Below are positions 1-64,000 of a stretch of 64,000 bases of DNA, piece by piece; within the stretch, counting starts at the first letter, position 1, and each line of letters begins with the position of its first letter. The notes beneath the pieces were generated by a model that was not told the DNA's origin, did not search any database, and saw nothing but the letters and a program-made list of their open reading frames with translations. Source of the stretch: Glycomyces tenuis DSM 44171 (GTDB lineage Bacteria > Actinomycetota > Actinomycetes > Mycobacteriales > Micromonosporaceae); contig NZ_ATYW01000003.1 of NCBI RefSeq assembly GCF_000427885.1, forward strand, positions 244,159 through 308,158, read 5' to 3'. A program made the position numbers and the translations under genes.

Positions 1-249
1 GGGGAAGTTGCCGTTGACCGGGACGGTGTCGAGGTGCCCGGCGAGCATGACCCGCTTCCCGCGCCCCAGTTCGGTGCGGGCGACGAGGGTGTTGCCCACG
101 CGCTCGACCTTCAGGTGCCCGAGGCGCGCCAGCGCCCCCTCCACGGCATCGCAGATCTCGGCCTCCTCGCCCGAGACCGAGCGGATGTCGCACAGGGCGC
201 GGGTCAGCGCCACCGGATCGGCGAGGACTGCCTCACTCAGTACTGTCAC
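1..249 (-). CDS. dapE: Succinyl-diaminopimelate desuccinylase, N-terminal part (cut by window edge)
   Basis: Reading the minus strand from a GTG at 249-247 gives an open frame running off the left edge. It starts VTVLSEAVLADPVALTRAL and contains SVSGEE and then AGHLDTVP. The last is the metal-binding H-x-D motif of M20-family amidohydrolases. DapE hydrolyses N-succinyl-LL-diaminopimelate in the cytoplasm during lysine and cell-wall synthesis. Its divergent neighbour dapD makes the succinylated intermediate two steps earlier, which supports the assignment. A TATCGT hexamer 8 nt before the GTG, with no Shine-Dalgarno, suggests a leaderless transcript. Only about 83 codons are visible, so the catalytic half cannot be checked. 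ArgE or another M20 peptidase is the alternative, less likely beside dapD. Confidence 0.85.
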   Translation of the reverse strand, partial: MTVLSEAVLADPVALTRALCDIRSVSGEEAEICDAVEGALARLGHLKVERVGNTLVARTELGRGKRVMLAGHLDTVPVNGNFP

Positions 250-288
250 ACCCGCAGACGATACCCGCCGCGCCGATAGGCTCTCAGG
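250..288. promoter_or_regulatory. Divergent dapE/dapD promoter region
   Basis: Only 39 bp separate the two start codons. On the plus strand TAGGCT (277-282) lies 6 nt before the dapD GTG. On the minus strand TATCGT (258-263) lies 8 nt before the dapE GTG. Neither gene has a Shine-Dalgarno sequence, so both are probably leaderless. Their -35 regions must lie inside each other's transcribed or coding DNA. Confidence 0.5.
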
Positions 289-1218
289 GTGAGCGAATTC
301 CTGACTGACGCAGCATGGGGCATCGGCGTGGCGACCGTCGACGCCGACGGGACCGTCCTCGACGTGTGGTTCACCGAGCTCGGACTCGGCGAGGCCCCGG
401 ACGGCCTGAAGGCCCCCGAGGTCGACACCGAGAACCCCACCGGCACCACCTCCAAGGGCATCGCGGTCTCCGTCGCCTCCCTGGCCGAGGAGCCGGCCGA
501 CACCGCCGACGTGTACCTGCGCCTGCACCTGCTCTCGCACCGGATCGTCCGCCCGCACTCGGTCGACCTCTCGGGCCAGTTCGGGCTCCTGCCCAACAAC
601 GCCTGGACGAACTTCGGCCCGGTCCGCGCCGAGCGGGTGACCGAGGCGCGGCTGCGGCTGCGCCGGGCCGGGCAGGTGCTGACGGTGAAGTCGGTGGACA
701 AGTTCCCGCCGATGGTCGACTACGTGACCCCGCCGGGGGTGCGCATCGCCGACGCCTCGCGGGTGCGCCTGGGCGCGCACCTGGCCGAGGGCACCACCGT
801 CATGCACGAGGGCTTCGTGAACTTCAACGCCGGGACGCTCGGCAACTCGATGGTCGAGGGCCGCATCTCGGCGGGCGTCGTCGTCGGCGACGGCTCGGAC
901 ATCGGCGGCGGCTCCTCGATCATGGGCACGCTCTCGGGCGGCGGCAAGGAGGTCGTCTCGATCGGCGAGCGCTGCCTGCTCGGCGCGAACGCCGGGATCG
1001 GGATCTCCTTGGGCGACAACTGCGTCGTCGCCGCCGGGTGCTACGTCACCGCCGGATCGAAGGTGACGCTGCCGGACGGGACGGTCGTCAAGGCCGCGAC
1101 CTTGTCCGGCAAGGACAACCTCCAGTTCTGGAACAACACCCAGACCGGCGTGCTGGAGGTGCGGCCGCGCTCGGGCTCGTGGGGCGAGCTCAACGAGGCC
1201 CTGCACAGCGCCCAGTAG
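289..1218 (+). CDS. dapD: 2,3,4,5-tetrahydropyridine-2,6-dicarboxylate N-succinyltransferase (actinobacterial type)
   Basis: A 309-residue protein that transfers succinyl from succinyl-CoA to tetrahydrodipicolinate in lysine/DAP synthesis. The first half is the actinobacteria-specific alpha/beta domain ([10 protein letters not shown] region). From about residue 150 it becomes a left-handed beta helix of hexapeptide repeats, visible as spaced small/hydrophobic residues and glycines such as [15 protein letters not shown] and [18 protein letters not shown]. The length matches actinobacterial DapD (about 310-320) rather than the enterobacterial form. The start is a GTG at 289, six bases after a TAGGCT -10-like hexamer and without a ribosome-binding site. 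It is divergent from dapE. Confidence 0.95.
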
Positions 1219-1230
1219 GGCCCCGGGCGG

Positions 1231-1977
1231 CTACCCGGCGGTCGGCATCCGCTCGATGAGCACGGCCAGGAATTCGGCGGCGATCAGGCGGGACCGCTCC
1301 TCGACCTCGGCGGCCTCCTCGGAGCCGTACGACGCCGGGTCGCCGCCGTAGCGGTACTCGACCTGGAGTTCCACCCGCAGGTTCGAGTCGAAACCGGTGA
1401 GGGTGAAGACCTCCTTGACCAGCGTCGCGCCGTCCTCGCACTCCTTGTAGAGCAGGCCGGTGTCGCTGAGGCAGACCGCCGCTTCCTCCTCGGTCCCGGT
1501 GTGCTCCCAGCCGGTGACCTGGAAGTGCTCGGGCGCCTCGGGGAACGCCGACGGGTCCGGCTCGGCCTCGACGGCCTCCCCGAGGACCTCCAGCTCGGCC
1601 GCTGGGGTGGCGAAGTCGGCGTCGAGCCGCTCGACGGCCTCCTCGCCGGCCATGTAGGCGTACGGGCACGAGACCCCGCCCGCCTCGGCCTGCTCGCCCT
1701 CCTCGTCGGGGTAGACGGTGGCGTTGTGGTACAGCTCCACCGCCTCGTTCTCCGGCACCGACTCCAGCGCCTCGACCTCGGGCCCGGTGGGGCAGAACTC
1801 GTGCGGATCCACCTCGGCGCCGTAGATCGGCCGGTCCGCCGAGACCGACTCGGACGGGCTCTCCGACGCGGACGGGCGCTCCGACGCGGCCCCGCTCGGA
1901 TCGTCGGCGGCGTCGGAGGAGGTGCATCCGGCGGCCAGGAGGGCGGCTGCCAGGATCGCGGTGCTTCGGAGCCTCAT
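1231..1977 (-). CDS. Predicted secreted lipoprotein of unknown function
   Basis: A 248-residue protein. The start ATG at 1977 is preceded by GGAG nine bases upstream; the longer open frame begins with non-signal-like residues. The N-terminus MRLRSTAILAAALLAAGC is a lipoprotein signal with the lipidated cysteine near residue 18. An acidic Ser/Glu/Pro linker (about 20-45) and a negatively charged globular part follow. Four or more cysteines (FCPTG, VSCPYAY, VCLSD, KECED) could form disulfides outside the membrane. It is convergent with dapD and divergent from the cellulase gene. The pattern resembles actinobacterial DUF3558-like lipoproteins, but I cannot assign a function. Confidence 0.7.
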   Translation of the reverse strand: MRLRSTAILAAALLAAGCTSSDAADDPSGAASERPSASESPSESVSADRPIYGAEVDPHEFCPTGPEVEALESVPENEAVELYHNATVYPDEEGEQAEAGGVSCPYAYMAGEEAVERLDADFATPAAELEVLGEAVEAEPDPSAFPEAPEHFQVTGWEHTGTEEEAAVCLSDTGLLYKECEDGATLVKEVFTLTGFDSNLRVELQVEYRYGGDPASYGSEEAAEVEERSRLIAAEFLAVLIERMPTAG

Positions 1978-2090
1978 GGGCGATCTCCAATCGCTGGGGG
2001 TGTGGATCCGTTTCGTCCCGAACCTAACGACCCCTCGCAAAGCCGCCCCGCCGCGAAGGGCCGGTGACCGGGCCGCGCCTCCCCGAAGCC

Positions 2091-2119
2091 TTGCCTTTAT
2101 ATCGAAGTTCGTCTATTTT
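2091..2119 (+). promoter_or_regulatory. Promoter of the GH9 cellulase gene
   Basis: TTGCCT (2091-2096) and TATTTT (2114-2119) are spaced by exactly 17 bp in an unusually AT-rich patch of otherwise GC-rich DNA. They give a sigma70/HrdB-type promoter with a start point expected near 2125-2127, inside the operator that follows. The leader to the ATG at 2174 would be about 48 nt. Confidence 0.7.
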
Positions 2120-2124
2120 ATGTA

Positions 2125-2138
2125 TGGGAGCGTTCCCT
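2125..2138 (+). promoter_or_regulatory. CebR-type operator (cellobiose-responsive repressor site)
   Basis: TGGGAGCGTTCCCT differs by two bases from the established actinobacterial CebR/CelR palindrome TGGGAGCGCTCCCA, which controls cellulase and cellobiose-uptake genes. It lies immediately downstream of the -10 hexamer, over the probable transcription start, where a LacI-family repressor would block initiation. The target gene is a cellulase, so site and function agree. The CebR gene itself is not in this window. Confidence 0.8.
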
Positions 2139-2173
2139 CGCTCTTTCACGTCCCTCACCGAGAGGCAGAGCTC

Positions 2174-4600
2174 ATGCGATTCGCCGCATCCGCCCGCCGC
2201 AGACCCGTCCGCTGGCTCGCCCTGGGGCTGAGCGCCGCCACCGCCGTCGCCGTCGGCGCGCTGGCCCAGCTCCCCGCCAGCGCCGACCACACCGATCCAG
2301 GCCCCGACATCCGCGTCAACCAGTACGCCTACGCCGCCGACGGCGCCAAGGGCGCCACCTTCGTCACCGACGCCTCCAGCGGCCAGAGCTGGGAGCTCGT
2401 CGACGCCTCCGGCGCCGTCGTCGCCTCAGGCACCACCGAGGTCCACGGCGCCGACGCCGCCTCGGGCGACAGCGTCCACGACATCGACTTCTCCGCCTAC
2501 GACACCCCCGGCACCGGGTACCGCCTCCAGATCGCAGGCGAGCAGAGCCACCCCTTCGACATCGCCGCCGACCCCTGGAGCGGGCTGCGCGACGACGCGC
2601 TCGCGTTCTTCTACCACCAGAGGAGCGGCATCGAGATCGAGGCCCAGTACGTCGGCGCCGAGTACGCCCGCCCCGCCGGCCACGTGAACGTCGCCCCCAA
2701 CCAGGGCGACGACGGCGTCGGCTGTCTGAACGGCTCCTGCGACTACACCCTCGACGTCGCCGGCGGCTGGTACGACGCCGGCGACCACGGCAAATACGTC
2801 GTCAACGGGGGCATCTCCACCTGGCAGCTCCAGAACGCCTACGAGCGGGCCCTCGAAGTCGACGGCGCCGACCCCTCGGCCTTCGCCGACGGCGCCCTCG
2901 CCATCCCCGAGTCGTCCAACGGCGTCCCCGACCTGCTCGACGAGGCCCGCTGGAACCTCGAGTTCATGATGAGCATGCAGGTCCCCGAAGGCGAGCCGCT
3001 CGCGGGCATGGCCCACCACAAGGTCCACGACATGGCCTGGACCGGCCTGCCCATGCCGCCCCACGAGGACCCCGAGACGCGGCGCCTGAGCCCGCCGAGC
3101 GTCACGGCCACGCTCAACCTCGCCGCCGCCGCGGCCCAGGCCTCCCGCCTGTGGGAGGACCACGACCCGGCCTTCGCCGCCGAGGCCCTCGACGTCGCCC
3201 GCACCGCCTATGCGGCGGCCGAGGCCAACCCGGACCGCTACCCGGACCCGAACGACGGCACCGGCGGCGGCTCCTACGCCGACAGCGACGCCACCGACGA
3301 GTTCTACTGGGCCGCCGCCGAACTGTTCACCACCACCGGCGAGTCGCAGTACCGCTCCGACCTGACCTCCTCGGAATGGTGGTTCGGCCAGGGCTTCACC
3401 GACCACGGCTTCGGCTGGCCCTCGACCGCGCCGCTGGCCGACCTGACGCTCGCGCTGGCACCCAGCGGCCTGTCCGAGGCCGAACGGCAGGCCGTGCGCG
3501 ACGCGGTCGTCGCCGGCGCCGACGGCTACGTCGACGACGCGGCCTCCCAGGGCTACCCGGTCACGTACGCGCCCCGGAACTGGAGCTACGTGTGGGGCTC
3601 GAACAGCCAGGTCCTCAACAACGCCACCGTCGTCGCCTACGCCTACGACCTCACCGGCGAGCGGGTCTACCTCGACACCGTCAGCGAGGCGATGGACTAC
3701 CTCCTGGGACGCAACGCCCTCGGGCAGTCCTACGTCACCGGCTACGGCGAGAAGGACTCCCACAACCAGCACCACCGGTTCTGGGCGAACCAGCTCGACG
3801 CGTCCCTGCCGAACCCGCCGCCGGGCACCCTCGCGGGCGGCCCGAACTCGGCCCTCCAGGACGAGGTCGCCCAGGAGCACCTGGCCGGCTGCGCCGGACC
3901 CAAGTGCTACATCGACGACATCGAGTCCTGGTCGACCAACGAGGTCACCATCAACTGGAACGCGCCGCTGGCGTGGATCTCCGCCTTCCTGGCCGACCAG
4001 AGCGAGGGCGAGGACCCGCCGACCGACCCCGACGAACTGGCCGCGGTCCAGAACCTCGAGGCCGTCGCCGACTACGAGACCGTGGCCCTCACCTGGGACG
4101 CCCCGCCGTGGGACAACGAGATCGAGATCCGCCGCGACGGGGCGCGGATCGCCGTCCTGCCCGGAGGCGGCACCGCCTACACCGACACCGAGATCGAATG
4201 GGGCACCGAGTACACCTACACCGTGGCCGCGGTGCCCGGCGAAGGCCAGGAAGCGGCCGCCGCGACAGTGTCCGCGACCACCGCCTGGCCCCCGGACGAG
4301 GGCGAATGCCAGGGCACGGTGGAGATCGTCAACGACTGGGGCTCGGGCTTCCAGGCCAGGGTCACCGTCCGCAACCACGGCAACAGCACCATCAACGAAT
4401 GGACGCTCCCGTGGACCTGGAGCGGCGGGCAGCGGATCACGAACCTGTGGAACGCCGAGTGGAGCCAGTCCGGCGCGGAGGTGACCACGAGCGACCTCGG
4501 CTGGAACGGCACCATCGCCACCGGAGGCGAGGTCGAGTTCGGCTTCATCGCGACCGGCCAGGCCGAGGAGCTTCACTTCCTCCAGTGCGATTTCGCCTGA
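2174..4600 (+). CDS. Secreted GH9 endoglucanase with FnIII and CBM2 domains
   Basis: An 808-residue secreted cellulase cleaving beta-1,4-glucan. The order is a basic signal peptide ending ASADH (about 1-38), a CelD-type Ig-like domain (about 45-130), the GH9 catalytic domain (about 140-605), FnIII (about 617-700) and a C-terminal CBM2 (about 712-808). The GH9 signature DAGDHGKYV near residue 205 supplies the catalytic base aspartates. NEVTINWNAPL near 590 carries the proton-donor glutamate. CBM2 features include paired cysteines (GECQG, LQCDF) and several exposed tryptophans. I chose ATG 2174 because signal peptide and GAG-rich leader follow; an upstream in-frame extension is non-signal-like. 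It is probably repressed by a CebR-like protein through the operator at 2125. Confidence 0.95.
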   Translation: MRFAASARRRPVRWLALGLSAATAVAVGALAQLPASADHTDPGPDIRVNQYAYAADGAKGATFVTDASSGQSWELVDASGAVVASGTTEVHGADAASGDSVHDIDFSAYDTPGTGYRLQIAGEQSHPFDIAADPWSGLRDDALAFFYHQRSGIEIEAQYVGAEYARPAGHVNVAPNQGDDGVGCLNGSCDYTLDVAGGWYDAGDHGKYVVNGGISTWQLQNAYERALEVDGADPSAFADGALAIPESSNGVPDLLDEARWNLEFMMSMQVPEGEPLAGMAHHKVHDMAWTGLPMPPHEDPETRRLSPPSVTATLNLAAAAAQASRLWEDHDPAFAAEALDVARTAYAAAEANPDRYPDPNDGTGGGSYADSDATDEFYWAAAELFTTTGESQYRSDLTSSEWWFGQGFTDHGFGWPSTAPLADLTLALAPSGLSEAERQAVRDAVVAGADGYVDDAASQGYPVTYAPRNWSYVWGSNSQVLNNATVVAYAYDLTGERVYLDTVSEAMDYLLGRNALGQSYVTGYGEKDSHNQHHRFWANQLDASLPNPPPGTLAGGPNSALQDEVAQEHLAGCAGPKCYIDDIESWSTNEVTINWNAPLAWISAFLADQSEGEDPPTDPDELAAVQNLEAVADYETVALTWDAPPWDNEIEIRRDGARIAVLPGGGTAYTDTEIEWGTEYTYTVAAVPGEGQEAAAATVSATTAWPPDEGECQGTVEIVNDWGSGFQARVTVRNHGNSTINEWTLPWTWSGGQRITNLWNAEWSQSGAEVTTSDLGWNGTIATGGEVEFGFIATGQAEELHFLQCDFA

Positions 4601-4622
4601 CCGGCCCTCGTTGGTGGGGGTT

Positions 4623-4692
4623 CCGCGGCCCCGGCCCCTCGGCGGGGCCGCGGACCGACGCGGGCGGGGCGGCCCGAAGGCCGCCCCGCCCG
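4623..4692. terminator. Tandem hairpins between convergent cellulase and mrp genes
   Basis: The first stem is CCGCGGCCCC/GGGGCCGCGG (4623-4632 with 4644-4653). The second is a perfect 14-bp stem (4661-4674 with 4679-4692) around a CGAA tetraloop. No T-tract is present, as is common in actinobacteria. The convergent gene arrangement suggests a bidirectional terminator. Confidence 0.7.
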
Positions 4693-4716
4693 CCTGCGGT
4701 CTCGTCGTCGCGTTCG

Positions 4717-5853
4717 TCAGGAGGTGGGCGTCAGACCGAGCTGCTTGCCCACGAGCGACACCTTGCGGACGGCCAGCTGCTCGGCCACCGCGATGATCGC
4801 CCGCGAGGCCTCGGCCTCGGGGTCCGACAGGACCAGCGGCACGCCCGCGTCGCCGCCCTCGCGCAGCCGCGGGTCGAGCGGCACCTGGCCCAGGAGCGGC
4901 ACCTCGGCGCCGACGTCCCTGGTGAGCGCCTCGGCGACGGTCTTGCCGCCGCCCGAGCCGAACGGCTCCAGGTGCGAGCCGTCGGGCAGCTCCATCCACG
5001 ACATGTTCTCGACCACGCCCGCGAGCCGCTGGTGCGTCTGGGTGACGATCGCCCCGGCCCGCTCGGCCACCTCCGCGGCGGCCTGCTGCGGGGTGGTCAC
5101 CACGACCAGCTCGGCGGTCGGCAGCAGCTGCGCCACCGAGATCGCGATGTCGCCGGTGCCCGGCGGCAGGTCCAGCAGCAGCACGTCCAGATCGCCCCAG
5201 TAGACGTCGGCGAGGAACTGCTGGAGCGCCCGGTGCAGCATCGGACCGCGCCACACCACGGCGGTGTTGCCAGGCGTGAACATCCCGATCGAGATCACCT
5301 TCATGCCGTGCGACTGCGGCGGCATGATCATGTCCTCGACCTGCGTCGGCGCGCCTTCGACGCCGAGCATCCGCGGCACCGAGTGGCCGTAGATGTCGGC
5401 GTCCACGACGCCGACCGACAGGCCCTTCCGCGCCATCGCCGCGGCCAGGTTCACCGTGATCGACGACTTGCCGACCCCGCCCTTGCCGGAGGCGACCGCG
5501 AACACGCGGGTGCGCGACTGCGGCAGGTTGAACGGGATGACCGGCTCGGCGGCGCCGGGGCCGCGCAACTTGGTCTGGAGCTCCGACCGCTGCTCGTCGC
5601 TCATGACGCCGAAGTCGACCGCGACCTCCTCGACGCCGTCGACGCCGAGCGCCGCCTCGCGCACGTCGTTCTGGAGCGTGTCGCGCAGCGGGCAGGCGGC
5701 GACCGTCAGCAGGATCCTCACGCGCAGGCGGCCGCCCTCGACCTCGACGGCGTCGACCATCCCCAGCTCGGTGATGGGGCGGCGGATCTCGGGGTCGTCG
5801 ACGTGCGAGAGCGCCTCTCGGACGGCTTCGACTACTGCGGCGGTATCAGACAT
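4717..5853 (-). CDS. mrp: Mrp/NBP35-family iron-sulfur carrier ATPase
   Basis: A 378-residue P-loop ATPase. The N-terminal FeS_assembly_P (DUF59) domain spans about residues 5-85. The ParA/MinD-like ATPase follows with the deviant Walker A SGKGGVGKS near 118 and DADIYGHS soon after; LLLDLPPGTGD is the Walker B region. The family delivers Fe-S clusters to apoproteins. The usual C-terminal CxxC after ENMSW is absent (ENMSWMELPDG follows), so cluster binding through that motif cannot be assumed. ATG 5853 lies 6 nt after a TACGAT hexamer without a Shine-Dalgarno. It is divergent from the phzF-like gene. Confidence 0.9.
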   Translation of the reverse strand: MSDTAAVVEAVREALSHVDDPEIRRPITELGMVDAVEVEGGRLRVRILLTVAACPLRDTLQNDVREAALGVDGVEEVAVDFGVMSDEQRSELQTKLRGPGAAEPVIPFNLPQSRTRVFAVASGKGGVGKSSITVNLAAAMARKGLSVGVVDADIYGHSVPRMLGVEGAPTQVEDMIMPPQSHGMKVISIGMFTPGNTAVVWRGPMLHRALQQFLADVYWGDLDVLLLDLPPGTGDIAISVAQLLPTAELVVVTTPQQAAAEVAERAGAIVTQTHQRLAGVVENMSWMELPDGSHLEPFGSGGGKTVAEALTRDVGAEVPLLGQVPLDPRLREGGDAGVPLVLSDPEAEASRAIIAVAEQLAVRKVSLVGKQLGLTPTS

Positions 5854-5908
5854 GCCCCAATCGTAACCGCGTGGACGCGGGCGGCCGCCCGGGCGTAGTC
5901 TGCCCCAC
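5854..5908. promoter_or_regulatory. Divergent leaderless promoters of mrp and the phzF-like gene
   Basis: In this 55-bp gap TACGAT (minus strand, 5860-5865) lies 6 nt before the mrp ATG. TAGTCT (plus strand, 5896-5901) lies 7 nt before the phzF-like ATG. Neither start has a ribosome-binding site. The geometry predicts leaderless mRNAs in both directions. Confidence 0.5.
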
Positions 5909-6754
5909 ATGCTGTCCTTCGAGATCGTCGACGTCTTTACCGACCAGCCCTACGCGGGCAACCAGCTCGCCGTCGTCTATGACGGCCAGGCTCTGAGCAC
6001 CGCTCAGATGCAGGCGATCGCGGTCGAGTTCGGTTACTCGGAGACCGCGTTCGTGCTCCCGCCGACGACCGGTGAGGCCGACTACCGGGCCCGGATCTTC
6101 ACTCCGACGGAGGAGCTGCCGTTCGCCGGGCACCCGACGATCGGCGCGGCGCTCGCCGCGGTCGGCTCGGGCCGGGTCGAGGCGACAGGCGGCGCGGTGG
6201 TCCAGGAGTGCGCCGCCGGTCTCATGAGCCTCGAACTCGACGGGGCGAGCGCGAAGCTCACCTCCACCGCCATCGAGATCGGCGGCGCCGTCGATCCCGC
6301 GGCCGCCGCCGCGGCCTGCGGCCTGGACGCCTCCCGCGTCATCGGCGCGCCGCGGACGACCAGCGCGGGGTACGCCCACAACTTCGTGCGGCTCGCCGAC
6401 GCCGACGTGACCGCCGCCGTCGACGTCCCCGGGCACCTCGAGAAGATCTACCCCTTCAGCTTCGACCCGGAGACGAACGCGGTCCACGGCCGCCTCTTCC
6501 ACGTCGGCGTCGGCGAGGACCCGGCCACCGGCTCGGCCGCCCTCGCGCTCGGCGTCCACCTCGTCGAGCAGGGCCTCGTCAGCGGCGACGGCGTCCACAC
6601 GTACGCGATCGCCCAGGGCGCCGAGATGGGACGCCCCTCGAGCATGCTCGGCGAGGTCGTCGTCGAAGGCGGCGAAGCCGTCTCGGTCTCGGTCACCGGC
6701 TCGGTCGCCGTGGTCGCGAAGGGCGAACTCGTCACGCTGCCCAGCGCGCGCTGA
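5909..6754 (+). CDS. PhzF-family isomerase/epimerase-like protein
   Basis: A 281-residue protein beginning with FEIVDVFTDQPYAGNQLAVV, the typical PhzF opening. The catalytic Glu lies in YSETAFVLPP near residue 45. RIFTPTEELPFAGHPTIGAA and GEDPATGSAAL are the other conserved motifs. The fold is two hot-dog-like diaminopimelate-epimerase halves. PhzF isomerises 2,3-dihydro-3-hydroxyanthranilate in phenazine synthesis, but most homologues outside phenazine clusters have unknown substrates and no other phz gene is nearby. Its 3' end overlaps the convergent AMMECR1 gene by 23 bp. Confidence 0.85.
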   Translation: MLSFEIVDVFTDQPYAGNQLAVVYDGQALSTAQMQAIAVEFGYSETAFVLPPTTGEADYRARIFTPTEELPFAGHPTIGAALAAVGSGRVEATGGAVVQECAAGLMSLELDGASAKLTSTAIEIGGAVDPAAAAAACGLDASRVIGAPRTTSAGYAHNFVRLADADVTAAVDVPGHLEKIYPFSFDPETNAVHGRLFHVGVGEDPATGSAALALGVHLVEQGLVSGDGVHTYAIAQGAEMGRPSSMLGEVVVEGGEAVSVSVTGSVAVVAKGELVTLPSAR

Positions 6755-7343
6755 ACGACTCGGCCGTATAGCGTTCGGCCGCAAGGTCTTCGGGCCACAC
6801 GGACAGACGCAGGTCTGCCGTCCACAGTGACCGCGGCCAGCCGCCCTTGCGCAGCAGCGCCGCCACGAACCGCTCCGGTTCGGTCAGCGAGCGCCACACC
6901 GACGGCAGGAACGTGGCCCTGCGCCGCTCGGGGCCGAGCAGCGTCAGTCCGTCGGTGCCCGGCCGCAGCCGGTCGAGCAGCGTGGCGAAGGAGTACACCG
7001 CCAGCGGCCGCGCCGGGGACAGGACCGACACGGTCACCGTCAGCTCCGGCAGCTCGGCGATCCCGACCGGCGCCGTGCGCGGGTCCCGCGTCGCCAGGCG
7101 CGCATTGCGCACCACGTCGTATCCCAAGGGCCGCAAGGCCGTCAGCGTCCCGATGCAGCCGCGCAGCCGGGAGTCGCGCTCCAAGGTCACAAATGTCGCC
7201 CCCGGATCGTCCAATGCCGTGATCCTCGGCCGCGGAGCGACGCGCTCGAGCAGATCGGCCGGGTGCGGCGGCCTGGGCGCGAAGCCGGTCTCGACGGCGC
7301 TGCGGGCCAACGCCGTCAGCGTCTCACCGAACTCCGGCCCCAT
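6732..7343 (-). CDS. AMMECR1-domain protein (AmmeMemoRadiSam system protein A-like)
   Basis: A 203-residue cytoplasmic protein with the conserved AMMECR1 signature RGCIGTL at about residue 66 and VSVLSPARPL further on. AMMECR1 proteins are widespread. In many prokaryotes they pair with a Memo-like dioxygenase and a radical SAM enzyme, but neither is visible here, so this is a stand-alone copy. ATG 7343 was preferred over upstream in-frame starts because the domain begins directly after it. The gene is convergent with and overlaps the phzF-like gene, and is divergent from the SDR gene. The biochemical role of the family is unsettled. Confidence 0.8.
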   Translation of the reverse strand: MGPEFGETLTALARSAVETGFAPRPPHPADLLERVAPRPRITALDDPGATFVTLERDSRLRGCIGTLTALRPLGYDVVRNARLATRDPRTAPVGIAELPELTVTVSVLSPARPLAVYSFATLLDRLRPGTDGLTLLGPERRRATFLPSVWRSLTEPERFVAALLRKGGWPRSLWTADLRLSVWPEDLAAERYTAESFSARWAA

Positions 7344-7452
7344 CACTCGATGGTGACACGCGTCCCGGCCCGCCCCGAGACCGGTCGCCGATTCGCATGA
7401 TTGGGGCCCGGCGGTGCTGCGTTTCGTCATCCTCCCGTGAGAGACTCCCCCC

Positions 7453-8322
7453 ATGAACTCACCGCGCCCGAGGCAAGCGCCATACGACCGAGACGACGAC
7501 CTCGCCGAGGTCATCGACCTGCCCGCGAGCGAACTCGCGGACGAGCGGGCGAGCCAGCTCGGCCGGATCCAGGAACTCGACTCCCTCGCGGGCAAGATCG
7601 CGCTCGTGACCGGCGCCGGCGCCCCCGACGGCATCGGCTACGCCATCGCCACCCGGCTGCGCCTGCTCGGCGCCGCCGTCGCCGTCGTCTCCACCACCAA
7701 GCGCATCCACGAACGCGCCGGAGAGATCGACGCGGTCGGCTTCGTCGCCGACCTCACCGACGAGGCCGAGGTCGGCGGACTGGCCGACGCGGTCGTCGAC
7801 GCCGTCGGCGAGGTCGACATCGTCGTCAACAACGCCGGACTCACCTCGAAGACCGACCCGGCCGTCGTCAAACCCGTCGCGCAGCTGTCCTATGCGGACT
7901 GGCAGACGGAGCTGGCCCGGAACCTCGACACCTCCTTCCTCGTCTCCCGCGCGTTCGTGCAGGGCATGGCCGAGCGCGGCTGGGGCCGCATCGTCAACGT
8001 CGCCGCGGCCGTCGGCGTCGTCAACGCCGTCCCGGCCGAGGCCGCCTACGCCGCCGCGAAGGCCGGGGTCACCGGTCTGACCAAGGCGCTCGCCACCGAG
8101 GTCGTCGCCGACGGCGTGACGGTCAACGCGATCGCGCCGGGCCTGATCCGCACCGGCTCCTCGACCGTCCCCGAACTCCAGCGCGGCCTCGACGGCCCGA
8201 TGGGCCGCCCCGGCACCCCCGAAGAGGTGGCCGCGGCGGCGGCGTTCTTCTGCGCCCCTTCGGCCTCCTATGTGACGGGCCAGACACTCGTGGTCGACGG
8301 GGGAGCCGGAATCCGCGGCTAG
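7453..8322 (+). CDS. SDR-family oxidoreductase (3-oxoacyl-ACP-reductase-like)
   Basis: A 289-residue Rossmann-fold dehydrogenase. After a 40-residue N-terminal extension comes the cofactor loop TGAGAPDGIGYAI. NNAG and the active-site YAAAK (Tyr/Lys) follow, then PGLIRT and a C-terminal VTGQTLVVDGG typical of FabG-like SDRs. The catalytic serine normally about 13 residues before the tyrosine appears to be replaced (NVAAAVGVV), so activity may be altered. The substrate cannot be inferred. Its TAG stop codon overlaps the first bases of the inverted-repeat element at 8321. Confidence 0.85.
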   Translation: MNSPRPRQAPYDRDDDLAEVIDLPASELADERASQLGRIQELDSLAGKIALVTGAGAPDGIGYAIATRLRLLGAAVAVVSTTKRIHERAGEIDAVGFVADLTDEAEVGGLADAVVDAVGEVDIVVNNAGLTSKTDPAVVKPVAQLSYADWQTELARNLDTSFLVSRAFVQGMAERGWGRIVNVAAAVGVVNAVPAEAAYAAAKAGVTGLTKALATEVVADGVTVNAIAPGLIRTGSSTVPELQRGLDGPMGRPGTPEEVAAAAAFFCAPSASYVTGQTLVVDGGAGIRG

Positions 8323-8517
8323 GGGGTGGCCGGCGGTTCCGAACGGGCTGAATCCGGCCGATTTTCCGCCTCGCCGCGTTGTCGGAGGCCCAGTTACAAC
8401 CTCCGGGTAGCTGGACCTCCTCCGCACTCTCGGCGAAGCCTGCGAGCCGTACATCGGCACCCCGAGGCGAAAAATCGACTCGGATTCAGCCTCGCCCGGA
8501 ACCGCCGGCCACCCCCT
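8321..8517. repeat. 197-bp element with long terminal inverted repeats (MITE-like or structured RNA)
   Basis: The left arm 8321-8373 and right arm 8463-8517 are imperfect inverted copies. The outer 20 bases are identical, and an internal 11-base block (GGCTGAATCCG) and the end CGCCTCG also match. The loop carries its own hairpin, 8384-8397 with 8407-8420 (12 of 14 pairs), and a smaller one near 8428-8445. This gives a three-way-junction fold. No target-site duplication is obvious. It fills the gap between the SDR and VKOR genes and contains no credible gene. Confidence 0.6.
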
Positions 8518-8576
8518 TACGTCCAATCCCCGAGTAGCGTCCGCAACCTCGATGTCGGTGCGGTCGTTAGTCCTGC

Positions 8577-9230
8577 ATGACCATGACTTCGGAACGGACA
8601 CGGGCGGCGATGGACGAGGCATTCGGGGAGACGGCCGGAGAGCACAAGGGCCGCGTGAGCACGGGGCTGGTCCTGCTGCTCGGCGGGCTCGTCGGCCTGG
8701 CGGCCGCGTTCGACCTCACCTACGAGCGCATCGCCTCCCTCATCGACCCCGGCCACGTCATCTCGTGCGACTTCAACCCGGTCCTGTCGTGCGGCACCGT
8801 CATGGCCACCGACCAGGCCTCGGCGTTCGGCTTCCCGAACCCCGTCATCGGGCTCGTCGCCTTCCCGTTCGTCGTCTTCACGGGCGTGCTGCTGCTGTCG
8901 CGGGCCGAGCCGCCGCGCTGGATCATGCTCGTCTTCAACCTCGGCACGCTCGCCGGTCTCGCCTTCGTCGCCTGGCTGATCTTCCAGTCGGTGTACGAGA
9001 TCGGCGTGCTCTGCCCGTGGTGCATGGCCGTGTGGGCGGCGGTCCTGCCGATCTTCTGGTTCACGACCGTCTACAACCTCCGCAGCGGCGCCCTCCCGGT
9101 CGGGGAGGACTGGCGCGGCCCCGTCGACGAGCTGCTGCGCTACCACTGGATCGGGCTGGCGGTCCTGTACGGCGCCGTCGTGGCGGTCGTCGCCACCGGC
9201 TTCTGGGACTACTGGTCCACTCTCATCTGA
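8577..9230 (+). CDS. Vitamin K epoxide reductase (VKOR) family membrane protein
   Basis: A 217-residue integral membrane protein with four to five hydrophobic segments. The periplasmic loop cysteines are near residues 64 and 72 (ISCDFNPVLSCG). The active-site CPWC is at about 146-149 (LCPWCMAVW). Bacterial VKOR homologues reoxidise DsbA-like proteins using quinones and so drive disulfide formation in exported proteins. That suits an organism secreting cysteine-rich proteins such as the cellulase and protease in this window. No DsbA partner is adjacent. ATG 8577 is used; a second ATG lies two codons downstream. The stop overlaps the convergent next gene by 8 bp. Confidence 0.9.
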   Translation: MTMTSERTRAAMDEAFGETAGEHKGRVSTGLVLLLGGLVGLAAAFDLTYERIASLIDPGHVISCDFNPVLSCGTVMATDQASAFGFPNPVIGLVAFPFVVFTGVLLLSRAEPPRWIMLVFNLGTLAGLAFVAWLIFQSVYEIGVLCPWCMAVWAAVLPIFWFTTVYNLRSGALPVGEDWRGPVDELLRYHWIGLAVLYGAVVAVVATGFWDYWSTLI

Positions 9231-10764
9231 GCGTCTCGCCGTTGACCGGCACCTCGAGCACCTCGGGCCAGCTGCGCCGGATCAGCTCCAGGAACACCGT
9301 CCCGGCGATCCGGTCCTTCAGCGGCGCCGAGAGCAGCAGCCGGTAGACGAGCCTGGAGTTGACCAGGATGAACGTGTCGAAGGCGATGTCGCTCTCGCTC
9401 AGGTGGGCGTTGAGCCACATCCCCGAGCGGTGCTCCCAGTAGAACAGGTCGCTCGGGTCGTACAGCCGCTGCGCACGGTCGAAACCGGTCGCGTCCACGT
9501 ACTCGGCGAACGCCGCCCGCAGCTCGGGGCTCTGCGAGCGCCCCTTGGTCAGCAGCCCCACCATGTGGGCGGGCTTGAGCGTCCGCGGCTGCTCGCGCTT
9601 GGACCGGTAGTAGGCCCGGCCGATCTCGTACAGGTTCGAGCGCAGGTGCAGGCCCCGCTCGGGGGTGTGGGCGCGGTGCGCCTCGGACAGGCCGGGGTGG
9701 CTGCGCCGCGGCGAGTTGCGCTCCATGACCGAGCGCAGCGGCTCGGCGGGTGTGCGGCGCTCGACCTCGATGCGGTGGTGCTCCAGCCCGAGCCGCCCGG
9801 CCAGCTCGGCGGCGACCGCCACGTCGTGCTGGACGCCGCGCCTGGTCGGGCCGCCCGAGCCGACCGTGTCGTACGTGAAATAGCTGAGCTTCTCGGTGAA
9901 CGGCCTGGTGAGCGCGAGGGTGGTGCGGCTGTCGAGCCCGGCGGTGAGCGAGACCTCCAGCCGTTCGGTCTCGGTCAGCGCGGCCAGCTGGCCCTGGAGC
10001 AGCGGCAGCACCGCGTCGACCACCTCGCCGGCGGTGCGCCGCTCCCGGGCCCGGCGCGGGAAGCAGCGCCGCACCCGGCCCCCCACGAGGTCGAGCTCGG
10101 TGTTCGGCGTCAGCATGACCACGTCCGCGAAGGTCGTCGCCCGGCCGGGCAGGGCGTACGCGCCCTCGGCGGCGCGCAGCAGCTCCGGGTCGGGGAAGGC
10201 CGAAGGGCCCGCGCCGGTGTGCTCGGCGACGAGTCCGGCATGGGACGCGACGGCCGGTTCGGGCGCGCCGTCCCGGTAGAACACCGCGCGCATCCCGGCC
10301 GCGTCGGTCTGGACGAACGCCGAGTGCTCGTCGCCGTCGAAGACGGCGTAGCGGCCCGAGAGCGCGTCGAGGCGCTCGAGCAGCGCCTCGCGTCCGCCGC
10401 CCGCGCGGGCGCGCAGCAGCGTCGCGGCGATCGCGGCGGTGTCGCCTGAGAAGCCGTCGAGGTCGATCGCCCTCCCGAGGACGGCCGCCCACGCCGACCC
10501 GGCGCGGGCCACGGCCAGCGGCGTGCGCGGATCCCACGACAGCCACCGCCCGCCGAGCCGCTCCCGGCGCCAGTGGGGGAGCGGCGGCCGGTGCGCCTCG
10601 GCGGTGAGCAGGAAGCCTCGCGCCCACAGCAGCTCGGAGCAGTCCTCGGCCCCGGGGATGTCGCCTTCGCGGGCCGCGGGCGCCGACCAGGTCTCGACGT
10701 CGAGCGGCGCGGCGGGTTCGGCTCGGACCCAGGAGCGCAGACGGTCACGCACGCTGCGGGACAT
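9223..10764 (-). CDS. Asparagine-synthetase-like amidotransferase/ligase
   Basis: A 513-residue protein whose C-terminal half has the PP-loop ATP-pyrophosphatase signature of asparagine synthetases, in the altered form SLTAGLDSRTTLAL instead of SGGLDS. The N-terminal half resembles the Ntn fold but has no catalytic Cys at position 2, so it should not hydrolyse glutamine. Such proteins often form amide bonds or lactams in special metabolism rather than asparagine. ATG 10764 follows GAAAGG. It is 75 bp downstream of, and co-directional with, the SAT/APS-kinase gene, so the two are likely one operon. The substrate is unknown. Confidence 0.75.
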   Translation of the reverse strand: MSRSVRDRLRSWVRAEPAAPLDVETWSAPAAREGDIPGAEDCSELLWARGFLLTAEAHRPPLPHWRRERLGGRWLSWDPRTPLAVARAGSAWAAVLGRAIDLDGFSGDTAAIAATLLRARAGGGREALLERLDALSGRYAVFDGDEHSAFVQTDAAGMRAVFYRDGAPEPAVASHAGLVAEHTGAGPSAFPDPELLRAAEGAYALPGRATTFADVVMLTPNTELDLVGGRVRRCFPRRARERRTAGEVVDAVLPLLQGQLAALTETERLEVSLTAGLDSRTTLALTRPFTEKLSYFTYDTVGSGGPTRRGVQHDVAVAAELAGRLGLEHHRIEVERRTPAEPLRSVMERNSPRRSHPGLSEAHRAHTPERGLHLRSNLYEIGRAYYRSKREQPRTLKPAHMVGLLTKGRSQSPELRAAFAEYVDATGFDRAQRLYDPSDLFYWEHRSGMWLNAHLSESDIAFDTFILVNSRLVYRLLLSAPLKDRIAGTVFLELIRRSWPEVLEVPVNGETLR

Positions 10765-10839
10765 CGTCGGCCTTTCGTTCGGCGGGCCGCGCGGGAGTGG
10801 CGGCGCTGCCCATCGTAGAGCGTCGGCGCCGCCGGGGCG

Positions 10840-12384
10840 TCAGGCGATCTTGAGCCCGATCGGCTCCAGCCAGCCGCCGTCGGAGAGGAACTCGATGACC
10901 TGCTCCACGGCCTCGCCGACGGTGATGTCGCTGGTGTCGATCGTCAGCTCGGCGTTCGGCGGCTCCTCGTACGGGTCGGAGACCCCCGTGAACTCGGGGA
11001 TCTGCCCGGCCCGGGCCCTGGCGTACAGGCCCTTGCGGTCCCGCGCCTCGCACACCTCCAGCGGCGTGTTGACGTGGACGAGCACGAAATCCGCCCCCGC
11101 GGCCTCGGCCATGCGCCTGGCCTCGGCCCGGTCGACCTCGTAGGGCGCGATCGGCGCGGCCATCCCGATGCCGCCGTGGCGGGCCACCTCGGAGGCGACG
11201 TAGCCGATGCGGCGGATGTTCATCGAGCGGTCCATGCGCGAGAAGCCGAGACCCGCCGAGAGCACGCGGCGCACCACGTCGCCGTCGAACAGCGACACGG
11301 TGCGCGTGCCCTCCTCCAAGAGCGCCTCGTAGACCCCGCGCGAGATCGTCGACTTGCCCGAGCCCGACAGCCCGGTGAAGAACAGCACCAGGCCCCGCTG
11401 GCGCCGCGGCGGGCGGGCCTTGCGCAGCTCGGCGGCGACGGACGGCGGCGTGTGCCACTCCGGCAGCCCGAAGCCGCGGTCGAGCATGTCGGCGACCTCG
11501 GCGTCGCTCATCGCCGCGCGCCGGAACGGCGGCTCGATGTCCTCGATGGGCCGCCACTGGCCGTCGCGCGTGTCGTAGGCCAGCTCGCGGGGCACCATCG
11601 CCCGGACGCCGTCGCCGCCGCCGAGCCCGTCGGGGCCGGTCATGATGTGCGTGGCCCCGTAGGCGGCGGCGACCTTCGCGGTCAGCAGGCCGTCGCGCAG
11701 CCGGTCGCCGCGCTTGGACAGCGGCACGGTCAGCACCGTCGCCGTCGGCAGCCGGTCCTTCGCGGCCAGGACGCTGCGCACCAGCGCCGCCGTGGGCAGC
11801 CGCAGCGCCGCGCCGCCGTTGATCTCGTCGCCGGTGGGGATCATGACCAGGACGTGCGCGGCGAGGTTGTGGGCGGCGCGGACCAACTGGGCGAGCTGCG
11901 GGCGGTGCAGCGGCCGGTCGGCGACCAGCGCCAGCACCCGGTCCTTGGTGTAGGTGGTCTTCGCCTGCTCGGGGGTGGCGCGCAGGCCGATGAACACGCC
12001 GTGGGCGGCGTCGGCGATGCGCCGCACCGGCCCGCCGACGCGGACGATGTCGGGTCCGAGCGGGTCGAGCGAGTGGCACTCGACGGCCGCCACCGGCGCC
12101 CCCTCGGGGTCGGTGATGCGCAGCACGCGGCGCTTGGGGTCGGGGTTGTCGAGCTTCTCGGCGGTCTCGACGGGCACGTCGAGCGTCACCGGCACCGGCC
12201 AGGCACGGCCGTCGAGCAGTGTGCCGGTCCTGGCGACGTGGCGGGCCTCGGCCTCGGCCATGAAGCCGCGCAGCGGAGCGTAGGCGCCGTACAGCAGCAG
12301 TTCGAGGTCGGCCAGCTCGTGGGGCAGCGGGGTGTGGCTCGGCGCCTCGGCGAGGACCTCGTCGGGCAGTACCCAGTCAGACAT
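10840..12384 (-). CDS. Sulfate adenylyltransferase-like/adenylylsulfate kinase fusion
   Basis: A 514-residue protein. The C-terminal part (about 335-510) is a complete APS kinase: P-loop FTGLSGSGKST, FDGDVVRR, then GLYARARAGQIPEFTGVSDPYE. It phosphorylates APS to PAPS. The N-terminal part (about 1-330) has the ATP-sulfurylase architecture (MPTGDEI-like region, GPDGLGGGDG), but I do not see the canonical QxRNPxHxxH or HPxxG motifs, so sulfurylase activity is doubtful. The start is ATG 12384; a longer frame upstream lacks support. It leads a probable operon with the asparagine-synthetase-like gene. Sulfation of a metabolite or polymer is a possible joint role (inference). Confidence 0.8.
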   Translation of the reverse strand: MSDWVLPDEVLAEAPSHTPLPHELADLELLLYGAYAPLRGFMAEAEARHVARTGTLLDGRAWPVPVTLDVPVETAEKLDNPDPKRRVLRITDPEGAPVAAVECHSLDPLGPDIVRVGGPVRRIADAAHGVFIGLRATPEQAKTTYTKDRVLALVADRPLHRPQLAQLVRAAHNLAAHVLVMIPTGDEINGGAALRLPTAALVRSVLAAKDRLPTATVLTVPLSKRGDRLRDGLLTAKVAAAYGATHIMTGPDGLGGGDGVRAMVPRELAYDTRDGQWRPIEDIEPPFRRAAMSDAEVADMLDRGFGLPEWHTPPSVAAELRKARPPRRQRGLVLFFTGLSGSGKSTISRGVYEALLEEGTRTVSLFDGDVVRRVLSAGLGFSRMDRSMNIRRIGYVASEVARHGGIGMAAPIAPYEVDRAEARRMAEAAGADFVLVHVNTPLEVCEARDRKGLYARARAGQIPEFTGVSDPYEEPPNAELTIDTSDITVGEAVEQVIEFLSDGGWLEPIGLKIA

Positions 12385-12789
12385 CGTTGGTCGCGATCCC
12401 TTCGCAGTGCTCGGGCGGCTGTGCGGCGTCGGTTCGGTGGTGGCACCAGGGTATTCCACCGCCGCGCCGGGCGCCTCACCCGCTGTGCGGGAGTGGGGAC
12501 GGTCGCCGAGTGCGGCGGTTCACGTCCGCCCATCGGTCGGTGTGAATGTTCTGGATCACAGGAGTCCGCCGTCCGCGGCGGGGATCAGGCAATTGCTTTC
12601 CAGGCGTCTCACCCTGAAGAACGAGACTTTCGAAGCGAAGGCCGGTAAGTTACGCTGGCAGCGCTCTCTGAGCAGAGTAGTGCAGCAGTGACCGCGGACA
12701 CCGGCGTCGGCGCGAGCGGCCCTCAGGGGCTCATGGCGAAGCTTGCGGGCCGCCATCTGGTTCAGCCCAAACCACCACTGGAGAACTCC
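12385..12789. other. 405-bp intergenic region between divergent SAT/APSK and ppc genes
   Basis: No credible gene is seen. A GTG-initiated in-frame extension of ppc (from 12688) is possible but lacks ppc family similarity. TTCAC and GTGTGAA around 12520-12545 form a loose inverted pair. TAAGTT near 12645 could be a -10 for ppc. No recognised riboswitch was found. Confidence 0.4.
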
Positions 12790-15546
12790 ATGGACTACTA
12801 CGACACCTCCGGAGAAGTCGACGACAAACAGCTCCGCCGGGACATCCGCCGCCTCGGCAACCTCCTCGGCCAGACGCTGGTCCGACAGGAGGGGCCCCAG
12901 CTGCTCGAACTCGTCGAGGAGGTGCGCGGGCTGGTCCGCGACAAGCCCGAGGCCGTCGCCGCCCGCCTCGCGAAGCTCGACGTGACCGAAGAGGTCGATC
13001 TCGCGCGCGCCTTCGCCACATATTTCCACCTCGCGAACATCACCGAGCAGGTCCACCGCGCCCGGGACATGCGCCGCGGCCGCGCCGAGCACGGCGGCTG
13101 GCTCGCCCGGGCCCGCGCCGACATCACCGCCGAGGACATCCCCGCCGACCGGATCGCCGCCGCGGCCGACCGCCTCGAAGTCCGCCCCGTCTTCACCGCC
13201 CACCCCACCGAGGCCGCCCGCCGCTCCATCCTCGTCAAGCTGCGGGGCATCGCCGACCTGCTCGACGCCGAGACCGCCGAGCGCGCCGTCCTCGGCTCGG
13301 CCGACGTCGACGACGTCAACTCCCGCCTCGCCGAGATCATCGACATGCTGTGGCAGACCGACGAGCTGCGCGTCGAGAAGCCCGAGCCCACCGACGAGGC
13401 CCGCAACGCGATCTACTACCTCACCGACCTGTACCGCGACGCCGCCGCCCGCGTCCTGACCGACCTCAACGCCACCCTCACCGACCTCGGCGGCTCGCCG
13501 CGCCCCGGCAGCGCCCCGCTCCGCTTCGGCACCTGGATCGGCGGCGACCGGGACGGCAACCCCTTCGTCACCCCCGAGGTCACCAAGCAGGTCCTGCTCA
13601 TGCAGCACGAGCACGGCATCGCCGCCGCGGAAGGGGCCGTCGCCGAGCTCATCAACGAGCTGTCGGTCTCCCAGGCCGTGCGCCCGGCCTCCCAGGACCT
13701 CGTCGACTCGGTCGCGGCCGACCTCGACCGGCTCGACAACATCCCCGCCCGCTACCGGCGCATCCACGCCGAGGAGCCCTACCGGCTCAAGGCCCGCGCC
13801 ATCGAGGCGAAGCTGGCGAACACCCGCACCCGCCACGCCGAGGGCCTGCCGCACCGGCCGGGCATCGACTACGCCGACGGGCGCGAGCTGCTCGCCGACC
13901 TCCAGATCATGCGCGACTCCCTGGCGCGCCACCGCGGCCAGCTCGCCGCCAAGGGCGTGCTCGACCGCGTCATCCGCACCGTCGCCGCCTTCGGCCTCCA
14001 ACTGGCCACCATGGACGTCCGTGAGCACTCCGAGGCCCACCACGCGGTCCTCGCGGAGCTGTACGACACCTCCGGGGAGCTCGACAAGCCCTACGCCGAG
14101 CTGAGCGCCGCCGAGCGCGACGAGCTGCTCTCGCGCGAGCTCGCGGGCCACCGCCCGCTCGCTCCGGCCGACGTCGAGCTCTCCGAGCCGGGCCGCAAGA
14201 CCTTCGGCGTCTTCCACGCCATCAAGGACACCCAGCGGCAGTTCGGCAAGTCCATCGTGGAGTCCTACATCATCTCGATGACCCACGATCCGGCCGACGT
14301 CCTCGCCCCGGCGATCCTCGCCCGCGACGCCGGCCTGGTCGACGTGGCGCGCGGCAGGGCCGACATCGGCTTCGTGCCCCTCCTCGAGGAGGTGGCCGAG
14401 CTCGCGGGGGCCGGCGACCTCATCGACGGGCTGCTGAGCAAGCCCGCCTACCGGGCGATCGTGGCCGCGCGCGGCGACGTCCAAGAGGTCATGCTCGGCT
14501 ACTCCGACTCCAACAAGGACGCGGGCATCACCGCCAGCCAGTGGTCCATCCAGGCCGCCCAGCGCCAGCTGCGGGACGTCGCCGCCAAGCACGGCGTGCG
14601 CCTGCGCCTGTTCCACGGCCGCGGCGGCACCATCGGCCGCGGCGGCGGCCCCACCCACGAGGCGATCCTCGCCCAGCCCTCGGGCACGCTCGACGGCGCC
14701 ATCAAGATCACCGAGCAGGGCGAGGTCCTCTCCGACAAGTACACGCTCCCGGCGCTGGCCCGCGAGAACCTCGAGCTGACCGTGGCCGCCTCGCTGAAGG
14801 CGACGCTGCTGCACACCGAGCCCAGGCACCAGCCTGACGTGCTGGACCGCTGGTTCGGCGTCATGGACCAGACCTCCGAGGCCGCCAAGGCCGCCTACCG
14901 CTCGCTGACGAGCATGCGGGGCCTGTCGGACTACTTCTGGGCCGTCAGCCCCACCGAGCTGCTCGGCGCGCTCAACATCGGCTCGCGGCCGTCCAAGCGC
15001 CCCAACACGAGCGCGGGCCTGGAGGGCCTGCGGGCGATCCCGTGGGTGTTCGGCTGGACGCAGTCGCGGCAGATCGTGCCCGGCTGGTTCGGCGTCGGCT
15101 CGGGCCTGGCCGCCGCCCGCGAGGCGGGCCTGGGCGAGGAGATCGCCGAGATGCACGGCAAGTGGCACTTCTTCTCCAACTTCATCTCCAATGTGGAGAT
15201 GACCTTGGCGAAGACGGACCTCGACATCGCCTCGCAGTACGTCGCGACGCTCGTCCCCGAACCGCTGCAAGGGATCTTCGAGGCGATCAAGGACGAGCAC
15301 GCGCGCACCGTCGCCGAGATCCTCGCGCTCACCGGCGAGGACCGCCTGCTGGACGCCAACCCGCAGCTCGCGCGCACCCTGGAGGTCCGCGACCGCTACC
15401 TGGCGCCGCTGCACCACCTCCAGATCTCGCTGCTCAAGCGCTACCGTGCCGACGGCGGCGCCGAGGACGGCGTGGACCCGCAGCTCAAGCGGGCCCTGCT
15501 CATCACCGTCAACGGCATCGCCGCCGGCCTGCGCAACACCGGCTGA
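12790..15546 (+). CDS. ppc: Phosphoenolpyruvate carboxylase
   Basis: A 918-residue anaplerotic enzyme that carboxylates PEP to oxaloacetate. All signature motifs are present: FTAHPTEA near residue 135, GGDRDGNP near 252, GYSDSNKDAG near 570, FHGRGGTIGRGGGP near 608 and VFGWTQSR near 753. It ends in the conserved NTG carboxy-terminus. ATG 12790 is chosen because GGAG lies 6 nt upstream; an in-frame GTG at 12688 would add 34 non-conserved residues. The length is normal. The stop is one base from the convergent arylamine N-acetyltransferase gene. Confidence 0.97.
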   Translation: MDYYDTSGEVDDKQLRRDIRRLGNLLGQTLVRQEGPQLLELVEEVRGLVRDKPEAVAARLAKLDVTEEVDLARAFATYFHLANITEQVHRARDMRRGRAEHGGWLARARADITAEDIPADRIAAAADRLEVRPVFTAHPTEAARRSILVKLRGIADLLDAETAERAVLGSADVDDVNSRLAEIIDMLWQTDELRVEKPEPTDEARNAIYYLTDLYRDAAARVLTDLNATLTDLGGSPRPGSAPLRFGTWIGGDRDGNPFVTPEVTKQVLLMQHEHGIAAAEGAVAELINELSVSQAVRPASQDLVDSVAADLDRLDNIPARYRRIHAEEPYRLKARAIEAKLANTRTRHAEGLPHRPGIDYADGRELLADLQIMRDSLARHRGQLAAKGVLDRVIRTVAAFGLQLATMDVREHSEAHHAVLAELYDTSGELDKPYAELSAAERDELLSRELAGHRPLAPADVELSEPGRKTFGVFHAIKDTQRQFGKSIVESYIISMTHDPADVLAPAILARDAGLVDVARGRADIGFVPLLEEVAELAGAGDLIDGLLSKPAYRAIVAARGDVQEVMLGYSDSNKDAGITASQWSIQAAQRQLRDVAAKHGVRLRLFHGRGGTIGRGGGPTHEAILAQPSGTLDGAIKITEQGEVLSDKYTLPALARENLELTVAASLKATLLHTEPRHQPDVLDRWFGVMDQTSEAAKAAYRSLTSMRGLSDYFWAVSPTELLGALNIGSRPSKRPNTSAGLEGLRAIPWVFGWTQSRQIVPGWFGVGSGLAAAREAGLGEEIAEMHGKWHFFSNFISNVEMTLAKTDLDIASQYVATLVPEPLQGIFEAIKDEHARTVAEILALTGEDRLLDANPQLARTLEVRDRYLAPLHHLQISLLKRYRADGGAEDGVDPQLKRALLITVNGIAAGLRNTG

Positions 15547-15547
15547 G

Positions 15548-16414
15548 TCACGGGAGCGACGGCTCGGCGTTCGAGGAGCGCCGGGCCTTCCAGCGCTGGT
15601 GCTGGGCGCGGGCCCGGTCCCACAGCGCCGCCAGCTCGCGCTCGGGCAGCGAGAGCCCGAACTCGGCGGCGAGGAGCTCGGCGAAGGCCTCGGCGTCGTC
15701 GAGCACCCGCGCCGACTTGCCTTCGGGCAGTTTGGGGTCGAACACCGTGACGGTGCGGGCGCGCAGCACGAGCACGTGGTCGGCGCGCGGCTGCTGCACC
15801 GACAGGGTGTTGACGAAACCGGACTCGGGGGAGGTCTCGAGCTCGGCGCACTTGGCGGCGAAGTCGCCCAGCTCGTGCTCGTCCAGTTCGAAGTCGAAGG
15901 AGAGGTTCTCCACTCTGGGGTCGACGGTGCACCGCCACAGCTCGCCGTCGATGTTCCACAGGCCGTAGTTGAACGGCCCGACGCGGTGGCTGCCCTGCTG
16001 GAACGGCAGCGGGTCGCGGAAGCCCACGCCGAGCCCGGCGTCGGCGATGTACCGCCCCTCCCGCAGCGTCACCAGCAGCGGGAGGTGGTTGAACCAGGCC
16101 TCGTCGCCGCGGTGCTCGTGCCCGACGCCGCCGCACAGGCGGCGCACCGTGAAGCCCATGGCCTCCAGCGCGAGCGCGAGCAGGCCGTTCTGCTCGAAGC
16201 AGAAGCCGCCCCTCCCGCCGAGCACCAGCTTGTCGAACAGGGACGCCTCGTCCAGGCCGATCGCCCGGCCGAGCTGGATGTCGATGTTCTCGTACGGGAA
16301 CGTGTCGATGTGGGCGCGGTGGATCCGGACCAGCGCGTCCGCCGTGGGCCGCTTCGGCCGTGCGAGCCCGATCCGCTCCAGGTAGGCGTCGAGCTGGGTG
16401 CTGCTGAACACCAT
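15548..16414 (-). CDS. nat: Arylamine N-acetyltransferase
   Basis: A 288-residue NAT-family enzyme transferring acetyl from acetyl-CoA to arylamines or hydrazines. The catalytic cysteine is in GGRGGFCFEQNG (about Cys72). The catalytic His lies in WFNHLPLLV and the Asp in YIADAGLG, completing the Cys-His-Asp triad. ATG 16414 is the first start. A TAGGGT hexamer (16418-16423) lies only 3 nt before it but exactly 6 nt before the second codon, a GTG at 16411, so the leaderless start may be codon 2. It is convergent with ppc at 1-bp spacing. Confidence 0.92.
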   Translation of the reverse strand: MVFSSTQLDAYLERIGLARPKRPTADALVRIHRAHIDTFPYENIDIQLGRAIGLDEASLFDKLVLGGRGGFCFEQNGLLALALEAMGFTVRRLCGGVGHEHRGDEAWFNHLPLLVTLREGRYIADAGLGVGFRDPLPFQQGSHRVGPFNYGLWNIDGELWRCTVDPRVENLSFDFELDEHELGDFAAKCAELETSPESGFVNTLSVQQPRADHVLVLRARTVTVFDPKLPEGKSARVLDDAEAFAELLAAEFGLSLPERELAALWDRARAQHQRWKARRSSNAEPSLP

Positions 16415-16549
16415 CCGACCCTATCGCGGGCATGTCGCATCATCGACATAGATTTGAAGTTCGCTCGCCGCCGCCACGAGACTCGTCGCGGCGGTGTGGC
16501 ATAGTCCCATCGTCCTCCCGGAACCGCCCCCTTGAAGGAGACCTCAACT

Positions 16550-17398
16550 ATGGTCATGGGCCCCACCCACGCCATGTCCGGCGCCGCCCTCTGGCTCGCC
16601 GGATCGGCCGTCGCCTCCGTGGCGTTCGGCGTCGACCAGTCCTCCGCCGAGCTCGTGGTCGGCACCATCGCCGTCTCGGGCGCCGCCCTCTACCCCGACA
16701 TCGACTGCGCCGGAAAGGTCACCGAGAACAAGGGCGGGTCCACAGTGGCGCGGTCCTTCGGCGTCGTGTCCCTGTTCGTCGCCGAGTGCGTCGAGCGCCT
16801 GTGCTACTGGTTCTACCTGCTCACCAAATCCAAAAAGGACAAGAAGCGCAAGAACGGGCACCGGACCTTCACCCATACCGCCCTCCACGCCGCGCTCGTC
16901 GGCACCGGCGTCGGCTTCCTGGCCGCCTCCTTCGGCAAACCGGCGGTCATCGCCGTCCTGTTCATACTCACCGGGCTCGCCGTCCGCGGGCTGCTGCCCG
17001 CGTCGGTGAACCGGATGGGCTGGGTCATCACCACCGCGGTCGCCCTGGCCGCCTCCTACGGCATGTACCACCTGCTGCCCGAGCACCGCTCCTATTGGAT
17101 CCTCGGCCTCGCCATGGGCATCGGCTGCTTCATCCACATCCTCGGCGACATGATCACCAAGATGGGCTCGCCCCTGTTCTTCCCCATCCCGATCAAGAAG
17201 CGCCGCTGGGCCGACCTCGGCCTGCCCAACAGCATCGCGCTGCGCGCCGGCGGCAAGGGCGAGAACCGGATCCTCCTGCCGATCCTCACCTTCATCGTCG
17301 TCCTCGGCATGTTCTACAACCTCCCCGAGGTCCAGGAGCTCATCTTCGACCAGCCCGTCACCGAGAGCGAGAACGTGGACGCCGACACCTCCCGATGA
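16550..17398 (+). CDS. YdjM/DUF457-type membrane-bound metal-dependent hydrolase
   Basis: A 282-residue multi-pass membrane protein. Features are GPTHAMSGA at the N-terminus, YPDIDC, GHRTFTHT and CFIHILGDMITKMGSPL, i.e. His/Asp clusters at the membrane face typical of the LexA-regulated YdjM family. ATG 16550 follows GAAGGAGACC, a good ribosome-binding site; a TTG 18 bp upstream is inside that site. About five hydrophobic segments are seen. A basic loop (KSKKDKKRKNGH) lies before the HRTFTHT motif. The true substrate is unknown. It is co-directional with mfd, 148 bp upstream. Confidence 0.8.
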   Translation: MVMGPTHAMSGAALWLAGSAVASVAFGVDQSSAELVVGTIAVSGAALYPDIDCAGKVTENKGGSTVARSFGVVSLFVAECVERLCYWFYLLTKSKKDKKRKNGHRTFTHTALHAALVGTGVGFLAASFGKPAVIAVLFILTGLAVRGLLPASVNRMGWVITTAVALAASYGMYHLLPEHRSYWILGLAMGIGCFIHILGDMITKMGSPLFFPIPIKKRRWADLGLPNSIALRAGGKGENRILLPILTFIVVLGMFYNLPEVQELIFDQPVTESENVDADTSR

Positions 17399-17546
17399 AG
17401 CTCGCGGGCCGCACGGCGGCAGCGAGGTAGACTCGACCGGTTGCCGGTTCCGGGCCCCGCGGGCGCCCGGGTCCGGTCCGTCAGCGTGCCCTGAACACCG
17501 GCTGCGATACCGGATGGGGCGTTCCCGAATGTCCGAAGGCAAGGTC

Positions 17547-21119
<3,573 letters not shown>

Positions 21120-21311
21120 CGGCCGCCGCCCGCTTCGCCGCAGCGGCGTTCGGTCGTCTTCGCGGCGCGCGCCTCGATGTGACGTAGGTCATGTGCAACG
21201 GTCCGCGACCGGCCGCCTCGCATCCTTCAGTCCACATAGCTCGGTCTACTGCGAAGGACGCGAAACGGGGACCGTGATCTTGCGGTCCTATTGCTATGGT
21301 CCACCACAAGA

Positions 21312-21346
21312 AGGTTGTACCGCTTGCCCTACAAGCGGTACAACCT
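21312..21346 (+). promoter_or_regulatory. Perfect 15-bp inverted repeat upstream of the protease gene
   Basis: AGGTTGTACCGCTTG (21312-21326), loop CCCTA, then its exact complement (21332-21346). It lies 24 bp before the protease start. With no T-tract and a position between gene and probable promoter, it is either a 5'-UTR stem-loop or a repressor operator. The 252-bp gap to mfd also holds TGAC-GTAG-GTCA (21180-21191) and no other gene. Confidence 0.65.
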
Positions 21347-21370
21347 GTCCGGATCCGAAATGGAGAGAGG

Positions 21371-22435
21371 ATGCCCATGCACCTCGGATCGGCAAGATCA
21401 TTCTACAGCGGCCACAGCCGCTCACTCCCCAGTCCATCGACGCTCATCACCCGCATGTTCGCCGCGCTCCTGCTGCTCGTCGGCACCACGATCGCCACCC
21501 AATCGCTCACGACGGGCGCCGCGCAGGCCGAGACGGAGCGCGAGCTCCTCCCGGTCTCCAGCGACGGCAGCACACTGGACACCGCCACGCTCGACATGAT
21601 GGAGAAGCTCCCCGACGTCGACGCGATCCCGGCGACCACGCCGAGCAAGAGCCCCGACGACGTCGGCGCCTCCTTCGACCCCGACGATCTGAAGGGCGAA
21701 ACCGACGAGTTCGGGACCTTCTCGATCATCGGCGACGACGAGCGGACGCGGACGACCCCGACCGACTGGCACCCCGCCGCGGCCACCGTCCAGTTCACCC
21801 TGGTGAACGACGCCGGGAACAGGGTGCAGTACTGCTCGGGCTTCATGATCAGTCCCGACACCGTGGCCACCGCGGGCCACTGCGTCTACAACGAGGACGC
21901 GTTCGGCGGCTGGGTCAGCGGCCGCCAGTTCCTCGCCTTCCCCGGCCGCGACGGCACCGACGCCCCCTACGGCAGCTGTGCCGCCGTCTCCTTCTACTCG
22001 GTGAACTTCTGGACCGAGGACGGCGACAGCGAGTACGACTACGGTGCCGTCAAGCTCGACTGCACCGTCGGCGACGCGACCGGCACCTACGGGTACTACT
22101 GGCAGAGCGCCTCGCTGGACGGCACCGGCACCTCCACGCGGGGCTACCCGGGCGACCAGGCCTTCGGCACCCAGTGGGCCAGCTACGACCAGATCCGTGA
22201 GACCCACGACCGGCAGGTCTTCTACCAGAACGACACGGTGGGCGGCCAGAGCGGCAGCCCGGTCTACACCTACCGCGACAGCTGCAACGGCCCGTGCGCC
22301 ATGGCCGTCCACGCCTACGGCTGCCGGACCAGCGGGACGTGCAACGACGACGACCCGCCGTTCACGAACCACAACTACGGCACCCGCATCACCGAGGAGG
22401 TGTTCGGGTTCTTCCAGGCATGGTCGGCGCTGTAG
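21371..22435 (+). CDS. Secreted trypsin-fold (V8/glutamyl-type) serine protease
   Basis: A 354-residue exported peptidase. A hydrophobic signal segment (FAALLLLVGTTIAT) ends near residue 55 at AAQA. A pro-region follows to about residue 130. The S1B-like catalytic domain has the histidine in TAGHC, a probable aspartate in DYGAVKLDC and the serine in GGQSGSPV. Additional cysteines suggest disulfides. Two ATGs, 21371 and 21377, follow GGAGAGAGG; the first is used. The pro-region suggests activation by cleavage. A perfect stem-loop immediately upstream may control it, and a hairpin at 22443 terminates it. Confidence 0.85.
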   Translation: MPMHLGSARSFYSGHSRSLPSPSTLITRMFAALLLLVGTTIATQSLTTGAAQAETERELLPVSSDGSTLDTATLDMMEKLPDVDAIPATTPSKSPDDVGASFDPDDLKGETDEFGTFSIIGDDERTRTTPTDWHPAAATVQFTLVNDAGNRVQYCSGFMISPDTVATAGHCVYNEDAFGGWVSGRQFLAFPGRDGTDAPYGSCAAVSFYSVNFWTEDGDSEYDYGAVKLDCTVGDATGTYGYYWQSASLDGTGTSTRGYPGDQAFGTQWASYDQIRETHDRQVFYQNDTVGGQSGSPVYTYRDSCNGPCAMAVHAYGCRTSGTCNDDDPPFTNHNYGTRITEEVFGFFQAWSAL

Positions 22436-22442
22436 CGCCGCA

Positions 22443-22473
22443 GGCGGGTTCCGCTCCCACGGCGGAACCCGCC
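22443..22473 (+). terminator. Hairpin terminator after the protease gene
   Basis: GGCGGGTTCCG (22443-22453) pairs perfectly with 22463-22473 around a 9-nt loop, eight bases after the stop codon. No T-tract is present. Confidence 0.65.
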
Positions 22474-22524
22474 GCCCGTCCCCGGCGTCACAGCTCGAAG
22501 ACGGCGAATTCCCGGGAGGACCGA

Positions 22525-22935
22525 ATGCGACTGCGAACGATCGCCGCGCTGCTGTTCACGGCGATGCTGACCGGCGCCTGCGGCGCGAACGGACCGGGCT
22601 CGGGCGGCGACGGCCCCAGCTCCGTCAGCGACTCCGACCCGACCACCGGCACGCCGGAAGAGCGCGTCGAACTGGTCGTCACCGTCTCCGATCCCGAAGG
22701 GGAACCGGTGGAGGGGGCGCAGGTCCTGCCGTCGTCGCTCGAGGCGGACGGGCCCGCCTTCGGCGAGATGGGCCGCCCGACCGATGCCTCCGGCCAGTAC
22801 CGGATGCAGCTGCTGCCGGGCCGCTACGGCATCGCCGTCCAGTACGGAACCGACGTCGAGTCCGAGGTCCAGGAGATCGAGATCGAGGCGGGCGAGCCCG
22901 CGAGCCTCGACTTCGTGCTGGACGTGGACGGCTGA
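22525..22935 (+). CDS. Small lipoprotein with carboxypeptidase-regulatory-like beta-sandwich
   Basis: A 136-residue protein. The N-terminus MRLRTIAALLFTAMLTGAC is a lipoprotein signal with the lipobox LTGAC (Cys about 19). A Gly/Ser/Asp linker follows. The domain from about 50 to 135 reads VTVSDPEGEPVEGAQV ... TDASGQYRMQLLPGRYGIAV, the pattern of a CarboxypepD_reg-like/SdrD-B-type Ig domain. ATG 22525 follows GGGAGGACC. It probably sits on the outer face of the membrane. The function is unknown. Confidence 0.75.
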   Translation: MRLRTIAALLFTAMLTGACGANGPGSGGDGPSSVSDSDPTTGTPEERVELVVTVSDPEGEPVEGAQVLPSSLEADGPAFGEMGRPTDASGQYRMQLLPGRYGIAVQYGTDVESEVQEIEIEAGEPASLDFVLDVDG

Positions 22936-23018
22936 GCGGCCGTCCGGGAGAACGCCTTCGCGGCCCGCCCAAGACGCGCTCACCCCATCGGGTGGCATGT
23001 GGACACTACTCTGTGCGC

Positions 23019-24122
23019 ATGAACCCCTCGCGCCCGTCCGCCCCCGCCCCAGAGGGGTTCGGCCGACCGCTCGGGACGCATCGCCAACGCGCACCGCTCG
23101 GACCGTGGGTGCCCGGCGAGGTGCTCGGCGCCACCGGGGTCGTCGCGGTCCTCGGCGCGGACGGGCTCCAGGAGTCGTGGCCGTTGCTGGTGTGGGCGGC
23201 GCTGATCCCCGTCGTCGCGGTGGCCGCCCTGCTGTGGAGCCGGTACTCGATCGTGCCGTTCCCCGAAGGGCGGCTGCGGATCACCGCTTTCGAACACGGC
23301 TTCCTGATCGAGTCCGAGCACGCCGAGCCGCTGTGGCTGGAGCAGGGGGAGCTCGAAGCGGTGGTGGACAAGGGGCAGGACGGCGCTCCCGGCGCGTCCG
23401 TCCTGCGCTGGAAGACGGCGAACGGCCGGAACCGGAGTCTGCTCGTCGTCGATTTCACCCGGCCCGCCGCCCTGTGGCATGTGGCGCGCGGGGCCCTCGG
23501 GAAGCCGAGCGCCGATCGGTCCCGTCTCAAGTTCGGATCCGTCGTCGTGCTGCTGTCGCTGGCTCCGGTGGCGGTGGGGGCCCTGTGCGTCGGCATGACG
23601 TGGACCGGCGGCGACTCGGGGCCCGAGATCGGCCAGGAGACGCGGTACGACCTCGATCTGCTGACGAACTGCCCGCCCACGGCCTATGACGACGCGCCGG
23701 CGTACGAAGGGCCGGGGCCCCATGTGCCGCGGGTGTCGGTGGACGGGGAGCCGCTCGACGGCGCCGCGGCCGGTTTCACCGCGCAAGGCTGGCCCGAGGC
23801 GGCGGACTTCCCCTCGCTGACGGTGTGCGGGCGCACGCAGGAGCCCAGGTTCGTCATGCACTGCGCCGCCCGGCTGAACGAGGCGGGCGACATCGTCGGC
23901 GGTGGATACGGCCTCTTCGTGACGGACGTCGAGTTCCAGGTGACCGCGACCGGCACCGGCGAGGTGGTCGACGAGTTCGCCATCAGCGGCGCCGAGGAGT
24001 GCCTGCCCGGCGACGAGCGGAACTACGAGTCTCATGCGGAGGACGGCATCGCCGACGACGTCCTGCACGAACCGGATCTGAGCCTGCTCGCCGAGCGCAT
24101 CGGCCACCTGGTCGAGCCGTGA
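23019..24122 (+). CDS. Membrane protein of unknown function
   Basis: A 367-residue protein. Hydrophobic segments lie at about 33-75 (two helices: VLGATGVVAVL and LLVWAALIPVVAVAALLW) and about 170-192 (VVVLLSLAPVAVGALCVGMTW). A cytoplasmic PH-like stretch (about 80-165, EGRLRITAFEHGFLIE) lies between them, and a Cys-containing extracellular tail (NCPPT, VCGRT, MHCAA, EECLPG) follows. The start is ATG 23019, 6 nt after TACTCT and without a Shine-Dalgarno, so probably leaderless. I do not recognise the family. The topology resembles actinobacterial sensor or sporulation-type membrane proteins, but that is only a comparison. Confidence 0.65.
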   Translation: MNPSRPSAPAPEGFGRPLGTHRQRAPLGPWVPGEVLGATGVVAVLGADGLQESWPLLVWAALIPVVAVAALLWSRYSIVPFPEGRLRITAFEHGFLIESEHAEPLWLEQGELEAVVDKGQDGAPGASVLRWKTANGRNRSLLVVDFTRPAALWHVARGALGKPSADRSRLKFGSVVVLLSLAPVAVGALCVGMTWTGGDSGPEIGQETRYDLDLLTNCPPTAYDDAPAYEGPGPHVPRVSVDGEPLDGAAAGFTAQGWPEAADFPSLTVCGRTQEPRFVMHCAARLNEAGDIVGGGYGLFVTDVEFQVTATGTGEVVDEFAISGAEECLPGDERNYESHAEDGIADDVLHEPDLSLLAERIGHLVEP

Positions 24123-24151
24123 GCGGACCGGGGCGCGGTCGTGAACACGGC

Positions 24152-24514
24152 TCAGGAAGGCTGCGCTTGCGACACGAAGCCGTCGAAGATGTACAGCACC
24201 TGGTCCAAGAACTCGAACCCGGTTGACGTATACGTGTCAGCGGCTTCGTCGCCGCACGCCGTCACCATGCCGCCCGAGGACCCCGGAAGGGTGGTGGTGG
24301 ATATATTCGCTATCACCACGGCGAATACGGCACAGATCAGTACGGCGCGGACCCAGCGGGGGAGCCGGTCCCGCCAGAACGGCAGGACCATGATGAAAGC
24401 CGTGGCGATCAGGAGCGTTCCCGACCATATCTTGCCGCCGCCGAGCATCACGACGCCGAACAGTCCGGTGAGGACGATTCCTGTCCACATCGCTGTCTTC
24501 TTGAAGGTGGTCAT
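24152..24514 (-). CDS. Small membrane protein
   Basis: A 120-residue protein with three hydrophobic segments: about 8-26 (MWTGIVLTGLFGVVMLGG), 29-47 (WSGTLLIATAFIMVLPFW) and 55-72 (VRAVLICAVFAVVIANI). A short extracellular-type tail of about 45 residues follows. ATG 24514 follows AAGGAG at 9 nt. It is convergent with the preceding membrane-protein gene and lies alone on its strand. Function unknown. Confidence 0.6.
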   Translation of the reverse strand: MTTFKKTAMWTGIVLTGLFGVVMLGGGKIWSGTLLIATAFIMVLPFWRDRLPRWVRAVLICAVFAVVIANISTTTLPGSSGGMVTACGDEAADTYTSTGFEFLDQVLYIFDGFVSQAQPS

Positions 24515-24774
24515 GAGGGGTTGCTCCTTGTTCGCGATCGGGCCGCTCGGCGGCCCCGGCCGTGGGGCTCTCGGTCGGTGCCGCAGGCACCCGCCCCCGA
24601 GACCACAACGGTGCCAGGGCGGTCCGACCCGAAGCTGCGAATTCGATTGGAATCGGCCAAGACCGCGTCCGTTACGGGGCCGTCGGCTTCTTCTCGGACT
24701 ACAGGTTCGAAGAGGAGTGGAAGGAACGGCCCGTCAGCACGAGCTCGGCGGCGCCGCTGTGGCATCTTGGAACC

Positions 24775-25152
24775 ATGGCGAAAGGCGAGGCGGCACCGCG
24801 GCGCGCCGCCGGAGAGCGATTCGGGCAGCGGCTGGTGCGGCGGTACCTCCGTGCCGAGTTCCGCGGCGGCGAGCGCGTCGCCCCGACTCCGGCGGAGGGC
24901 CCGAGGTCGGGCACGACGCTGAACGGCTACCGCGCCGCGTCTCGCGCCTCGCGTCGGCTCACGCGATGGTTCTGGTCGTTCGTCCTGTTCTGCTGCCTCG
25001 TCGCGCTCTTCTCCGTCGGGCTCGTGTTCGCCACGGGCCGGGTGCCGCTGGGCGGCTTCGCCGTCCTCCTGGCCGCCTTCGGCCTGCTCCTCCTCGTCTT
25101 CGCCGCGCGGCTCCAGGCGGGGGTGCGGTGCATGTTCCGGCACCGCCGCTGA
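24775..25152 (+). CDS. Small two-helix membrane protein
   Basis: A 125-residue protein. A basic N-terminal half (KGEAAPRRAAGERFGQRLVRR) is followed by two adjacent transmembrane segments at about 62-85 (WFWSFVLFCCLVALFSVGLVFA) and 92-112 (LGGFAVLLAAFGLLLLVFAA). ATG 24775 is chosen as the first codon before the basic domain; the longer in-frame extension has no membrane or family features. No clear ribosome-binding site. Function unknown. Confidence 0.5.
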   Translation: MAKGEAAPRRAAGERFGQRLVRRYLRAEFRGGERVAPTPAEGPRSGTTLNGYRAASRASRRLTRWFWSFVLFCCLVALFSVGLVFATGRVPLGGFAVLLAAFGLLLLVFAARLQAGVRCMFRHRR

Positions 25153-25248
25153 CGCGGAGCCCGCCCTTGAGGCGGTGGCCGGATCGGGGCGCGTACAACG
25201 GTGCGACTAACCTCACAAGGGCAGTCGAATGATTGGAAGGGGCTTTCC

Positions 25249-25833
25249 GTGCGCACTTTGAAACTGGTCGGACTCGCGGCAGTCGGCCTGGCGGCGCTGA
25301 CGGCGTGCGGCAGCGCGCAGGGTACCGCCCTGTACGTCGGCGACGAGCGGATCTCGGAGGCCACGTTCGACGGCTATGTCGACGACACGGTCGGCTCCTA
25401 CCTCGACCAGGGCGCGACGCTCGCCGACATCAGCTACGCCGACAGCCGCGAGCAGGCGGTCCTGTGCCTGGTGTTCGACGAGCTCGGCCGGCAGCTGGAC
25501 CTGCCCGAGCCCGACACCGCGGCCGCCGCGAGCGAGCTCGAGGCCCACTGCATCGCCGGCCAGACGTACCTGAACGCGATCGCGGCCGAGAGCGAGCCGC
25601 GCGAGCTCACCGAGGACGAACTGGCCCAGGTGAGCGAGCTCGGCTGGGACTTCGCCGAGCTCCCGGACCAGAACAAGATGGACCTGATGCTCGCCGCCGG
25701 GTTCTACGACTCGCTGAGCGGCTACGTCGAGGAGTACGACGTCCGCGTCAACCCCCGCTACGGCGTCGACGCCTACCACGTCATGCCCGAGGAGCTCGGC
25801 GGCCTGTTCGACGTGGAGTTCCCGCAGCGTTGA
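25249..25833 (+). CDS. SurA-N-like lipoprotein (conserved mazG neighbour)
   Basis: A 194-residue lipoprotein. GTG 25249 follows GGAAGGGG and gives VRTLKLVGLAAVGLAALTAC, with the lipobox cysteine at about residue 20. The helical, acidic mature part (VGDERISEATFDGYVDDTV...) resembles the N-terminal chaperone domain of SurA/PrsA-type proteins. There is no parvulin catalytic domain. In other actinobacteria such lipoproteins lie between mfd and mazG (recollection of conserved context). Here mazG is 5 kb away because a foreign-looking unit intervenes. A probable promoter -10, TAACCT, lies near 25208. Confidence 0.65.
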   Translation: MRTLKLVGLAAVGLAALTACGSAQGTALYVGDERISEATFDGYVDDTVGSYLDQGATLADISYADSREQAVLCLVFDELGRQLDLPEPDTAAAASELEAHCIAGQTYLNAIAAESEPRELTEDELAQVSELGWDFAELPDQNKMDLMLAAGFYDSLSGYVEEYDVRVNPRYGVDAYHVMPEELGGLFDVEFPQR

Positions 25834-25888
25834 GCACACCCGGCACGGCCACGCCTTGGCCGGCGCCGTGCCGGGACTCCGACCAGGT

Positions 25889-26923
25889 TCAGAGCGCGAT
25901 AGGACCGGGTGGCTCTGATTCTCCGAGATCCGAACGGTGTGCATGATTGGTCGGCGTCGACGGCTGTGCATATTGCTGTACCCGGTCGGCGAGGTCGTCG
26001 CGGCCATTGTCGCGGTAGAGTTTCGCGAGGACGATGCCTACGGCGGCCCTACCCGCTTCATCGCTGTCGAGCAGGAACTGATCCAGTAGCTGACCGTCGG
26101 TCGCGGCGGTCGGGTCGGGCATCGGCTCTTCATCGAAGACAAGATGCTCATCCGGCTCGTCGAACAGGCCCTCCTCAGGCTCGGTCGAGACCTGCTCGGG
26201 TTCTTGCGGCCTGTTCGGCGCCTGCCATCGGCGCGCGTTGAACCAGTGGTCGAGATCGGAGAACAGCTGGGCCTTCAGTGGGAGGTCTTCCAAACGATCC
26301 GGATGCTGGGCGAACCACCAGATGGTCGCGATTCGAGGGTCGTCGAAGATCTGCGAGAGCGACTTGATCCGTCGTCTGAGCATCCACTCTTCCTGCTGCT
26401 CCGATTCCCATGCGAGCCTCCGCTGCTCGAGTCCGCGAACGAGCTCAAGCTCGGATGCCTTGGCCTCCACGGAGATACAGCGGCCCCAGTAGGCGAGTCC
26501 GGCGCTTGGGAGCGAGCGGCGTTGCAGCAGTTCGGCAGTGATCCGATAACTCAGCTGCTCGTGCTCGGTGAGCGAAAGCCGTGAGGAGATGCGGCAGACG
26601 ATACCGTAGACGTCCTGTTTGATCGCCGTCTCGGGATTGTGGAGCTCTCCCCCGGGCCGGAGGGGCTCGAAACTGATGTTCACCGCGCAGCGAAAGGTCA
26701 ACTGCGACTTTTCGCTCGGCAGGCTGAAATGGAAGCTCCGGCTTGCCGGCGGCGGGGGCTGAGGCACTGGCGAGGGCTCCGGTTCGGGAGCCGGTTCCGG
26801 TTCTTCGGTATGTGCCGGAGCACTGAAGACGGGTGGGTCGTACGCGGATTCACCGCCTCTCCCGAACAGCCGTTTCCAGAACGAAGGCCGCTTCGGAACC
26901 TGGTTGAAGTAGAAGTCGGTCAT
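25889..26923 (-). CDS. Unknown protein, last gene of the cyclase/NTPase unit
   Basis: A 344-residue soluble protein with no recognisable catalytic motif. The layout is a short N-terminal segment MTDFYFNQVPKRPSFWKRLF, a Pro/Glu linker (about 38-65), and a mixed alpha/beta domain to about 190 (CRISSRLSLTEHEQLSYRI, a possible SPFH-like or PH-like fold). A charged coiled-coil-prone helix (EWMLRRRIKSLSQIF), an acidic linker and a helical tail follow. Its start overlaps the NTPase stop by ATGA, implying translational coupling and a shared function. It could be the effector or an adaptor of the system. Codon use looks less GC-biased than in flanking housekeeping genes. Confidence 0.6.
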   Translation of the reverse strand: MTDFYFNQVPKRPSFWKRLFGRGGESAYDPPVFSAPAHTEEPEPAPEPEPSPVPQPPPPASRSFHFSLPSEKSQLTFRCAVNISFEPLRPGGELHNPETAIKQDVYGIVCRISSRLSLTEHEQLSYRITAELLQRRSLPSAGLAYWGRCISVEAKASELELVRGLEQRRLAWESEQQEEWMLRRRIKSLSQIFDDPRIATIWWFAQHPDRLEDLPLKAQLFSDLDHWFNARRWQAPNRPQEPEQVSTEPEEGLFDEPDEHLVFDEEPMPDPTAATDGQLLDQFLLDSDEAGRAAVGIVLAKLYRDNGRDDLADRVQQYAQPSTPTNHAHRSDLGESEPPGPIAL

Positions 26924-29019
26924 GGCAGCGGTTCCTTCAACTCGAGGAGTTTGATCATGATGTGCAGGCTCAGGTCCGCAAGCCGTCCTTGGTCATTTCG
27001 GGCCAGTTGCGCACGTACGGTCTGCGCGAGTTGGCCGATGCTTCGGTAATCGCGCAGCGCTGCGGACACCAAGTGGTCCGCCAAGGCGTCGCCCGTCTCC
27101 GCGTCCAGTGCGGCGGCGGCTTCCAACCAGGCCGTGGCTGCCGATCGGGCCTCGGTCGGTGTCGCTGTTCGGAAGAGTCGCTGCCAGAACGTTGCCACGT
27201 GGCCGCCCGGATCGGTGTTCAGGGCGTCGGGATCGTGTCGGAGCCGTTCTTGGAACTCGGTCCTACGGTATACCGCGTCGATCATCCGGGGGACCATGTG
27301 CGGCAACTGTGACGGCCCAGACGGATCGAGCCAGCTCGTGAACCTGATCAGCAGAATTCGTGGCCGGTGGTGCAGCGACACGTTCGAGACGGCGGTGACC
27401 ACCGCCTGCTGCACTGAGGCGTCCTCACTCTTGGCCAGGTGTTGCAACCGGTACAGGGCGTTGTTTGGGAAGCGCTCCGCATAGGCGGGAGCACCGCATA
27501 CCTTGGCCAGCATGAGCTGGCGCGAAGTGGAGGCATTGGCGTAATAGGCCTGGTTCCACAGGCTCCTGCGGACCTCCTTGCCGATGACCGTATCGAGCGC
27601 GCCTCGTAGGAGCAGCTGCGCACCGAGGTCGACGTCGTCCCCCAACTGTTCAGTGACGGTCTTGGTGACGAGCTCCGAGTCGTTCGCGGCCGATGCCAGT
27701 GCCACGAAGGCGACGATGACTCGGCCGAGGCCCTGCTCATCGAGATACTTTGGATACTGCAGCAACTCAATAAACCACGTCTTGAGCGGCGACCTCCAGC
27801 GCGGGTATTCGATCCACACATGCGGCACCACGGCCGCCGCGTAACCGGGCCTTCGGAACGTCGACCTCGCAGGATCGAACACTTCCGTGAGCTGGGCGAA
27901 TTCGGCGGTCAGACTCGGTTCCTCGAGCAGATGGGGCCGGTCTTCCTGGTAGTCAACCAGTTCGAGGAACCGTCGTGTCGCCTTGACTACCGACTCGATC
28001 GGCGAGAATTCGAGCACCGCCGCCGCGACCAAGAGCGCCCTGCTGATCGGATTGATCTCGGTCTCGAACCGCCGGTGCAGATCCTGCCGCCAGTCGTCGA
28101 GACCATCGAGCACCCGGTCGAACAGATGGTCCATGGACAGGCCCGGCCCGGCGTTCTTGATCATCTCGGCGAGCTTCGCCATACGCGGCGGCCACGAATC
28201 GGCCAAGTGCCGCTTGAACCGATCATGGGCGAGGAACTCCTTCAGATAGCCCTCCCCATCCGATCCGCGCAGACAGGCGGTGAGTACGGCTTCCGCCGAG
28301 GGTCGGCGGAGTTCGAATACCGAGCCTGGCAGCGTGGCGTCGGCGGCCTGGAAGTGCTCGTGGCCCAGCGCGATGATCAGATGACTTCGGTGCGCGTGGA
28401 GGGCGGCTTGGATCTGGGGGAGCGCCTTCGCCAGCTCGCGGCCGAGCTCACCGTCGTCGCTGATGTCGAGCACCAGGAGCGTGGGCGTCTCCAGATCGTC
28501 CACGCTCCGATGCAGGTCTTTCGCCGCTTCGATGAAGATGCGCTCGACGCCCAACCGATGCTGCCGCGCGAATTTCAGCGCCCGGTGGGTGATCGCGGTC
28601 GACAGTCCGGTCCGCGGTTCCGCGCAGAGCACCAGGACGTTCCTGTTGAGTAGGACACCGAGGTGCTCGTCGAGTTGTGGAGGCGGCACCACATGCTCGA
28701 GCTCGCGTGCCATGGATCCCCACTCGGTCGAGTACCGTGTCCTTCTTTGCAGGTCCGCGACGATGTCACCGATGTTCTCAGGGGTGCTCTGGAAGTGGTA
28801 AGTGTGGCTGTCCCGGCCCGCATGAATCTGATCGCGTCCGACGTGTTCGGCAACGAAGAACTGAGCGGTGAGCGGTAGCGGCGGCGCGTGGCGGGACGTC
28901 GCCAGGGTCGGATCCCGCCGGGGAAGGGAAACCGGTGGTCCGCTCTTTCGCCCCTCACGGTCCGACCAGTCGCGCGGAATTCGATAGAACTCGGGCGCGC
29001 GGTCGGCCTGCCCGGTCAT
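26920..29019 (-). CDS. STAND-like NTPase with N-terminal GRD-repeat motif
   Basis: A 699-residue protein. Residues about 60-76 read VGRDQIHAGRDSHTYHF, two short GRD beta-repeats resembling amyloid-signalling or homotypic assembly motifs at the ends of bacterial NLR-like proteins. A P-loop-like segment at about 128-142 (VLVLCAEPRTGLSTA) is degenerate: Leu replaces the Walker A Lys. A Walker-B-like strand TLLVLDISDD sits at about 180-188. The remainder is all-helical, as in STAND superstructure repeats. It overlaps the cyclase-like gene upstream and the unknown gene downstream by ATGA. ATP binding is therefore uncertain. Proposed role: signal-dependent assembly platform (inference). Confidence 0.65.
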   Translation of the reverse strand: MTGQADRAPEFYRIPRDWSDREGRKSGPPVSLPRRDPTLATSRHAPPLPLTAQFFVAEHVGRDQIHAGRDSHTYHFQSTPENIGDIVADLQRRTRYSTEWGSMARELEHVVPPPQLDEHLGVLLNRNVLVLCAEPRTGLSTAITHRALKFARQHRLGVERIFIEAAKDLHRSVDDLETPTLLVLDISDDGELGRELAKALPQIQAALHAHRSHLIIALGHEHFQAADATLPGSVFELRRPSAEAVLTACLRGSDGEGYLKEFLAHDRFKRHLADSWPPRMAKLAEMIKNAGPGLSMDHLFDRVLDGLDDWRQDLHRRFETEINPISRALLVAAAVLEFSPIESVVKATRRFLELVDYQEDRPHLLEEPSLTAEFAQLTEVFDPARSTFRRPGYAAAVVPHVWIEYPRWRSPLKTWFIELLQYPKYLDEQGLGRVIVAFVALASAANDSELVTKTVTEQLGDDVDLGAQLLLRGALDTVIGKEVRRSLWNQAYYANASTSRQLMLAKVCGAPAYAERFPNNALYRLQHLAKSEDASVQQAVVTAVSNVSLHHRPRILLIRFTSWLDPSGPSQLPHMVPRMIDAVYRRTEFQERLRHDPDALNTDPGGHVATFWQRLFRTATPTEARSAATAWLEAAAALDAETGDALADHLVSAALRDYRSIGQLAQTVRAQLARNDQGRLADLSLHIMIKLLELKEPLP

Positions 29020-30071
29020 GCCCTGTCGCCTCGCTCCCCGGTCTGCCGCTCCTCATCGCGGTAGGTGTTCTGGTCGCGGCCGACGTTGCTGATCGTGCCA
29101 TCGCCCCCGAACCGGTTGCTGTCACGTCCGATGTAGGTGGTCGATCGGTCCTGGCCGCTGTGGTCCCGCGAGTGGTCCTCTTTGCGGACCTCTCCGCCCG
29201 CAACGACACCTCCTTTGCCGACGTCATCGGTGCGGATGGACTGACTCCTGGCGTCACGACCCACGTCGCCCGCTCCGAACGCATGCCCGTCGGGGGCTCC
29301 CGAGACGGGCCGGTCCTGGAACACGGAGTCGGTGACGTAATTCTTGAAGAACTTCAGGGCGGTGAAGTGGTCCTCCAGTGCCTTCGCTTCGGGGTCATCG
29401 TCGGAGGCCGGGGAGGTCGGCAGGTTCACCAGCCCGAACTGGAGCAGTGCCCCCGAGGGCGTGGGAACGTGGAGGAAGGCGTTGGTGTTGTAGCGCTTTG
29501 CCTCGATGGAGATGTTGACGCGCACGAACTCGGAGTCCCTCACCCACTGCGGGTCGGGTTGGATCACATCGGTGATGACTCTGGAGGTGACGCCCACCGC
29601 CAAGTAAGTCGCGTTCTCATCGGAACGCTCCAGCAGTGCCCGAACGGGCTGGGAGTCGGCGATGCGGCAGGCGTCGATGATCGGCTGGTTCGGAGCGATG
29701 TCGATGCGATCGTCGTCAAGTGCCTTGATGGGTCCGACCGCGATGCCCATGCGCATGCGCACGTTGAGTTCCGGGCGGTGGCGGTGGAGTTCGCGGAGCT
29801 GGCCTTGGAGAGTTGAGGGGATGCGGTCGACGATGTTGCGCAGGTGATGTTCCGCGAAGCCGGTGACGATTCCGTCCCCGGCGTTCTGCTCGAACTGCCG
29901 CTCGTTCCAGACCGCGGCGAGGTCGGCCCGGCTGAATGCCTCCTCGATCGCGTCGCGGAAGGCCACGGCGACCTCGTTGCGCTGCGTATCGGTGAACGAG
30001 CTGAACCGACGGATGTCGACGGCCATGATGACGAGATTCGAGGCGAGCTGCTCGGAGATGACTGTGCCCAT
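29016..30071 (-). CDS. Class III nucleotide-cyclase-like protein with C-terminal GRD repeats
   Basis: A 351-residue protein. Residues about 12-165 match the class III cyclase fold: VIMAVDIRRFSSFT supplies metal-binding Asp19, QNAGDGIVTGF supplies Asp66, and VRMRMGIAVGP follows. DACRIADS contains Arg136 at the transition-state position, where the partner Asn is replaced by Asp133. This is compatible with an active but unusual nucleotide specificity, as in Pycsar cyclases. The C-terminus (about 270-345) is hydrophilic with repeated GRD units (DVGRD, YIGRD, NVGRD) shared with the NTPase. ATG 30071 follows AAGGAG. It lacks transmembrane or sensor domains. Confidence 0.7.
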   Translation of the reverse strand: MGTVISEQLASNLVIMAVDIRRFSSFTDTQRNEVAVAFRDAIEEAFSRADLAAVWNERQFEQNAGDGIVTGFAEHHLRNIVDRIPSTLQGQLRELHRHRPELNVRMRMGIAVGPIKALDDDRIDIAPNQPIIDACRIADSQPVRALLERSDENATYLAVGVTSRVITDVIQPDPQWVRDSEFVRVNISIEAKRYNTNAFLHVPTPSGALLQFGLVNLPTSPASDDDPEAKALEDHFTALKFFKNYVTDSVFQDRPVSGAPDGHAFGAGDVGRDARSQSIRTDDVGKGGVVAGGEVRKEDHSRDHSGQDRSTTYIGRDSNRFGGDGTISNVGRDQNTYRDEERQTGERGDRA

Positions 30072-30147
30072 TGAGGCTCCTTAGGGGGAAGCGATTCGGC
30101 AGGATTGGCGTCGTTCGCCTGATCCTCCGCGGCCATGGGGAAATACG

Positions 30148-30165
30148 ATGTCCAATGTTGGACAT
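30148..30165. promoter_or_regulatory. 18-bp palindromic operator upstream of the cyclase gene
   Basis: ATGTCCAATGTTGGACAT consists of two perfect 8-bp half-sites around a TG centre. It lies 77 bp before the cyclase start and 24 bp after the regulator stop. Dyad length and position fit the adjacent CRP/FNR-like regulator, although the half-site differs from the E. coli CRP core TGTGA. Confidence 0.6.
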
Positions 30166-30189
30166 CTTCGAATGTGGCGATGGCCATAG

Positions 30190-30864
30190 TCAGGTGCGAT
30201 TGCCGCGGCGGGTGAGTGTAGCGGTGTCGAGCAGTTCCAGGCGCGATTGGTGGAGACGGACCAGACCCGCCTGCCTCCAGTTCGCGAGGAGCCGGGTGAC
30301 CGAGCTTCGAGCGACGCCGAGGGAATCGGCGATCTGCTGCTGCGTCAAGGGAATCGAGGCCTCGTCCGCATTGGGGTCGGCACTGAGGATTTCCAGAAAC
30401 AGCAGGGCCATGCGCTGCTCGATCTGGAGGTTGGCGGCGCGCCAGAGCCGCTGGGGGATCTGCCGGTACTTCTGGAGAATGTACCGCTGCAATGTGGTTT
30501 CGGCACCGAGACGGCGTATGGAGGATTCGAATGTCGCTGTGGGAACCGCCGCCGTCTCACAGTCGTCGAGAGCCCAGACGGTCGCCATGTGCCCGCCCTG
30601 ATCACGCTGGGCGTACTCGCCGATCAGATCGCCGGGGCCACGGATCGCCACCAGGACCTCGTGCCCGTCTGCCTCGGTGTAGACCACCCGTGCGCGGCCC
30701 TTAACTAGGGCATGGACCAGTCGGCTCGGTGCGCCCTGATCGACGAGTCGGGTTCCGGCAGGGAATGAGTGACGGTTTACCCCGATCAGGAATGCGTTCC
30801 ACTGCTCAGTGCCGATCAGTGCCTGGAAACCGCGGATATGGAAGTGTTGTGGAGCTGGCGTCAT
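30190..30864 (-). CDS. CRP/FNR-family transcriptional regulator
   Basis: A 224-residue protein with a cNMP-binding jelly roll (about 15-125), a dimerisation helix and a C-terminal winged helix (ASIPLTQQQIADSLGVARSSVTRLLANW, a clear HTH_Crp). The phosphate-binding-cassette region reads GDLIGEYAQRDQGGHMATVWA. The Gly-Glu pair is kept, but the Arg expected before ATV is replaced by His. It may therefore bind a different cyclic nucleotide or none. It is first in a minus-strand unit with the cyclase-like gene, 118 bp downstream. It is divergent from mazG. Confidence 0.85.
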   Translation of the reverse strand: MTPAPQHFHIRGFQALIGTEQWNAFLIGVNRHSFPAGTRLVDQGAPSRLVHALVKGRARVVYTEADGHEVLVAIRGPGDLIGEYAQRDQGGHMATVWALDDCETAAVPTATFESSIRRLGAETTLQRYILQKYRQIPQRLWRAANLQIEQRMALLFLEILSADPNADEASIPLTQQQIADSLGVARSSVTRLLANWRQAGLVRLHQSRLELLDTATLTRRGNRT

Positions 30865-31017
30865 CCGATCTTCTTATCGATTGTGATTGTGACGATCTGT
30901 CGTGATACCGACACAAGCTCGTGTGAGTCGTTCGTCCGGCCTCCTGAGCGGGATGACGGAAGAGGGCGAGATGAGGCTAGGGTCACAGGGTCGATCGAGT
31001 GGAAGGAAAGTGCAGAA

Positions 31018-31941
31018 GTGAAGACCGTCGTCTGGCTGCTGACCTCCCCGCGCGTTCCCGCGGGCCTGCTCACGGTCGAGGCCTGGGACGCCCTGCACGA
31101 CGCCGAGGCCGTCGCCGCCTTCGACGACTCGCCCACCGCCCGCGCCGTCCGCGAGGCCGGGATCGACGTGGCGCTCGTCGAGGACGCCGCCTCCTTCCTC
31201 GAGGAGGGCGGCGTCTGGATCGTCGGCGAGGACGGCGACGAGGAGCTCCGCGAGGCCCTCGCCGAGTACGTCGCGGGCGGCGAGATCGAGCTGGAGGTCG
31301 TCTACGGCTCCTGGGACCCGCCCGGCGCCCGCCTGCTGGACCTCGTGTCGGCCGTCGAGCAGCTCCACGCCGATCAGGGCGGCTGCCCCTGGCACCGCGG
31401 GCAGACCCACGAGAGCCTCGCGCCGTTCCTGATGGAGGAGTCCTACGAGGTCCTCGACGCGATCGCCGCCGGCGACCCGGGCGAGCTCGAGGAGGAGCTC
31501 GGCGACCTGCTGTTCCAGCCGGTCCTCCACGCGCGGCTCGCCGCCGGGCGCGGCGAGTTCGACATCGACGATGTCGCCGGCGCCCTGGTCGACAAGATCA
31601 TCCGCCGCCACCCGCACGTGTGGGGCGACGCCGACCCCGATGAGCTCTACGAGCATTGGCACAGCGCCAAGGCCGCCGAGAAGCCGCACCGCGCCCACCC
31701 GGCCGACGGCGTCTCCCGCCGCCTGCCGTCGATGGCCTTCGCCTCGAAGGTCATCGACCGCTTCGCCGACGCCGGGCGGCCGCTCGACCTGCCCGAACTG
31801 CCCGACGGCGCGAAGCCGGGCGCCGAGGACGTCGGCGAGTTCCTGCTCGCCGCGGTGGCCGCCGCCAAGGCCGCCGGGGTCGATCCGGAGCTCGCTCTGC
31901 GCCGGGCCGTCGTCGAGAAGGCGGGCCTCGACGACACCTGA
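31018..31941 (+). CDS. mazG: MazG-family nucleoside triphosphate pyrophosphohydrolase
   Basis: A 307-residue house-cleaning enzyme that hydrolyses non-canonical NTPs to NMP and PPi. The N-terminal 105 residues are an actinobacterial extension. The MazG core is at about 112-225: GGCPWHRGQTHESLAPFLMEESYE with the EExxE metal site, then EELGDLLFQPVLHA and KIIRRHPHVWGD. GTG 31018 is chosen after GGAAGGAAAG; upstream in-frame starts are not conserved. Gene order mfd-SurA-like-mazG is interrupted here by the cyclase/NTPase unit. No separate terminator is seen before ectA. Confidence 0.9.
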   Translation: MKTVVWLLTSPRVPAGLLTVEAWDALHDAEAVAAFDDSPTARAVREAGIDVALVEDAASFLEEGGVWIVGEDGDEELREALAEYVAGGEIELEVVYGSWDPPGARLLDLVSAVEQLHADQGGCPWHRGQTHESLAPFLMEESYEVLDAIAAGDPGELEEELGDLLFQPVLHARLAAGRGEFDIDDVAGALVDKIIRRHPHVWGDADPDELYEHWHSAKAAEKPHRAHPADGVSRRLPSMAFASKVIDRFADAGRPLDLPELPDGAKPGAEDVGEFLLAAVAAAKAAGVDPELALRRAVVEKAGLDDT

Positions 31942-31978
31942 AGGGCACGTTCGGCTTCACAATACCGTTCGGCTGGGC

Positions 31979-32008
31979 TTAACAGTTGGGACGATTTCTT
32001 GCTACCCT
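31979..32008 (+). promoter_or_regulatory. Promoter of ectA, probably leaderless
   Basis: TTAACA (31979-31984) and TACCCT (32003-32008) are spaced by 18 bp. The ectA ATG is 7 nt after the -10 and no Shine-Dalgarno precedes it. The transcript probably starts at the initiation codon. Confidence 0.6.
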
Positions 32009-32015
32009 GGACCCC

Positions 32016-32576
32016 ATGCCACCCGGTGACGCAAGTGAATCAGCCCATACCAGGCAGACCACCCAGGTCCGAGGCAAGCAGGCCTTCGAGGCGGTCGAGC
32101 CGACCTTCGACTCGCCGCGCATCAGTGACGGTCCCGCAATGTGGGACATCGCCGCGAACGCGGGAGCCCTCGACGTCAACAGCAGGTACGCCTATCTGCT
32201 GTGGTGCCGCGATTTCGCCGACACCACAGTCGTGGCCCGCGACGCCGACGACCGCCTGGCGGGCTTTCTCACCGGTTACCGACGGCCGCAGGCACCCGAC
32301 ACGTTCTTCACGTGGCAGGTCGCGGTCGGAGACGGCCACCGTCGCCGTGGTTTGGCGCGGCGCATGCTCGACCACGTGGTCGGCGCCCTGCGCCCGCAAG
32401 GAGTTCGCTTCGTGGAAGCGACAGTGACTCCGGACAATAAAGCGTCCATCCGGCTGTTCGAGTCGTTCGCCGAGGCGAACGATGCGACCATGAGGGTGGA
32501 CGTGCTGTTCTCTGAGCGGGAACTCGGATCCGGCCACGAGCCGGAACTGCTCCATCGCATCGGTCCACTGGACTGA
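32016..32576 (+). CDS. ectA: L-2,4-diaminobutyrate N-gamma-acetyltransferase
   Basis: A 186-residue GNAT acetyltransferase catalysing the second step of ectoine synthesis. The acetyl-CoA pyrophosphate loop reads VGDGHRRRGLARRML at about residues 108-122. SRYAYLLWCRDFADT and AGFLTGYRRP are typical EctA. A 20-residue N-terminal extension, as in other EctA, contains QTTQVRGK. It is first of ectABCD. It is expressed from a leaderless promoter and separated from ectB by 217 bp rich in stem-loops, which is unusual for an ectoine operon. Confidence 0.95.
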   Translation: MPPGDASESAHTRQTTQVRGKQAFEAVEPTFDSPRISDGPAMWDIAANAGALDVNSRYAYLLWCRDFADTTVVARDADDRLAGFLTGYRRPQAPDTFFTWQVAVGDGHRRRGLARRMLDHVVGALRPQGVRFVEATVTPDNKASIRLFESFAEANDATMRVDVLFSERELGSGHEPELLHRIGPLD

Positions 32577-32584
32577 CACCGGAG

Positions 32585-32697
32585 CGCGGCGGCGAAGGCC
32601 GCCGCGAGTTCTGGGCCCATCTCGGGCCGCCGCGCGGCGGCCCGGCACAGGGCTCGGTTCCCGTCCTACCCGGGCACCGACGATGCCGGCCCGGGTA
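32585..32697 (+). other. Cluster of strong stem-loops between ectA and ectB
   Basis: Hairpin 1 is CGCGGCGGC with GCCGCCGCG around GAAG (32585-32606). Hairpin 2 is a perfect 22-bp palindrome (32623-32644). Hairpin 3 is TACCCGGGC (32667-32675) with GCCCGGGTA (32689-32697). CCGCGG repeats near 32712-32740 may form a fourth. There is no T-tract. Possible roles are partial terminator, mRNA processing or stability element, or osmotic riboregulator upstream of ectBCD. Confidence 0.6.
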
Positions 32698-32793
32698 AGC
32701 GCCTGGCGGCCGGCCGCGGCGATGCTCATAAGCCGCGGACCGGTCACGACGCCTGGAAGCAGGGGCAGCTCATCAGGCCGACCAAAAGAGACA

Positions 32794-34059
32794 ATGCAGG
32801 TTTTCGAAAAGGTCGAATCAGAAGTCCGTTCCTACTGCCGCAGCTGGCCGGCGGTGTTCACCACCGCCCGAGGCAGCAGACTCGACGCCGAGGACGGGAA
32901 GTCGTACATCGACTTCTTCGCAGGCGCGGGGTCGCTCAACTACGGTCACAACCATCCGGCCCTCAAGGAGGCCCTTCTCTCCTACCTCGCCGAGGACAAC
33001 GTCATCCACACGCTGGACACCTACACGGCCGCCAAGCGGACGTTCCTCCAGACGTTCCACGACGTGATCCTCGAGCCCAGAGGCCTCGACTACAAGGTCC
33101 AGTTCCCCGGGCCCGCCGGGAACAACGCCGTCGAGGCCGCGCTCAAGCTCGCCCGCAAGTACACCGGCCGCGAGACGATCATCTCGTTCACCAACGGCTT
33201 CCACGGCATGACCCTGGGCGCCCTGGCCGTCACCGGCAACTCGATGAAGCGCGGTGGCGCGGGCGTGCCGCTCAACAACGCCGCCACCATGCCCTACGAC
33301 AACTACATGGATGGGCAGACGCCCGACTTCCTGTGGCTGCGCAGCCTCCTCGAGGACTCCGGATCCGGGCTCGACCAGCCCGCCGCGGTCATCGTGGAGA
33401 CCGTCCAGGGCGAAGGCGGCATCAACGTCGCCACGGACGAATGGCTGCGCGGGCTCCAGGAGGTCTGCCACGAGCACGACATGCTGTTCATCGTCGACGA
33501 CATCCAGATGGGGTGCGGGCGCACCGGCCCGTTCTTCTCCTTCGAGCGCGCCGGGATCAAGCCCGACATCGTGACGCTCTCGAAGTCCCTGTCGGGCCTG
33601 GGCCTGCCGTTCGCGGTCACGCTCATGCGCCCTGAACTGGACGTGTGGGAGCCCGGCGAGCACAACGGGACCTTCCGCGGCTTCGCGCCCGCGTTCGTCA
33701 CCGCCACCGCCGCGCTCGAGACGTTCTGGCGCGACGACGAGTTCACCAAGGCCGTCGACGTCAAGGCCGAATGGCTCGACGCCGAGCTCGGCAAGATCGT
33801 CGAGTCGTACCCGGAGCTGGAGCTGAGCACGCGCGGGCGCGGGCTCGCCCGCGGCCTGGTGTACGCCGAGCCCGAACTCGCGGGCCGCACCTGCAAGGAG
33901 GCCTTCGACAACGGCCTGCTCATGGAGACCTCCGGCGCGGAGGACGAGGTCGTCAAGTTCCTCCCGCCGCTGAACACCTCCTATGAGGACTTCGAAGAGG
34001 GCGTGGCGATCCTGCGCGACGCCGTCACCGCGATCGCGAAGGAGAAGGAGCGAGCATGA
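32794..34059 (+). CDS. ectB: Diaminobutyrate-2-oxoglutarate aminotransferase
   Basis: A 421-residue PLP-dependent class III aminotransferase converting aspartate semialdehyde to L-2,4-diaminobutyrate, the first ectoine step. Conserved features are [49 protein letters not shown] and [13 protein letters not shown]. The PLP lysine is in [11 protein letters not shown] at about residue 268. ATG 32794 gives the canonical [16 protein letters not shown] start. It is followed by ectC with an ATGA overlap. Confidence 0.96.
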
Positions 34060-34466
34060 TCGTCAGACGTCTGGGCGAGCTCATCGGCACCGAGCTCGAC
34101 GTCGAGGGCCACGACCGCGACAAGGCCAAGGGCACCTGGCGCTCCCGCCGCCTCCTGCTGGCCCGGGACAAGGTCGGCTTCTCCCTGCACGACACGGTCC
34201 TGTTCGCCGGGACCTCCACCACGATGCACTACGCCAACCACATCGAGGCCGTCTACGTCATCGAGGGCACCGGGAAGCTCCACGACCACGACAACGGCGA
34301 GGTCCACGAGCTCGCGCCCGGGACCATGTACCTCCTCGACGGCCACGAGCGGCACACGCTCGTGGCCGAGACCGACGTGCGCACCGTCTGCGTCTTCAAC
34401 CCGCCGGTGACGGGGAGGGAGGTCCACGACGAGCACGGCGTCTATCCCCTGTTGACAGAAGATTAG
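34056..34466 (+). CDS. ectC: Ectoine synthase
   Basis: A 136-residue cupin enzyme cyclising N-gamma-acetyl-diaminobutyrate to ectoine. It begins [18 protein letters not shown]. The metal-binding cupin residues are in [19 protein letters not shown] and [10 protein letters not shown]. The start overlaps the ectB stop (ATGA), with GAAGGAG upstream in ectB, so translation is coupled. Normal length. Confidence 0.96.
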
Positions 34467-34492
34467 AAACTCGCACAAAGGAGTGAGCGATC

Positions 34493-35380
34493 ATGAACAC
34501 CCGCGACAACTACCCGACGCGGGTCGCCCGGGAACCGCAGCTGATCTACCGCAACGAGGACCCCGCCGTCTGGGGACGGCCCGGCGACGGCCCCCTCAGC
34601 GCCGAGCAGCTCGATGCTCACGAGGCCAACGGATTCACCGACATCGCCCAGCTGCTGGAGCCCGATGAGCTCCTCGCGGCGCAGGACGAGCTGGGGCGGC
34701 TGCTCCAGGACTCCTCGCTCGACGGCGACGAGCGCGTGATCCGCGAGAAGGACTCCAAAGAGGTCCGCTCGGTGTTCGAGGTCCACAAGATCTCGGCGTT
34801 CTTCGCCGAGTTGATCCGCGACGAGCGCATCGCGGGCACCGCCCGGCAGATCCTCGGCTCGGACGTGTACGTCCACCAGAGCCGGATCAACTACAAGCCC
34901 GGGTTCGGGGGCAACCCGTTCTACTGGCACTCGGACTTCGAGACCTGGCACGCCGAGGACGGCATGCCGCGGATGCGGGCGGTCAGCCTCTCGCTGGCCC
35001 TGACCGCGAACTACCACTTCAACGGTTCGCTGATGATCATGCCCGGCTCGCACAAGACCTTCGTCTCGTGCGTGGGCGAGACGCCGGACGACTACTACAA
35101 GTCGTCGCTGACCGAGCAGGAGATCGGCACGCCCGACCAGACCTCGCTGCGGCTGCTCGCCGACAAGCACGGCATCAAGCAGTTCACCGGCGATGCCGGA
35201 TCGGCGATCTGGTTCGACTGCAACTGCATGCACGGCTCGAACGGCAACATCACGCCGTTCCCGCGCTCGAACCTGTTCATCGTGTTCAACAGCGTCGACA
35301 ACGCGATGGTCGAGCCCTTCGCGGCCAAGGAACCGCGCCCCGAGTTCCTCGGCTCGCGCGAGTGGGAAGTGCTGCGCTAG
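34493..35380 (+). CDS. ectD: Ectoine 5-hydroxylase
   Basis: A 295-residue non-heme Fe(II)/2-oxoglutarate dioxygenase making 5-hydroxyectoine. The iron-binding His and Asp are in FYWHSDFETWHAEDGMPRM, and the distal His is in NCMHGSNGN. The EctD signature region is complete. ATG 34493 follows AAGGAG. It is 26 bp after ectC, last of the cluster, and ends before a perfect 52-bp palindrome. Its presence means the organism can make hydroxyectoine, a protectant against salt, desiccation and heat. Confidence 0.96.
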   Translation: MNTRDNYPTRVAREPQLIYRNEDPAVWGRPGDGPLSAEQLDAHEANGFTDIAQLLEPDELLAAQDELGRLLQDSSLDGDERVIREKDSKEVRSVFEVHKISAFFAELIRDERIAGTARQILGSDVYVHQSRINYKPGFGGNPFYWHSDFETWHAEDGMPRMRAVSLSLALTANYHFNGSLMIMPGSHKTFVSCVGETPDDYYKSSLTEQEIGTPDQTSLRLLADKHGIKQFTGDAGSAIWFDCNCMHGSNGNITPFPRSNLFIVFNSVDNAMVEPFAAKEPRPEFLGSREWEVLR

Positions 35381-35386
35381 CACGTT

Positions 35387-35438
35387 CTGAACGGCGTGCG
35401 GCCCCGGCTCGATCGAGCCGGGGCCGCACGCCGTTCAG
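35387..35438. terminator. Perfect 52-bp palindrome between ectD and a convergent gene
   Basis: The two 26-bp halves are exact reverse complements, centred on TCGA|TCGA at 35412/35413. The element starts 6 bp after the ectD stop and ends 6 bp before the stop of the convergent gene. It should terminate both transcripts. There is no T-tract. Confidence 0.85.
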
Positions 35439-35444
35439 GGCCGG

Positions 35445-36932
35445 TCAGTCCTGCTGCGCGGCCTCCTCGTCGTGGACCGGGGCGGGCATCGCCGCGGCCA
35501 GCTCGGTGAACTCCTCGACCGTGAGGTCGAACTCGCCCTCGAAGGTCATGAACAGGTTCACCGCCCAGCCGTCCTCGTCGAAGACGGTCACCTCGTAGAC
35601 GCCGGACTCGGGGTCGACCTCCACGACTGCCGTGCGGCCGTCGACGTCGACCTGCGCGCAGTCGATGCCGAGCTTCCCGTCGCAGTCGGGCAGGTGCCCG
35701 CCTTCGCCCTCTGCGAGATCGGGAGTCCAGGGGGTCCAGCCGCCCGGCAGCGTGTAGGTGACGTTGACGTGCGCGTCGCCCTCACCCGCGAAGGCCTCGA
35801 ACGGCAGCGTCGCCGTCATGGAGTACTGGTGCAGGACCGTCGAGTCCGCCTCCTCCGGGGCCGAGGCCCCGACCGACTCGTCGATCACGTCGGCCCCCGG
35901 GTACAGCCCGGTGAGGGCCTCCTCGACGGCCTCGCCGGTCGCGACCGCGTCGGCCTGGGCCCCTTCGGCCCAGCCGTCGTCGGCGGGCCAGCCGTCGGGG
36001 GGCTCGGGCAGCTCATCGACCGGGGCGAGCCCGCCGGTGTCGAAGGCGAACTCCGGCATCGACAGGGCGGCATCGGTGAGCTCGCCCAGGTCGACCGGGT
36101 ACTGCTCGCCCTCGCAGCCGGTGTCCCACGAGACGCGCAGCGCCGACTCGTTCGGGTAGACCACGGCCAGGTCGTAGACGCAGCCGCGGTCGGCGACCAT
36201 GAGCGTCCGGCCGTCCTCGAACTCCTCGGTCGTGAACTCGGCGCCCTCGTCGTCGACGAGGTGCTGCGGGAACTCGTTCGCTCCGACCGGGCCCGGCTCG
36301 GCGGTCCACCCGCCCGGCAGCATCGCCTCCGCGGTGAACGCGGGGGCGTCGGCCTCCTCGTCCCCGGCATAGAGCCAGTAGCTGCGCAGGTAGCCCTGGC
36401 CGTCGGCCGCGGGCGTCTGGTTCCGCTGGTACGGCAGGCCGAACGGCTGGTCGAGGCATTCGTTGTAGACCTCCGTGGCCGATTCCTCGAACATCTCGCA
36501 GTCCTCGGCCTCGGAGGTGTTCAGCGCGTCGTCCCAGAGGCCGGCCTCATCCAGCAGCGGCCCGAACGCCGTGGTGGCCGCCTCCGCGACCTCGTCGGCC
36601 TCACCGCCCGTCTCGTAGGCCCACGAGCCGTCCTCGGGGTCCTGCACGGCGCCCCAGTGCTCGTCGTAGGGGTAGGCGGCCGTGGCCGGGTCGAAGTCGA
36701 ACTGCTCGGCGGCTTCGACGCCGCCGTCCGCTCCGGGATTCAGGCCGACGGCCAGCGCCAGCGCTCCGGCGAGGGCCGCCACGCCCGCGGTGGCGGCGCC
36801 GCCGAGGACGGCGCGGTGGCGGCGTCTGGCGCGGTAGCCGTCGCTCACGATCCGGTCGAGGTCGAAGTTCGCCGGAGGCGGATCCTCCGGTATCGCCCTG
36901 CCGATGATCGCCATGGGATCATGGTCGTTCAT
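35445..36932 (-). CDS. Anti-sigma-like membrane protein paired with SigE-family sigma factor
   Basis: A 495-residue single-pass protein. The cytoplasmic N-terminus (1-40, MNDHDPMAIIGRAIPEDPP) is followed by one transmembrane helix (about 41-64, AVLGGAATAGVAALAGALALAVG). A very acidic extracellular region then carries two similar halves, with GGWTAEPGPVGANEFP and GGWTPWTPDLAEGEG echoing each other, and scattered cysteines. ATG 36932 follows AAAGGA. It is 18 bp downstream of the sigma gene, the usual place for a cognate regulator, but no ZAS/zinc motif is seen. The function as anti-sigma factor is inference from context. Confidence 0.65.
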   Translation of the reverse strand: MNDHDPMAIIGRAIPEDPPPANFDLDRIVSDGYRARRRHRAVLGGAATAGVAALAGALALAVGLNPGADGGVEAAEQFDFDPATAAYPYDEHWGAVQDPEDGSWAYETGGEADEVAEAATTAFGPLLDEAGLWDDALNTSEAEDCEMFEESATEVYNECLDQPFGLPYQRNQTPAADGQGYLRSYWLYAGDEEADAPAFTAEAMLPGGWTAEPGPVGANEFPQHLVDDEGAEFTTEEFEDGRTLMVADRGCVYDLAVVYPNESALRVSWDTGCEGEQYPVDLGELTDAALSMPEFAFDTGGLAPVDELPEPPDGWPADDGWAEGAQADAVATGEAVEEALTGLYPGADVIDESVGASAPEEADSTVLHQYSMTATLPFEAFAGEGDAHVNVTYTLPGGWTPWTPDLAEGEGGHLPDCDGKLGIDCAQVDVDGRTAVVEVDPESGVYEVTVFDEDGWAVNLFMTFEGEFDLTVEEFTELAAAMPAPVHDEEAAQQD

Positions 36933-36950
36933 AGTGGTTCCTTTCTGCCG

Positions 36951-37463
36951 CTATGCCTGGACCGGGACGGCCGAGTGAGCGAGGATCTCCTTCAGCTTTC
37001 GCAGGGCCTTGGAGGACTGGCTCTTCACCGTCCCGGTCGAACAGCCCATCGCCGCGGCGGTCTCGTCGACGGACAGCTGCTCCCAATACCGCAGGACGAG
37101 CGTGGCGCGTTGCCTGGGCGGCAGCAGTTTCAGTGCCGCGAGCACTTCGAGTCGGGTCTCGATCGCCTCGTGCGGACGGTCGAGGGCGCCTTCGGGAAGG
37201 GTCTCCGAGGCGCGCTCGCGGCGCACCCAGCTCAGGCGCCGGTGCGAGATGTAGACGTTGGTGACGATCTTCCGCACGTACGCGCGGGCGCCGCCCGGCT
37301 CGACTCGCCGCCAGGCCGCGAACAGCTTCGTCAGCGACTTCTGGACGATGTCGTCGGCCTCGTACCAGTCCCCGCACAGCAGGTACGCGTATCTGCGCAG
37401 GCTGTCGCGCTCGGCGACGGCGAAGGAACGGAACTCGGCCTCATGCTGCTCCTTGTTCTCCAC
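36951..37463 (-). CDS. SigE-family ECF RNA polymerase sigma factor
   Basis: A 170-residue ECF sigma factor of the actinobacterial SigE/SigM-like type. Region 2 reads FAVAERDSLRRYAYLLCGDWYEADDIVQ (residues about 14-42). Region 4 reads LPPRQRATLVLRYWEQLSVDETAAAMGCSTGTVKSQSSKALRKL (about 112-155). GTG 37463 follows AAAGAGG; no better start lies in the domain frame. It is transcribed with the membrane protein downstream, which probably regulates it. The stimulus is unknown. Confidence 0.9.
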   Translation of the reverse strand: MENKEQHEAEFRSFAVAERDSLRRYAYLLCGDWYEADDIVQKSLTKLFAAWRRVEPGGARAYVRKIVTNVYISHRRLSWVRRERASETLPEGALDRPHEAIETRLEVLAALKLLPPRQRATLVLRYWEQLSVDETAAAMGCSTGTVKSQSSKALRKLKEILAHSAVPVQA

Positions 37464-37576
37464 GGGGCCTCTTTCGGTTCGGATGGGTGGGGCGGGCTCC
37501 GGTCGGAGCGCCGGCCCGTCACGCCCTAATACGCCGCCGCCGCGGGCGGGGTTGCCCCGATCCGACCGCCGGGCGG

Positions 37577-38422
37577 TCACCCGGCCGTCTCGAGGCGGAT
37601 CCCGAGCAGCGCGTCCACCGCCTCGTCGTAGCCGTCGCCGGTGCCGTGGTGGGCGGTGACGCTGCACCGGGCGGGCGCCGCCTTGCCGCGGTCGATGTAG
37701 AGATAGGCGTGGGCGCGGGTGTAGTCGACGGCGGTCGGCCCCGATTCGGGGTCGTCCCACTGCGTCCAGTGGTACTGGACCTCGACGAGGAAGGCTTGGC
37801 GGCCGTCGATGACGTAGTCGCCGTATTCGGGGGCGGCGACGGCGGTGTACTCGTCGTCGGCGCTCTGGTGCTCGCGGTCGCGGGCCTCCTCGGCGGCGAA
37901 CCAGGCCTCGTGGTCGCCGAAGCCCGCGGGGTAGCGGCCGGGGTCGTCGCGGATGTCGCCGCAGATGAGGATGACGGTGTCGTCGCCGGCGTCCTTGTGG
38001 AAGGTGGCGCTGGTGTCGCCCACCTCCTGGAGGGACCAGTGCTGCCCCTGGGGGGCGGGGAGCCAGGCGTCCTGCTCGAGCGTGAACGGGTGGTAGCCCT
38101 CGGCCTCGGCGGGGTCGAACGGCCCGAGGCCCTCGGTGAGGTCGGTGCCGACCGGGGTGAAGGCCGGTTCCTCCTGCTGCTCCTGCTCCTCGCCGCCGAG
38201 GAGCACGAAGGCGGCGGTGCCGCCGCCGAGCGCGAGGGCGGCGAGGATGCCGACCATGACGACCAGCGCGAGCCGGGACTGCCGCGGTCGCCTGCGGGGA
38301 GCGGGGACGGGCTCGGGGGAGGAGAGGGGCGGCCCGGGGGCGGCCATGTCGGGGGCGTCGGGCGGCGGGTCTTCGCCCAGGCGCCGGTGGGGTTCGTTGC
38401 CGTCGTCGGGTTCGGAGGGCAT
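37577..38422 (-). CDS. Membrane-anchored extracellular protein of unknown function
   Basis: A 281-residue protein. A Pro-rich cytoplasmic N-terminus is followed by one transmembrane helix at about 53-76 (LALVVMVGILAALALGGGTAAFVLL). An acidic linker (EEQEQQEEP) and an extracellular domain with two possible disulfide cysteines (VILICGD, PARCSVT) follow. The start could be ATG 38422 or GTG 38434; AGGCAG and GGTGAG upstream do not decide. It is co-directional with, and 113 bp upstream of, the sigma gene, but the gap suggests separate promoters. No family recognised. Confidence 0.65.
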   Translation of the reverse strand: MPSEPDDGNEPHRRLGEDPPPDAPDMAAPGPPLSSPEPVPAPRRRPRQSRLALVVMVGILAALALGGGTAAFVLLGGEEQEQQEEPAFTPVGTDLTEGLGPFDPAEAEGYHPFTLEQDAWLPAPQGQHWSLQEVGDTSATFHKDAGDDTVILICGDIRDDPGRYPAGFGDHEAWFAAEEARDREHQSADDEYTAVAAPEYGDYVIDGRQAFLVEVQYHWTQWDDPESGPTAVDYTRAHAYLYIDRGKAAPARCSVTAHHGTGDGYDEAVDALLGIRLETAG

Positions 38423-38473
38423 GGACCGTCTCACCTGCCTCGCTAGGAATTGACAGTACGCATTCTAAGTGCC

Positions 38474-39085
38474 TCACCCGACCCTGGCCCTCGCCGCGCC
38501 GACGCGCAGCGCCCGCAGGGCCGAGGCGGACACCCACACCGTGCCCACCGCCGAGGCGAGCATCAGGAACGGCAGGGTGGGCGGGGTGTCGGACGGTTCG
38601 GCGATGAGTGCGATGACGGTCGAGCAGCCGAGGGCGACGCCCATGGAGACGACGCCGAGCGCGCCGCACGCCGAGGCGGCCCGGCGGTCGAGGCGGCCGG
38701 TCAGGACCAGGGCGGCGGCGGTGAACGCGGCGGCGGAGGCCGCGTCGGTCAGCCGCGCGAGCACCGTGACCGCGAGGCCGGGGTCGCCGCGGCCGCCGAG
38801 GAGGTCCCACAGGACCGTCATGGCGGGGAGCGCGATCACCAGCGTCCATGCGGTGCGGCGGGCCTGGGCGGCCTCCAGCTCCCGCTGCATCGCGGCGGCG
38901 ACGACGCCGGGGGAGCCGAAGTCGGCCGAGGCCCGCCGCACGGCCTCGTCACGGCTGAGGCCGTGCTCGACGCCGTCGGCGACGGCCTCTTCGAAGCCGT
39001 CGCCGAGCTCGGCGAGCATGTCGTCGCGCAGCCGCCGGGGGCCGCGCAGCGGCGCGGCCACCGTCTCGAGGTAGTCGCCGCTCAT
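38474..39085 (-). CDS. Permease-prefix-domain membrane protein coupled to PadR
   Basis: A 203-residue protein. The N-terminal 60 residues (DYLETVAAPLRGPRRLRDDMLAELGDGFEEAV..GLSRDEAVRRASADFG) match the permease prefix/HAAS-type helical module. It is followed by four hydrophobic segments (about 76-95, 103-125, 137-158 and 168-187). Its start overlaps the PadR stop by ATGA. HAAS modules are commonly partnered with PadR-type regulators, so the pair probably controls or forms a membrane stress module (inference). Confidence 0.75.
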   Translation of the reverse strand: MSGDYLETVAAPLRGPRRLRDDMLAELGDGFEEAVADGVEHGLSRDEAVRRASADFGSPGVVAAAMQRELEAAQARRTAWTLVIALPAMTVLWDLLGGRGDPGLAVTVLARLTDAASAAAFTAAALVLTGRLDRRAASACGALGVVSMGVALGCSTVIALIAEPSDTPPTLPFLMLASAVGTVWVSASALRALRVGAARARVG

Positions 39086-39399
39086 GAGTCCAGGACCGCC
39101 GTCATGACCTGGCGGAGCGCGAGCCAGTCCTCGCGGCCCTTCTCGAGGGCCGCGCGGCCCTCGGCGGTGAGCTCGTAGACGCGGCGGCGGCGACCGCCGG
39201 CCTGCGTCCACTTGCCGGTGACGTGCCCGGCCCGCTCGAGGCGGCGCAGCGCCGGGTAGACGGTGCCGCTGGGGAGGTCGAGCTGCTCGCCGCTGCGCTC
39301 GCGGAGCGCCCCGATGATGGCGTAGCCGTGGGCCTCGCCGCGCCGGAGAGTGGCGAGGATGAGCGTGTCGAGCTGACCGTGAATGCCGTCTGCGTCCAT
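39082..39399 (-). CDS. PadR-family transcriptional regulator
   Basis: A 105-residue PadR-s1-type winged-helix protein: LDTLILATLRRGEAHGYAIIGALRERSG, then LPSGTVYPALRRLERAGHV and GGRRRRVYELTAEGRAAL. A TACGCT hexamer (minus strand, 39408-39413) lies 8 nt before ATG 39399, without a ribosome-binding site. Divergent from a membrane-protein gene; the gap holds two overlapping ATGT-N9-ACAT dyads, the expected PadR binding pattern. Probably autoregulates and represses both directions. Confidence 0.9.
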   Translation of the reverse strand: MDADGIHGQLDTLILATLRRGEAHGYAIIGALRERSGEQLDLPSGTVYPALRRLERAGHVTGKWTQAGGRRRRVYELTAEGRAALEKGREDWLALRQVMTAVLDS

Positions 39400-39434
39400 G
39401 GCATACCAGCGTACGCCATCATAGGTAGACGGAC

Positions 39435-39471
39435 TTGTTATGTAGGCAAGCTACATGTAGCCTGGCTACAT
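39435..39471. promoter_or_regulatory. PadR operator overlapping a leaderless promoter
   Basis: Two overlapping dyads ATGTAG-N5-CTACAT occupy 39440-39456 and 39455-39471. A plus-strand promoter TTGTTA (39435-39440), 17-bp spacer, TAGCCT (39458-39463) runs through them, and the ATG at 39470 lies 6 nt after the -10, inside the second dyad. A bound PadR dimer pair would occlude promoter and start codon. Confidence 0.75.
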
Positions 39472-40084
39472 GCTCAGAACCATGCGTTTCATCTCGCTCA
39501 TCGTCGGCCCGCTCCTGATGGCGGTCTCGACCTTCTTCTGGGAGGGCGAGCGCTACGGGGTCACCGCCGGAGTCATCATCATGATCGCCAACGCGCTGTG
39601 GATATACGGCCTGATCGGCGTCTGGGAGCGGATCGCCGCAATCAAGCCGTGGACGGGCGCCATCGGCATCGTCCTGGCCCTGCTCGGCTGCGTCGGCGGC
39701 ATCGCCTTCGGACTCCAGGGCTTCTTCGAGGGCATCTTCGAGATCTCCGGCTCCGAGTCCCTCGACGCCGCGGACGCCTACCCGATCGCCTCGGCGATCG
39801 TGCTGTGGCTGCCCGGGCCGCTGATGCCGATCAGCCTGGTCGCGCTCGGCATCGACCTGGCCTGGTCGAAGCTCGCGCCGGTCTGGCTCGGCGTGCTGCT
39901 GGTCCTCAGCGGCGCGGCCTTCCCGCTCAGCCGCATCACCCGCACCGAGTCGATCGCCCACCTGGCCGACGCGCTCATCCTCGCCGCCTTCGTCGTCCTC
40001 GCCGTCCACTACCTGCGAGGAAGGATGGACGCGACGCCTGCGCCGAACAGCCGCGAGCCGGTCCGCGCCTCCCAGCCGGTCTGA
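39470..40084 (+). CDS. Multi-pass membrane protein under PadR control
   Basis: A 204-residue protein with six hydrophobic segments (about 6-22, 33-50, 64-84, 104-125, 131-148 and 163-182). The N-terminus is MLRTMRFISLIVGPLLMAV. The C-terminal tail is hydrophilic. No catalytic motif. ATG 39470 sits six bases after a -10 element, so it is probably leaderless; a second ATG at 39482 is possible. It is divergent from padR. PadR targets are often efflux or membrane-stress proteins, but transport activity cannot be claimed from sequence. Confidence 0.75.
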   Translation: MLRTMRFISLIVGPLLMAVSTFFWEGERYGVTAGVIIMIANALWIYGLIGVWERIAAIKPWTGAIGIVLALLGCVGGIAFGLQGFFEGIFEISGSESLDAADAYPIASAIVLWLPGPLMPISLVALGIDLAWSKLAPVWLGVLLVLSGAAFPLSRITRTESIAHLADALILAAFVVLAVHYLRGRMDATPAPNSREPVRASQPV

Positions 40085-40092
40085 GATCCCGA

Positions 40093-40142
40093 CGCCCCCG
40101 CGACGTGGTGGTTTCCGTCACGGGAACCCGTTTGCGGGGGCG
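40093..40142 (+). terminator. Hairpin terminator after the membrane-protein gene
   Basis: CGCCCCCGC (40093-40101) pairs with GCGGGGGCG (40134-40142). An inner stem GGTTTCC/GGGAACC is also possible. It lies between the gene stop and tRNA-Gln. Confidence 0.5.
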
Positions 40143-40205
40143 TGAGCGGGTCCGGTACAGTTGTTCCGCGTCGGCGCGACGAGCTTCGGAGCGTCCGAAC
40201 ACCAT

Positions 40206-40280
40206 TGGGGTATGGTGTAATTGGCAACACGGCTGATTCTGGTTCAGTTGTTCTTGGTTCGAGTCCAGGTACCCCAGCCA
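40206..40280 (+). tRNA. tRNA-Gln (anticodon CTG), CCA encoded
   Basis: A complete cloverleaf. Acceptor TGGGGTA pairs with TACCCCA. The anticodon stem CTGA/TCAG encloses the loop TTCTGGT with anticodon CTG. The T-arm is CTTGG-TTCGAGT-CCAGG, with discriminator G and encoded CCA at the end. The 3' flank holds a hairpin around 40300-40330. The 3' half (40240-40280) is repeated at 41474, marking it as an integration site. Confidence 0.96.
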
Positions 40281-40416
40281 ACAGACCTTATACGAACGTC
40301 GGGCCCGCGAAGCGAGCCCGTTCGTCGTTCTCCACCGGCACGTGTAGTGCGTTCGACAGTCGGCCGGGATGCGATCGGATGTAAATGCCGCTGCCGAACG
40401 AACGGCAAGTTCGCCA

Positions 40417-40677
40417 TCAGTCGTCGTAGTGCCCGCGGGCTTGGGCAACCTCGAGGATGTCATCTCGCACTCGGTAGACCAGACGGTGTTCCTCATCGAT
40501 CCGCCGCGACCACCAGCCTGACAGTGGTCCCTTCAACGGCTCGGGCTTGCCGATGCCCGTGAACGGCTCGCGCTTGATCTCCCTGATCAGGCGGTTGACC
40601 CGCTTGGTGATCTTGCGGTCGCTCTCGGCCCAGTAGGTGTAGTCCTCCCAGCCGACTTCCGAAAAGGCCGTCTTCAC
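40417..40677 (-). CDS. yoeB: YoeB/Txe-family ribosome-dependent mRNA endonuclease toxin
   Basis: An 86-residue toxin that cleaves mRNA in the ribosomal A site. The expected YoeB residues are seen: a glutamate in [18 protein letters not shown], basic residues in [14 protein letters not shown], and a C-terminal histidine in ARGHYDD. The start GTG at 40677 abuts the antitoxin TGA, so translation is coupled. Flanked by tRNA-Gln and its duplicated fragment, it is probably part of a mobile remnant. Confidence 0.93.
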
Positions 40678-40935
40678 TCAGTCGTCCTCCACCTCGATGA
40701 GGTCGCGGACAGTCCCGCCTCCGGCGTCCATCTCGGCGATCGACTTCATCAGGCGCTCGGCGTTGCGGCGCGACCGGAGCAAGAACATCGTCTCCTGCCA
40801 TGCCTCGTAGTCCTCCTCGGATATCAGCACGGCGTTGCCGCTCTTCGAGGCGATGCGCACCGGAGCGTGATCGTCGTTGACCTTCTTGATGAGCGGGAAC
40901 AGGTCCTTCCTGGCCTCGCTTGCGGTAATGGTCAT
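40678..40935 (-). CDS. yefM: YefM/Phd-family antitoxin
   Basis: An 85-residue antitoxin beginning MTITASEARKDLFPLIKKVNDDHAPVRI, the Phd/YefM DNA-binding N-domain. The C-terminal half (AEMDAGGGTVRDLIEVEDD) is acidic and would wrap the toxin. ATG 40935 follows GAGGAGG. Upstream lie TGTACA and a longer dyad, as expected for YefM autoregulation. Confidence 0.93.
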   Translation of the reverse strand: MTITASEARKDLFPLIKKVNDDHAPVRIASKSGNAVLISEEDYEAWQETMFLLRSRRNAERLMKSIAEMDAGGGTVRDLIEVEDD

Positions 40936-40969
40936 ACTGCCGCCTCCTCGCAACTATGGCACCTCATAT

Positions 40970-40998
40970 TGTACATGATTGGTACGGAAAATCGTACC
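40970..40998. promoter_or_regulatory. YefM operator
   Basis: A short TGTACA palindrome (40970-40975, the known YefM core) is followed by GGTACG-N6-CGTACC (40981-40986 and 40993-40998). They lie 35-63 bp upstream of the antitoxin start in an AT-rich patch. A promoter -10 is likely within it. A short plus a long palindrome matches the published YefM-YoeB operator layout. Confidence 0.7.
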
Positions 40999-41034
40999 AT
41001 CATTTTCTAGATCATTTGTTCGAGAAGGATTCGG

Positions 41035-41235
41035 TCACGAAGGCTGTCGGAGCTCTCGGACGGTCAGGCCGCGAGCAGCGGATTGGCGGGTCAGCCAGGC
41101 GAACAGGACATCGCGGATCTGTTCATCGCTGGCTTCGGGGTAGCGGCGGCGCAGTGTCTGTTCGTGCATGCGCAGACCCGCCTCATGCAGGTCAAGGGCG
41201 ATGCGGAACTTCTCGGCCGGTGTCGGCCGACTCAT
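41035..41235 (-). CDS. Small conserved protein (Rv0078B-like)
   Basis: A 66-residue helical protein: SRPTPAEKFRIALDLHEAG, then MHEQTLRRRYPEASDEQIRDVLFAWL. The pattern is that of small proteins beside toxin-antitoxin or nucleotidyltransferase genes, such as mycobacterial Rv0078B (from memory). A TAGAAT -10 (41242-41247) sits 6 nt before ATG 41235; no ribosome-binding site, so leaderless. TTGACA occurs further upstream, with a spacer too long to be the normal -35. No partner gene remains beside it. Confidence 0.65.
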   Translation of the reverse strand: MSRPTPAEKFRIALDLHEAGLRMHEQTLRRRYPEASDEQIRDVLFAWLTRQSAARGLTVRELRQPS

Positions 41236-41366
41236 GCCGCGATTCTACCGAGTGGCCCGCGCCCGAGCGCGGTGTCAACCGGAGAGCGACTTCGACGCCC
41301 GTGATTCGGCCATTAGACGGGCATGTAGGGATTTGACCTGCGAATATAGGATCGTATACGCCTCCA

Positions 41367-41406
41367 GAAGGCCAGCCGACACGAGGCCGCCTGCGGGCGG
41401 CCTTTT
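41367..41406 (+). repeat. Terminator-bearing repeat, copy 1
   Basis: This 40-bp segment is identical at 38 positions to 44496-44535. It ends in the stem GAGGCCGCC-TGC-GGGCGGCC followed by TTTT, a Rho-independent terminator on the plus strand. The 45 bp upstream are also related in both copies but more diverged. It lies just before the tRNA-Gln fragment. Confidence 0.75.
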
Positions 41407-41473
41407 CGTTTCCGCGGCGGGCGCCGCGCTGGGGCAACCCGGCTGCTGTGCTGTCGGGCGCACTGCGTGCGCG

Positions 41474-41514
41474 TGGTTCAGTTGTTCTTGGTTCGAGTCC
41501 GGGTACCCCAGCCA
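41474..41514 (+). pseudogene. 3'-half fragment of tRNA-Gln (att-like direct repeat)
   Basis: These 41 bp match 40240-40280 of the intact tRNA-Gln at 40 positions, including the T-arm, acceptor strand and CCA. The 5' half is absent. This is the usual footprint of a tyrosine-recombinase element that integrated in the tRNA and duplicated its 3' end. The region between the copies (about 1.27 kb) has no integrase. The rest of the gap 41236-41601 holds no gene. Confidence 0.8.
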
Positions 41515-41601
41515 GTCCAGATATTGAGCACGTGAGCGATCATCATGTCGAGGACCGCTCATTCGCGTCTCGAGAGGAGTCTGCGGTCGGTTCTTCATAC
41601 T

Positions 41602-42231
41602 TCACAGGGCGTTGATCGGTTCGAGCGCATCGACTCTGAGGTCGATGCCGGATCCGTCGGCGAAGGTGAAGCGGTCGTAGGCGGCTTCTCGGGTCTTGAA
41701 TCTGCGCCCGAATTGCCTGGTGATCCCCGCTGTATGCTGAAGCTCGCTTGAGGAGACTTCCAGGCGTGTGGCCGGCTGGACCGGTTCGGACGGCAAGTGG
41801 TCGTATCCGGTGCGGGCCACCGCTTCGGCGCGGATACGCTCCGGCAGATGGGGAATGAATTCCAGGTATCGCAGCCGGAGATCGGTGACCACCCACATGC
41901 CGGGGCTGGATTCGAGTTCCGGGTCCTCGGGGTTCACCACGGCCGTGCAGTCGGGTTCGGTACCGAACAGGACCGTTTTCGGCGCCGAGGAGCCTCGTCC
42001 TCCCCATGATCCGTTTCCGGCCTGGCCGAGCAGGAGTGCGCTGAGCACGCCTGCTCCGAACACCACGCCGCGACTGTGGCCGCTCGTTGAGCGGCCCCGG
42101 ACCTGGTAGTAGGGGTGCCATCCGGAGACGTAGCCGATCGGCCGCTCCCCGCTCCGTAGCCCGGACTTCAGCAGCCAATTCGTTCCGTCGCCGCTGACGG
42201 TGAACCGTCGGTACTGTCGTGACTTCGACAT
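41602..42231 (-). CDS. Hypothetical protein downstream of WXG-like large protein
   Basis: A 209-residue protein. The basic N-terminal part (MSKSRQYRRFTVSGDGTNWLLKSG) is followed by one weak hydrophobic stretch at about 53-70 (RGVVFGAGVLSALLLGQAG). A mostly polar C-terminal domain (PDCTAVVNPEDPELESSPGMWVVTDLRLRYLEF) follows. ATG 42231 follows AAGGG. It is 17 bp downstream of the large WXG-like gene and probably cotranscribed, so it may be its chaperone, immunity or accessory protein (inference). No family recognised. Confidence 0.6.
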   Translation of the reverse strand: MSKSRQYRRFTVSGDGTNWLLKSGLRSGERPIGYVSGWHPYYQVRGRSTSGHSRGVVFGAGVLSALLLGQAGNGSWGGRGSSAPKTVLFGTEPDCTAVVNPEDPELESSPGMWVVTDLRLRYLEFIPHLPERIRAEAVARTGYDHLPSEPVQPATRLEVSSSELQHTAGITRQFGRRFKTREAAYDRFTFADGSGIDLRVDALEPINAL

Positions 42232-42248
42232 GCTGATGACCCTTGGCG

Positions 42249-43505
42249 CTATGACTCGAGTTCGAGTTGGAGGGATTCGAAGTCGGCGGTGATCTGGTCA
42301 TCGGCGTCCTGGTAGGCGTCCCGGCATGCCGTGAGTTCCGCCGCGTTGCCTTCCAGGGCCGCTGTGATGTCGGCGAGGACTTCGAGGATGCCTTCGCAGT
42401 TGTCCCTGTAGGCGTCGTCCATGCCGAACCAGCCTGGCATACCCCAGGTCATCTCGGCCGCTTGGGCATCGGTGGATGCCTGCTCGATCGCGGCGCTGCG
42501 TTCGGCGTGGGTGCTCAGGCTCGATTGGATCTGGTCGAACTCGCCGAGATCGATGTTCACCTGTCCGCTGCCACCGCCGGGCGTCGAGACCGTCGCCGGG
42601 CCGTCGGTGAGCTCGTTCGTGACGGCTCCGGCTCCAGGGGCGAGTGCGGCGAGCCCGCCGCCGATCCCGGCCTTCGCGAGCACGCTCACCCACAGCTTGT
42701 ACTTCGGGTTGCCGCGGTAAGAGGACTTGGCGAGCAACTTGTAGAGGACCTTCCCGATCTTGCCGAAGAGGCCGAACGCCTTCTCCAGCTTGCTGAATGC
42801 TCTGGTGAACATCATCGAGCCTTTGATAGAGGCCCGCACCAAGAACCCGGCTACCGAGGATCCGAAGGTGGCCGGGCTCAGGGCCAATGCCACCAGTCCG
42901 TTGGTGACCAACCACGAGACCAGCTCGGCGATGATCGACTTGATGACCGCGTAGATGGTCTCGGCGAGCGTCTCGGCCCAGGACAGCAGGGTCTGGACGT
43001 TGGCCGCCTCGCTCGAGGCGGCGAGGATGATGGCCTCCAGGGCCCGCAACTGCTCCAACGCCGAATCGGCGTCGGATCCCTGCCAGCTGCTCAGGTCCGC
43101 GCCGATACTGGAGCCGACTTCGCCGCTCAGCGCTTCCAATGCGGTGCTGATCTGTCCCCAGCGCTCTTTGGTGCGGGCCATCTCATCGGGGTCGCCGGAT
43201 ACGGACTCGAGGGCGTCGTTCAACGGCTCGACCAGCTCCAGAACGATCGTCAAGCCCGCCTGCACGAGGGTGAAGATCGGGTCTTTGAGCGCGAATGCGG
43301 CCTCGAGCCCGAGTACCGCGATGTCGGCGGGAACGGTCTTCGCCGCGGCGAGCGGGTCCTCGTTCTCGTATGCCGCCTTGATGTCCTCGACGAGTTTGTA
43401 GCCGCTTTTCACCACTGGAATGGACGAACCCATACTCTCGCGGGTATCGGGAACGTCCGGTTCGTCGTACTGGGCGATGTCGGAACCGGAGTAGCTGTCG
43501 GACAC
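42249..43505 (-). CDS. Large WXG-like (ESX/type VII-type) protein with hydrophobic core, copy 1
   Basis: A 418-residue protein. The N-terminal helical part contains PLNDALESVSGDPDEMARTKERWGQ and a W-x-G in SSWQGSDADSAL (about residue 145). A long hydrophobic middle (about 190-300) has GLVALALSPATFGSSVAGFLV and later GGGLAALAPGAG. The helical C-terminus contains AEMTWGMPGWFG. GTG 43505 follows GAAAGGAAA. The same plan and the motif MTWG recur in the 58941-60209 protein. No enzymatic domain is seen. Probably a type VII-secreted or surface protein. Confidence 0.7.
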   Translation of the reverse strand: MSDSYSGSDIAQYDEPDVPDTRESMGSSIPVVKSGYKLVEDIKAAYENEDPLAAAKTVPADIAVLGLEAAFALKDPIFTLVQAGLTIVLELVEPLNDALESVSGDPDEMARTKERWGQISTALEALSGEVGSSIGADLSSWQGSDADSALEQLRALEAIILAASSEAANVQTLLSWAETLAETIYAVIKSIIAELVSWLVTNGLVALALSPATFGSSVAGFLVRASIKGSMMFTRAFSKLEKAFGLFGKIGKVLYKLLAKSSYRGNPKYKLWVSVLAKAGIGGGLAALAPGAGAVTNELTDGPATVSTPGGGSGQVNIDLGEFDQIQSSLSTHAERSAAIEQASTDAQAAEMTWGMPGWFGMDDAYRDNCEGILEVLADITAALEGNAAELTACRDAYQDADDQITADFESLQLELES

Positions 43506-43853
43506 GGGTTTCCTTTCGCGTGTCACCGCTGAAGAAGACTCCGTGAGAGGAAGCTTGGGCCTCAACGGCATACGTTCAGTGAGTGCGCGATTGCGTCCTT
43601 ATTGTAATGAGATCGCCTGGGCCGGTGGGGTCCCAGCGTTCACAACCAGAGGGCTGGAATCGCTGCGGCGTCCAGTTCGGGTGCGGACGTTGAACTCTGA
43701 CCGGCGGCATTCAGCGGTCGAGCCCCGCGCAAGTCGATCAACCAGGTCGTTCACCAATTGAAGAAGGTTCGCGTGCGCGGTGATTCCCGGCAGTTCGACT
43801 TCAGGCGACAGCCGAGTCCGTTCGTTGTTTCGCAGTTGTCTCAGGAGGTGCGC
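43506..43853. other. 348-bp intergenic region
   Basis: No convincing gene. On the minus strand, the frame of the 43854-44354 gene stays open for about 80 codons past its stop, down to a TAA near 43600. A GTG-started 50-codon reading is possible but has no recognisable features; it could be a decayed C-terminus. ATTGTA (43601-43606; TACAAT on the minus strand) is a candidate -10 for the gene at 43505. Confidence 0.35.
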
Positions 43854-44354
43854 TCAGCTTGTCAGAGCTTGGACTACGTCCCTGAAGTAAGCCTCGGCCT
43901 CCTTGCTCGTCGTGAAGAAGTACGTGCTGTCGTTGAGGTGGCCGCGCTCCGTGGCGTACAGCCACTCGTTCAGCCTCCACAGATCGTTGAAAACGGTACT
44001 GGCCATGTCAGGGCGCTTCTCGAACATCAGATACTCGTTGTCGAGCAGCAACGCGGTCACACGCGAGGCCGCTGACCTGAACCCGAGTGTCCCGACGCGG
44101 TACTCGGCCGCGGTCTCGCAAGCCTTTCGGAGAACCGCATCCGGGAGGGGGGCCACCTCGATCGATAGTTCTTCGGTGACCATCGGGAGGAGTTCACGGA
44201 TCTCGTATGTTGCGTCGGTTGACAGCCCGGCCAGCTCCGCCAGCGATGGTGATGTGAGGCCTCGAACCAGTGCGTGTGCGGCTTCCAAAGGCAGGTCGAG
44301 CTCGGCGTTGAGGCCGTAGAGGTAGTCCTCGATAGCGTGTCGCAGCTGTTTCAC
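43854..44354 (-). CDS. Hypothetical protein (possible immunity-type)
   Basis: A 166-residue acidic helical protein, MKQLRHAIEDYLYGLNAELDLP to FRDVVQALTS. It has no membrane segment and no cysteine motif. Size, acidity and location in a region of WXG-like proteins are compatible with an immunity protein, but nothing identifies it. The start is GTG 44354 with no clear ribosome-binding site. The frame stays open after its stop, so a truncation by point mutation is possible. Confidence 0.55.
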   Translation of the reverse strand: MKQLRHAIEDYLYGLNAELDLPLEAAHALVRGLTSPSLAELAGLSTDATYEIRELLPMVTEELSIEVAPLPDAVLRKACETAAEYRVGTLGFRSAASRVTALLLDNEYLMFEKRPDMASTVFNDLWRLNEWLYATERGHLNDSTYFFTTSKEAEAYFRDVVQALTS

Positions 44355-44495
44355 GTGGCCATCATTTCGCAGACCTGAGTGAAAGCGCGTGGGGCGTCTG
44401 TAACCGCCCGGTCGAGTCTCGCGTGCCGGATAGACGCGCGACGAGGCGGTTGTGTAGGGCGTTTACCTGGGGAAACAGGTTCCCATAGGCTTCGA

Positions 44496-44535
44496 GAAGG
44501 CCGGCCAACACGAGGCCGCCTGCGGGCGGCCTTTT
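44496..44535 (+). repeat. Terminator-bearing repeat, copy 2
   Basis: 38 of 40 bases match 41367-41406. The stem GAGGCCGCC-TGC-GGGCGGCC ends in TTTTT on the plus strand. The two copies lie about 3.1 kb apart and bracket the tRNA fragment and WXG-like locus. Confidence 0.75.
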
Positions 44536-44567
44536 TGCTTGCGGACGGGGCCGTCGGTTCCTTGGTT

Positions 44568-45122
44568 TTACATCCCGGGAAGGCTGTCGTCGCAGATCCG
44601 CCAGACGCCGGCTTCGTCGACCAGATCGATGGACAGTGTGTTGCCGAAGGGCGCGAGCTCGCCGCCGGGTATGGCGGATTCGCCGTGCAGACGCACCGTG
44701 ACCGACGCGGAGTCGCCCTCGGTCGACGAGTCGAGGACTTCGTAGTCGATCGCGAACGTCATGTCGTTCAACAACTCATACTGCAGCTCGTCCATGCCCG
44801 TGCCGCCGAACTCGCCGAAGCGGTCGTCGAGTGTGGCCCGCGAAGCGGCGCACAGGTAAGGGCGCGTGCGGAGAAAGAGGTATTCGGTCTCGTCGTTCTC
44901 GAGCGAGTCCACGAGCAACCCCATGTACGCGTCGACGACCTCCGCGGGCGAGTCGCGCCACGGCTGCCAGGCGGCCACGGCAGTGCCGCCCAGCAGTAGG
45001 ACCGCTGTTCCGACGGCGAGGGCCGAAAGGAGTTTCGACCGCCCCGGCGCCGGAGCGCTCGCCTCCGCCCATGGGGGCGAGTAGAACGGGTCCGGAACCG
45101 GCGAGGGGGAACGGTGGTTCAT
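44568..45122 (-). CDS. Single-pass membrane protein with extracellular NTF2-like domain
   Basis: A 184-residue protein. A Pro-rich N-terminus (NHRSPSPVPDPFYSPPW) is followed by a transmembrane helix at about 31-52 (LLSALAVGTAVLLLGGTAVAA). The extracellular domain (AEVVDAYMGLLVDSLENDETEYLF ... SVTVRLHGESAIPG ... WRICDDSLPGM) looks like the DUF4878/Mce-associated NTF2-like fold. ATG 45122 follows GAGGACA. A 19-bp palindrome lies 22 bp upstream. Function unknown. Confidence 0.65.
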   Translation of the reverse strand: MNHRSPSPVPDPFYSPPWAEASAPAPGRSKLLSALAVGTAVLLLGGTAVAAWQPWRDSPAEVVDAYMGLLVDSLENDETEYLFLRTRPYLCAASRATLDDRFGEFGGTGMDELQYELLNDMTFAIDYEVLDSSTEGDSASVTVRLHGESAIPGGELAPFGNTLSIDLVDEAGVWRICDDSLPGM

Positions 45123-45143
45123 GTTGTGTCCTCATGTGGTGAC

Positions 45144-45162
45144 GCGTGCCGGACCGGCACGC
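45144..45162. promoter_or_regulatory. 19-bp palindrome upstream of the 184-residue membrane protein
   Basis: GCGTGCCGG-A-CCGGCACGC is a perfect dyad around a single A. The tiny loop argues for a protein-binding operator over a terminator, but it also lies downstream of the NAD-kinase-like gene. A role there cannot be excluded. Confidence 0.4.
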
Positions 45163-45259
45163 AGCGGCGGGGGCTTCATCTTGAGCGGCAAGGTGTCTCG
45201 ATCCGGGGCCCGTCCGGGCGGGGCTGGGGCCTCGGCTTCTCGTTCATGCCGTGTTCTCC

Positions 45260-46162
45260 CTAGTCGGGGACGACGAGGCGGAGGTGGTGGTCGGCCAGTC
45301 CGATCGTGATCTGCTGGCCCCAGGTGACGGTGAGATGGTCGGACTCGACGCCGTCGGCGAAGACCACGAGCCGCTCGCTCTCGCAGACCAGCCGCAGCCG
45401 CTCGCCCGCCCGCAGCACGCCGGAGGTCAGCGAGACACCGGTCGCCGGGGACGGCCATGCCTCCCGGACGAACCAGGACAGGGACGACTCCTCCGGCGAG
45501 GGCGGCGGCTCGCTCCAGCCGCGTTCGGCGGCGATGGAGGCGCTCCAACCGGTGGCGCCGGTGCCGGTGCCGATCACCACGCCCGAGGACGACTGGCGCT
45601 CGTGCAGCCCGTTCGCGCTGATGAGCCGGTAGCGCGCGGACTGGTGGGTGGCGTGGCCCGCGTACACCTCGTTGAGGCCGGCCAGCTCCTGGCCGTCGTC
45701 GAGGCGGGCGGCGACCATGGTGAGCCGCCGGACCGCCGCCGCGCCCTCGGCCGCCGCCTTGAGCGCGGCGGCGACCGAGTCCGGGCGGAAGCGGACCATC
45801 ACGCCGGGGTTGCGGTCCGGCTCGGGATCCACTCCGATCACCGCCTGACCGGTCAGGTACTTCGCGAGGTTGGCGACCAGCCCGTCCTGGCCGACGGCGA
45901 TGACCAGGTCTTCTGGCGCGAACAGGAAATTGGGCAGGTCCGCTCGGTCCACCCGGCCCCGGCGCCAGTCGGCCGGGACCAGCGATTCCACCTCGGTGAG
46001 CGCCGCCCGCAGGACCTCGTGCCGAGCGGTGATCTCCTCCAGGTCGCGGCCGCGCCGGCGCAGGAAGTGCTCCGCCGCGGCGCGGGTGCCGTGTCGGGCC
46101 AGCAGCTCGTCCAGCTCGCTGCGGCGGCTGACCACCACCGCCCTCGGTGCCAGTGTCGTCAT
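45260..46162 (-). CDS. NAD-kinase-family protein
   Basis: A 300-residue protein with the NAD-kinase layout. LVIAVGQDGLVA replaces the GGDGT signature. NEVYAGHATHQSARYRL is the NE/D motif equivalent, and GTGTGATGW is the glycine-rich C-terminal motif. The altered first signature (GQDG) leaves NAD phosphorylation plausible but unproven. It overlaps the SPFH gene by ATGA and lies under the operator shared with a divergent NrtR-type regulator of NAD metabolism, which supports an NAD-linked function. Confidence 0.75.
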   Translation of the reverse strand: MTTLAPRAVVVSRRSELDELLARHGTRAAAEHFLRRRGRDLEEITARHEVLRAALTEVESLVPADWRRGRVDRADLPNFLFAPEDLVIAVGQDGLVANLAKYLTGQAVIGVDPEPDRNPGVMVRFRPDSVAAALKAAAEGAAAVRRLTMVAARLDDGQELAGLNEVYAGHATHQSARYRLISANGLHERQSSSGVVIGTGTGATGWSASIAAERGWSEPPPSPEESSLSWFVREAWPSPATGVSLTSGVLRAGERLRLVCESERLVVFADGVESDHLTVTWGQQITIGLADHHLRLVVPD

Positions 46163-47160
46163 CGCGAGCCGCCGCCGAGCCGGGCGAGGACGCCGGTGAG
46201 GAGGTCCGGGGTGATCGTGAGCTGGTCGATCTCGGGCAGCCGCCCCGCGAGTTCGCGCAAGGCCAGCGCCTGGAGCACCGCGGGCGGCAGCTCCCGGTAG
46301 GCGGCGAGGCGGGCCGTCTCCGCCTCGGCCTCGGCCGCGCCGACCGCTCGCACCCTGTCGGCGTGGGCGGCGGCGAGCGCGCGGTCCTTCTCCGCCCGGC
46401 CCTGGGCGAGGACCAGTTCCGCGGCCGCGGACAGCTCGGCCTTCCGCCGGTCGTTGGCGCCCTTCTGCTCGACCAGCCGCTGCTCGCGCCGGGCCAGCTC
46501 GATCTTGTTCTGCAGCTCGTTCTCCGCGATGGCCCGCTCCCGCTCCACGGCCTGGGCCCGCCGCGCGTAGGTGGCCTTGTCCGCGTCCTGCTGGACGGCC
46601 TCCCGAGTCGGGGTCTGCAACGACCGCTCCAGCTCCGGTTCCGGCCGGATCGCCACCACTCGGGCGCTGACCACGGCGACCCCGATGTCGCCGAGGCGGG
46701 CGTCGTCCGACAGCGCCGCGGCGACCGTCTCGCGGACCTGGGCGATGGCGCTGGTCAGCGCCTCCGCCAGCGGCAGGCGGGTCAGCAGGTCGAGGGCGGG
46801 CTGCTGGGCCAGCTCGGTGAGGAGGGTCGCGATCTGGTCGAGCGGGCGGGCGCGGGCCCCGCCGCGGTAGGGGTCGACGGAGAAGTCGAGCCGAGCGGCG
46901 GCCAGCGCGGGGTCGGCGATCCGGTACGTCACCGTGGCCTGGACGGTGACGTCGGCGAAGTCGGCCGTGCGGGCGTGGAACAGCAGCGGCAGTTCCCGGT
47001 CGTCCACCGGGACCTCGGAGAGCACTGCCACCAGCGGGCGGTACCAGAACGACTGCCCGGTCCCCTCTTTGGAGAGGCGGCCCCGTTTCTGGAACCGCAC
47101 CCAGGTGGTGGGGGTGCCGCGCAGGTGGCGCAGGAACAACAGCTTCGTGACATCGGCCAT
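46159..47160 (-). CDS. SPFH/band-7 domain protein
   Basis: A 333-residue protein with an SPFH domain (about 30-190: VLSEVPVDDRELPLLFHARTADFADVTVQATVTYRI). A long coiled-coil rich in Ala/Glu/Arg follows (about 195-290: QQDADKATYARRAQAVERERAIAENELQNKIELARREQ). There is no N-terminal transmembrane helix, so it may be cytosolic or peripheral. ATG 47160 follows GGAGG. It is first of a two-gene unit with the NAD-kinase-like gene. SPFH proteins scaffold membrane microdomains. Coupling to NAD kinase is unusual. Confidence 0.8.
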   Translation of the reverse strand: MADVTKLLFLRHLRGTPTTWVRFQKRGRLSKEGTGQSFWYRPLVAVLSEVPVDDRELPLLFHARTADFADVTVQATVTYRIADPALAAARLDFSVDPYRGGARARPLDQIATLLTELAQQPALDLLTRLPLAEALTSAIAQVRETVAAALSDDARLGDIGVAVVSARVVAIRPEPELERSLQTPTREAVQQDADKATYARRAQAVERERAIAENELQNKIELARREQRLVEQKGANDRRKAELSAAAELVLAQGRAEKDRALAAAHADRVRAVGAAEAEAETARLAAYRELPPAVLQALALRELAGRLPEIDQLTITPDLLTGVLARLGGGSR

Positions 47161-47185
47161 GAGGGTGCCTCCATTTCTCGTCATT

Positions 47186-47218
47186 TTGACGATAACAGTC
47201 GTGCTAGATTATCGTCAA
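47186..47218. promoter_or_regulatory. Symmetrical divergent promoter/operator of the nrtR-SPFH locus
   Basis: TTGACGATAA (47186-47195) and its exact complement TTATCGTCAA (47209-47218) are separated by 13 bp. Each arm contains TTGACG, the -35 of one promoter, and on the other strand TATCGT, the -10 of the opposite promoter. Each pair has an 18-bp spacer. One bound repressor dimer would cover both promoters. NrtR is the obvious candidate. Confidence 0.75.
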
Positions 47219-47222
47219 GGTG

Positions 47223-47909
47223 GTGATAATGAGTTATCCGGTGTTCGCGGTCACTGTCGACCTCGTGGTCCTCACCGTGCGGCAAGGCGAGCTGCACGTG
47301 CTCCTGGTGCGGCGCGGCTGCGAGCCCCACCTCGGCCAGTGGGCGCTGCCCGGCGGGTTCGTCCACGCCGACGAGGACCTCTCCACCGCGGCGCGGCGCG
47401 AACTGACCGAGGAGACCGGCCTGGCCGGCCCGGGCGGGCACCTGGAGCAGCTCGCCAGCTACGGCACGCCCGACCGCGACCCGCGCGGACGGGTGGTCAC
47501 GGTCGCCTACCTGGCCCTCCTGCCCGACCTCCCCGCTCCGACCGCCGGCACGGACGCGGCGGCGGCCGCGTGGCGGCCGGTCGGCCGCCACGGCCTCGCG
47601 TTCGACCACGACCGCATCCTCGCCGACGGCGTCGAGCGCGCCAGGTCCAAGTTGGAGTACACCCCGCTCGCCACCGCGTTCTGCCCGCCCGAGTTCACGA
47701 TCGCCGCGTTGCGGACGGTCTACGAGGCGGTCTGGGGCGAGTCGATCGATCCGCGGAACTTCCACCGCAAGGCCACCACCGCGCCGGGTTTCGTGGAACC
47801 CACCGGGCGGTCGACCGAAGGCGAGCCCGGACGACCCGCCAAGCTGTACCGGCGCGGAGACGCCGCCCTCCTCAACCCCCCGATCCTGCGCCGCAGGCCC
47901 GAGGGCTGA
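47223..47909 (+). CDS. NrtR-type Nudix-related transcriptional regulator
   Basis: A protein of about 228 residues. The N-terminal Nudix domain (about 5-140) has a Nudix box in the form GGFVHADEDLSTAARRELTEETGL. The C-terminal winged helix (about 150-228: PEFTIAALRTVYEAVWGESIDPRNFHRKA) defines NrtR. NrtR proteins sense ADP-ribose-type ligands and repress NAD-metabolism genes; here the divergent operon carries a NAD-kinase-like gene. Starts GTG 47220, GTG 47223 and ATG 47229 are possible. 47223 lies 7 nt after TATCGT and would be leaderless. Confidence 0.8.
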   Translation: MIMSYPVFAVTVDLVVLTVRQGELHVLLVRRGCEPHLGQWALPGGFVHADEDLSTAARRELTEETGLAGPGGHLEQLASYGTPDRDPRGRVVTVAYLALLPDLPAPTAGTDAAAAAWRPVGRHGLAFDHDRILADGVERARSKLEYTPLATAFCPPEFTIAALRTVYEAVWGESIDPRNFHRKATTAPGFVEPTGRSTEGEPGRPAKLYRRGDAALLNPPILRRRPEG

Positions 47910-48023
47910 GCGGCCGGGCCGATGGAGCGCTCGGCGAGCGATCGCCGCGCGAACCGAGTTCCATCGCAAGGCTTTCAGGGCCTCCGCTCGTGCGGTGCCG
48001 GCCGGTCGCTTCGAGGCTGCCGT

Positions 48024-51000
48024 TCACGGTCCCGTGTGGATGTAGGCCGCCCACCGGATCGGGTCGTCCGCCTCGCTTCGCAGGCGCTGGACGGCCCGGT
48101 GTAGGGCGCGGGCGGCCTCGTCCGGAGCGAGATCGCCCGTGTCCGAGGGCCGCAGTTCTTCGTAGAACTCCTCGGTGAGGCGGCGGGCGAACTCGTCGTC
48201 CACGGTCCATTGCGCCGCGACGACATGGGCGAAGCCCGCCAGTTGCAGTGCCCCCGACAAGTGCAGGGCCTCATCGGGCACCTCGGCGGTGCCGCGGGCG
48301 GTCTCGCAGGCCGACAGGAACGCCAAGCGGGCGTCACCGAGGCGAAGACGCGAGATGTCGGTGACCGTCAGCGTCTCCGACTCGCCCCGCTCGCCGCAGT
48401 ACAGGACGCCGCCCGCCGCGTCGTTCCAGTCCTGCCTGCCGTGGCCGGAGAAGTGCAGCATCGGATGTTCGAGGAGCGCTTGGAGGATCGCGGCCCGCGA
48501 GGCTTCCGATCCCTTGAGGAGGGTCGCTCCGGGGAGCCGCTCGGTGAGCATATGGGCCTCGGCGCGGGCATGCGGCAGAGGCGCCAGCCCTGGGACCTCG
48601 GACTGGTCGACCACGAGGATCCCGCCGGCCGGCCTCGCCCGGTGCCCGCCGTCCAAGGCGGCGAGCGACCGCAGGGTGGTGGTGTACGAGCAGACGTACC
48701 GATCGGGGAGGGTCCGGGGGCCCGTCCCGATCGCTCGGTTCCGTCCCGGTCGACTCTGGGCCCGCTCCGGCGCGGGCGAGTCGTCGTAGCGGCCGGCGGC
48801 GTGCAACGGCAGGAGCGAGAGCAGCCCGGTGGGGCACCACCACAGCCGTGAAGGCGAATCAGTGCCGTCGGGACCGAGCGACAGCCGTTCGAGTTCGGTC
48901 AGAACCGGCTCGGCGACCGCGTCCCACAGCCACACCAGCGTGTCCTTCAGCGTCAGTTGCGCGCGCCAGGTCGCGGCCGGGCCCTCTCCGTGCGCCGCCA
49001 GGGCGTCGAGCAGTTCGGCGGTCCGGGTCCGCAGGCCCTTCTCGCCTTTGGGCCCGTCGTCGACGCGCAAGTCGGGCAGCGGGACCGTGGAGATGCGGCC
49101 GCCGGTGACGATGAAGGCGTCGCAGCGCAGATCGCTGGTGTTGACCACGATCACCGGTCCGTCCGCCGCCGAGGCCCGCAGCCTGGTGAGGGACGGCGGC
49201 CGCTGGAAGTCCTCCAGACCGGGCAGCCCCCTCGCCCGCGAGACGAGGTCGTCCAGTTCGCGGGCGAGCTCGCGACGGCGGTCGACCTCCATGCGCTGGT
49301 GTTGCGCCAACGCGTCGACGCCGGTCCCGGCCGCGCCGAGGGCGCCGCCCTCGCCTCCCAGGTCCCCGGCCATGAAGTCCATAGTGGGGACCGACACGGT
49401 CTCGATCCGGGCCCTGACCCGTGTGATGCGCTCGGCCAGATCCGGATCGCGCTCGCGCAGTTCGGCCATGTCGTCCCGCGCGTCGAGGGCGTGGGCCAAG
49501 AGGATGCCACGGCCCTGCTCGAGGAGCTGGAGCGCCTCTTCCGGCCGGCCGGCGTTGAGAGCGATCGCCGCCGCCTCGGAGGCGATTCCCGCGTTCTGGC
49601 CGAGCGCGAGGACCCGGTCGTCGTGTTCGAGTCCGTGCCAGGCCAGCCGGGGCAGCTCGCCGATGGCGGCGCGCGACGCTTCGAGCGCCTGATCCCAGCC
49701 CCGCACTCCCGCCACGGCCAACTGCCGGGCCGTCCGGCGCCAGATGGAGGTGATCCGGAACCGCAGCATCGTCGTCGCGGCGGGGAGCTCCAGCGCCTGA
49801 CGGAAGCAGTCGAACGCCTCGTCCAGAGGGGCGGAGGACCACCACCGCATGCCGGCGACGAGGACCGAGCCGAGGTTCATCAGCGCGCGAGCGCGCTCCG
49901 GGTGCTCCTGGGGGAACAGCCGCACGGCGGTCCGGCCCGCCGTGGCCGCCTCCTTGACGTCCTTTCGGCGGCCACCGGCTTCGTGGAACCGCGCGGTGAG
50001 CGCGATCGACAGGTTCATGTGGTAGATCGGCAGCGACGGGTGGTCCTCGGGGCAGACGCGGATCGCCTCGCGCAGGGCGGTGATCGCCTCGTCGACGTCG
50101 CCGGGCCGCCGATGCGGGGACGAGAACCGGTGGCGCAGCGCGGTGGCGAGGGTGGATTGGAACACCATGCGCCGCGCGTGGCCGGGCCGCACGGAGTCCG
50201 CCGCGGCCCTGGCCGCCTCGACCGCCGCGTCGACGTCGGCCGCCTCCCCGGTGCGCTCGAACCTGGTGACCAGGGCGATCGTGAGGTTGTTGCGGTACCT
50301 GATCAGGCCCTCTCGGGTGGCCCGCGGATGCCGTATCGCCTCGCGGGCGCACGTGATCGCCTCGTCCAGGTCGGCGGGGGAGCCAGACTGCGAGAACCGG
50401 AGGCGGACGGCGGATCCGAGGTTCGCGAGGTGCATGGGGCGCCGCAGGTCGTCGGCAGGGGTGGCGGCCACGGCCTCGCGGTGGGTCCGCACGGCCGCCT
50501 CCAGGTCATCGGCGTCGCCTGTCCGGGTGTACCTGGCCATCAGGGCGTTGGCGAGATTGGTCGAGTACGCGACGCGGTCCGCATGGCCGGCGGGGAGCGA
50601 GTCGAGCGCCTCGCGGCTCCACTCGACCGCCCGGTCCAGGTCGTCGCGGTTCCCGCTGCCTTCGGCCCGGATCCGCAGCGCCATGCCGCGATTGGTCAGC
50701 GACTTGGCCCGATCTCCCGCGGTGACGTTCTCGACCGCGCCCGCCTTGTCGAAGTACCGCAGGGACTCCTCCATCAACGCCGGGTCCTGATACCGGTCGT
50801 GGGCGGCATGGAGGGTCTGGGCGAGATTGAAGTAGACCTGGTGCGCATGAGGGTCGGCGTCGCCGTTCAGCGACCGCTCGGCCCGGCGGTGCCATTCCAG
50901 GGCCCGGTCGAGGTCGTCAGTGTCGTCGCTCAAGACGAAGCGCCGCAGGAACGATCCGCCGAGGCTCGATTCCTCCCGCGCCAGATCCTCTCCGGACGCG

Positions 51001-52748
51001 TTCAGGGCGATCGACTCCCGGTGCGCCGCGATGGCGGCGTCGAGATCCTCCAAGGAGTGCGTGCGCGCCGCCCGGTGGTACAGGGCGTTGCCCAGTTCGT
51101 TGGCGCATTTGAGCCGGGACCGGCGGTGAAAGCCGTCCAGCAGCGCCCGGGCCTCGCGCAGCACCGCCACCGCCTCCTCGCCGACATCCACATTGAAGTC
51201 TCCGGCCAGGGCGTTGAGCCCCTCGCCGAGCAGTCCCAGGGCCATGCCGCGGTCGCTCCCCGCTTCGGCATACGCGTCGAGCACCGTGCGGGCCTCGCCG
51301 ACGGCCGCATCGAGATCGCCCCGGTCCCCGGTGCCGCGGTACTTGTTCAGCAGTGCCTGCGCCAGTTCGAACCGCGACATCGACGCGAAATGGCTCTCGC
51401 CGGCCTCGTCGATCGCCTGCCGAAGGAGGGCGATCGCCCGGTCGATCTCGGCCGGCTCCCGTGCGTGCTTGAACCGGTGCGCCAGCGCGTTGCCGAGGTT
51501 CGACAGGCATGCCTGGTGCTGCGGGCCGGTCGGCAGCGAGACCGCCAGCGCCCGCTCGGCCGCCGCGACGGCCGCGTCGTGGTCGGCGTCCTCGCCCGAG
51601 CCTTCCGCTTTGGTGCGCAGGACGGCGCTGAGATCGATCAGGCACCTGGGGAGCTCTGGATTGCCCGGAGCGCAGCCCTCCACCGCGGCCCTGGCCGAGC
51701 GCTCGGCCTCGGCCAGGTCGAAGGCGTCGCCGTAGTGCTGGAAGCGTTTGCGGTGGGCTTCGGCCAGGGCCGTCCGGCAGGCCGCGTCCAACGGGCCGCC
51801 GTCGGCAGAGTCGGGCACCGACCGCTGGAGCACCTCGACCGCCAGATCGAGGTCGCCGGGGTCGGCGCTGTGATCGAAGCGCAGCAGCAGGGCGTTCCCG
51901 GCGTTGTAGCCGAAGCCCGGATCCGGTTCGGGTGCGGCTCGGACCGACCGCTGCCCGAACTCGACGGCCTCGTCCAGGTCCGCCGCCGAGCCTCGCATGA
52001 GATAGCGCGTGTACAGCGCCGAGCACAGGCCCGACAGGTACGCCGGCAGCATCGGGTCCTCCGGCCGGGCCAGGTCGAGCGCCTCGCGACCGGCCGCGAC
52101 CGCTTCCTCCAACTGCTCGGTGACGCCGCTGTACGTGTGGTGGTCGCGCAGCGCCCCGCACAGCGAGGACAGCAGCGCCGGGCGGGCCGGGTGTGTGCTC
52201 GGCAGGACCTGGAGGACGGTGCGGCACATGCCGATCACGCTCTCCAGCGTGTCGCGGTCACCGCCGCTGCGCCAGCGCAGGTACAGCTCGTCGAAGCGGC
52301 TGGCCAGGGCCTCGAAGTCGTGGACGGGCGGCATCTCGGCCGCCGCGACGGCCTGGCGCAGTTCCAAGGGCACCTCGTCCGGCGCGAAGAGGTGGATCAC
52401 GGCGTACAGGTTGAGCGTCAGGCGCGCCTCGGCTTCGAACCCGGGTGCGGTCGGGCCGAGCAGCTCGCAGTGGAGGTAGTGGTAGGCGGCGACCGTCGAC
52501 AGGGCGCCCATGTCCAGGACGTAGAGCTCGGGTTCGGCGGCCCCCGGCGCTTCGAGGACGCGGATCAGCATCGGGCGGATCGCGAGCGCCGCGGCCTCCG
52601 CCTCGGGTTCGAGGATCGCGGTGCGGTTCTGGTGTTCCAGCAGGGACCTGACGCGCTCGTTGAGGTCGAGCGCGAGCTGTTCTACTCGCGCCCAGCCGAT
52701 CTCGCCGCCCGCCTGGGCGCCAGGGGAATCCGACACAGCCTCAAGCAT
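48024..52748 (-). CDS. Giant TPR-CHAT protein (caspase-like protease)
   Basis: About 1574 residues. Residues about 100-1130 are tandem tetratricopeptide-like repeats, each around 50 residues, with recurring units such as GDLDAAVGEARTVLDAYAEAG and DDLDRAVEWSREALDSLPAG. The C-terminal CHAT (caspase HetF associated with TPRs) domain is about 1270-1574. The catalytic His is in LHFSGHGRQDW (about 1436) and Cys in FLSACETARG (about 1481). Start choice between ATG 52748 and 52763 is open; neither has a ribosome-binding site. It is divergent from two small genes at 52788 and 53160. CHAT proteases act in bacterial conflict systems after an infection or stress signal. Confidence 0.85.
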   Translation of the reverse strand: MLEAVSDSPGAQAGGEIGWARVEQLALDLNERVRSLLEHQNRTAILEPEAEAAALAIRPMLIRVLEAPGAAEPELYVLDMGALSTVAAYHYLHCELLGPTAPGFEAEARLTLNLYAVIHLFAPDEVPLELRQAVAAAEMPPVHDFEALASRFDELYLRWRSGGDRDTLESVIGMCRTVLQVLPSTHPARPALLSSLCGALRDHHTYSGVTEQLEEAVAAGREALDLARPEDPMLPAYLSGLCSALYTRYLMRGSAADLDEAVEFGQRSVRAAPEPDPGFGYNAGNALLLRFDHSADPGDLDLAVEVLQRSVPDSADGGPLDAACRTALAEAHRKRFQHYGDAFDLAEAERSARAAVEGCAPGNPELPRCLIDLSAVLRTKAEGSGEDADHDAAVAAAERALAVSLPTGPQHQACLSNLGNALAHRFKHAREPAEIDRAIALLRQAIDEAGESHFASMSRFELAQALLNKYRGTGDRGDLDAAVGEARTVLDAYAEAGSDRGMALGLLGEGLNALAGDFNVDVGEEAVAVLREARALLDGFHRRSRLKCANELGNALYHRAARTHSLEDLDAAIAAHRESIALNASGEDLAREESSLGGSFLRRFVLSDDTDDLDRALEWHRRAERSLNGDADPHAHQVYFNLAQTLHAAHDRYQDPALMEESLRYFDKAGAVENVTAGDRAKSLTNRGMALRIRAEGSGNRDDLDRAVEWSREALDSLPAGHADRVAYSTNLANALMARYTRTGDADDLEAAVRTHREAVAATPADDLRRPMHLANLGSAVRLRFSQSGSPADLDEAITCAREAIRHPRATREGLIRYRNNLTIALVTRFERTGEAADVDAAVEAARAAADSVRPGHARRMVFQSTLATALRHRFSSPHRRPGDVDEAITALREAIRVCPEDHPSLPIYHMNLSIALTARFHEAGGRRKDVKEAATAGRTAVRLFPQEHPERARALMNLGSVLVAGMRWWSSAPLDEAFDCFRQALELPAATTMLRFRITSIWRRTARQLAVAGVRGWDQALEASRAAIGELPRLAWHGLEHDDRVLALGQNAGIASEAAAIALNAGRPEEALQLLEQGRGILLAHALDARDDMAELRERDPDLAERITRVRARIETVSVPTMDFMAGDLGGEGGALGAAGTGVDALAQHQRMEVDRRRELARELDDLVSRARGLPGLEDFQRPPSLTRLRASAADGPVIVVNTSDLRCDAFIVTGGRISTVPLPDLRVDDGPKGEKGLRTRTAELLDALAAHGEGPAATWRAQLTLKDTLVWLWDAVAEPVLTELERLSLGPDGTDSPSRLWWCPTGLLSLLPLHAAGRYDDSPAPERAQSRPGRNRAIGTGPRTLPDRYVCSYTTTLRSLAALDGGHRARPAGGILVVDQSEVPGLAPLPHARAEAHMLTERLPGATLLKGSEASRAAILQALLEHPMLHFSGHGRQDWNDAAGGVLYCGERGESETLTVTDISRLRLGDARLAFLSACETARGTAEVPDEALHLSGALQLAGFAHVVAAQWTVDDEFARRLTEEFYEELRPSDTGDLAPDEAARALHRAVQRLRSEADDPIRWAAYIHTGP

Positions 52749-52787
52749 GACATGATGAACCATCGGGTGCTGTACGGGAGGAAGAGG

Positions 52788-53156
52788 ATGGATCGTCCGG
52801 AACTGCTCGCCAAGCTCTGCGAGGCGCTGCCTGGGCTGCGGGAGGTCGCCGCCGCGCACGGTTTGAGCGGCGGCCTCGAGAAGGTGCTGAAGGCCGCTCG
52901 AGACGGCGAGTCGATCGAGGAGCCCTTGCGCGCCATCGGCTTGTTCTCGTTCATCACGTCCGTGACCGTGCGGGGCCCCGGTGCCGAGCACTCCGGAATG
53001 GTCGGTGTGCCCGGTATGGAAGGCGGCGGGCACGTCGTCACCGGCGTCTACCGGTGCCCCAACGGCGCCTGCGGCCGGATCGAACACCCCGCCGCCGGCG
53101 GGGACCGGCCCTCGTGCGGGGTCTTCCGCGATGCCCTGCGATACGAATCGAACTGA
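52788..53156 (+). CDS. Small Cys-containing partner of the CHAT gene
   Basis: A 122-residue protein. The helical N-terminal half (MDRPELLAKLCEALPGLREVAAAHGLSGGLEKVLKAARDG) resembles an effector-associated death-like domain. The C-terminal half has CPNGACGRIEHPAAGGDRPSCGVF, a possible zinc-binding knuckle with three cysteines and a histidine. ATG 52788 follows GGGAGGAAGAGG. It is divergent from the TPR-CHAT gene and couples with the next gene 3 bp downstream. It may be sensor, adaptor or CHAT substrate (inference). Confidence 0.6.
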   Translation: MDRPELLAKLCEALPGLREVAAAHGLSGGLEKVLKAARDGESIEEPLRAIGLFSFITSVTVRGPGAEHSGMVGVPGMEGGGHVVTGVYRCPNGACGRIEHPAAGGDRPSCGVFRDALRYESN

Positions 53157-53159
53157 CTC

Positions 53160-54086
53160 ATGACCGCCGTGCTCGCAGAAATGGGCGGCCGCCTCGCCGA
53201 ACGCTGGGCCTCCATGCTGATCCTGCCGGGGTTGGTGTTCACCCTCGGCGCGGCCGGAGCCTGGCGGCTCGGCCACGCGCACTGGGCCGATCTGGACCGC
53301 TTGTCCGAGACCGTCGGCGAACTGGAGGCGGGCTCGGCGTGGTCGGTCCTGGTCGTGGGCCTGCCGCTGCTGTCGGTCGCGTCCGCGCTGGCCTCCCGCT
53401 CTGTGGCGGCCGGCTTGTCCCGCTTGTGGTTCGAGCCTTGGCCGCGGGCATTGGCGTGGCTCGGTAAGCGGCTCCTGGAGTCGCGTCGGAGCCGTTGGAA
53501 GGCGGCGAACGAGGAGTTCGTCAAGGCGAGGGACGAAGGCGGCGCGCTGAAGGCCGAGCACGGGTCCGACTCGGGCGCCGTGGACGAGGATGTCGAGGCG
53601 TCCAGGCAGGAGCGGCTGGACGCCTTGGCGGGCAGGCGGAACGCGATCGGCTTGCGCAAGCCGTCCCGGCCGACCCGGATGGGGGACCGCCTGCGGGCGG
53701 TCGACCAGCGGGTCTGGTCCTGGTACAGGCTCGACCCGGTGTTCACCTGGCCGCGCCTGTGGCTGGTCCTGGGCGAAGCCGAGCAGCAGACGCTGCGCGC
53801 GGCGCGCGACCGGATCGACGCGTCCGTGGGCCTGTCCGGATGGGGCGTGCTGTGCCTGGTGCCCGCATTGTGGTGGTGGCCTTCGGTGTTCATCGCCGTG
53901 GGGCTCTTCGTCGTCGGATACCGGCAGACCAGGGATGCCGTGGAAGCCTTCGCGCAGCTCGCCGAGTCGGCCTACGACCTGCGGGGCGCGACCCTCGCAC
54001 GGGAGCTCGGCTTCGACGTCCCCGAGGGCCCGCTGTCGCAGTACATGGGGGAGCAGATCACCGCCCACCTGCGGAAGCACAGTTGA
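53160..54086 (+). CDS. Membrane protein partner of the CHAT locus
   Basis: A 308-residue protein. Hydrophobic helices at about 18-34 (ASMLILPGLVFTLGAAGAW) and 60-80 (SAWSVLVVGLPLLSVASALA) are followed by a long charged cytoplasmic segment (about 100-210). A hydrophobic pair lies at about 223-260 (GWGVLCLVPALWWWPSVFIAVGLFVVGY), with an amphipathic tail. It begins 3 bp after the stop of the small gene, so they are one operon. A membrane partner is consistent with a CHAT-activated pore or membrane effector, but that is untested. Confidence 0.6.
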   Translation: MTAVLAEMGGRLAERWASMLILPGLVFTLGAAGAWRLGHAHWADLDRLSETVGELEAGSAWSVLVVGLPLLSVASALASRSVAAGLSRLWFEPWPRALAWLGKRLLESRRSRWKAANEEFVKARDEGGALKAEHGSDSGAVDEDVEASRQERLDALAGRRNAIGLRKPSRPTRMGDRLRAVDQRVWSWYRLDPVFTWPRLWLVLGEAEQQTLRAARDRIDASVGLSGWGVLCLVPALWWWPSVFIAVGLFVVGYRQTRDAVEAFAQLAESAYDLRGATLARELGFDVPEGPLSQYMGEQITAHLRKHS

Positions 54087-54406
54087 CACCGGTGGGCTGA
54101 CCGGAGACCGCCGCGCGGCTGACGCTGTGATTTCAGGCGCACTTTCGAGGGTGTGGTCCGGTCGGTCCCGATCCGAGTCCGAGGGGCTCATCCGAGTACT
54201 TGAACATGAAAACGGGTTCCGCGGAGCGGGCCCTGTTCGTTCTGCCTGGACGGCGTCGCCGACACGCGTCGAACACTTCGCAAAGTGCCGGTTCCAACAC
54301 TCTTCATGCTGCTCGCACCCCCGAACGGTATTTGCAAAGGCTTGTCCCGATTCCGGGGATTCGGCGCCTTCGCGCAGAGCCGCAACCTCCCCGAGGAGAA
54401 CGCAGA
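54087..54406. other. 320-bp intergenic region before the ESX-like genes
   Basis: No gene supported. CACTT-N4-AAGTG (around 54278-54291) is a small dyad. GAGGAG (54393-54398) is the ribosome-binding site of the next gene. A promoter is expected here but cannot be placed with confidence. Confidence 0.35.
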
Positions 54407-54631
54407 ATGGTCCTCACGCCAGATACGTCGGGCATCGCCGTCAACACCGCGCTCGACGCCGCCCGGGAGCAGGCCGGCGTGCCCAGCGGGATCGACCTCG
54501 CGGCCCTGAACGAGAAGGTCGAGCGGATCCAGCAGCAGTCGATGCGGCAGCTCGGCTCGTTCATGTCGAGTCTGGGCGCGGCGCACGGGCGGATCGTGCA
54601 GTCCGCGGCCGAGGCCAAGGGTGTCAACTGA
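54407..54631 (+). CDS. Small helical ESX-locus protein
   Basis: A 74-residue protein: MVLTPDTSGIAVNTALDAAREQAGV, then KVERIQQQSMRQLGSFMSSL. It is predicted all-helical, like the YbaB/EspB-type or short WXG partners that precede WXG100 genes. ATG 54407 follows GAGGAG by 8 nt. Its TGA overlaps the next ATG (TGATG), so translation is coupled. Confidence 0.65.
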   Translation: MVLTPDTSGIAVNTALDAAREQAGVPSGIDLAALNEKVERIQQQSMRQLGSFMSSLGAAHGRIVQSAAEAKGVN

Positions 54632-55104
54632 TGTCCGGTTTCGACATCGACACCGACGGCCTCGACAAGGGCGGCCAGGGCGTTGCGGCCACGGCCGGGG
54701 GCTTCTTCGCCGCCATCGACGCCTTCGCCTCCCGCATCGAGGGCGTCACCGAAGCGTGCGGGAGCGATGAGATCGGCGGCCTGATCGAGCAGGCGCACGC
54801 CGAGATCTTCGCGTGGGCCAAGGAGTGCTTCGCCGAGGCCGCGCGGTCCATGGCGGACGCCGGCATCGACGTGCGCGATTTCGCCGCGCAGCACCTGAAC
54901 ACGGACAACGAGATATCGCGGGCCTTCGTCCAGATCGCCCCGAGATGGAAGGCGGTGCCTGAGGGCGATCATGCCTCCCTCCGAACTGGCGGGCCTGCTC
55001 GGCATCCTCGGATACGAATGGCCGCAGTCGAACGAGGACAACCTGATGGCCTTCGGCCAGGCCTGGACGGAATTCGGGAGCGAGCTGACCGACATCCTCA
55101 GTGA
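54631..55104 (+). CDS. WXG100-like secreted protein, C-terminus possibly frameshifted
   Basis: 157 residues as read. The first 110 (SGFDIDTDGLDKGGQGVAATAGGFF ... DFAAQHLNTDNEISRAFVQIAPRW) match a WXG100/ESX-like helical hairpin of ordinary length. The tail after about residue 112 is Arg/Gly/Pro-rich and overlaps the next gene by 134 bp. A TGA in another frame (around 54959) would end it just before the next gene's ATG 54971, the usual arrangement, so a small frameshift is suspected. Confidence 0.6.
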   Translation: MSGFDIDTDGLDKGGQGVAATAGGFFAAIDAFASRIEGVTEACGSDEIGGLIEQAHAEIFAWAKECFAEAARSMADAGIDVRDFAAQHLNTDNEISRAFVQIAPRWKAVPEGDHASLRTGGPARHPRIRMAAVERGQPDGLRPGLDGIRERADRHPQ

Positions 55105-55289
55105 AGCCGACACCAACGCCTCGCGGGTCTGGACCGAGCACCCCGGCGCGGTGCGCGCGTTCCGCCCTGAACTGCCCACCCCGCTCGCGAGCCTGCTGCT
55201 GTGGGAATGGACCTGGGAGCGGCCCCACCCCTACCGCGGGCAGCTGGGCATCCCCGCCACCGGGCCCGCTCAGGCGCCGCCGGTCGTTC
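54971..55289 (+). pseudogene. Truncated polymorphic-toxin N-terminus
   Basis: It reads MPPSELAGLLGILGYEWPQS, then NEDNLMAFGQAWTEFGSE and NASRVWTEHPG, the helical N-terminal module of actinobacterial ESX-exported polymorphic toxins. About 100 residues in, the family similarity stops. The frame runs on with no stop into a hairpin (55290) and then antisense through the next gene. The toxin core and immunity gene are missing, so this looks like a deletion remnant. Confidence 0.6.
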
Positions 55290-55317
55290 AGGAGGGCCGC
55301 CTTTCGGCGGCCCTCCT
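55290..55317. terminator. Strong hairpin terminator
   Basis: AGGAGGGCCGCC (55290-55301) pairs perfectly with 55306-55317 around TTTC. It lies 9 bp after the stop of the minus-strand SRPBCC gene and after the toxin remnant. It is probably bidirectional. No long T-tract. Confidence 0.75.
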
Positions 55318-55326
55318 GCTTCGTGT

Positions 55327-56205
55327 TCAGGCCGCCGCGAGGCGGGCGGCTTCGCCGGCTATGCGCGCCACCGCCCCGGCGCCCCACTGCTCGACGGCCT
55401 CGTCCAGCTCCGCCTCGTCGCCGCCGCGCACCTCCAGGAAGAGGCGGGCGCCGTGGCCCGTGCCCTCGCCCAGCCGCAGCCGCACCTCGTCCCCGGGCTC
55501 TCCGGCCGCGACCTTGAACGCGAACACCCGCGGGGCGTCGACCTCGGTGGCGGTGCCGAGCAGCACCTCGGGGGCCTGAGGCGGGCGGAACTCCTCGCTG
55601 ATCGCCGGAGCCCGCCGCTGCTCGCCGCTGTCGCGGTCGACGCCGAAGAACAAGTCCCAGGCCGTCTCGGCCGAGCACGTGAGCTGCCGCTCGAAGCGGA
55701 CGTGCCAGCCGGCGCCGGTGCGCGTCACCTCCGGCTCGTCGAGCCCGAACCGCGCCACGAGCTCCTCGTGCCGCTCGACGGCGCTGCCCGAGGGAGCCGG
55801 CTCCGCCCCGGCCAGGACGTCGCTCAGACCGGCGAGGCACATCTCCCAACCGGTCGCGAAGCTCGCCGCGCCCCCGAGGTCGTCGAAGTGCTGGGTGAGG
55901 ACGAAGACGGTCCGCTCGCCTTCGGCGCGGAGCTCGAAGTCGACGCGGTCGCCGCCCCAGGTGAACGAGAGGTACCGGGGCGGGTCCACCTCCAGCACCG
56001 CACCGGAGGCGCTCTCGCCCTCGAAGCCGCCGAAGCGGACCCGCCCGCCCGGCTCCAGCTCGAACTCGGCCTCCGAGGGGAACCACTGCGCGAGGCTCTC
56101 CGGTGCGGTCACCGCGCGCCACACCCGGTCGATCGGGTGGTCGTAGCGGCGTTCGACCCTGACGGCCGGACGCTCCCGGTCGGTGAGCAGTCGGGGATCG
56201 GTCAT
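55327..56205 (-). CDS. Tandem SRPBCC/AHSA1-domain protein
   Basis: A 292-residue protein with two START/SRPBCC-type halves (about 12-155 and 165-292). The first contains RRYDHPIDRVWRAVTAPESLAQWFPSE, YLSFTWGGDRVDFEL and GWEMCLAGLSDVL. The second has FERQLTCSAETAWDLFFG. Such proteins bind hydrophobic ligands. Its start overlaps the ArsR stop by ATGA, the common ArsR-SRPBCC arrangement, so it is probably co-induced with ArsR. Confidence 0.85.
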   Translation of the reverse strand: MTDPRLLTDRERPAVRVERRYDHPIDRVWRAVTAPESLAQWFPSEAEFELEPGGRVRFGGFEGESASGAVLEVDPPRYLSFTWGGDRVDFELRAEGERTVFVLTQHFDDLGGAASFATGWEMCLAGLSDVLAGAEPAPSGSAVERHEELVARFGLDEPEVTRTGAGWHVRFERQLTCSAETAWDLFFGVDRDSGEQRRAPAISEEFRPPQAPEVLLGTATEVDAPRVFAFKVAAGEPGDEVRLRLGEGTGHGARLFLEVRGGDEAELDEAVEQWGAGAVARIAGEAARLAAA

Positions 56206-56525
56206 CGGTTCTCCTCTTCGTCGCGCATGGTGTCGAGCCGCTCGCCCAGCAGGTCGAGCCGGTCCTCCCACATCCAGCGGTAGGGCTCGAGCCACTCGGC
56301 CATCTCCTTCAGCGGCTCGGGGCGCAGCTCGTACCAGCGGCGCTGCGCGTCCACCCGGACGGTCACGAAGCCCGAGTCGCGGAGCGTCCGCAGGTGCTTC
56401 GACATGATCGGCTGGCTGATGCCGAGCTCGTCGGCGAGTTCGCCGACGGATTTCGGGCCGTGGCGGAGCCGCTCGACGATCTTCCGCCGAGCGGGCAGCG
56501 ACAGCACCTCGAACGTCGACAACAT
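56202..56525 (-). CDS. ArsR-family transcriptional regulator
   Basis: A 107-residue winged-helix repressor: LSLPARRKIVERLRHGPKSVGELADELGISQPIMSKHLRTLRDSG, then VRVDAQRRWYELRPEP. There is no metal-binding CxC in the recognition helix, so a non-metal ligand is likely, perhaps via the coupled SRPBCC protein. ATG 56525 lies 6 nt after TATGCT; leaderless. Confidence 0.88.
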   Translation of the reverse strand: MLSTFEVLSLPARRKIVERLRHGPKSVGELADELGISQPIMSKHLRTLRDSGFVTVRVDAQRRWYELRPEPLKEMAEWLEPYRWMWEDRLDLLGERLDTMRDEEENR

Positions 56526-56531
56526 GAAGCC

Positions 56532-56570
56532 AGCATACCGCAGGGAGTATATACCGTCAAGAGTATGTAC
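56532..56570 (-). promoter_or_regulatory. ArsR promoter and direct-repeat operator
   Basis: On the minus strand TTGACG (56555-56560), 17-bp spacer, TATGCT (56532-56537), then 6 nt to the ATG. The -35 hexamer is exactly the 6-bp spacer between two 10-bp direct repeats: GTACATACTC (56561-56570) and GTATATACTC (56545-56554). ArsR bound there would block RNA polymerase. Confidence 0.75.
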
Positions 56571-56609
56571 GCGGCGTCGGGCATAGGGCCCGACGCCGGC
56601 ACCGCCGGT

Positions 56610-57275
56610 CTACGAGATCGCCTCGACCACCAGGCGCGCGGTCTTCGCCGCCGAGGCCGGGTTCTGTCCGGTCACGAGGCGGTCGTCGGCCACGGCGTAC
56701 TCGCCGAACTCCTTGCCGCCCTCCCAACGCGCGCCGCGCTCCTCCAGCCGGCTCTGCAGCAGGAACGGGACGACGTCGTCGCGTTGGACGGCGGCCTCCT
56801 CCGCGTTCGTGAACGAGTTGAGCCGCTTGCCCGCCACGAGGTAGGACCCGTCGGAGAGCTTCGCGTTCACCAGGGCCGCCGGGCCGTGGCAGACCGAGGA
56901 GACCACCCCGCCGCGCTCGTAGATGTCGACGGCGGCATCGGTGAGGGCCTTCGAGTCCGGGAAGTCCCACATGGTCCCGTGCCCGCCGACGAAGAAGATC
57001 GCGTCGTACCGGCTCGGATCGATCTCGCTCGCGCTGGGCGTCGACCGCAGGCGCTCCCGCTCGCGGTCGAGGAACTCCCGCTCGACCGGGTCGTCCTCGT
57101 CGAAGCCCTCGCTCGGCGGCTCGCCGCCCTCGACCGACACGAAGTCGACGTCGACGCCGGCGTCGCGGAAGACCTGCCACGGGCGCGCGGCCTCCGGCAC
57201 GGTGTACCCGGTCCGCTCCCCGGTGTCGCCCAGCTCGGCATGGCTGGTCAGCGCCATCAAGACGTGCTTGCTCAT
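56610..57275 (-). CDS. DJ-1/PfpI-family protein (Hsp31-like)
   Basis: A 221-residue protein. The nucleophile-elbow cysteine is in VVSSVCHGPAALV (about Cys129), with GGHGTMWDFPD before it and KRLNSFTN after it, the Hsp31/glyoxalase III-like subfamily pattern. It probably acts as a deglycase or methylglyoxal-handling enzyme or as a chaperone; sequence does not choose. ATG 57275 follows GAGGGAG. It is divergent from a DUF981 gene. Confidence 0.85.
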   Translation of the reverse strand: MSKHVLMALTSHAELGDTGERTGYTVPEAARPWQVFRDAGVDVDFVSVEGGEPPSEGFDEDDPVEREFLDRERERLRSTPSASEIDPSRYDAIFFVGGHGTMWDFPDSKALTDAAVDIYERGGVVSSVCHGPAALVNAKLSDGSYLVAGKRLNSFTNAEEAAVQRDDVVPFLLQSRLEERGARWEGGKEFGEYAVADDRLVTGQNPASAAKTARLVVEAIS

Positions 57276-57378
57276 CGCTGCTCCCTCGATTCGACTGCGA
57301 GCTCGCCGGGTACCCGCGCCACCGCGATTAATCCTCGAACACCGGGACTCACGGCCCTCGGGCTCCTACGATCCGCAT

Positions 57379-58098
57379 ATGGCAACGGGGGAGATCGTCG
57401 CGCAGGGGCTCAAGATCGACTGGGCCCAGATGCCGACCTACAACACCGTCATGTCAGTCGCCGCCGGCGCCGGGCTGCTCATGGTCGTCGGCCTCATGCG
57501 CCGCCTCGGCGACGCCGACCGGCCGCTGGCCGCCGAGGGCTGGGCGATGGGCTTCGGCGTCGTCGGCGCCGTCCTCGCCGTGACCGGCCTGCACATGACC
57601 TTGACGTGGCCGCTCGCGGCGGGCGGCTTCCCCTTCGACAACGTGATCTTCGGCGAGCCGAGCCTCGCCTTCGGCGTGCTGCTGCTGTTCGCCGCGTTCT
57701 ACCTGTGGAAGAGGGCCGAAGCGCTCGAGGCCGCCCCCGACCGCTTCGCGATGCTCGCCGCCGCCGCGCGCCCCGTGTCGGTCTTCGTGCTCGGCATGGG
57801 CCTGGCCTGCTTCGGCATCGCCGCGGCCGGGGTGGGCTACGAGCTGTTCGCCGCCCCGCCCGAGGAGCCGATATCGGGCGAGTTCGCCGAGCACCCGATG
57901 ATCGAGGCGGTCTTCATCTCCGGCCTGTACGCCCTGGTCGGCGTCGGCGCCGTCCTCTTCCCGCTGGCGCTCAGGCCCGGACGGCGCGCGGTGACGGCGG
58001 TGGTCCTCCTCGTCTGGTTCCTCTCGGGCCTCGCGTTCCTGCTGTTCGGGGCCCTGAACTACTTCACCCACATCGGGCTGATCGTCAACACCATGTAG
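57379..58098 (+). CDS. DUF981-family membrane protein
   Basis: A 239-residue protein with about seven hydrophobic segments starting at residue 24. Conserved bits include MPTYNTVMSVAAGAGL, TGLHMTLTWPL and FGEPSLAFGVLLL, typical of DUF981. ATG 57379 is 6 nt after TACGAT (57367-57372), with no ribosome-binding site, so a leaderless start is likely. It is alone on its strand between two minus-strand genes. Function of the family is unknown. Confidence 0.8.
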   Translation: MATGEIVAQGLKIDWAQMPTYNTVMSVAAGAGLLMVVGLMRRLGDADRPLAAEGWAMGFGVVGAVLAVTGLHMTLTWPLAAGGFPFDNVIFGEPSLAFGVLLLFAAFYLWKRAEALEAAPDRFAMLAAAARPVSVFVLGMGLACFGIAAAGVGYELFAAPPEEPISGEFAEHPMIEAVFISGLYALVGVGAVLFPLALRPGRRAVTAVVLLVWFLSGLAFLLFGALNYFTHIGLIVNTM

Positions 58099-58132
58099 CG
58101 GGCCTCGGACCTCGGCGTCCGGCGCTGGCGCC

Positions 58133-58903
58133 TCAGCCCCTCCAGGCGGACCCGGGTATGCGCCGCGCGAAGCCGGTCACCAGCTCGATCCGGTGCGGAA
58201 CGGTCTCGACCAGGAGCGGTTCGTGCCGGGCCGCGTAGCAGAGCCCGCCCTCGAGCACCAGCACGGTCTTGGCCGGTATGTCCTGCTCGGAGAGCCAGCG
58301 TCGGACGTCTCCGGTGAGCACCAGGCGCATCTGGTCCGCATCGGCGCCCAGGACCCCGAACGCGCGGTCGAAGGCGCGGTCGCCGGTCCGCAGCCGAAGC
58401 CTGCGGTGCAGCCACAGCGAGAGGCGCATCCGGTTCCGGGGCGCGACCATCAGGGGCAGGGCCGAGCCCGGCAGCGCGGTCGCGACGGCGTTGCCCCAGG
58501 CGTAGCCGAGCGCCTGCCCCAGCGCCGTCTTGGGGGCGGGGCGCGCCGGATGCCCGTGGCGCGTCCGGTACTGCGCGATCCACACCGCCGGCTCGGGGCT
58601 CGTCCGGCTCATCAGGTGGGTGAGCTCGCCGGCCCCCCGCGGGCTCGCCGTGACGCCTTCGAACAGCCGCCGACTCGTCCCCTCCAGGCCTCGGGGCCTC
58701 CCGATCGGCAGCAGCGCCTCGGCGTCGCCGGCCGGATCGGCGGTCAGGGAGCAGCCGTGCGCCCGGGCCCCCGCCGGAAGCGTCCGGTCCTGGCGGGCGA
58801 TGGCACGGGCGCGGCGTGCATAGGTCCAGGCGACGCCGAGCACCAGGGCGGCGAGCAGCGCCAGGACGAGCGCGTTGAAGACGGTCGTGAATTCGAGGCT
58901 CAT
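58133..58903 (-). CDS. Single-pass membrane-anchored protein of unknown function
   Basis: A 256-residue protein. One N-terminal transmembrane helix (about 8-28, VFNALVLALLAALVLGVAWTY) is followed by a basic cytoplasmic domain ending RIPGSAWRG. The distal part (HRRLRLRTGDRAFDRAFGVLGADADQMRLVLTGDVRRWL) resembles DUF3137-type proteins. It lies 37 bp downstream of the second WXG-like large protein and is co-directional, so the two probably form an operon. Confidence 0.6.
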   Translation of the reverse strand: MSLEFTTVFNALVLALLAALVLGVAWTYARRARAIARQDRTLPAGARAHGCSLTADPAGDAEALLPIGRPRGLEGTSRRLFEGVTASPRGAGELTHLMSRTSPEPAVWIAQYRTRHGHPARPAPKTALGQALGYAWGNAVATALPGSALPLMVAPRNRMRLSLWLHRRLRLRTGDRAFDRAFGVLGADADQMRLVLTGDVRRWLSEQDIPAKTVLVLEGGLCYAARHEPLLVETVPHRIELVTGFARRIPGSAWRG

Positions 58904-58940
58904 GATCGGAGGATGCCACCGGAGCGGACGCGGCCCGCGC

Positions 58941-60209
58941 TCACTCGGGCCTGAGCCCGTCGAAGGCGTCCTTGATCTCCTGGTCGATCGACTCCCAGTC
59001 CTCGGCGCTCCGCTTGAGCTTCTCGGCGGACCCGTTCAACGCGTCCTGGCTCAACTTGATCTTCGCGATCATCTCGCCCGCGGTCTCCTTGTACTTCTCC
59101 TCGAACAGGATGCCGCACAGGCCCCAGGTCATCTCGCCGTCGACGGCGGTGCCGGCGGCCTCGGCGATGTTGCCGGCGCCGGTGGCGAGCGGGCGGAGCC
59201 TGGACTCGGCGTCGCTGATGGCCTGGATGTCGGCGATGACGATGCCGGCGGACACCGTCGAATCCGTCGACTGCCCGTCGGCGGGGGAGTGGAAGAGGTT
59301 GCCGACGAACGCCTGCCCGGCGTTCCCCAGCGCCGTGGAGGCGCTGCCGGCCATGGTGAGCAGGATGCCCTGCGTGCGGGTGAGCGCCTGCGAACCCGAG
59401 ATCGCCACGCATACCTTGGCGAAGCCGTTCGCGATCCTCATCGCGTCCTTGGTGAAGCCGAGCGCCTTGAGCACCGCGCGAGCGGCGTCGCCGACCATCT
59501 TGCAGATCGCGGCGGCCACCGAGGAGCCGAAGGTGACCACCGCGCCGGCGGAGCCGGCGATCGCCGATTCGATCAGCTTCGCGATCAGCCAGCTGATGAC
59601 CCATTTGATGGCCTCTTTGATCAATTCGGCCATCATCTGCGCCAGCCCCATGAGCTGCTCGATGCCCCCGGTGTTGTGGCCCATGGCGCTGATGCCGGCG
59701 GCGAGCTCGTCGAGCTTCGTCTTGGCGGTGTTACCGTCCATTGTAGACCAGTTTGCTATGTCGGGGACGACCGCCGCCGTGTCCTGCGAGAGCTGCTTCA
59801 GCGCCTCGCCGATCCGGCCCCACAGGTCGATCCGGTCGCGCATGGCGCCCGGATCGCCGCTGACCATGTGCAGCAGGTCCTCCAGCGGCTTGACGAGCGC
59901 GAGCACGATGTCGAAGCCCATCGAGACCACGGTCTGGAGGGCGGAGAAGGGAGAGCCGAACGCGCCGATCTTGGCGGCGAAGTCGGCGAGCGTCCCGGCG
60001 ATGCCGACGCAGGAGCCGGCGATGTCGGAGGCATCCCCCTCGCCCATGGCCCACAGGTTGCTGCGGATGCTCTCGATGTGGCTCAGCCCGGGAGCGGCCA
60101 TGAGCCCCGAGACTGGTCTGATGTGGTCGGTGGGGGAGAGGGCCTGGTCGCCCTCTTCCTTCCAGTCGTCGGTGTCGGTGTCCACCTCGATCGGCTGTTG
60201 GTCGCTCAT
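58941..60209 (-). CDS. Large WXG-like protein with hydrophobic core, copy 2
   Basis: A 422-residue protein built like the 42249-43505 protein. The N-terminal helical part has PLEDLLHMVSGDPGAMRDRIDLWGRIGEALKQL, matching PLNDALESVSGDPDEMARTKERWGQ in copy 1. A central hydrophobic region (about 195-260) contains AIKWVISWLIAKLIESAIAG, then VVTFGSSVAAAI (copy 1: TFGSSVAGF). The C-terminal WXG-like helices contain EMTWGLCGILFEEKY. ATG 60209 precedes MSDQQPIEVD. An AT-rich patch (60240-60260) upstream may be its promoter. Confidence 0.7.
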   Translation of the reverse strand: MSDQQPIEVDTDTDDWKEEGDQALSPTDHIRPVSGLMAAPGLSHIESIRSNLWAMGEGDASDIAGSCVGIAGTLADFAAKIGAFGSPFSALQTVVSMGFDIVLALVKPLEDLLHMVSGDPGAMRDRIDLWGRIGEALKQLSQDTAAVVPDIANWSTMDGNTAKTKLDELAAGISAMGHNTGGIEQLMGLAQMMAELIKEAIKWVISWLIAKLIESAIAGSAGAVVTFGSSVAAAICKMVGDAARAVLKALGFTKDAMRIANGFAKVCVAISGSQALTRTQGILLTMAGSASTALGNAGQAFVGNLFHSPADGQSTDSTVSAGIVIADIQAISDAESRLRPLATGAGNIAEAAGTAVDGEMTWGLCGILFEEKYKETAGEMIAKIKLSQDALNGSAEKLKRSAEDWESIDQEIKDAFDGLRPE

Positions 60210-60312
60210 GCGCGGTCCCGGGGTGATGCGAGCAGCTACATTTGGATATTTCAATATTACTGAACGCTGGCGACCGCCGCGGTCCTCGAAGGACGCGCCC
60301 GCCCCGCTTCCC

Positions 60313-61497
60313 TCAGAGGACCGGGTCGCGGTTCCACGTCCAGGCGTAGTTCGTGTCCTCGCAGTCCAGGGCCGCCTCGCACAGCTCCAGCGGGCGGAAC
60401 GTGTCGATCATGACCGCCAGCTCGTCGAAGCGGTCGGCGCCGATCGAGCGCTCGGGGGCGCCCGGCTGCGGACCGTGGGTGAAGCCCGACGGGTGGAGCG
60501 AGATCGAGCCCTGCTCGATCCCCGAGCCGCGCCTGGCCTCGTAGTCGCCGCCGCAGTAGAACATGACCTCGTCGGAGTCCACGTTGTGGTGGTTGTACGG
60601 GACGGGGATCGCGTCCGGGTGGTAGTCCACCTTGCGGGGCACGAAGTTGCAGATCACGAAGTTCGGGCCCTGGAAGACCTGGTGGACCGGCGGCGGCTGG
60701 TGGATGCGCCCGGTGATCGGCTCGAAGTCGTGGATCGAGAACACCCACGGGTACAGGCACCCGTCCCAGCCGACCACGTCGAACGGGTGGTGCGCGTAGG
60801 TGAACTTCGTCCAGATCGTCGACGAGCCCCGGCCGCGGTGCTGGACGTAGACGTCCACGTCCTCGCCGTCCACCAGGAGCGGCTCGCCGGGGCCGCGCAG
60901 GTCCCGCTCGCAGTACGGCGAGTGCTCCAGGAACTGCCCGCGCACCGAGAGGTAGCGCTTGGGCGGCGTGATGTGGCCGGTCGACTCGACCACGAGCGTG
61001 CGCAGCGGCTCCCCTCCGGTGGGGACGACCCGGTAGATCGTCGACATCGGCATGATCAGGTAGTCGCCCTGGGCGATGTCGATCGCGCCGAACGAGGTCT
61101 CGACGTGCGCCGAGCCCGACTCGACGTAGAGGCACTCGTCGCCGATGGCGTTGCGGTACAGCGGGGACGGCTTGTCGGCCACCGCGTAGGAGATGCGGCA
61201 GTCGGCGTTCGACAGCAGGTGCTCGCGCCCGAAGACCGCGTCGCCGGCGCCGTCGAGCTTGTGCGTGCGCAGATGGCGCGGCTTGAGCGGGTGGTTCGGC
61301 ACCGGCTCGGCCTTCTCGGGACGGTGCTCGGTGCTGGAGCTGATCGCGGTGGGCCGGTACCTGTGGTACAGCAGCGAGGAGTCCGAGGAGAAGCCCTCCT
61401 GGCCCATGAGCTCCTCGGAGTAGAGGCTCCCGTCGTCTCGGCGGAACTGCGTGTGTCGCTTGTCGGGGATCTGCCCGACCGAACGGTAGAACGGCAC
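60313..61497 (-). CDS. hmgA: Homogentisate 1,2-dioxygenase
   Basis: A 394-residue cupin-type Fe(II) dioxygenase opening homogentisate to maleylacetoacetate in tyrosine/phenylalanine catabolism. Typical segments are SLLYHRYRPTAI, CRISYAV, ESGSAHVETSFG and FSIHDFEPITGRIHQPPPVHQVFQG, the last with Fe-ligand histidine. SLHPSGFTHGPQPG follows. GTG 61497 follows AAAGGAG. Divergent from the hypothetical-fahA pair; together they supply the homogentisate branch except maleylacetoacetate isomerase. Confidence 0.95.
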   Translation of the reverse strand: MPFYRSVGQIPDKRHTQFRRDDGSLYSEELMGQEGFSSDSSLLYHRYRPTAISSSTEHRPEKAEPVPNHPLKPRHLRTHKLDGAGDAVFGREHLLSNADCRISYAVADKPSPLYRNAIGDECLYVESGSAHVETSFGAIDIAQGDYLIMPMSTIYRVVPTGGEPLRTLVVESTGHITPPKRYLSVRGQFLEHSPYCERDLRGPGEPLLVDGEDVDVYVQHRGRGSSTIWTKFTYAHHPFDVVGWDGCLYPWVFSIHDFEPITGRIHQPPPVHQVFQGPNFVICNFVPRKVDYHPDAIPVPYNHHNVDSDEVMFYCGGDYEARRGSGIEQGSISLHPSGFTHGPQPGAPERSIGADRFDELAVMIDTFRPLELCEAALDCEDTNYAWTWNRDPVL

Positions 61498-61655
61498 GAC
61501 GACTCCTTTGTCGGTGCGCGAGCCGGTGAGGTTACGGGCCCGCTACGGGTGGCTATGCCCCTGAGGATAGCGGCCCGCGGGAGGCGCGGCTCGCGAGCTT
61601 CGCAGAGGCCGCGGTCCTTGTCGACATCTCGCCGCCGCGGCACTACCCTCATGGC

Positions 61656-62453
61656 ATGTCCGACGCCATCCCTGCGGTGCTGCAGGGCCTCATCGACGAC
61701 GCGGCGGTGTTCCCGCCCGGGAACGCGGCGCTCGAGGACGCCGTCCCGGCGCACCGCGGCCACCGCCAGTCCTGGTACGCGCCGATGACCGGCCCGCTCC
61801 TGGTCCCCGCCGGACGCCTGCCCGAGCTGCGGCCCGGCCGCACCGAACTGCGGATCGGCGTCGTCGTCGACGTCGAACCCGAGCAGGTGGGCGAGCTCGT
61901 GGGCGCCCTCGACGAGTCGGTGGCCGTGGTCCACTACGAGTCGCGCGCCGCCCTGCACCGCCTCGTCCCGGCCGCGAAGGAATGGGGCGCGCCGGTCTTC
62001 GCCGAGCTCCCCTTCGGCGAGGACGGCCTCGACGCGGTCGTCGGCACCGGCCTGATCCCGAAGTTCCGCACCGGCGGGCTCGCCGCGGAGTTCTTCCCGC
62101 CCCCCGAGGTCCTGGCCGCCTCGATCGTCGGCTGCGCGCGGCGCGACCTGCGGTTCAAGCTCACCGCCGGGCTGCACCGGGCGATCCGCCACCGCGACCC
62201 CGAGACCGGCTTCGTCCACCACGGCTTCCTCAACGTGCTCACCGCCTCCGCCGAGGCCGCGGGCGGCGCGGACGAGGCCGCCGTGGCCGCCGTCCTGGCC
62301 TCGACCGACACCGAGGACCTGGTGGGCCGGGCCCGCGCGGTCGCCGACCGGCCCCGGCCGCTGTGGACCGGCTTCGGCTCGTGCAGCATCATGGAGCCGC
62401 TCGAAGACCTGATGGCACTGTCACTGCTGGAGAGAGGCGGAGCGGCATCGTGA
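61656..62453 (+). CDS. Conserved hypothetical protein coupled to fahA
   Basis: A 265-residue soluble protein (IPAVLQGLIDDAAVFPPGNA, PKFRTGGLAAEFFPPPEVLAASIV, TGFVHHGFLNVLTA) found beside fumarylacetoacetase in actinobacteria (from memory). No catalytic residues recognised; an alpha/beta-barrel-like pattern is possible. The stop overlaps the fahA GTG (GTGA), implying coupling. A promoter TCGACA (61621-61626), 17 bp, TACCCT (61644-61649) leaves only 6 nt to the ATG; leaderless. Confidence 0.7.
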   Translation: MSDAIPAVLQGLIDDAAVFPPGNAALEDAVPAHRGHRQSWYAPMTGPLLVPAGRLPELRPGRTELRIGVVVDVEPEQVGELVGALDESVAVVHYESRAALHRLVPAAKEWGAPVFAELPFGEDGLDAVVGTGLIPKFRTGGLAAEFFPPPEVLAASIVGCARRDLRFKLTAGLHRAIRHRDPETGFVHHGFLNVLTASAEAAGGADEAAVAAVLASTDTEDLVGRARAVADRPRPLWTGFGSCSIMEPLEDLMALSLLERGGAAS

Positions 62454-63655
62454 GCTGGGTCGAAGGCGCCGACGGCGGCCCGTACGGCATCCACCACCTC
62501 CCCTACGGGATCTTCTCCACCGCGAAGGACCCCACGCCGCGCGTCGGCGTCCGCATCGCCGACCAAGTGCTCGACCTGCGAAAACTCGCCACCGGCACGT
62601 TCTTCCTGCCGTGGATCCGCCCGGCGTTCCAGGAGCAGACGCTCGGCGCGTTCATGGCGATGGGCCGGCCCGCCTGGCGCCTGGTGCGCCTCCAGCTGAC
62701 CGAGCTGCTCAACGCCGCCCGCTACCGCGAGCAGTCCGCGACGCTGCTCACGCCCATCGGCAAGGCGCGGATGCACCTGCCGTTCGACGTGGCCGACTAT
62801 GTGGACTTCTACGCCTCGGAGCACCACGCCACGAACCTCGGCCGGCTCTTCCGGCCGGACGGGGAGGCGCTGCTGCCGAACTGGAAGCACCTGCCGGTCG
62901 GCTACCACGGCCGCGCCGGGACCGTCGTCCCCTCCGGCACCCCGATCAAGCGGCCGAGCGGCCAGCGCAAGGGCCCCGGCGGCGAGATCGGCTTCGGGCC
63001 GAGCCGCCGGCTCGACATCGAGGCCGAGGTCGGCTTCGTCGTCGGCGCCCCCACCGAGCCGGGCTCGCCGGTCGCCGCCGACGACTTCGCCGAGCACGTC
63101 TTCGGGGTCGTCCTGGTCAACGACTGGTCGGCCCGCGACATCCAGGCCTGGGAGTACCAGCCGCTCGGGCCGTTCCTCGGCAAGTCGTTCGCGACCTCCA
63201 TCGGCCACTGGGTGACGCCGCTGGAGGCCCTGGAGGCGGCGAAGACGGCCGCGCCCGAGCAGGACCCCGCGCCGCTGGACTACCTCAAGGAGTCCGAGCG
63301 CTTCGGCTACGACCTGGCGCTCTCGGTGAGCTGGAACGGCGTCGAGGTCGCACGGCCGCCGTTCGCGCAGCTGTACTGGACGCCCGCGCAGCAGCTCGCG
63401 CACATGACCGTGAACGGGGCGAGCCTGCGCACCGGCGACCTCTTCGCCTCCGGCACGGTCTCGGGGCCCGAGGCGGACCAGCGCGGCAGCTTCATCGAGC
63501 TGACGTGGGGCGGGGCGGAACCGGTCCGCCTCGACGGCGCCGAGCGGACCTTCCTGGAGGACGGCGACACCGTGACGATCGGCGCCACCGCGCCCGGGCC
63601 GGGCGGCGAGACGATCGGCCTCGGTGAGGTCACGGGCACGATCACCGCCGCTTGA
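62450..63655 (+). CDS. fahA: Fumarylacetoacetase
   Basis: A 401-residue hydrolase splitting fumarylacetoacetate to fumarate and acetoacetate. It has the SH3-like N-domain (PYGIHHLPYGIFST), then the FAH domain: DFYASEHHATNLGRLFRP, LPVGYHGRAGTVV, DIEAEVGFVVG (metal Glu), and NDWSARDIQAWEYQPLGPFLGKSF. GTG 62450 overlaps the previous stop. Last step of tyrosine degradation with hmgA. The 3' end overlaps the convergent Lrp gene by 14 bp. Confidence 0.95.
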   Translation: MSWVEGADGGPYGIHHLPYGIFSTAKDPTPRVGVRIADQVLDLRKLATGTFFLPWIRPAFQEQTLGAFMAMGRPAWRLVRLQLTELLNAARYREQSATLLTPIGKARMHLPFDVADYVDFYASEHHATNLGRLFRPDGEALLPNWKHLPVGYHGRAGTVVPSGTPIKRPSGQRKGPGGEIGFGPSRRLDIEAEVGFVVGAPTEPGSPVAADDFAEHVFGVVLVNDWSARDIQAWEYQPLGPFLGKSFATSIGHWVTPLEALEAAKTAAPEQDPAPLDYLKESERFGYDLALSVSWNGVEVARPPFAQLYWTPAQQLAHMTVNGASLRTGDLFASGTVSGPEADQRGSFIELTWGGAEPVRLDGAERTFLEDGDTVTIGATAPGPGGETIGLGEVTGTITAA

Positions 63656-64000
63656 GGCCCGCGGCGTCGGCCACCAGCGGGAGCGTCCGGTGGGGGATCT
63701 GCTCGGCCAGGGCGATCACCGTCGAGGCCCGCAGCACGCCCTCGCACGCCAGCACCCGGTCGATCACGCCCTGGAGCCCGGCGTTCGTGCGCGCGACGAT
63801 CCGGCACAGCATGTCGCCGGTGCCGGTCACGGTGTGCGCCTCGAGCACCTCGGGCACGCGCGCGAGGTTCCGCGCCACCGAGTCGTGGCCCACGGCCTGG
63901 CGCAGCTCCAAGGTCACGAACGCCATCACCGGGTAGCCGAGCGCGGCCGGGTCCACCTCCGGCCCGTAGCCGCGGATGACGCCGCGCGCGGCGAGCTTGT
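63642..64000 (-). CDS. Lrp/AsnC-family regulator, C-terminal part (cut by window edge)
   Basis: The visible 119 codons (KLAARGVIRGYGPEVDPAAL, then MAFVTLELRQAVG and EAHTVTGTGDMLCRIVART) are the end of the HTH linker and the RAM/AsnC ligand domain. The frame is open to the window edge, so the HTH lies beyond 64000. ATG 63956 is internal. It is convergent with and overlaps fahA by 14 bp; neighbouring regulators of this type often control amino-acid catabolism, so regulation of the hmgA/fahA genes is possible but unproven. Confidence 0.9.
   Translation of the reverse strand, partial: KLAARGVIRGYGPEVDPAALGYPVMAFVTLELRQAVGHDSVARNLARVPEVLEAHTVTGTGDMLCRIVARTNAGLQGVIDRVLACEGVLRASTVIALAEQIPHRTLPLVADAAGLKRR

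What the first reader, a model, noticed from the sequence alone, without database searches (positions are those of the whole stretch)
45260..47909. NrtR, SPFH protein and NAD-kinase-like protein around one symmetrical dual-promoter operator
The arms TTGACGATAA/TTATCGTCAA each serve as -35 for one direction and -10 for the other (18-bp spacers). A NAD-kinase-like gene with altered signature (GQDG) overlaps an SPFH coiled-coil gene. NrtR regulates NAD homeostasis in known cases. A membrane-scaffold/NAD-kinase pair under NrtR is, as far as I know, not characterised. It may localise NADP supply or respond to ADP-ribose stress.
Basis: partly seen in the sequence, partly recalled or inferred. Interest (0 to 1): 0.62.

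Follow-up and report, generated by a model that had tools for sequence, protein, structure and literature searches.

The report
NrtR-boxed SPFH and kinase gene module
A sensor gene and a divergent pair of genes (a scaffold-type protein and a relative of NAD kinase) share a control region that is conserved in many actinobacteria, and similar gene sets occur in other bacterial phyla, so this looks like an unstudied response, probably to NAD breakdown.

Summary
The genes and inverted arms are real, but the arms are misread. They are the inner halves of two NrtR-type boxes, TTATCGTCA-N3-TGACGATAA (47175-47195 and 47209-47229, 34 bp apart), not one dual-promoter element. Of 72 actinobacterial loci with a readable nrtR-SPFH gap, all have a box and 62 two, spaced 33/34 bp or one helical turn more (44/45; one 42). 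In 10 genomes with NrtR unlinked (69-76% identity), boxes stand both at SPFH and before the distant nrtR; one doubtful case (L072) and G214 differ. SPFH and kinase are adjacent in 93 of 93 loci. The trio also occurs in Alpha-, Beta- and Gammaproteobacteria; in Treponema the Nudix gene is 4 kb off.

The kinase has the NAD-kinase fold, nearest human mitochondrial NADK2 (Z 24.9), but GQDG (81 of 92; GPDG 10) instead of GGDG; 13 of 13 genomes tested also have an ordinary NAD kinase. The SPFH protein has no predicted N-terminal membrane helix. Best reading: a Nudix-sensing repressor releases a scaffolded NADK2-like kinase when NAD breaks down. Effector and substrate are untested. The open library searched showed no paper on it.

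The parts
47229..47909 (+). NrtR-type regulator: Nudix sensor domain with complete catalytic box plus NrtR winged helix
   Evidence: Pfam NUDIX 2.4e-21 and NrtR_WHD 2.3e-15, both over cut-off; best solved matches 5bs6 (AraR) 2.3e-34, 2fml (MutT/nudix) 3.7e-32, 3gz5 (MutT/nudix; recalled to be Shewanella NrtR) 6.9e-27; Nudix box GX5EX7REXXEEXG complete in 67 of 69 relatives
46159..47160 (-). SPFH/Band 7 protein with a 115-residue helix and no predicted N-terminal membrane helix; start ATG 47160
   Evidence: Band_7 3e-15 over cut-off; AF2 pLDDT 86.3, pTM 0.53, strands from residue 3, first helix 84-90, long helix 175-289; highest 19-residue hydropathy mean 1.23; best folds HflK/C, erlin, prohibitin, stomatin, flotillin, also major vault protein
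45260..46162 (-). NAD-kinase-fold protein, nearest mitochondrial NADK2, with GQDGLVAN signature; start overlaps the SPFH stop (ATGA)
   Evidence: AF2 pLDDT 94.1; VIA-align Z 24.9 to 7r4m, 278 aligned, rmsd 3.0, 22% identity; profile hit to NADK2 2.3e-16
47175..47195 (.). operator box 1, TTCTCGTCATTTTGACGATAA, 14 bp upstream of the SPFH start
   Evidence: 0 mismatches to TTNTCGTCANNNTGACGANAA in the own genome; conserved in relatives; coordinates checked
47209..47229 (.). operator box 2, TTATCGTCAAGGTGGTGATAA, covering the likely ribosome-binding site and the first base of nrtR
   Evidence: 2 mismatches; centre-to-centre 34 bp from box 1
   Evidence: reinterpretation
47168..47172 (-). GGAGG ribosome-binding site of the SPFH gene
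   Evidence: read from the sequence

Best explanation
An autoregulated NAD-stress module. The Nudix/winged-helix protein (NrtR type) binds, probably as dimers, to two 21-bp boxes set about three helical turns apart on the same face of the DNA, and represses its own gene and the divergent SPFH-NADK2-like operon, whose promoters lie between or under the boxes. A NAD breakdown product (most likely ADP-ribose, which the complete Nudix site may also hydrolyse, ending the signal) releases the repressor. The operon then makes an SPFH ring or cage protein and, probably translationally coupled to it, an NADK2-like kinase held on or in that scaffold, which phosphorylates NAD(H) or a close relative beyond the work of the housekeeping NAD kinase. 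Shown by computation: the conserved gene unit, the paired boxes and their spacing, persistence of boxes when NrtR is unlinked, the NADK fold, the SPFH fold, a separate ordinary NAD kinase. Inferred: binding, repression, effector, Nudix turnover, kinase substrate, SPFH-kinase contact.
For: Gene unit: SPFH beside the kinase on the same strand in 93 of 93 loci, NrtR in the locus in 75 of 93. In 396 phylum genomes SPFH of this type (E <= 1e-30) is in 14; 13 have the kinase beside it and the 14th is cut by the end of a 3,780-bp contig. Operator: 72 of 72 gaps have a box with at least 13 of 18 matches and 62 have two; 100 dinucleotide shuffles gave means 0.4 (largest 2) and 0.01 (largest 1); spacing 33/34 bp in 46, 44/45 in 15, 42 in 1. 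Of the 10 single-box gaps (all Actinoplanes or Paractinoplanes) each has the left half of a second box at the usual 13-bp distance, the right half lying beyond my cut. Trans test: 6 of 6 genomes of one unnamed genus (g8, probably Streptomyces) and 4 of 4 Plantactinospora/Micromonospora genomes have an unlinked NrtR with a box before it and a box at SPFH; the pattern read backwards gave 0. The Micromonosporaceae unlinked NrtRs group with trio NrtRs (99/90), whereas 63-65% hits from three genomes with box-less SPFH fall in a paralogue clade (bootstrap not settled). TTnTCG-N9-CGAnAA, the pattern shared with the mapped M. smegmatis NrtR site GTTTTCGA-N7-TCGAAAAC (PMC6800001, passages), occurs exactly in 58 of 72 gaps. 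The Providencia trio NrtR matches 3gz5 at 1.7e-108; that 3gz5 is Shewanella NrtR is recalled, and the ADP-ribose response of that protein is cited in PMC4666351 (passages). Kinase. Ordinary NAD kinase in the own genome and 12 of 12 others.
Against: No binding, expression or enzyme data. The kinase lacks GGDG and falls below Pfam and NCBIfam cut-offs, so NAD may not be its substrate. Some NrtR-family proteins answer to NAD (NdnR) or arabinose (AraR) rather than ADP-ribose (PMC4666351). All five proteobacterial trio NrtRs aligned have degenerate Nudix boxes by eye, so hydrolysis cannot be essential to the module. Of 18 loci without NrtR, 17 had an SPFH upstream to read: 11 have boxes with 14 or more matches, one has weak ones (L078, 13 and 12, 34 bp apart), and five have none (L012, L045, L068, L072, L074). 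L072's genome has an NrtR of uncertain place (63%) with two boxes at itself and none at SPFH; G214 (L012) has a 50% NrtR and no box. Outside Actinomycetota the boxes were not established. The 80 loci are the best of 540 relatives in a capped list, so counts lean to near kin.
Confidence: 0.55

Rival explanations
1. The kinase acts on something other than NAD: it phosphorylates ADP-ribose (or another ADP-ribosyl nucleotide) at the 2'-OH to detoxify or convert the same metabolite that NrtR senses.
For: GQDG or GPDG replaces GGDG in 91 of 92 actinobacterial members and GQDG in 7 non-actinobacterial ones; an ordinary NAD kinase was present in 13 of 13 genomes; regulators often control enzymes of the metabolite they sense (inference).
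Against: The nearest solved fold is a true NAD kinase, NADK2, and the NE, TGTGxxxW and DG motifs are kept. No substrate data.
Confidence: 0.2
2. The kinase-like protein is catalytically dead and serves as a nucleotide-sensing or structural subunit of the SPFH assembly.
For: Altered GxDG signature, below curated NAD kinase cut-offs.
Against: D93, N164, G200-G202, W206 and D270-G271 are invariant and E165 is over 90% among 43 rows; E165 is D in Rhizobium, Methylomonas, Providencia, Moraxella, Cupriavidus and Treponema but E in Roseomonas. So strict a site is not expected of a dead enzyme.
Confidence: 0.15
3. The arms are a symmetrical divergent promoter in which each arm is -35 for one direction and -10 for the other.
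For: 9 of 12 matches on each strand with 18-bp spacers, beyond shuffles.
Against: TATCGT is a weak -10; the outer halves of the boxes are conserved too; 15 loci have 44/45-bp spacing; boxes also precede unlinked nrtR genes. The arms could still overlap promoter elements in this window.
Confidence: 0.05
4. A defence module: NrtR senses phage-triggered NAD loss and the SPFH-kinase pair protects or rebuilds the cofactor pool.
For: In Plantactinospora alkalitolerans two boxes with 17 of 18 matches, 34 bp apart, precede a SIR2-like gene; the genes occur on plasmids of three phyla; Nudix regulators control predicted anti-ADP-ribosylation systems (PMC9503650 section 3.8).
Against: One genome only for SIR2; no PADLOC hit for kinase or SPFH, only a weak one for the Nudix part of NrtR; no match to kinase or SPFH in 50,697 phage records; beyond the trio no neighbour cluster recurs in more than 14 of 89 loci (neighbours were not scanned for defence genes).
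Confidence: 0.12

Closest known systems
NrtR regulon of NAD metabolism (MsNrtR with nadABC; Shewanella NrtR)
   Same: Nudix plus winged-helix repressor, autoregulated, 21-23-bp palindrome; most boxes share TTnTCG-N9-CGAnAA with MsNrtR
   Different: Target is SPFH plus NADK-like rather than NAD synthesis or salvage; two phased boxes; Nudix box complete here, altered and inactive in MsNrtR
Human mitochondrial NAD kinase NADK2
   Same: Fold over 278 residues, NE and TGTGxxxW motifs
   Different: GGDG replaced by GQDG or GPDG; 22% identity; bacterial, beside an SPFH gene
Bacterial SPFH proteins (HflK/C, QmcA, flotillins)
   Same: SPFH domain and long helix
   Different: Known operon partners are often NfeD, and HflK/C works with FtsH (PMC13086221, passages); here the partner is a kinase and no N-terminal membrane helix is predicted
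Major vault protein, shoulder and cap-helix region
   Same: Protein without membrane span, SPFH fold and long helix, Z 10.6 to 12.3
   Different: 10-11% identity, rmsd 16-21 over the length, no vault repeats; several membrane SPFH proteins score as high or higher
Nudix- or WYL-regulated ARG-centred systems
   Same: Nudix-fused transcription factor as presumed ADP-ribose sensor (PMC9503650 section 3.8)
   Different: No ADP-ribosylglycohydrolase, phosphatase or chaperone gene seen in the trio; that paper's text has no hit for SPFH, Band 7 or NAD kinase

Membership tests
NrtR transcription factors | N-terminal Nudix domain with C-terminal NrtR winged helix | tested here: met
   NUDIX 76.6 bits and NrtR_WHD 56.9 bits, over cut-offs
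NrtR transcription factors | palindromic operator before its own and target genes, conserved among orthologues | tested here: met
   72 of 72 gaps with at least one box; 10 unlinked cases
NrtR transcription factors | cut-off of NCBIfam equivalog NF050029 | tested here: not met
   139 bits against 400; so I file it as NrtR-type by domains, not as that equivalog
NrtR transcription factors | DNA release by ADP-ribose | not testable with these tools
   needs EMSA
NAD kinase (NADK, incl. NADK2) | NADK two-domain fold | tested here: met
   Z 24.9 to 7r4m, model pLDDT 94
NAD kinase (NADK, incl. NADK2) | GGDG motif | tested here: not met
   GQDG 81, GPDG 10, one not scored, of 92
NAD kinase (NADK, incl. 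NADK2) | NE motif and TGTGxxxW / DG motifs | tested here: met
   N164 invariant, E165 over 90%, G200-G202, W206, D270-G271 invariant among 43 rows; ND instead of NE in six of eight plasmid-borne rows
NAD kinase (NADK, incl. NADK2) | Pfam NAD_kinase and NCBIfam cut-offs | tested here: not met
   window protein: no Pfam family up to E 0.1, best NCBIfam 24.5 bits against 316; 7 of 43 members reach PF01513 at E 0.01 or better, best 6.3e-05, cut-off not shown
NAD kinase (NADK, incl. NADK2) | phosphorylation of NAD | not testable with these tools
   needs enzyme assay
SPFH/Band 7 proteins | Band_7 domain | tested here: met
   57.1 bits, cut-off 23.6
SPFH/Band 7 proteins | N-terminal membrane helix, as in stomatin and HflK/C | tested here: not met
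   no helix in residues 1-83 of the model; hydropathy maximum 0.94 for windows starting in the first 80 residues, and over 1.6 anywhere in 4 of 91 relatives; other attachment not excluded
SPFH/Band 7 proteins | ring or cage assembly | not testable with these tools
   single-chain model only

The most novel reading that the evidence does not exclude
A soluble SPFH cage that carries or encloses an NADK2-like kinase of new specificity (for instance ADP-ribose or NADH rather than NAD), switched on by a repressor that both senses and destroys the inducing nucleotide: a self-terminating nucleotide-stress compartment found in several phyla and carried in part on plasmids.
Probability: 0.18. Interest if true: 0.85.

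Novelty: new variant of a known kind. Interest (0 to 1): 0.62.

Why it matters
It ties three well-known protein families into one conserved unit whose control can be read from DNA alone, and gives a candidate role to a group of SPFH proteins and to a kinase family that records call 'hypothetical protein' or 'sugar kinase'. If the substrate proves to be NAD(H) or ADP-ribose, it would show that bacteria localise NADP supply, or dispose of NAD debris, with an inducible protein scaffold.

Tried and rejected
Dual promoter: set aside as above.

Large regulon in the own genome: at up to 3 mismatches 8 sites against 3 in the control; only the two here have fewer than 3 mismatches. The six 3-mismatch sites were not followed.

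Module as housekeeping NAD kinase: rejected, an ordinary one is present in 13 of 13 genomes.

Phage origin: no phage record matches kinase or SPFH; the viral fold library gave one hit below 0.001 for the kinase, a Homavirus protein with TM 0.44.

Further partners: in 89 loci the next cluster after SPFH, kinase and NrtR occurs in 14 loci and looks like an ABC-type ATPase by eye. My gene caller recovered the kinase in only 66 of 89, so absences there mean little.

Same operator in Proteobacteria: a GTC-N5-GAC core occurs in Providencia and Moraxella with irregular spacing, weakly in Methylomonas, and not in Rhizobium or Cupriavidus; no claim made.

Further pattern matches in the unlinked-NrtR genomes, outside SPFH and nrtR: G023 three (439069, 445508, 3076271), G193 one, G128 one, G399 one, G397 two (together), G403 one. 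I read the genes at G023 439069 and 445508 (no Pfam family above cut-off), G397 (SIR2-like, see below) and G403 (inside a predicted gene); the others were not followed.

Genus of the unnamed g8 genomes: Streptomyces is my inference; a DNA search gave Streptomyces, Embleya, Nonomuraea and Kitasatospora plasmid records at 71-83% among the first rows, which does not settle it. A seventh g8 genome with the pair (G182) has boxes at SPFH but was not searched for NrtR.

Literature: Rodionov 2008 is not held; Huang 2009 was not asked for. Both are known to me by recall and through citations. Seen as passages only: PMC4666351, PMC2807442, PMC7159879, PMC6675116, PMC6800001, PMC11535050, PMC3223726, PMC13086221; PMC9503650 passages and section 3.8 whole. 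PMC6675116 reports a nadK1/nadK2 duplication in Actinobacteria found from E. coli nadK orthologues; I judge it a different pair because the family here is missed by NAD kinase models at cut-off, but the sequences were not compared.
Full report
What is there. On the - strand, a 333-residue SPFH protein (46159-47160) is followed, with an ATGA overlap, by a 300-residue NAD-kinase-fold protein (45260-46162). Divergently, on +, lies a 226-residue Nudix/winged-helix regulator (47229-47909). The genome has 5.7 Mb in 44 contigs, and among the loci fetched the closest relatives of all three proteins are in Glycomyces.

The operator. Comparison with relatives shows that each arm is one half of a 21-bp palindrome, TTATCGTCA-N3-TGACGATAA. 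In the window these are TTCTCGTCATTTTGACGATAA (47175-47195) and TTATCGTCAAGGTGGTGATAA (47209-47229). Of 93 loci with a strong kinase hit, 75 had an NrtR hit; three of these (L013, L014, L055) were dropped because a hit did not reach the start of its gene, and one duplicate of the window locus (L001) was left out. All 72 remaining gaps have a box with at least 13 of 18 matches and 62 have two; shuffles that keep dinucleotides give 0.4 and 0.01 on average. Centre-to-centre distance is 33 or 34 bp in 46 loci, 44 or 45 bp in 15 (all Arthrobacter, Pseudarthrobacter, Paenarthrobacter or Paeniglutamicibacter by record title), and 42 bp in one (L099). A jump of about 11 bp keeps the two boxes on the same face of the helix, as expected if the two bound dimers touch. 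In those 15 loci the inner halves cannot be -35/-10 partners at 18 bp. The 10 single-box gaps are all Actinoplanes or Paractinoplanes; there the left half of the second box is present at the usual distance and the right half lies beyond my cut. In the window box 2 covers the likely ribosome-binding site and first base of nrtR; box 1 lies 14 bp upstream of the SPFH start.

A prediction tested. If these are NrtR sites, they should stay when NrtR lies elsewhere. In one unnamed genus (g8, which I take to be Streptomyces) there is no NrtR next to SPFH-kinase. In 6 of 6 such genomes examined an NrtR of 69-70% identity lies elsewhere with a box 28-31 bp before the match, and boxes sit at SPFH; the pattern read backwards gives none. 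The same holds in 4 of 4 Micromonosporaceae genomes (three Plantactinospora, one Micromonospora) whose NrtR (75-76%) is unlinked, with the box 45 bp before it. Conversely, four loci with no box at SPFH lie in genomes with no NrtR match at E 1e-30 (L068), only paralogue-clade NrtRs (L045, L074), or, for L072, a paralogue plus an NrtR of uncertain place that has boxes at itself only. A fifth box-less case is L012 (G214), with a 50% NrtR match and no box. L078 has only weak boxes, L104 begins inside SPFH. These searches also gave a few matches elsewhere, listed under what was tried. The box shares TTnTCG-N9-CGAnAA with the mapped M. smegmatis NrtR site; 58 of 72 gaps hold that pattern exactly.

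The own genome has a second NrtR (G000:C25, 55% identity) beside a phosphorylase-superfamily gene; no box with 14 or more matches lies in that 9-kb stretch. Outside the window only 3-mismatch sites exist, near background.

The gene unit. SPFH and kinase are adjacent on one strand in 93 of 93 loci. In a sample of 396 genomes of the phylum, 13 carry the kinase at E 8e-26 or better (39 have any hit at 0.001; the weaker ones were not examined) and 14 the SPFH at 1e-30; the odd one is a contig end. So the pair travels as one. It is uncommon but wide: on plasmid records the kinase-SPFH pair occurs with a divergent Nudix regulator in Rhizobium etli, Methylomonas, Providencia, Moraxella and Cupriavidus; with a Nudix gene 4 kb off in Treponema; without an NrtR found in Roseomonas; and in Kitasatospora, where box-like sites stand before SPFH (by eye) but no NrtR is near. 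PLSDB records name the kinase 'hypothetical protein', 'sugar kinase' or 'ATP-NAD kinase PpnK-type protein'.

The kinase. An AlphaFold2 model (pLDDT 94.1) aligns to human mitochondrial NADK2 with Z 24.9 over 278 residues and to bacterial NAD kinases with Z about 20-22. The family profile finds NADK2 first (2.3e-16). The GGDG loop is GQDG (GPDG in 10 of 92); the acidic residue, the NE (or ND) motif, TGTGxxxW and the late DG are kept. Which residues define NAD kinases is recalled. Since GGDG is a defining feature and is not met, I do not file it as an NAD kinase but as an NADK2-like kinase of unknown substrate. Ordinary NAD kinases are present in the own genome and in 12 of 12 others with the pair.

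The SPFH protein. The model (pLDDT 86.3, pTM 0.53) starts with strands, not a membrane helix, and has a 115-residue helix; no stretch is strongly hydrophobic. Its best matches are HflK/C, erlin, prohibitin, stomatin and flotillin, with major vault protein close below. Scaffolding is inferred from the family.

The sensor. The Nudix box is complete in 67 of 69 actinobacterial relatives (exceptions L069, L084) and, by eye, in Treponema, but degenerate in the five proteobacterial ones aligned. MsNrtR, with an altered box, had no ADP-ribose hydrolase activity. So the actinobacterial trio regulators may hydrolyse what they sense; this is inference. The Providencia trio regulator is a close relative of 3gz5, recalled to be Shewanella NrtR, the best sequence reason to expect ADP-ribose as effector.

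Function and novelty. The most likely function is an NAD-stress response with a scaffolded NADK2-like kinase, confidence 0.55. The gene unit and operator are much firmer than the biochemistry. Searches of an open library for NrtR with SPFH, SPFH with NAD kinase and Nudix, and wider term sets (listings, with passages of some papers) showed no paper on this unit; most subscription papers are outside that library. I rate it a new variant of a known kind (an NrtR-type regulon with a new target).

Noticed in passing
L180:1666-3705 (-), boxes at 3715 and 3749 (Plantactinospora alkalitolerans genome, G397:C154): Two boxes with 17 of 18 matches, 34 bp apart, precede a SIR2-like gene (Pfam SIR2_2 over cut-off, weak PADLOC SIR2 hits), with a histidine kinase on the other side: a possible extra NrtR target that may consume NAD.
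   Followed up: partly
L123 5092-7540 and four similar loci of genus g8 (L124, L125, L127, L129): The gene divergent from SPFH-kinase, across the boxes, looks like arginine deiminase, followed by an ornithine carbamoyltransferase-like gene (named by eye), so it may share the control.
   Followed up: partly
G000:C25:1677-3504 (L132) and L182:2340-3966: A second kind of NrtR-type gene lies divergent to a phosphorylase-superfamily (PNP_UDP_1) gene that matches PADLOC effector models; in L182 two box-like sites 44 bp apart lie between them.
   Followed up: partly
L167 (pHHV216) and L166 (Moraxella osloensis pNP7-1): The kinase gene sits directly beside tetR-tet(H). On pHHV216 no NrtR match is found and only part of the SPFH matches, near a transposase gene; on pNP7-1 the trio is whole.
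   Followed up: no
window 48024-54191 (-): Very long reading frame whose C-terminal part resembles a CHAT-type peptidase (SGHG and SACET motifs, recalled, not tested).
   Followed up: no
window 40417-40953 (-): Two adjacent small genes that look like a YoeB/YefM toxin-antitoxin pair (recalled from sequence, not tested), near a tRNA-Gln gene at 40206-40280.
   Followed up: no
L155:4039-4059 (G023): A paralogous NrtR (62% identity), two genes from what looks like scpB by eye, has TAATAGTCATCACGACTATAA upstream, a variant of the box; paralogues may differ slightly in specificity.
   Followed up: no
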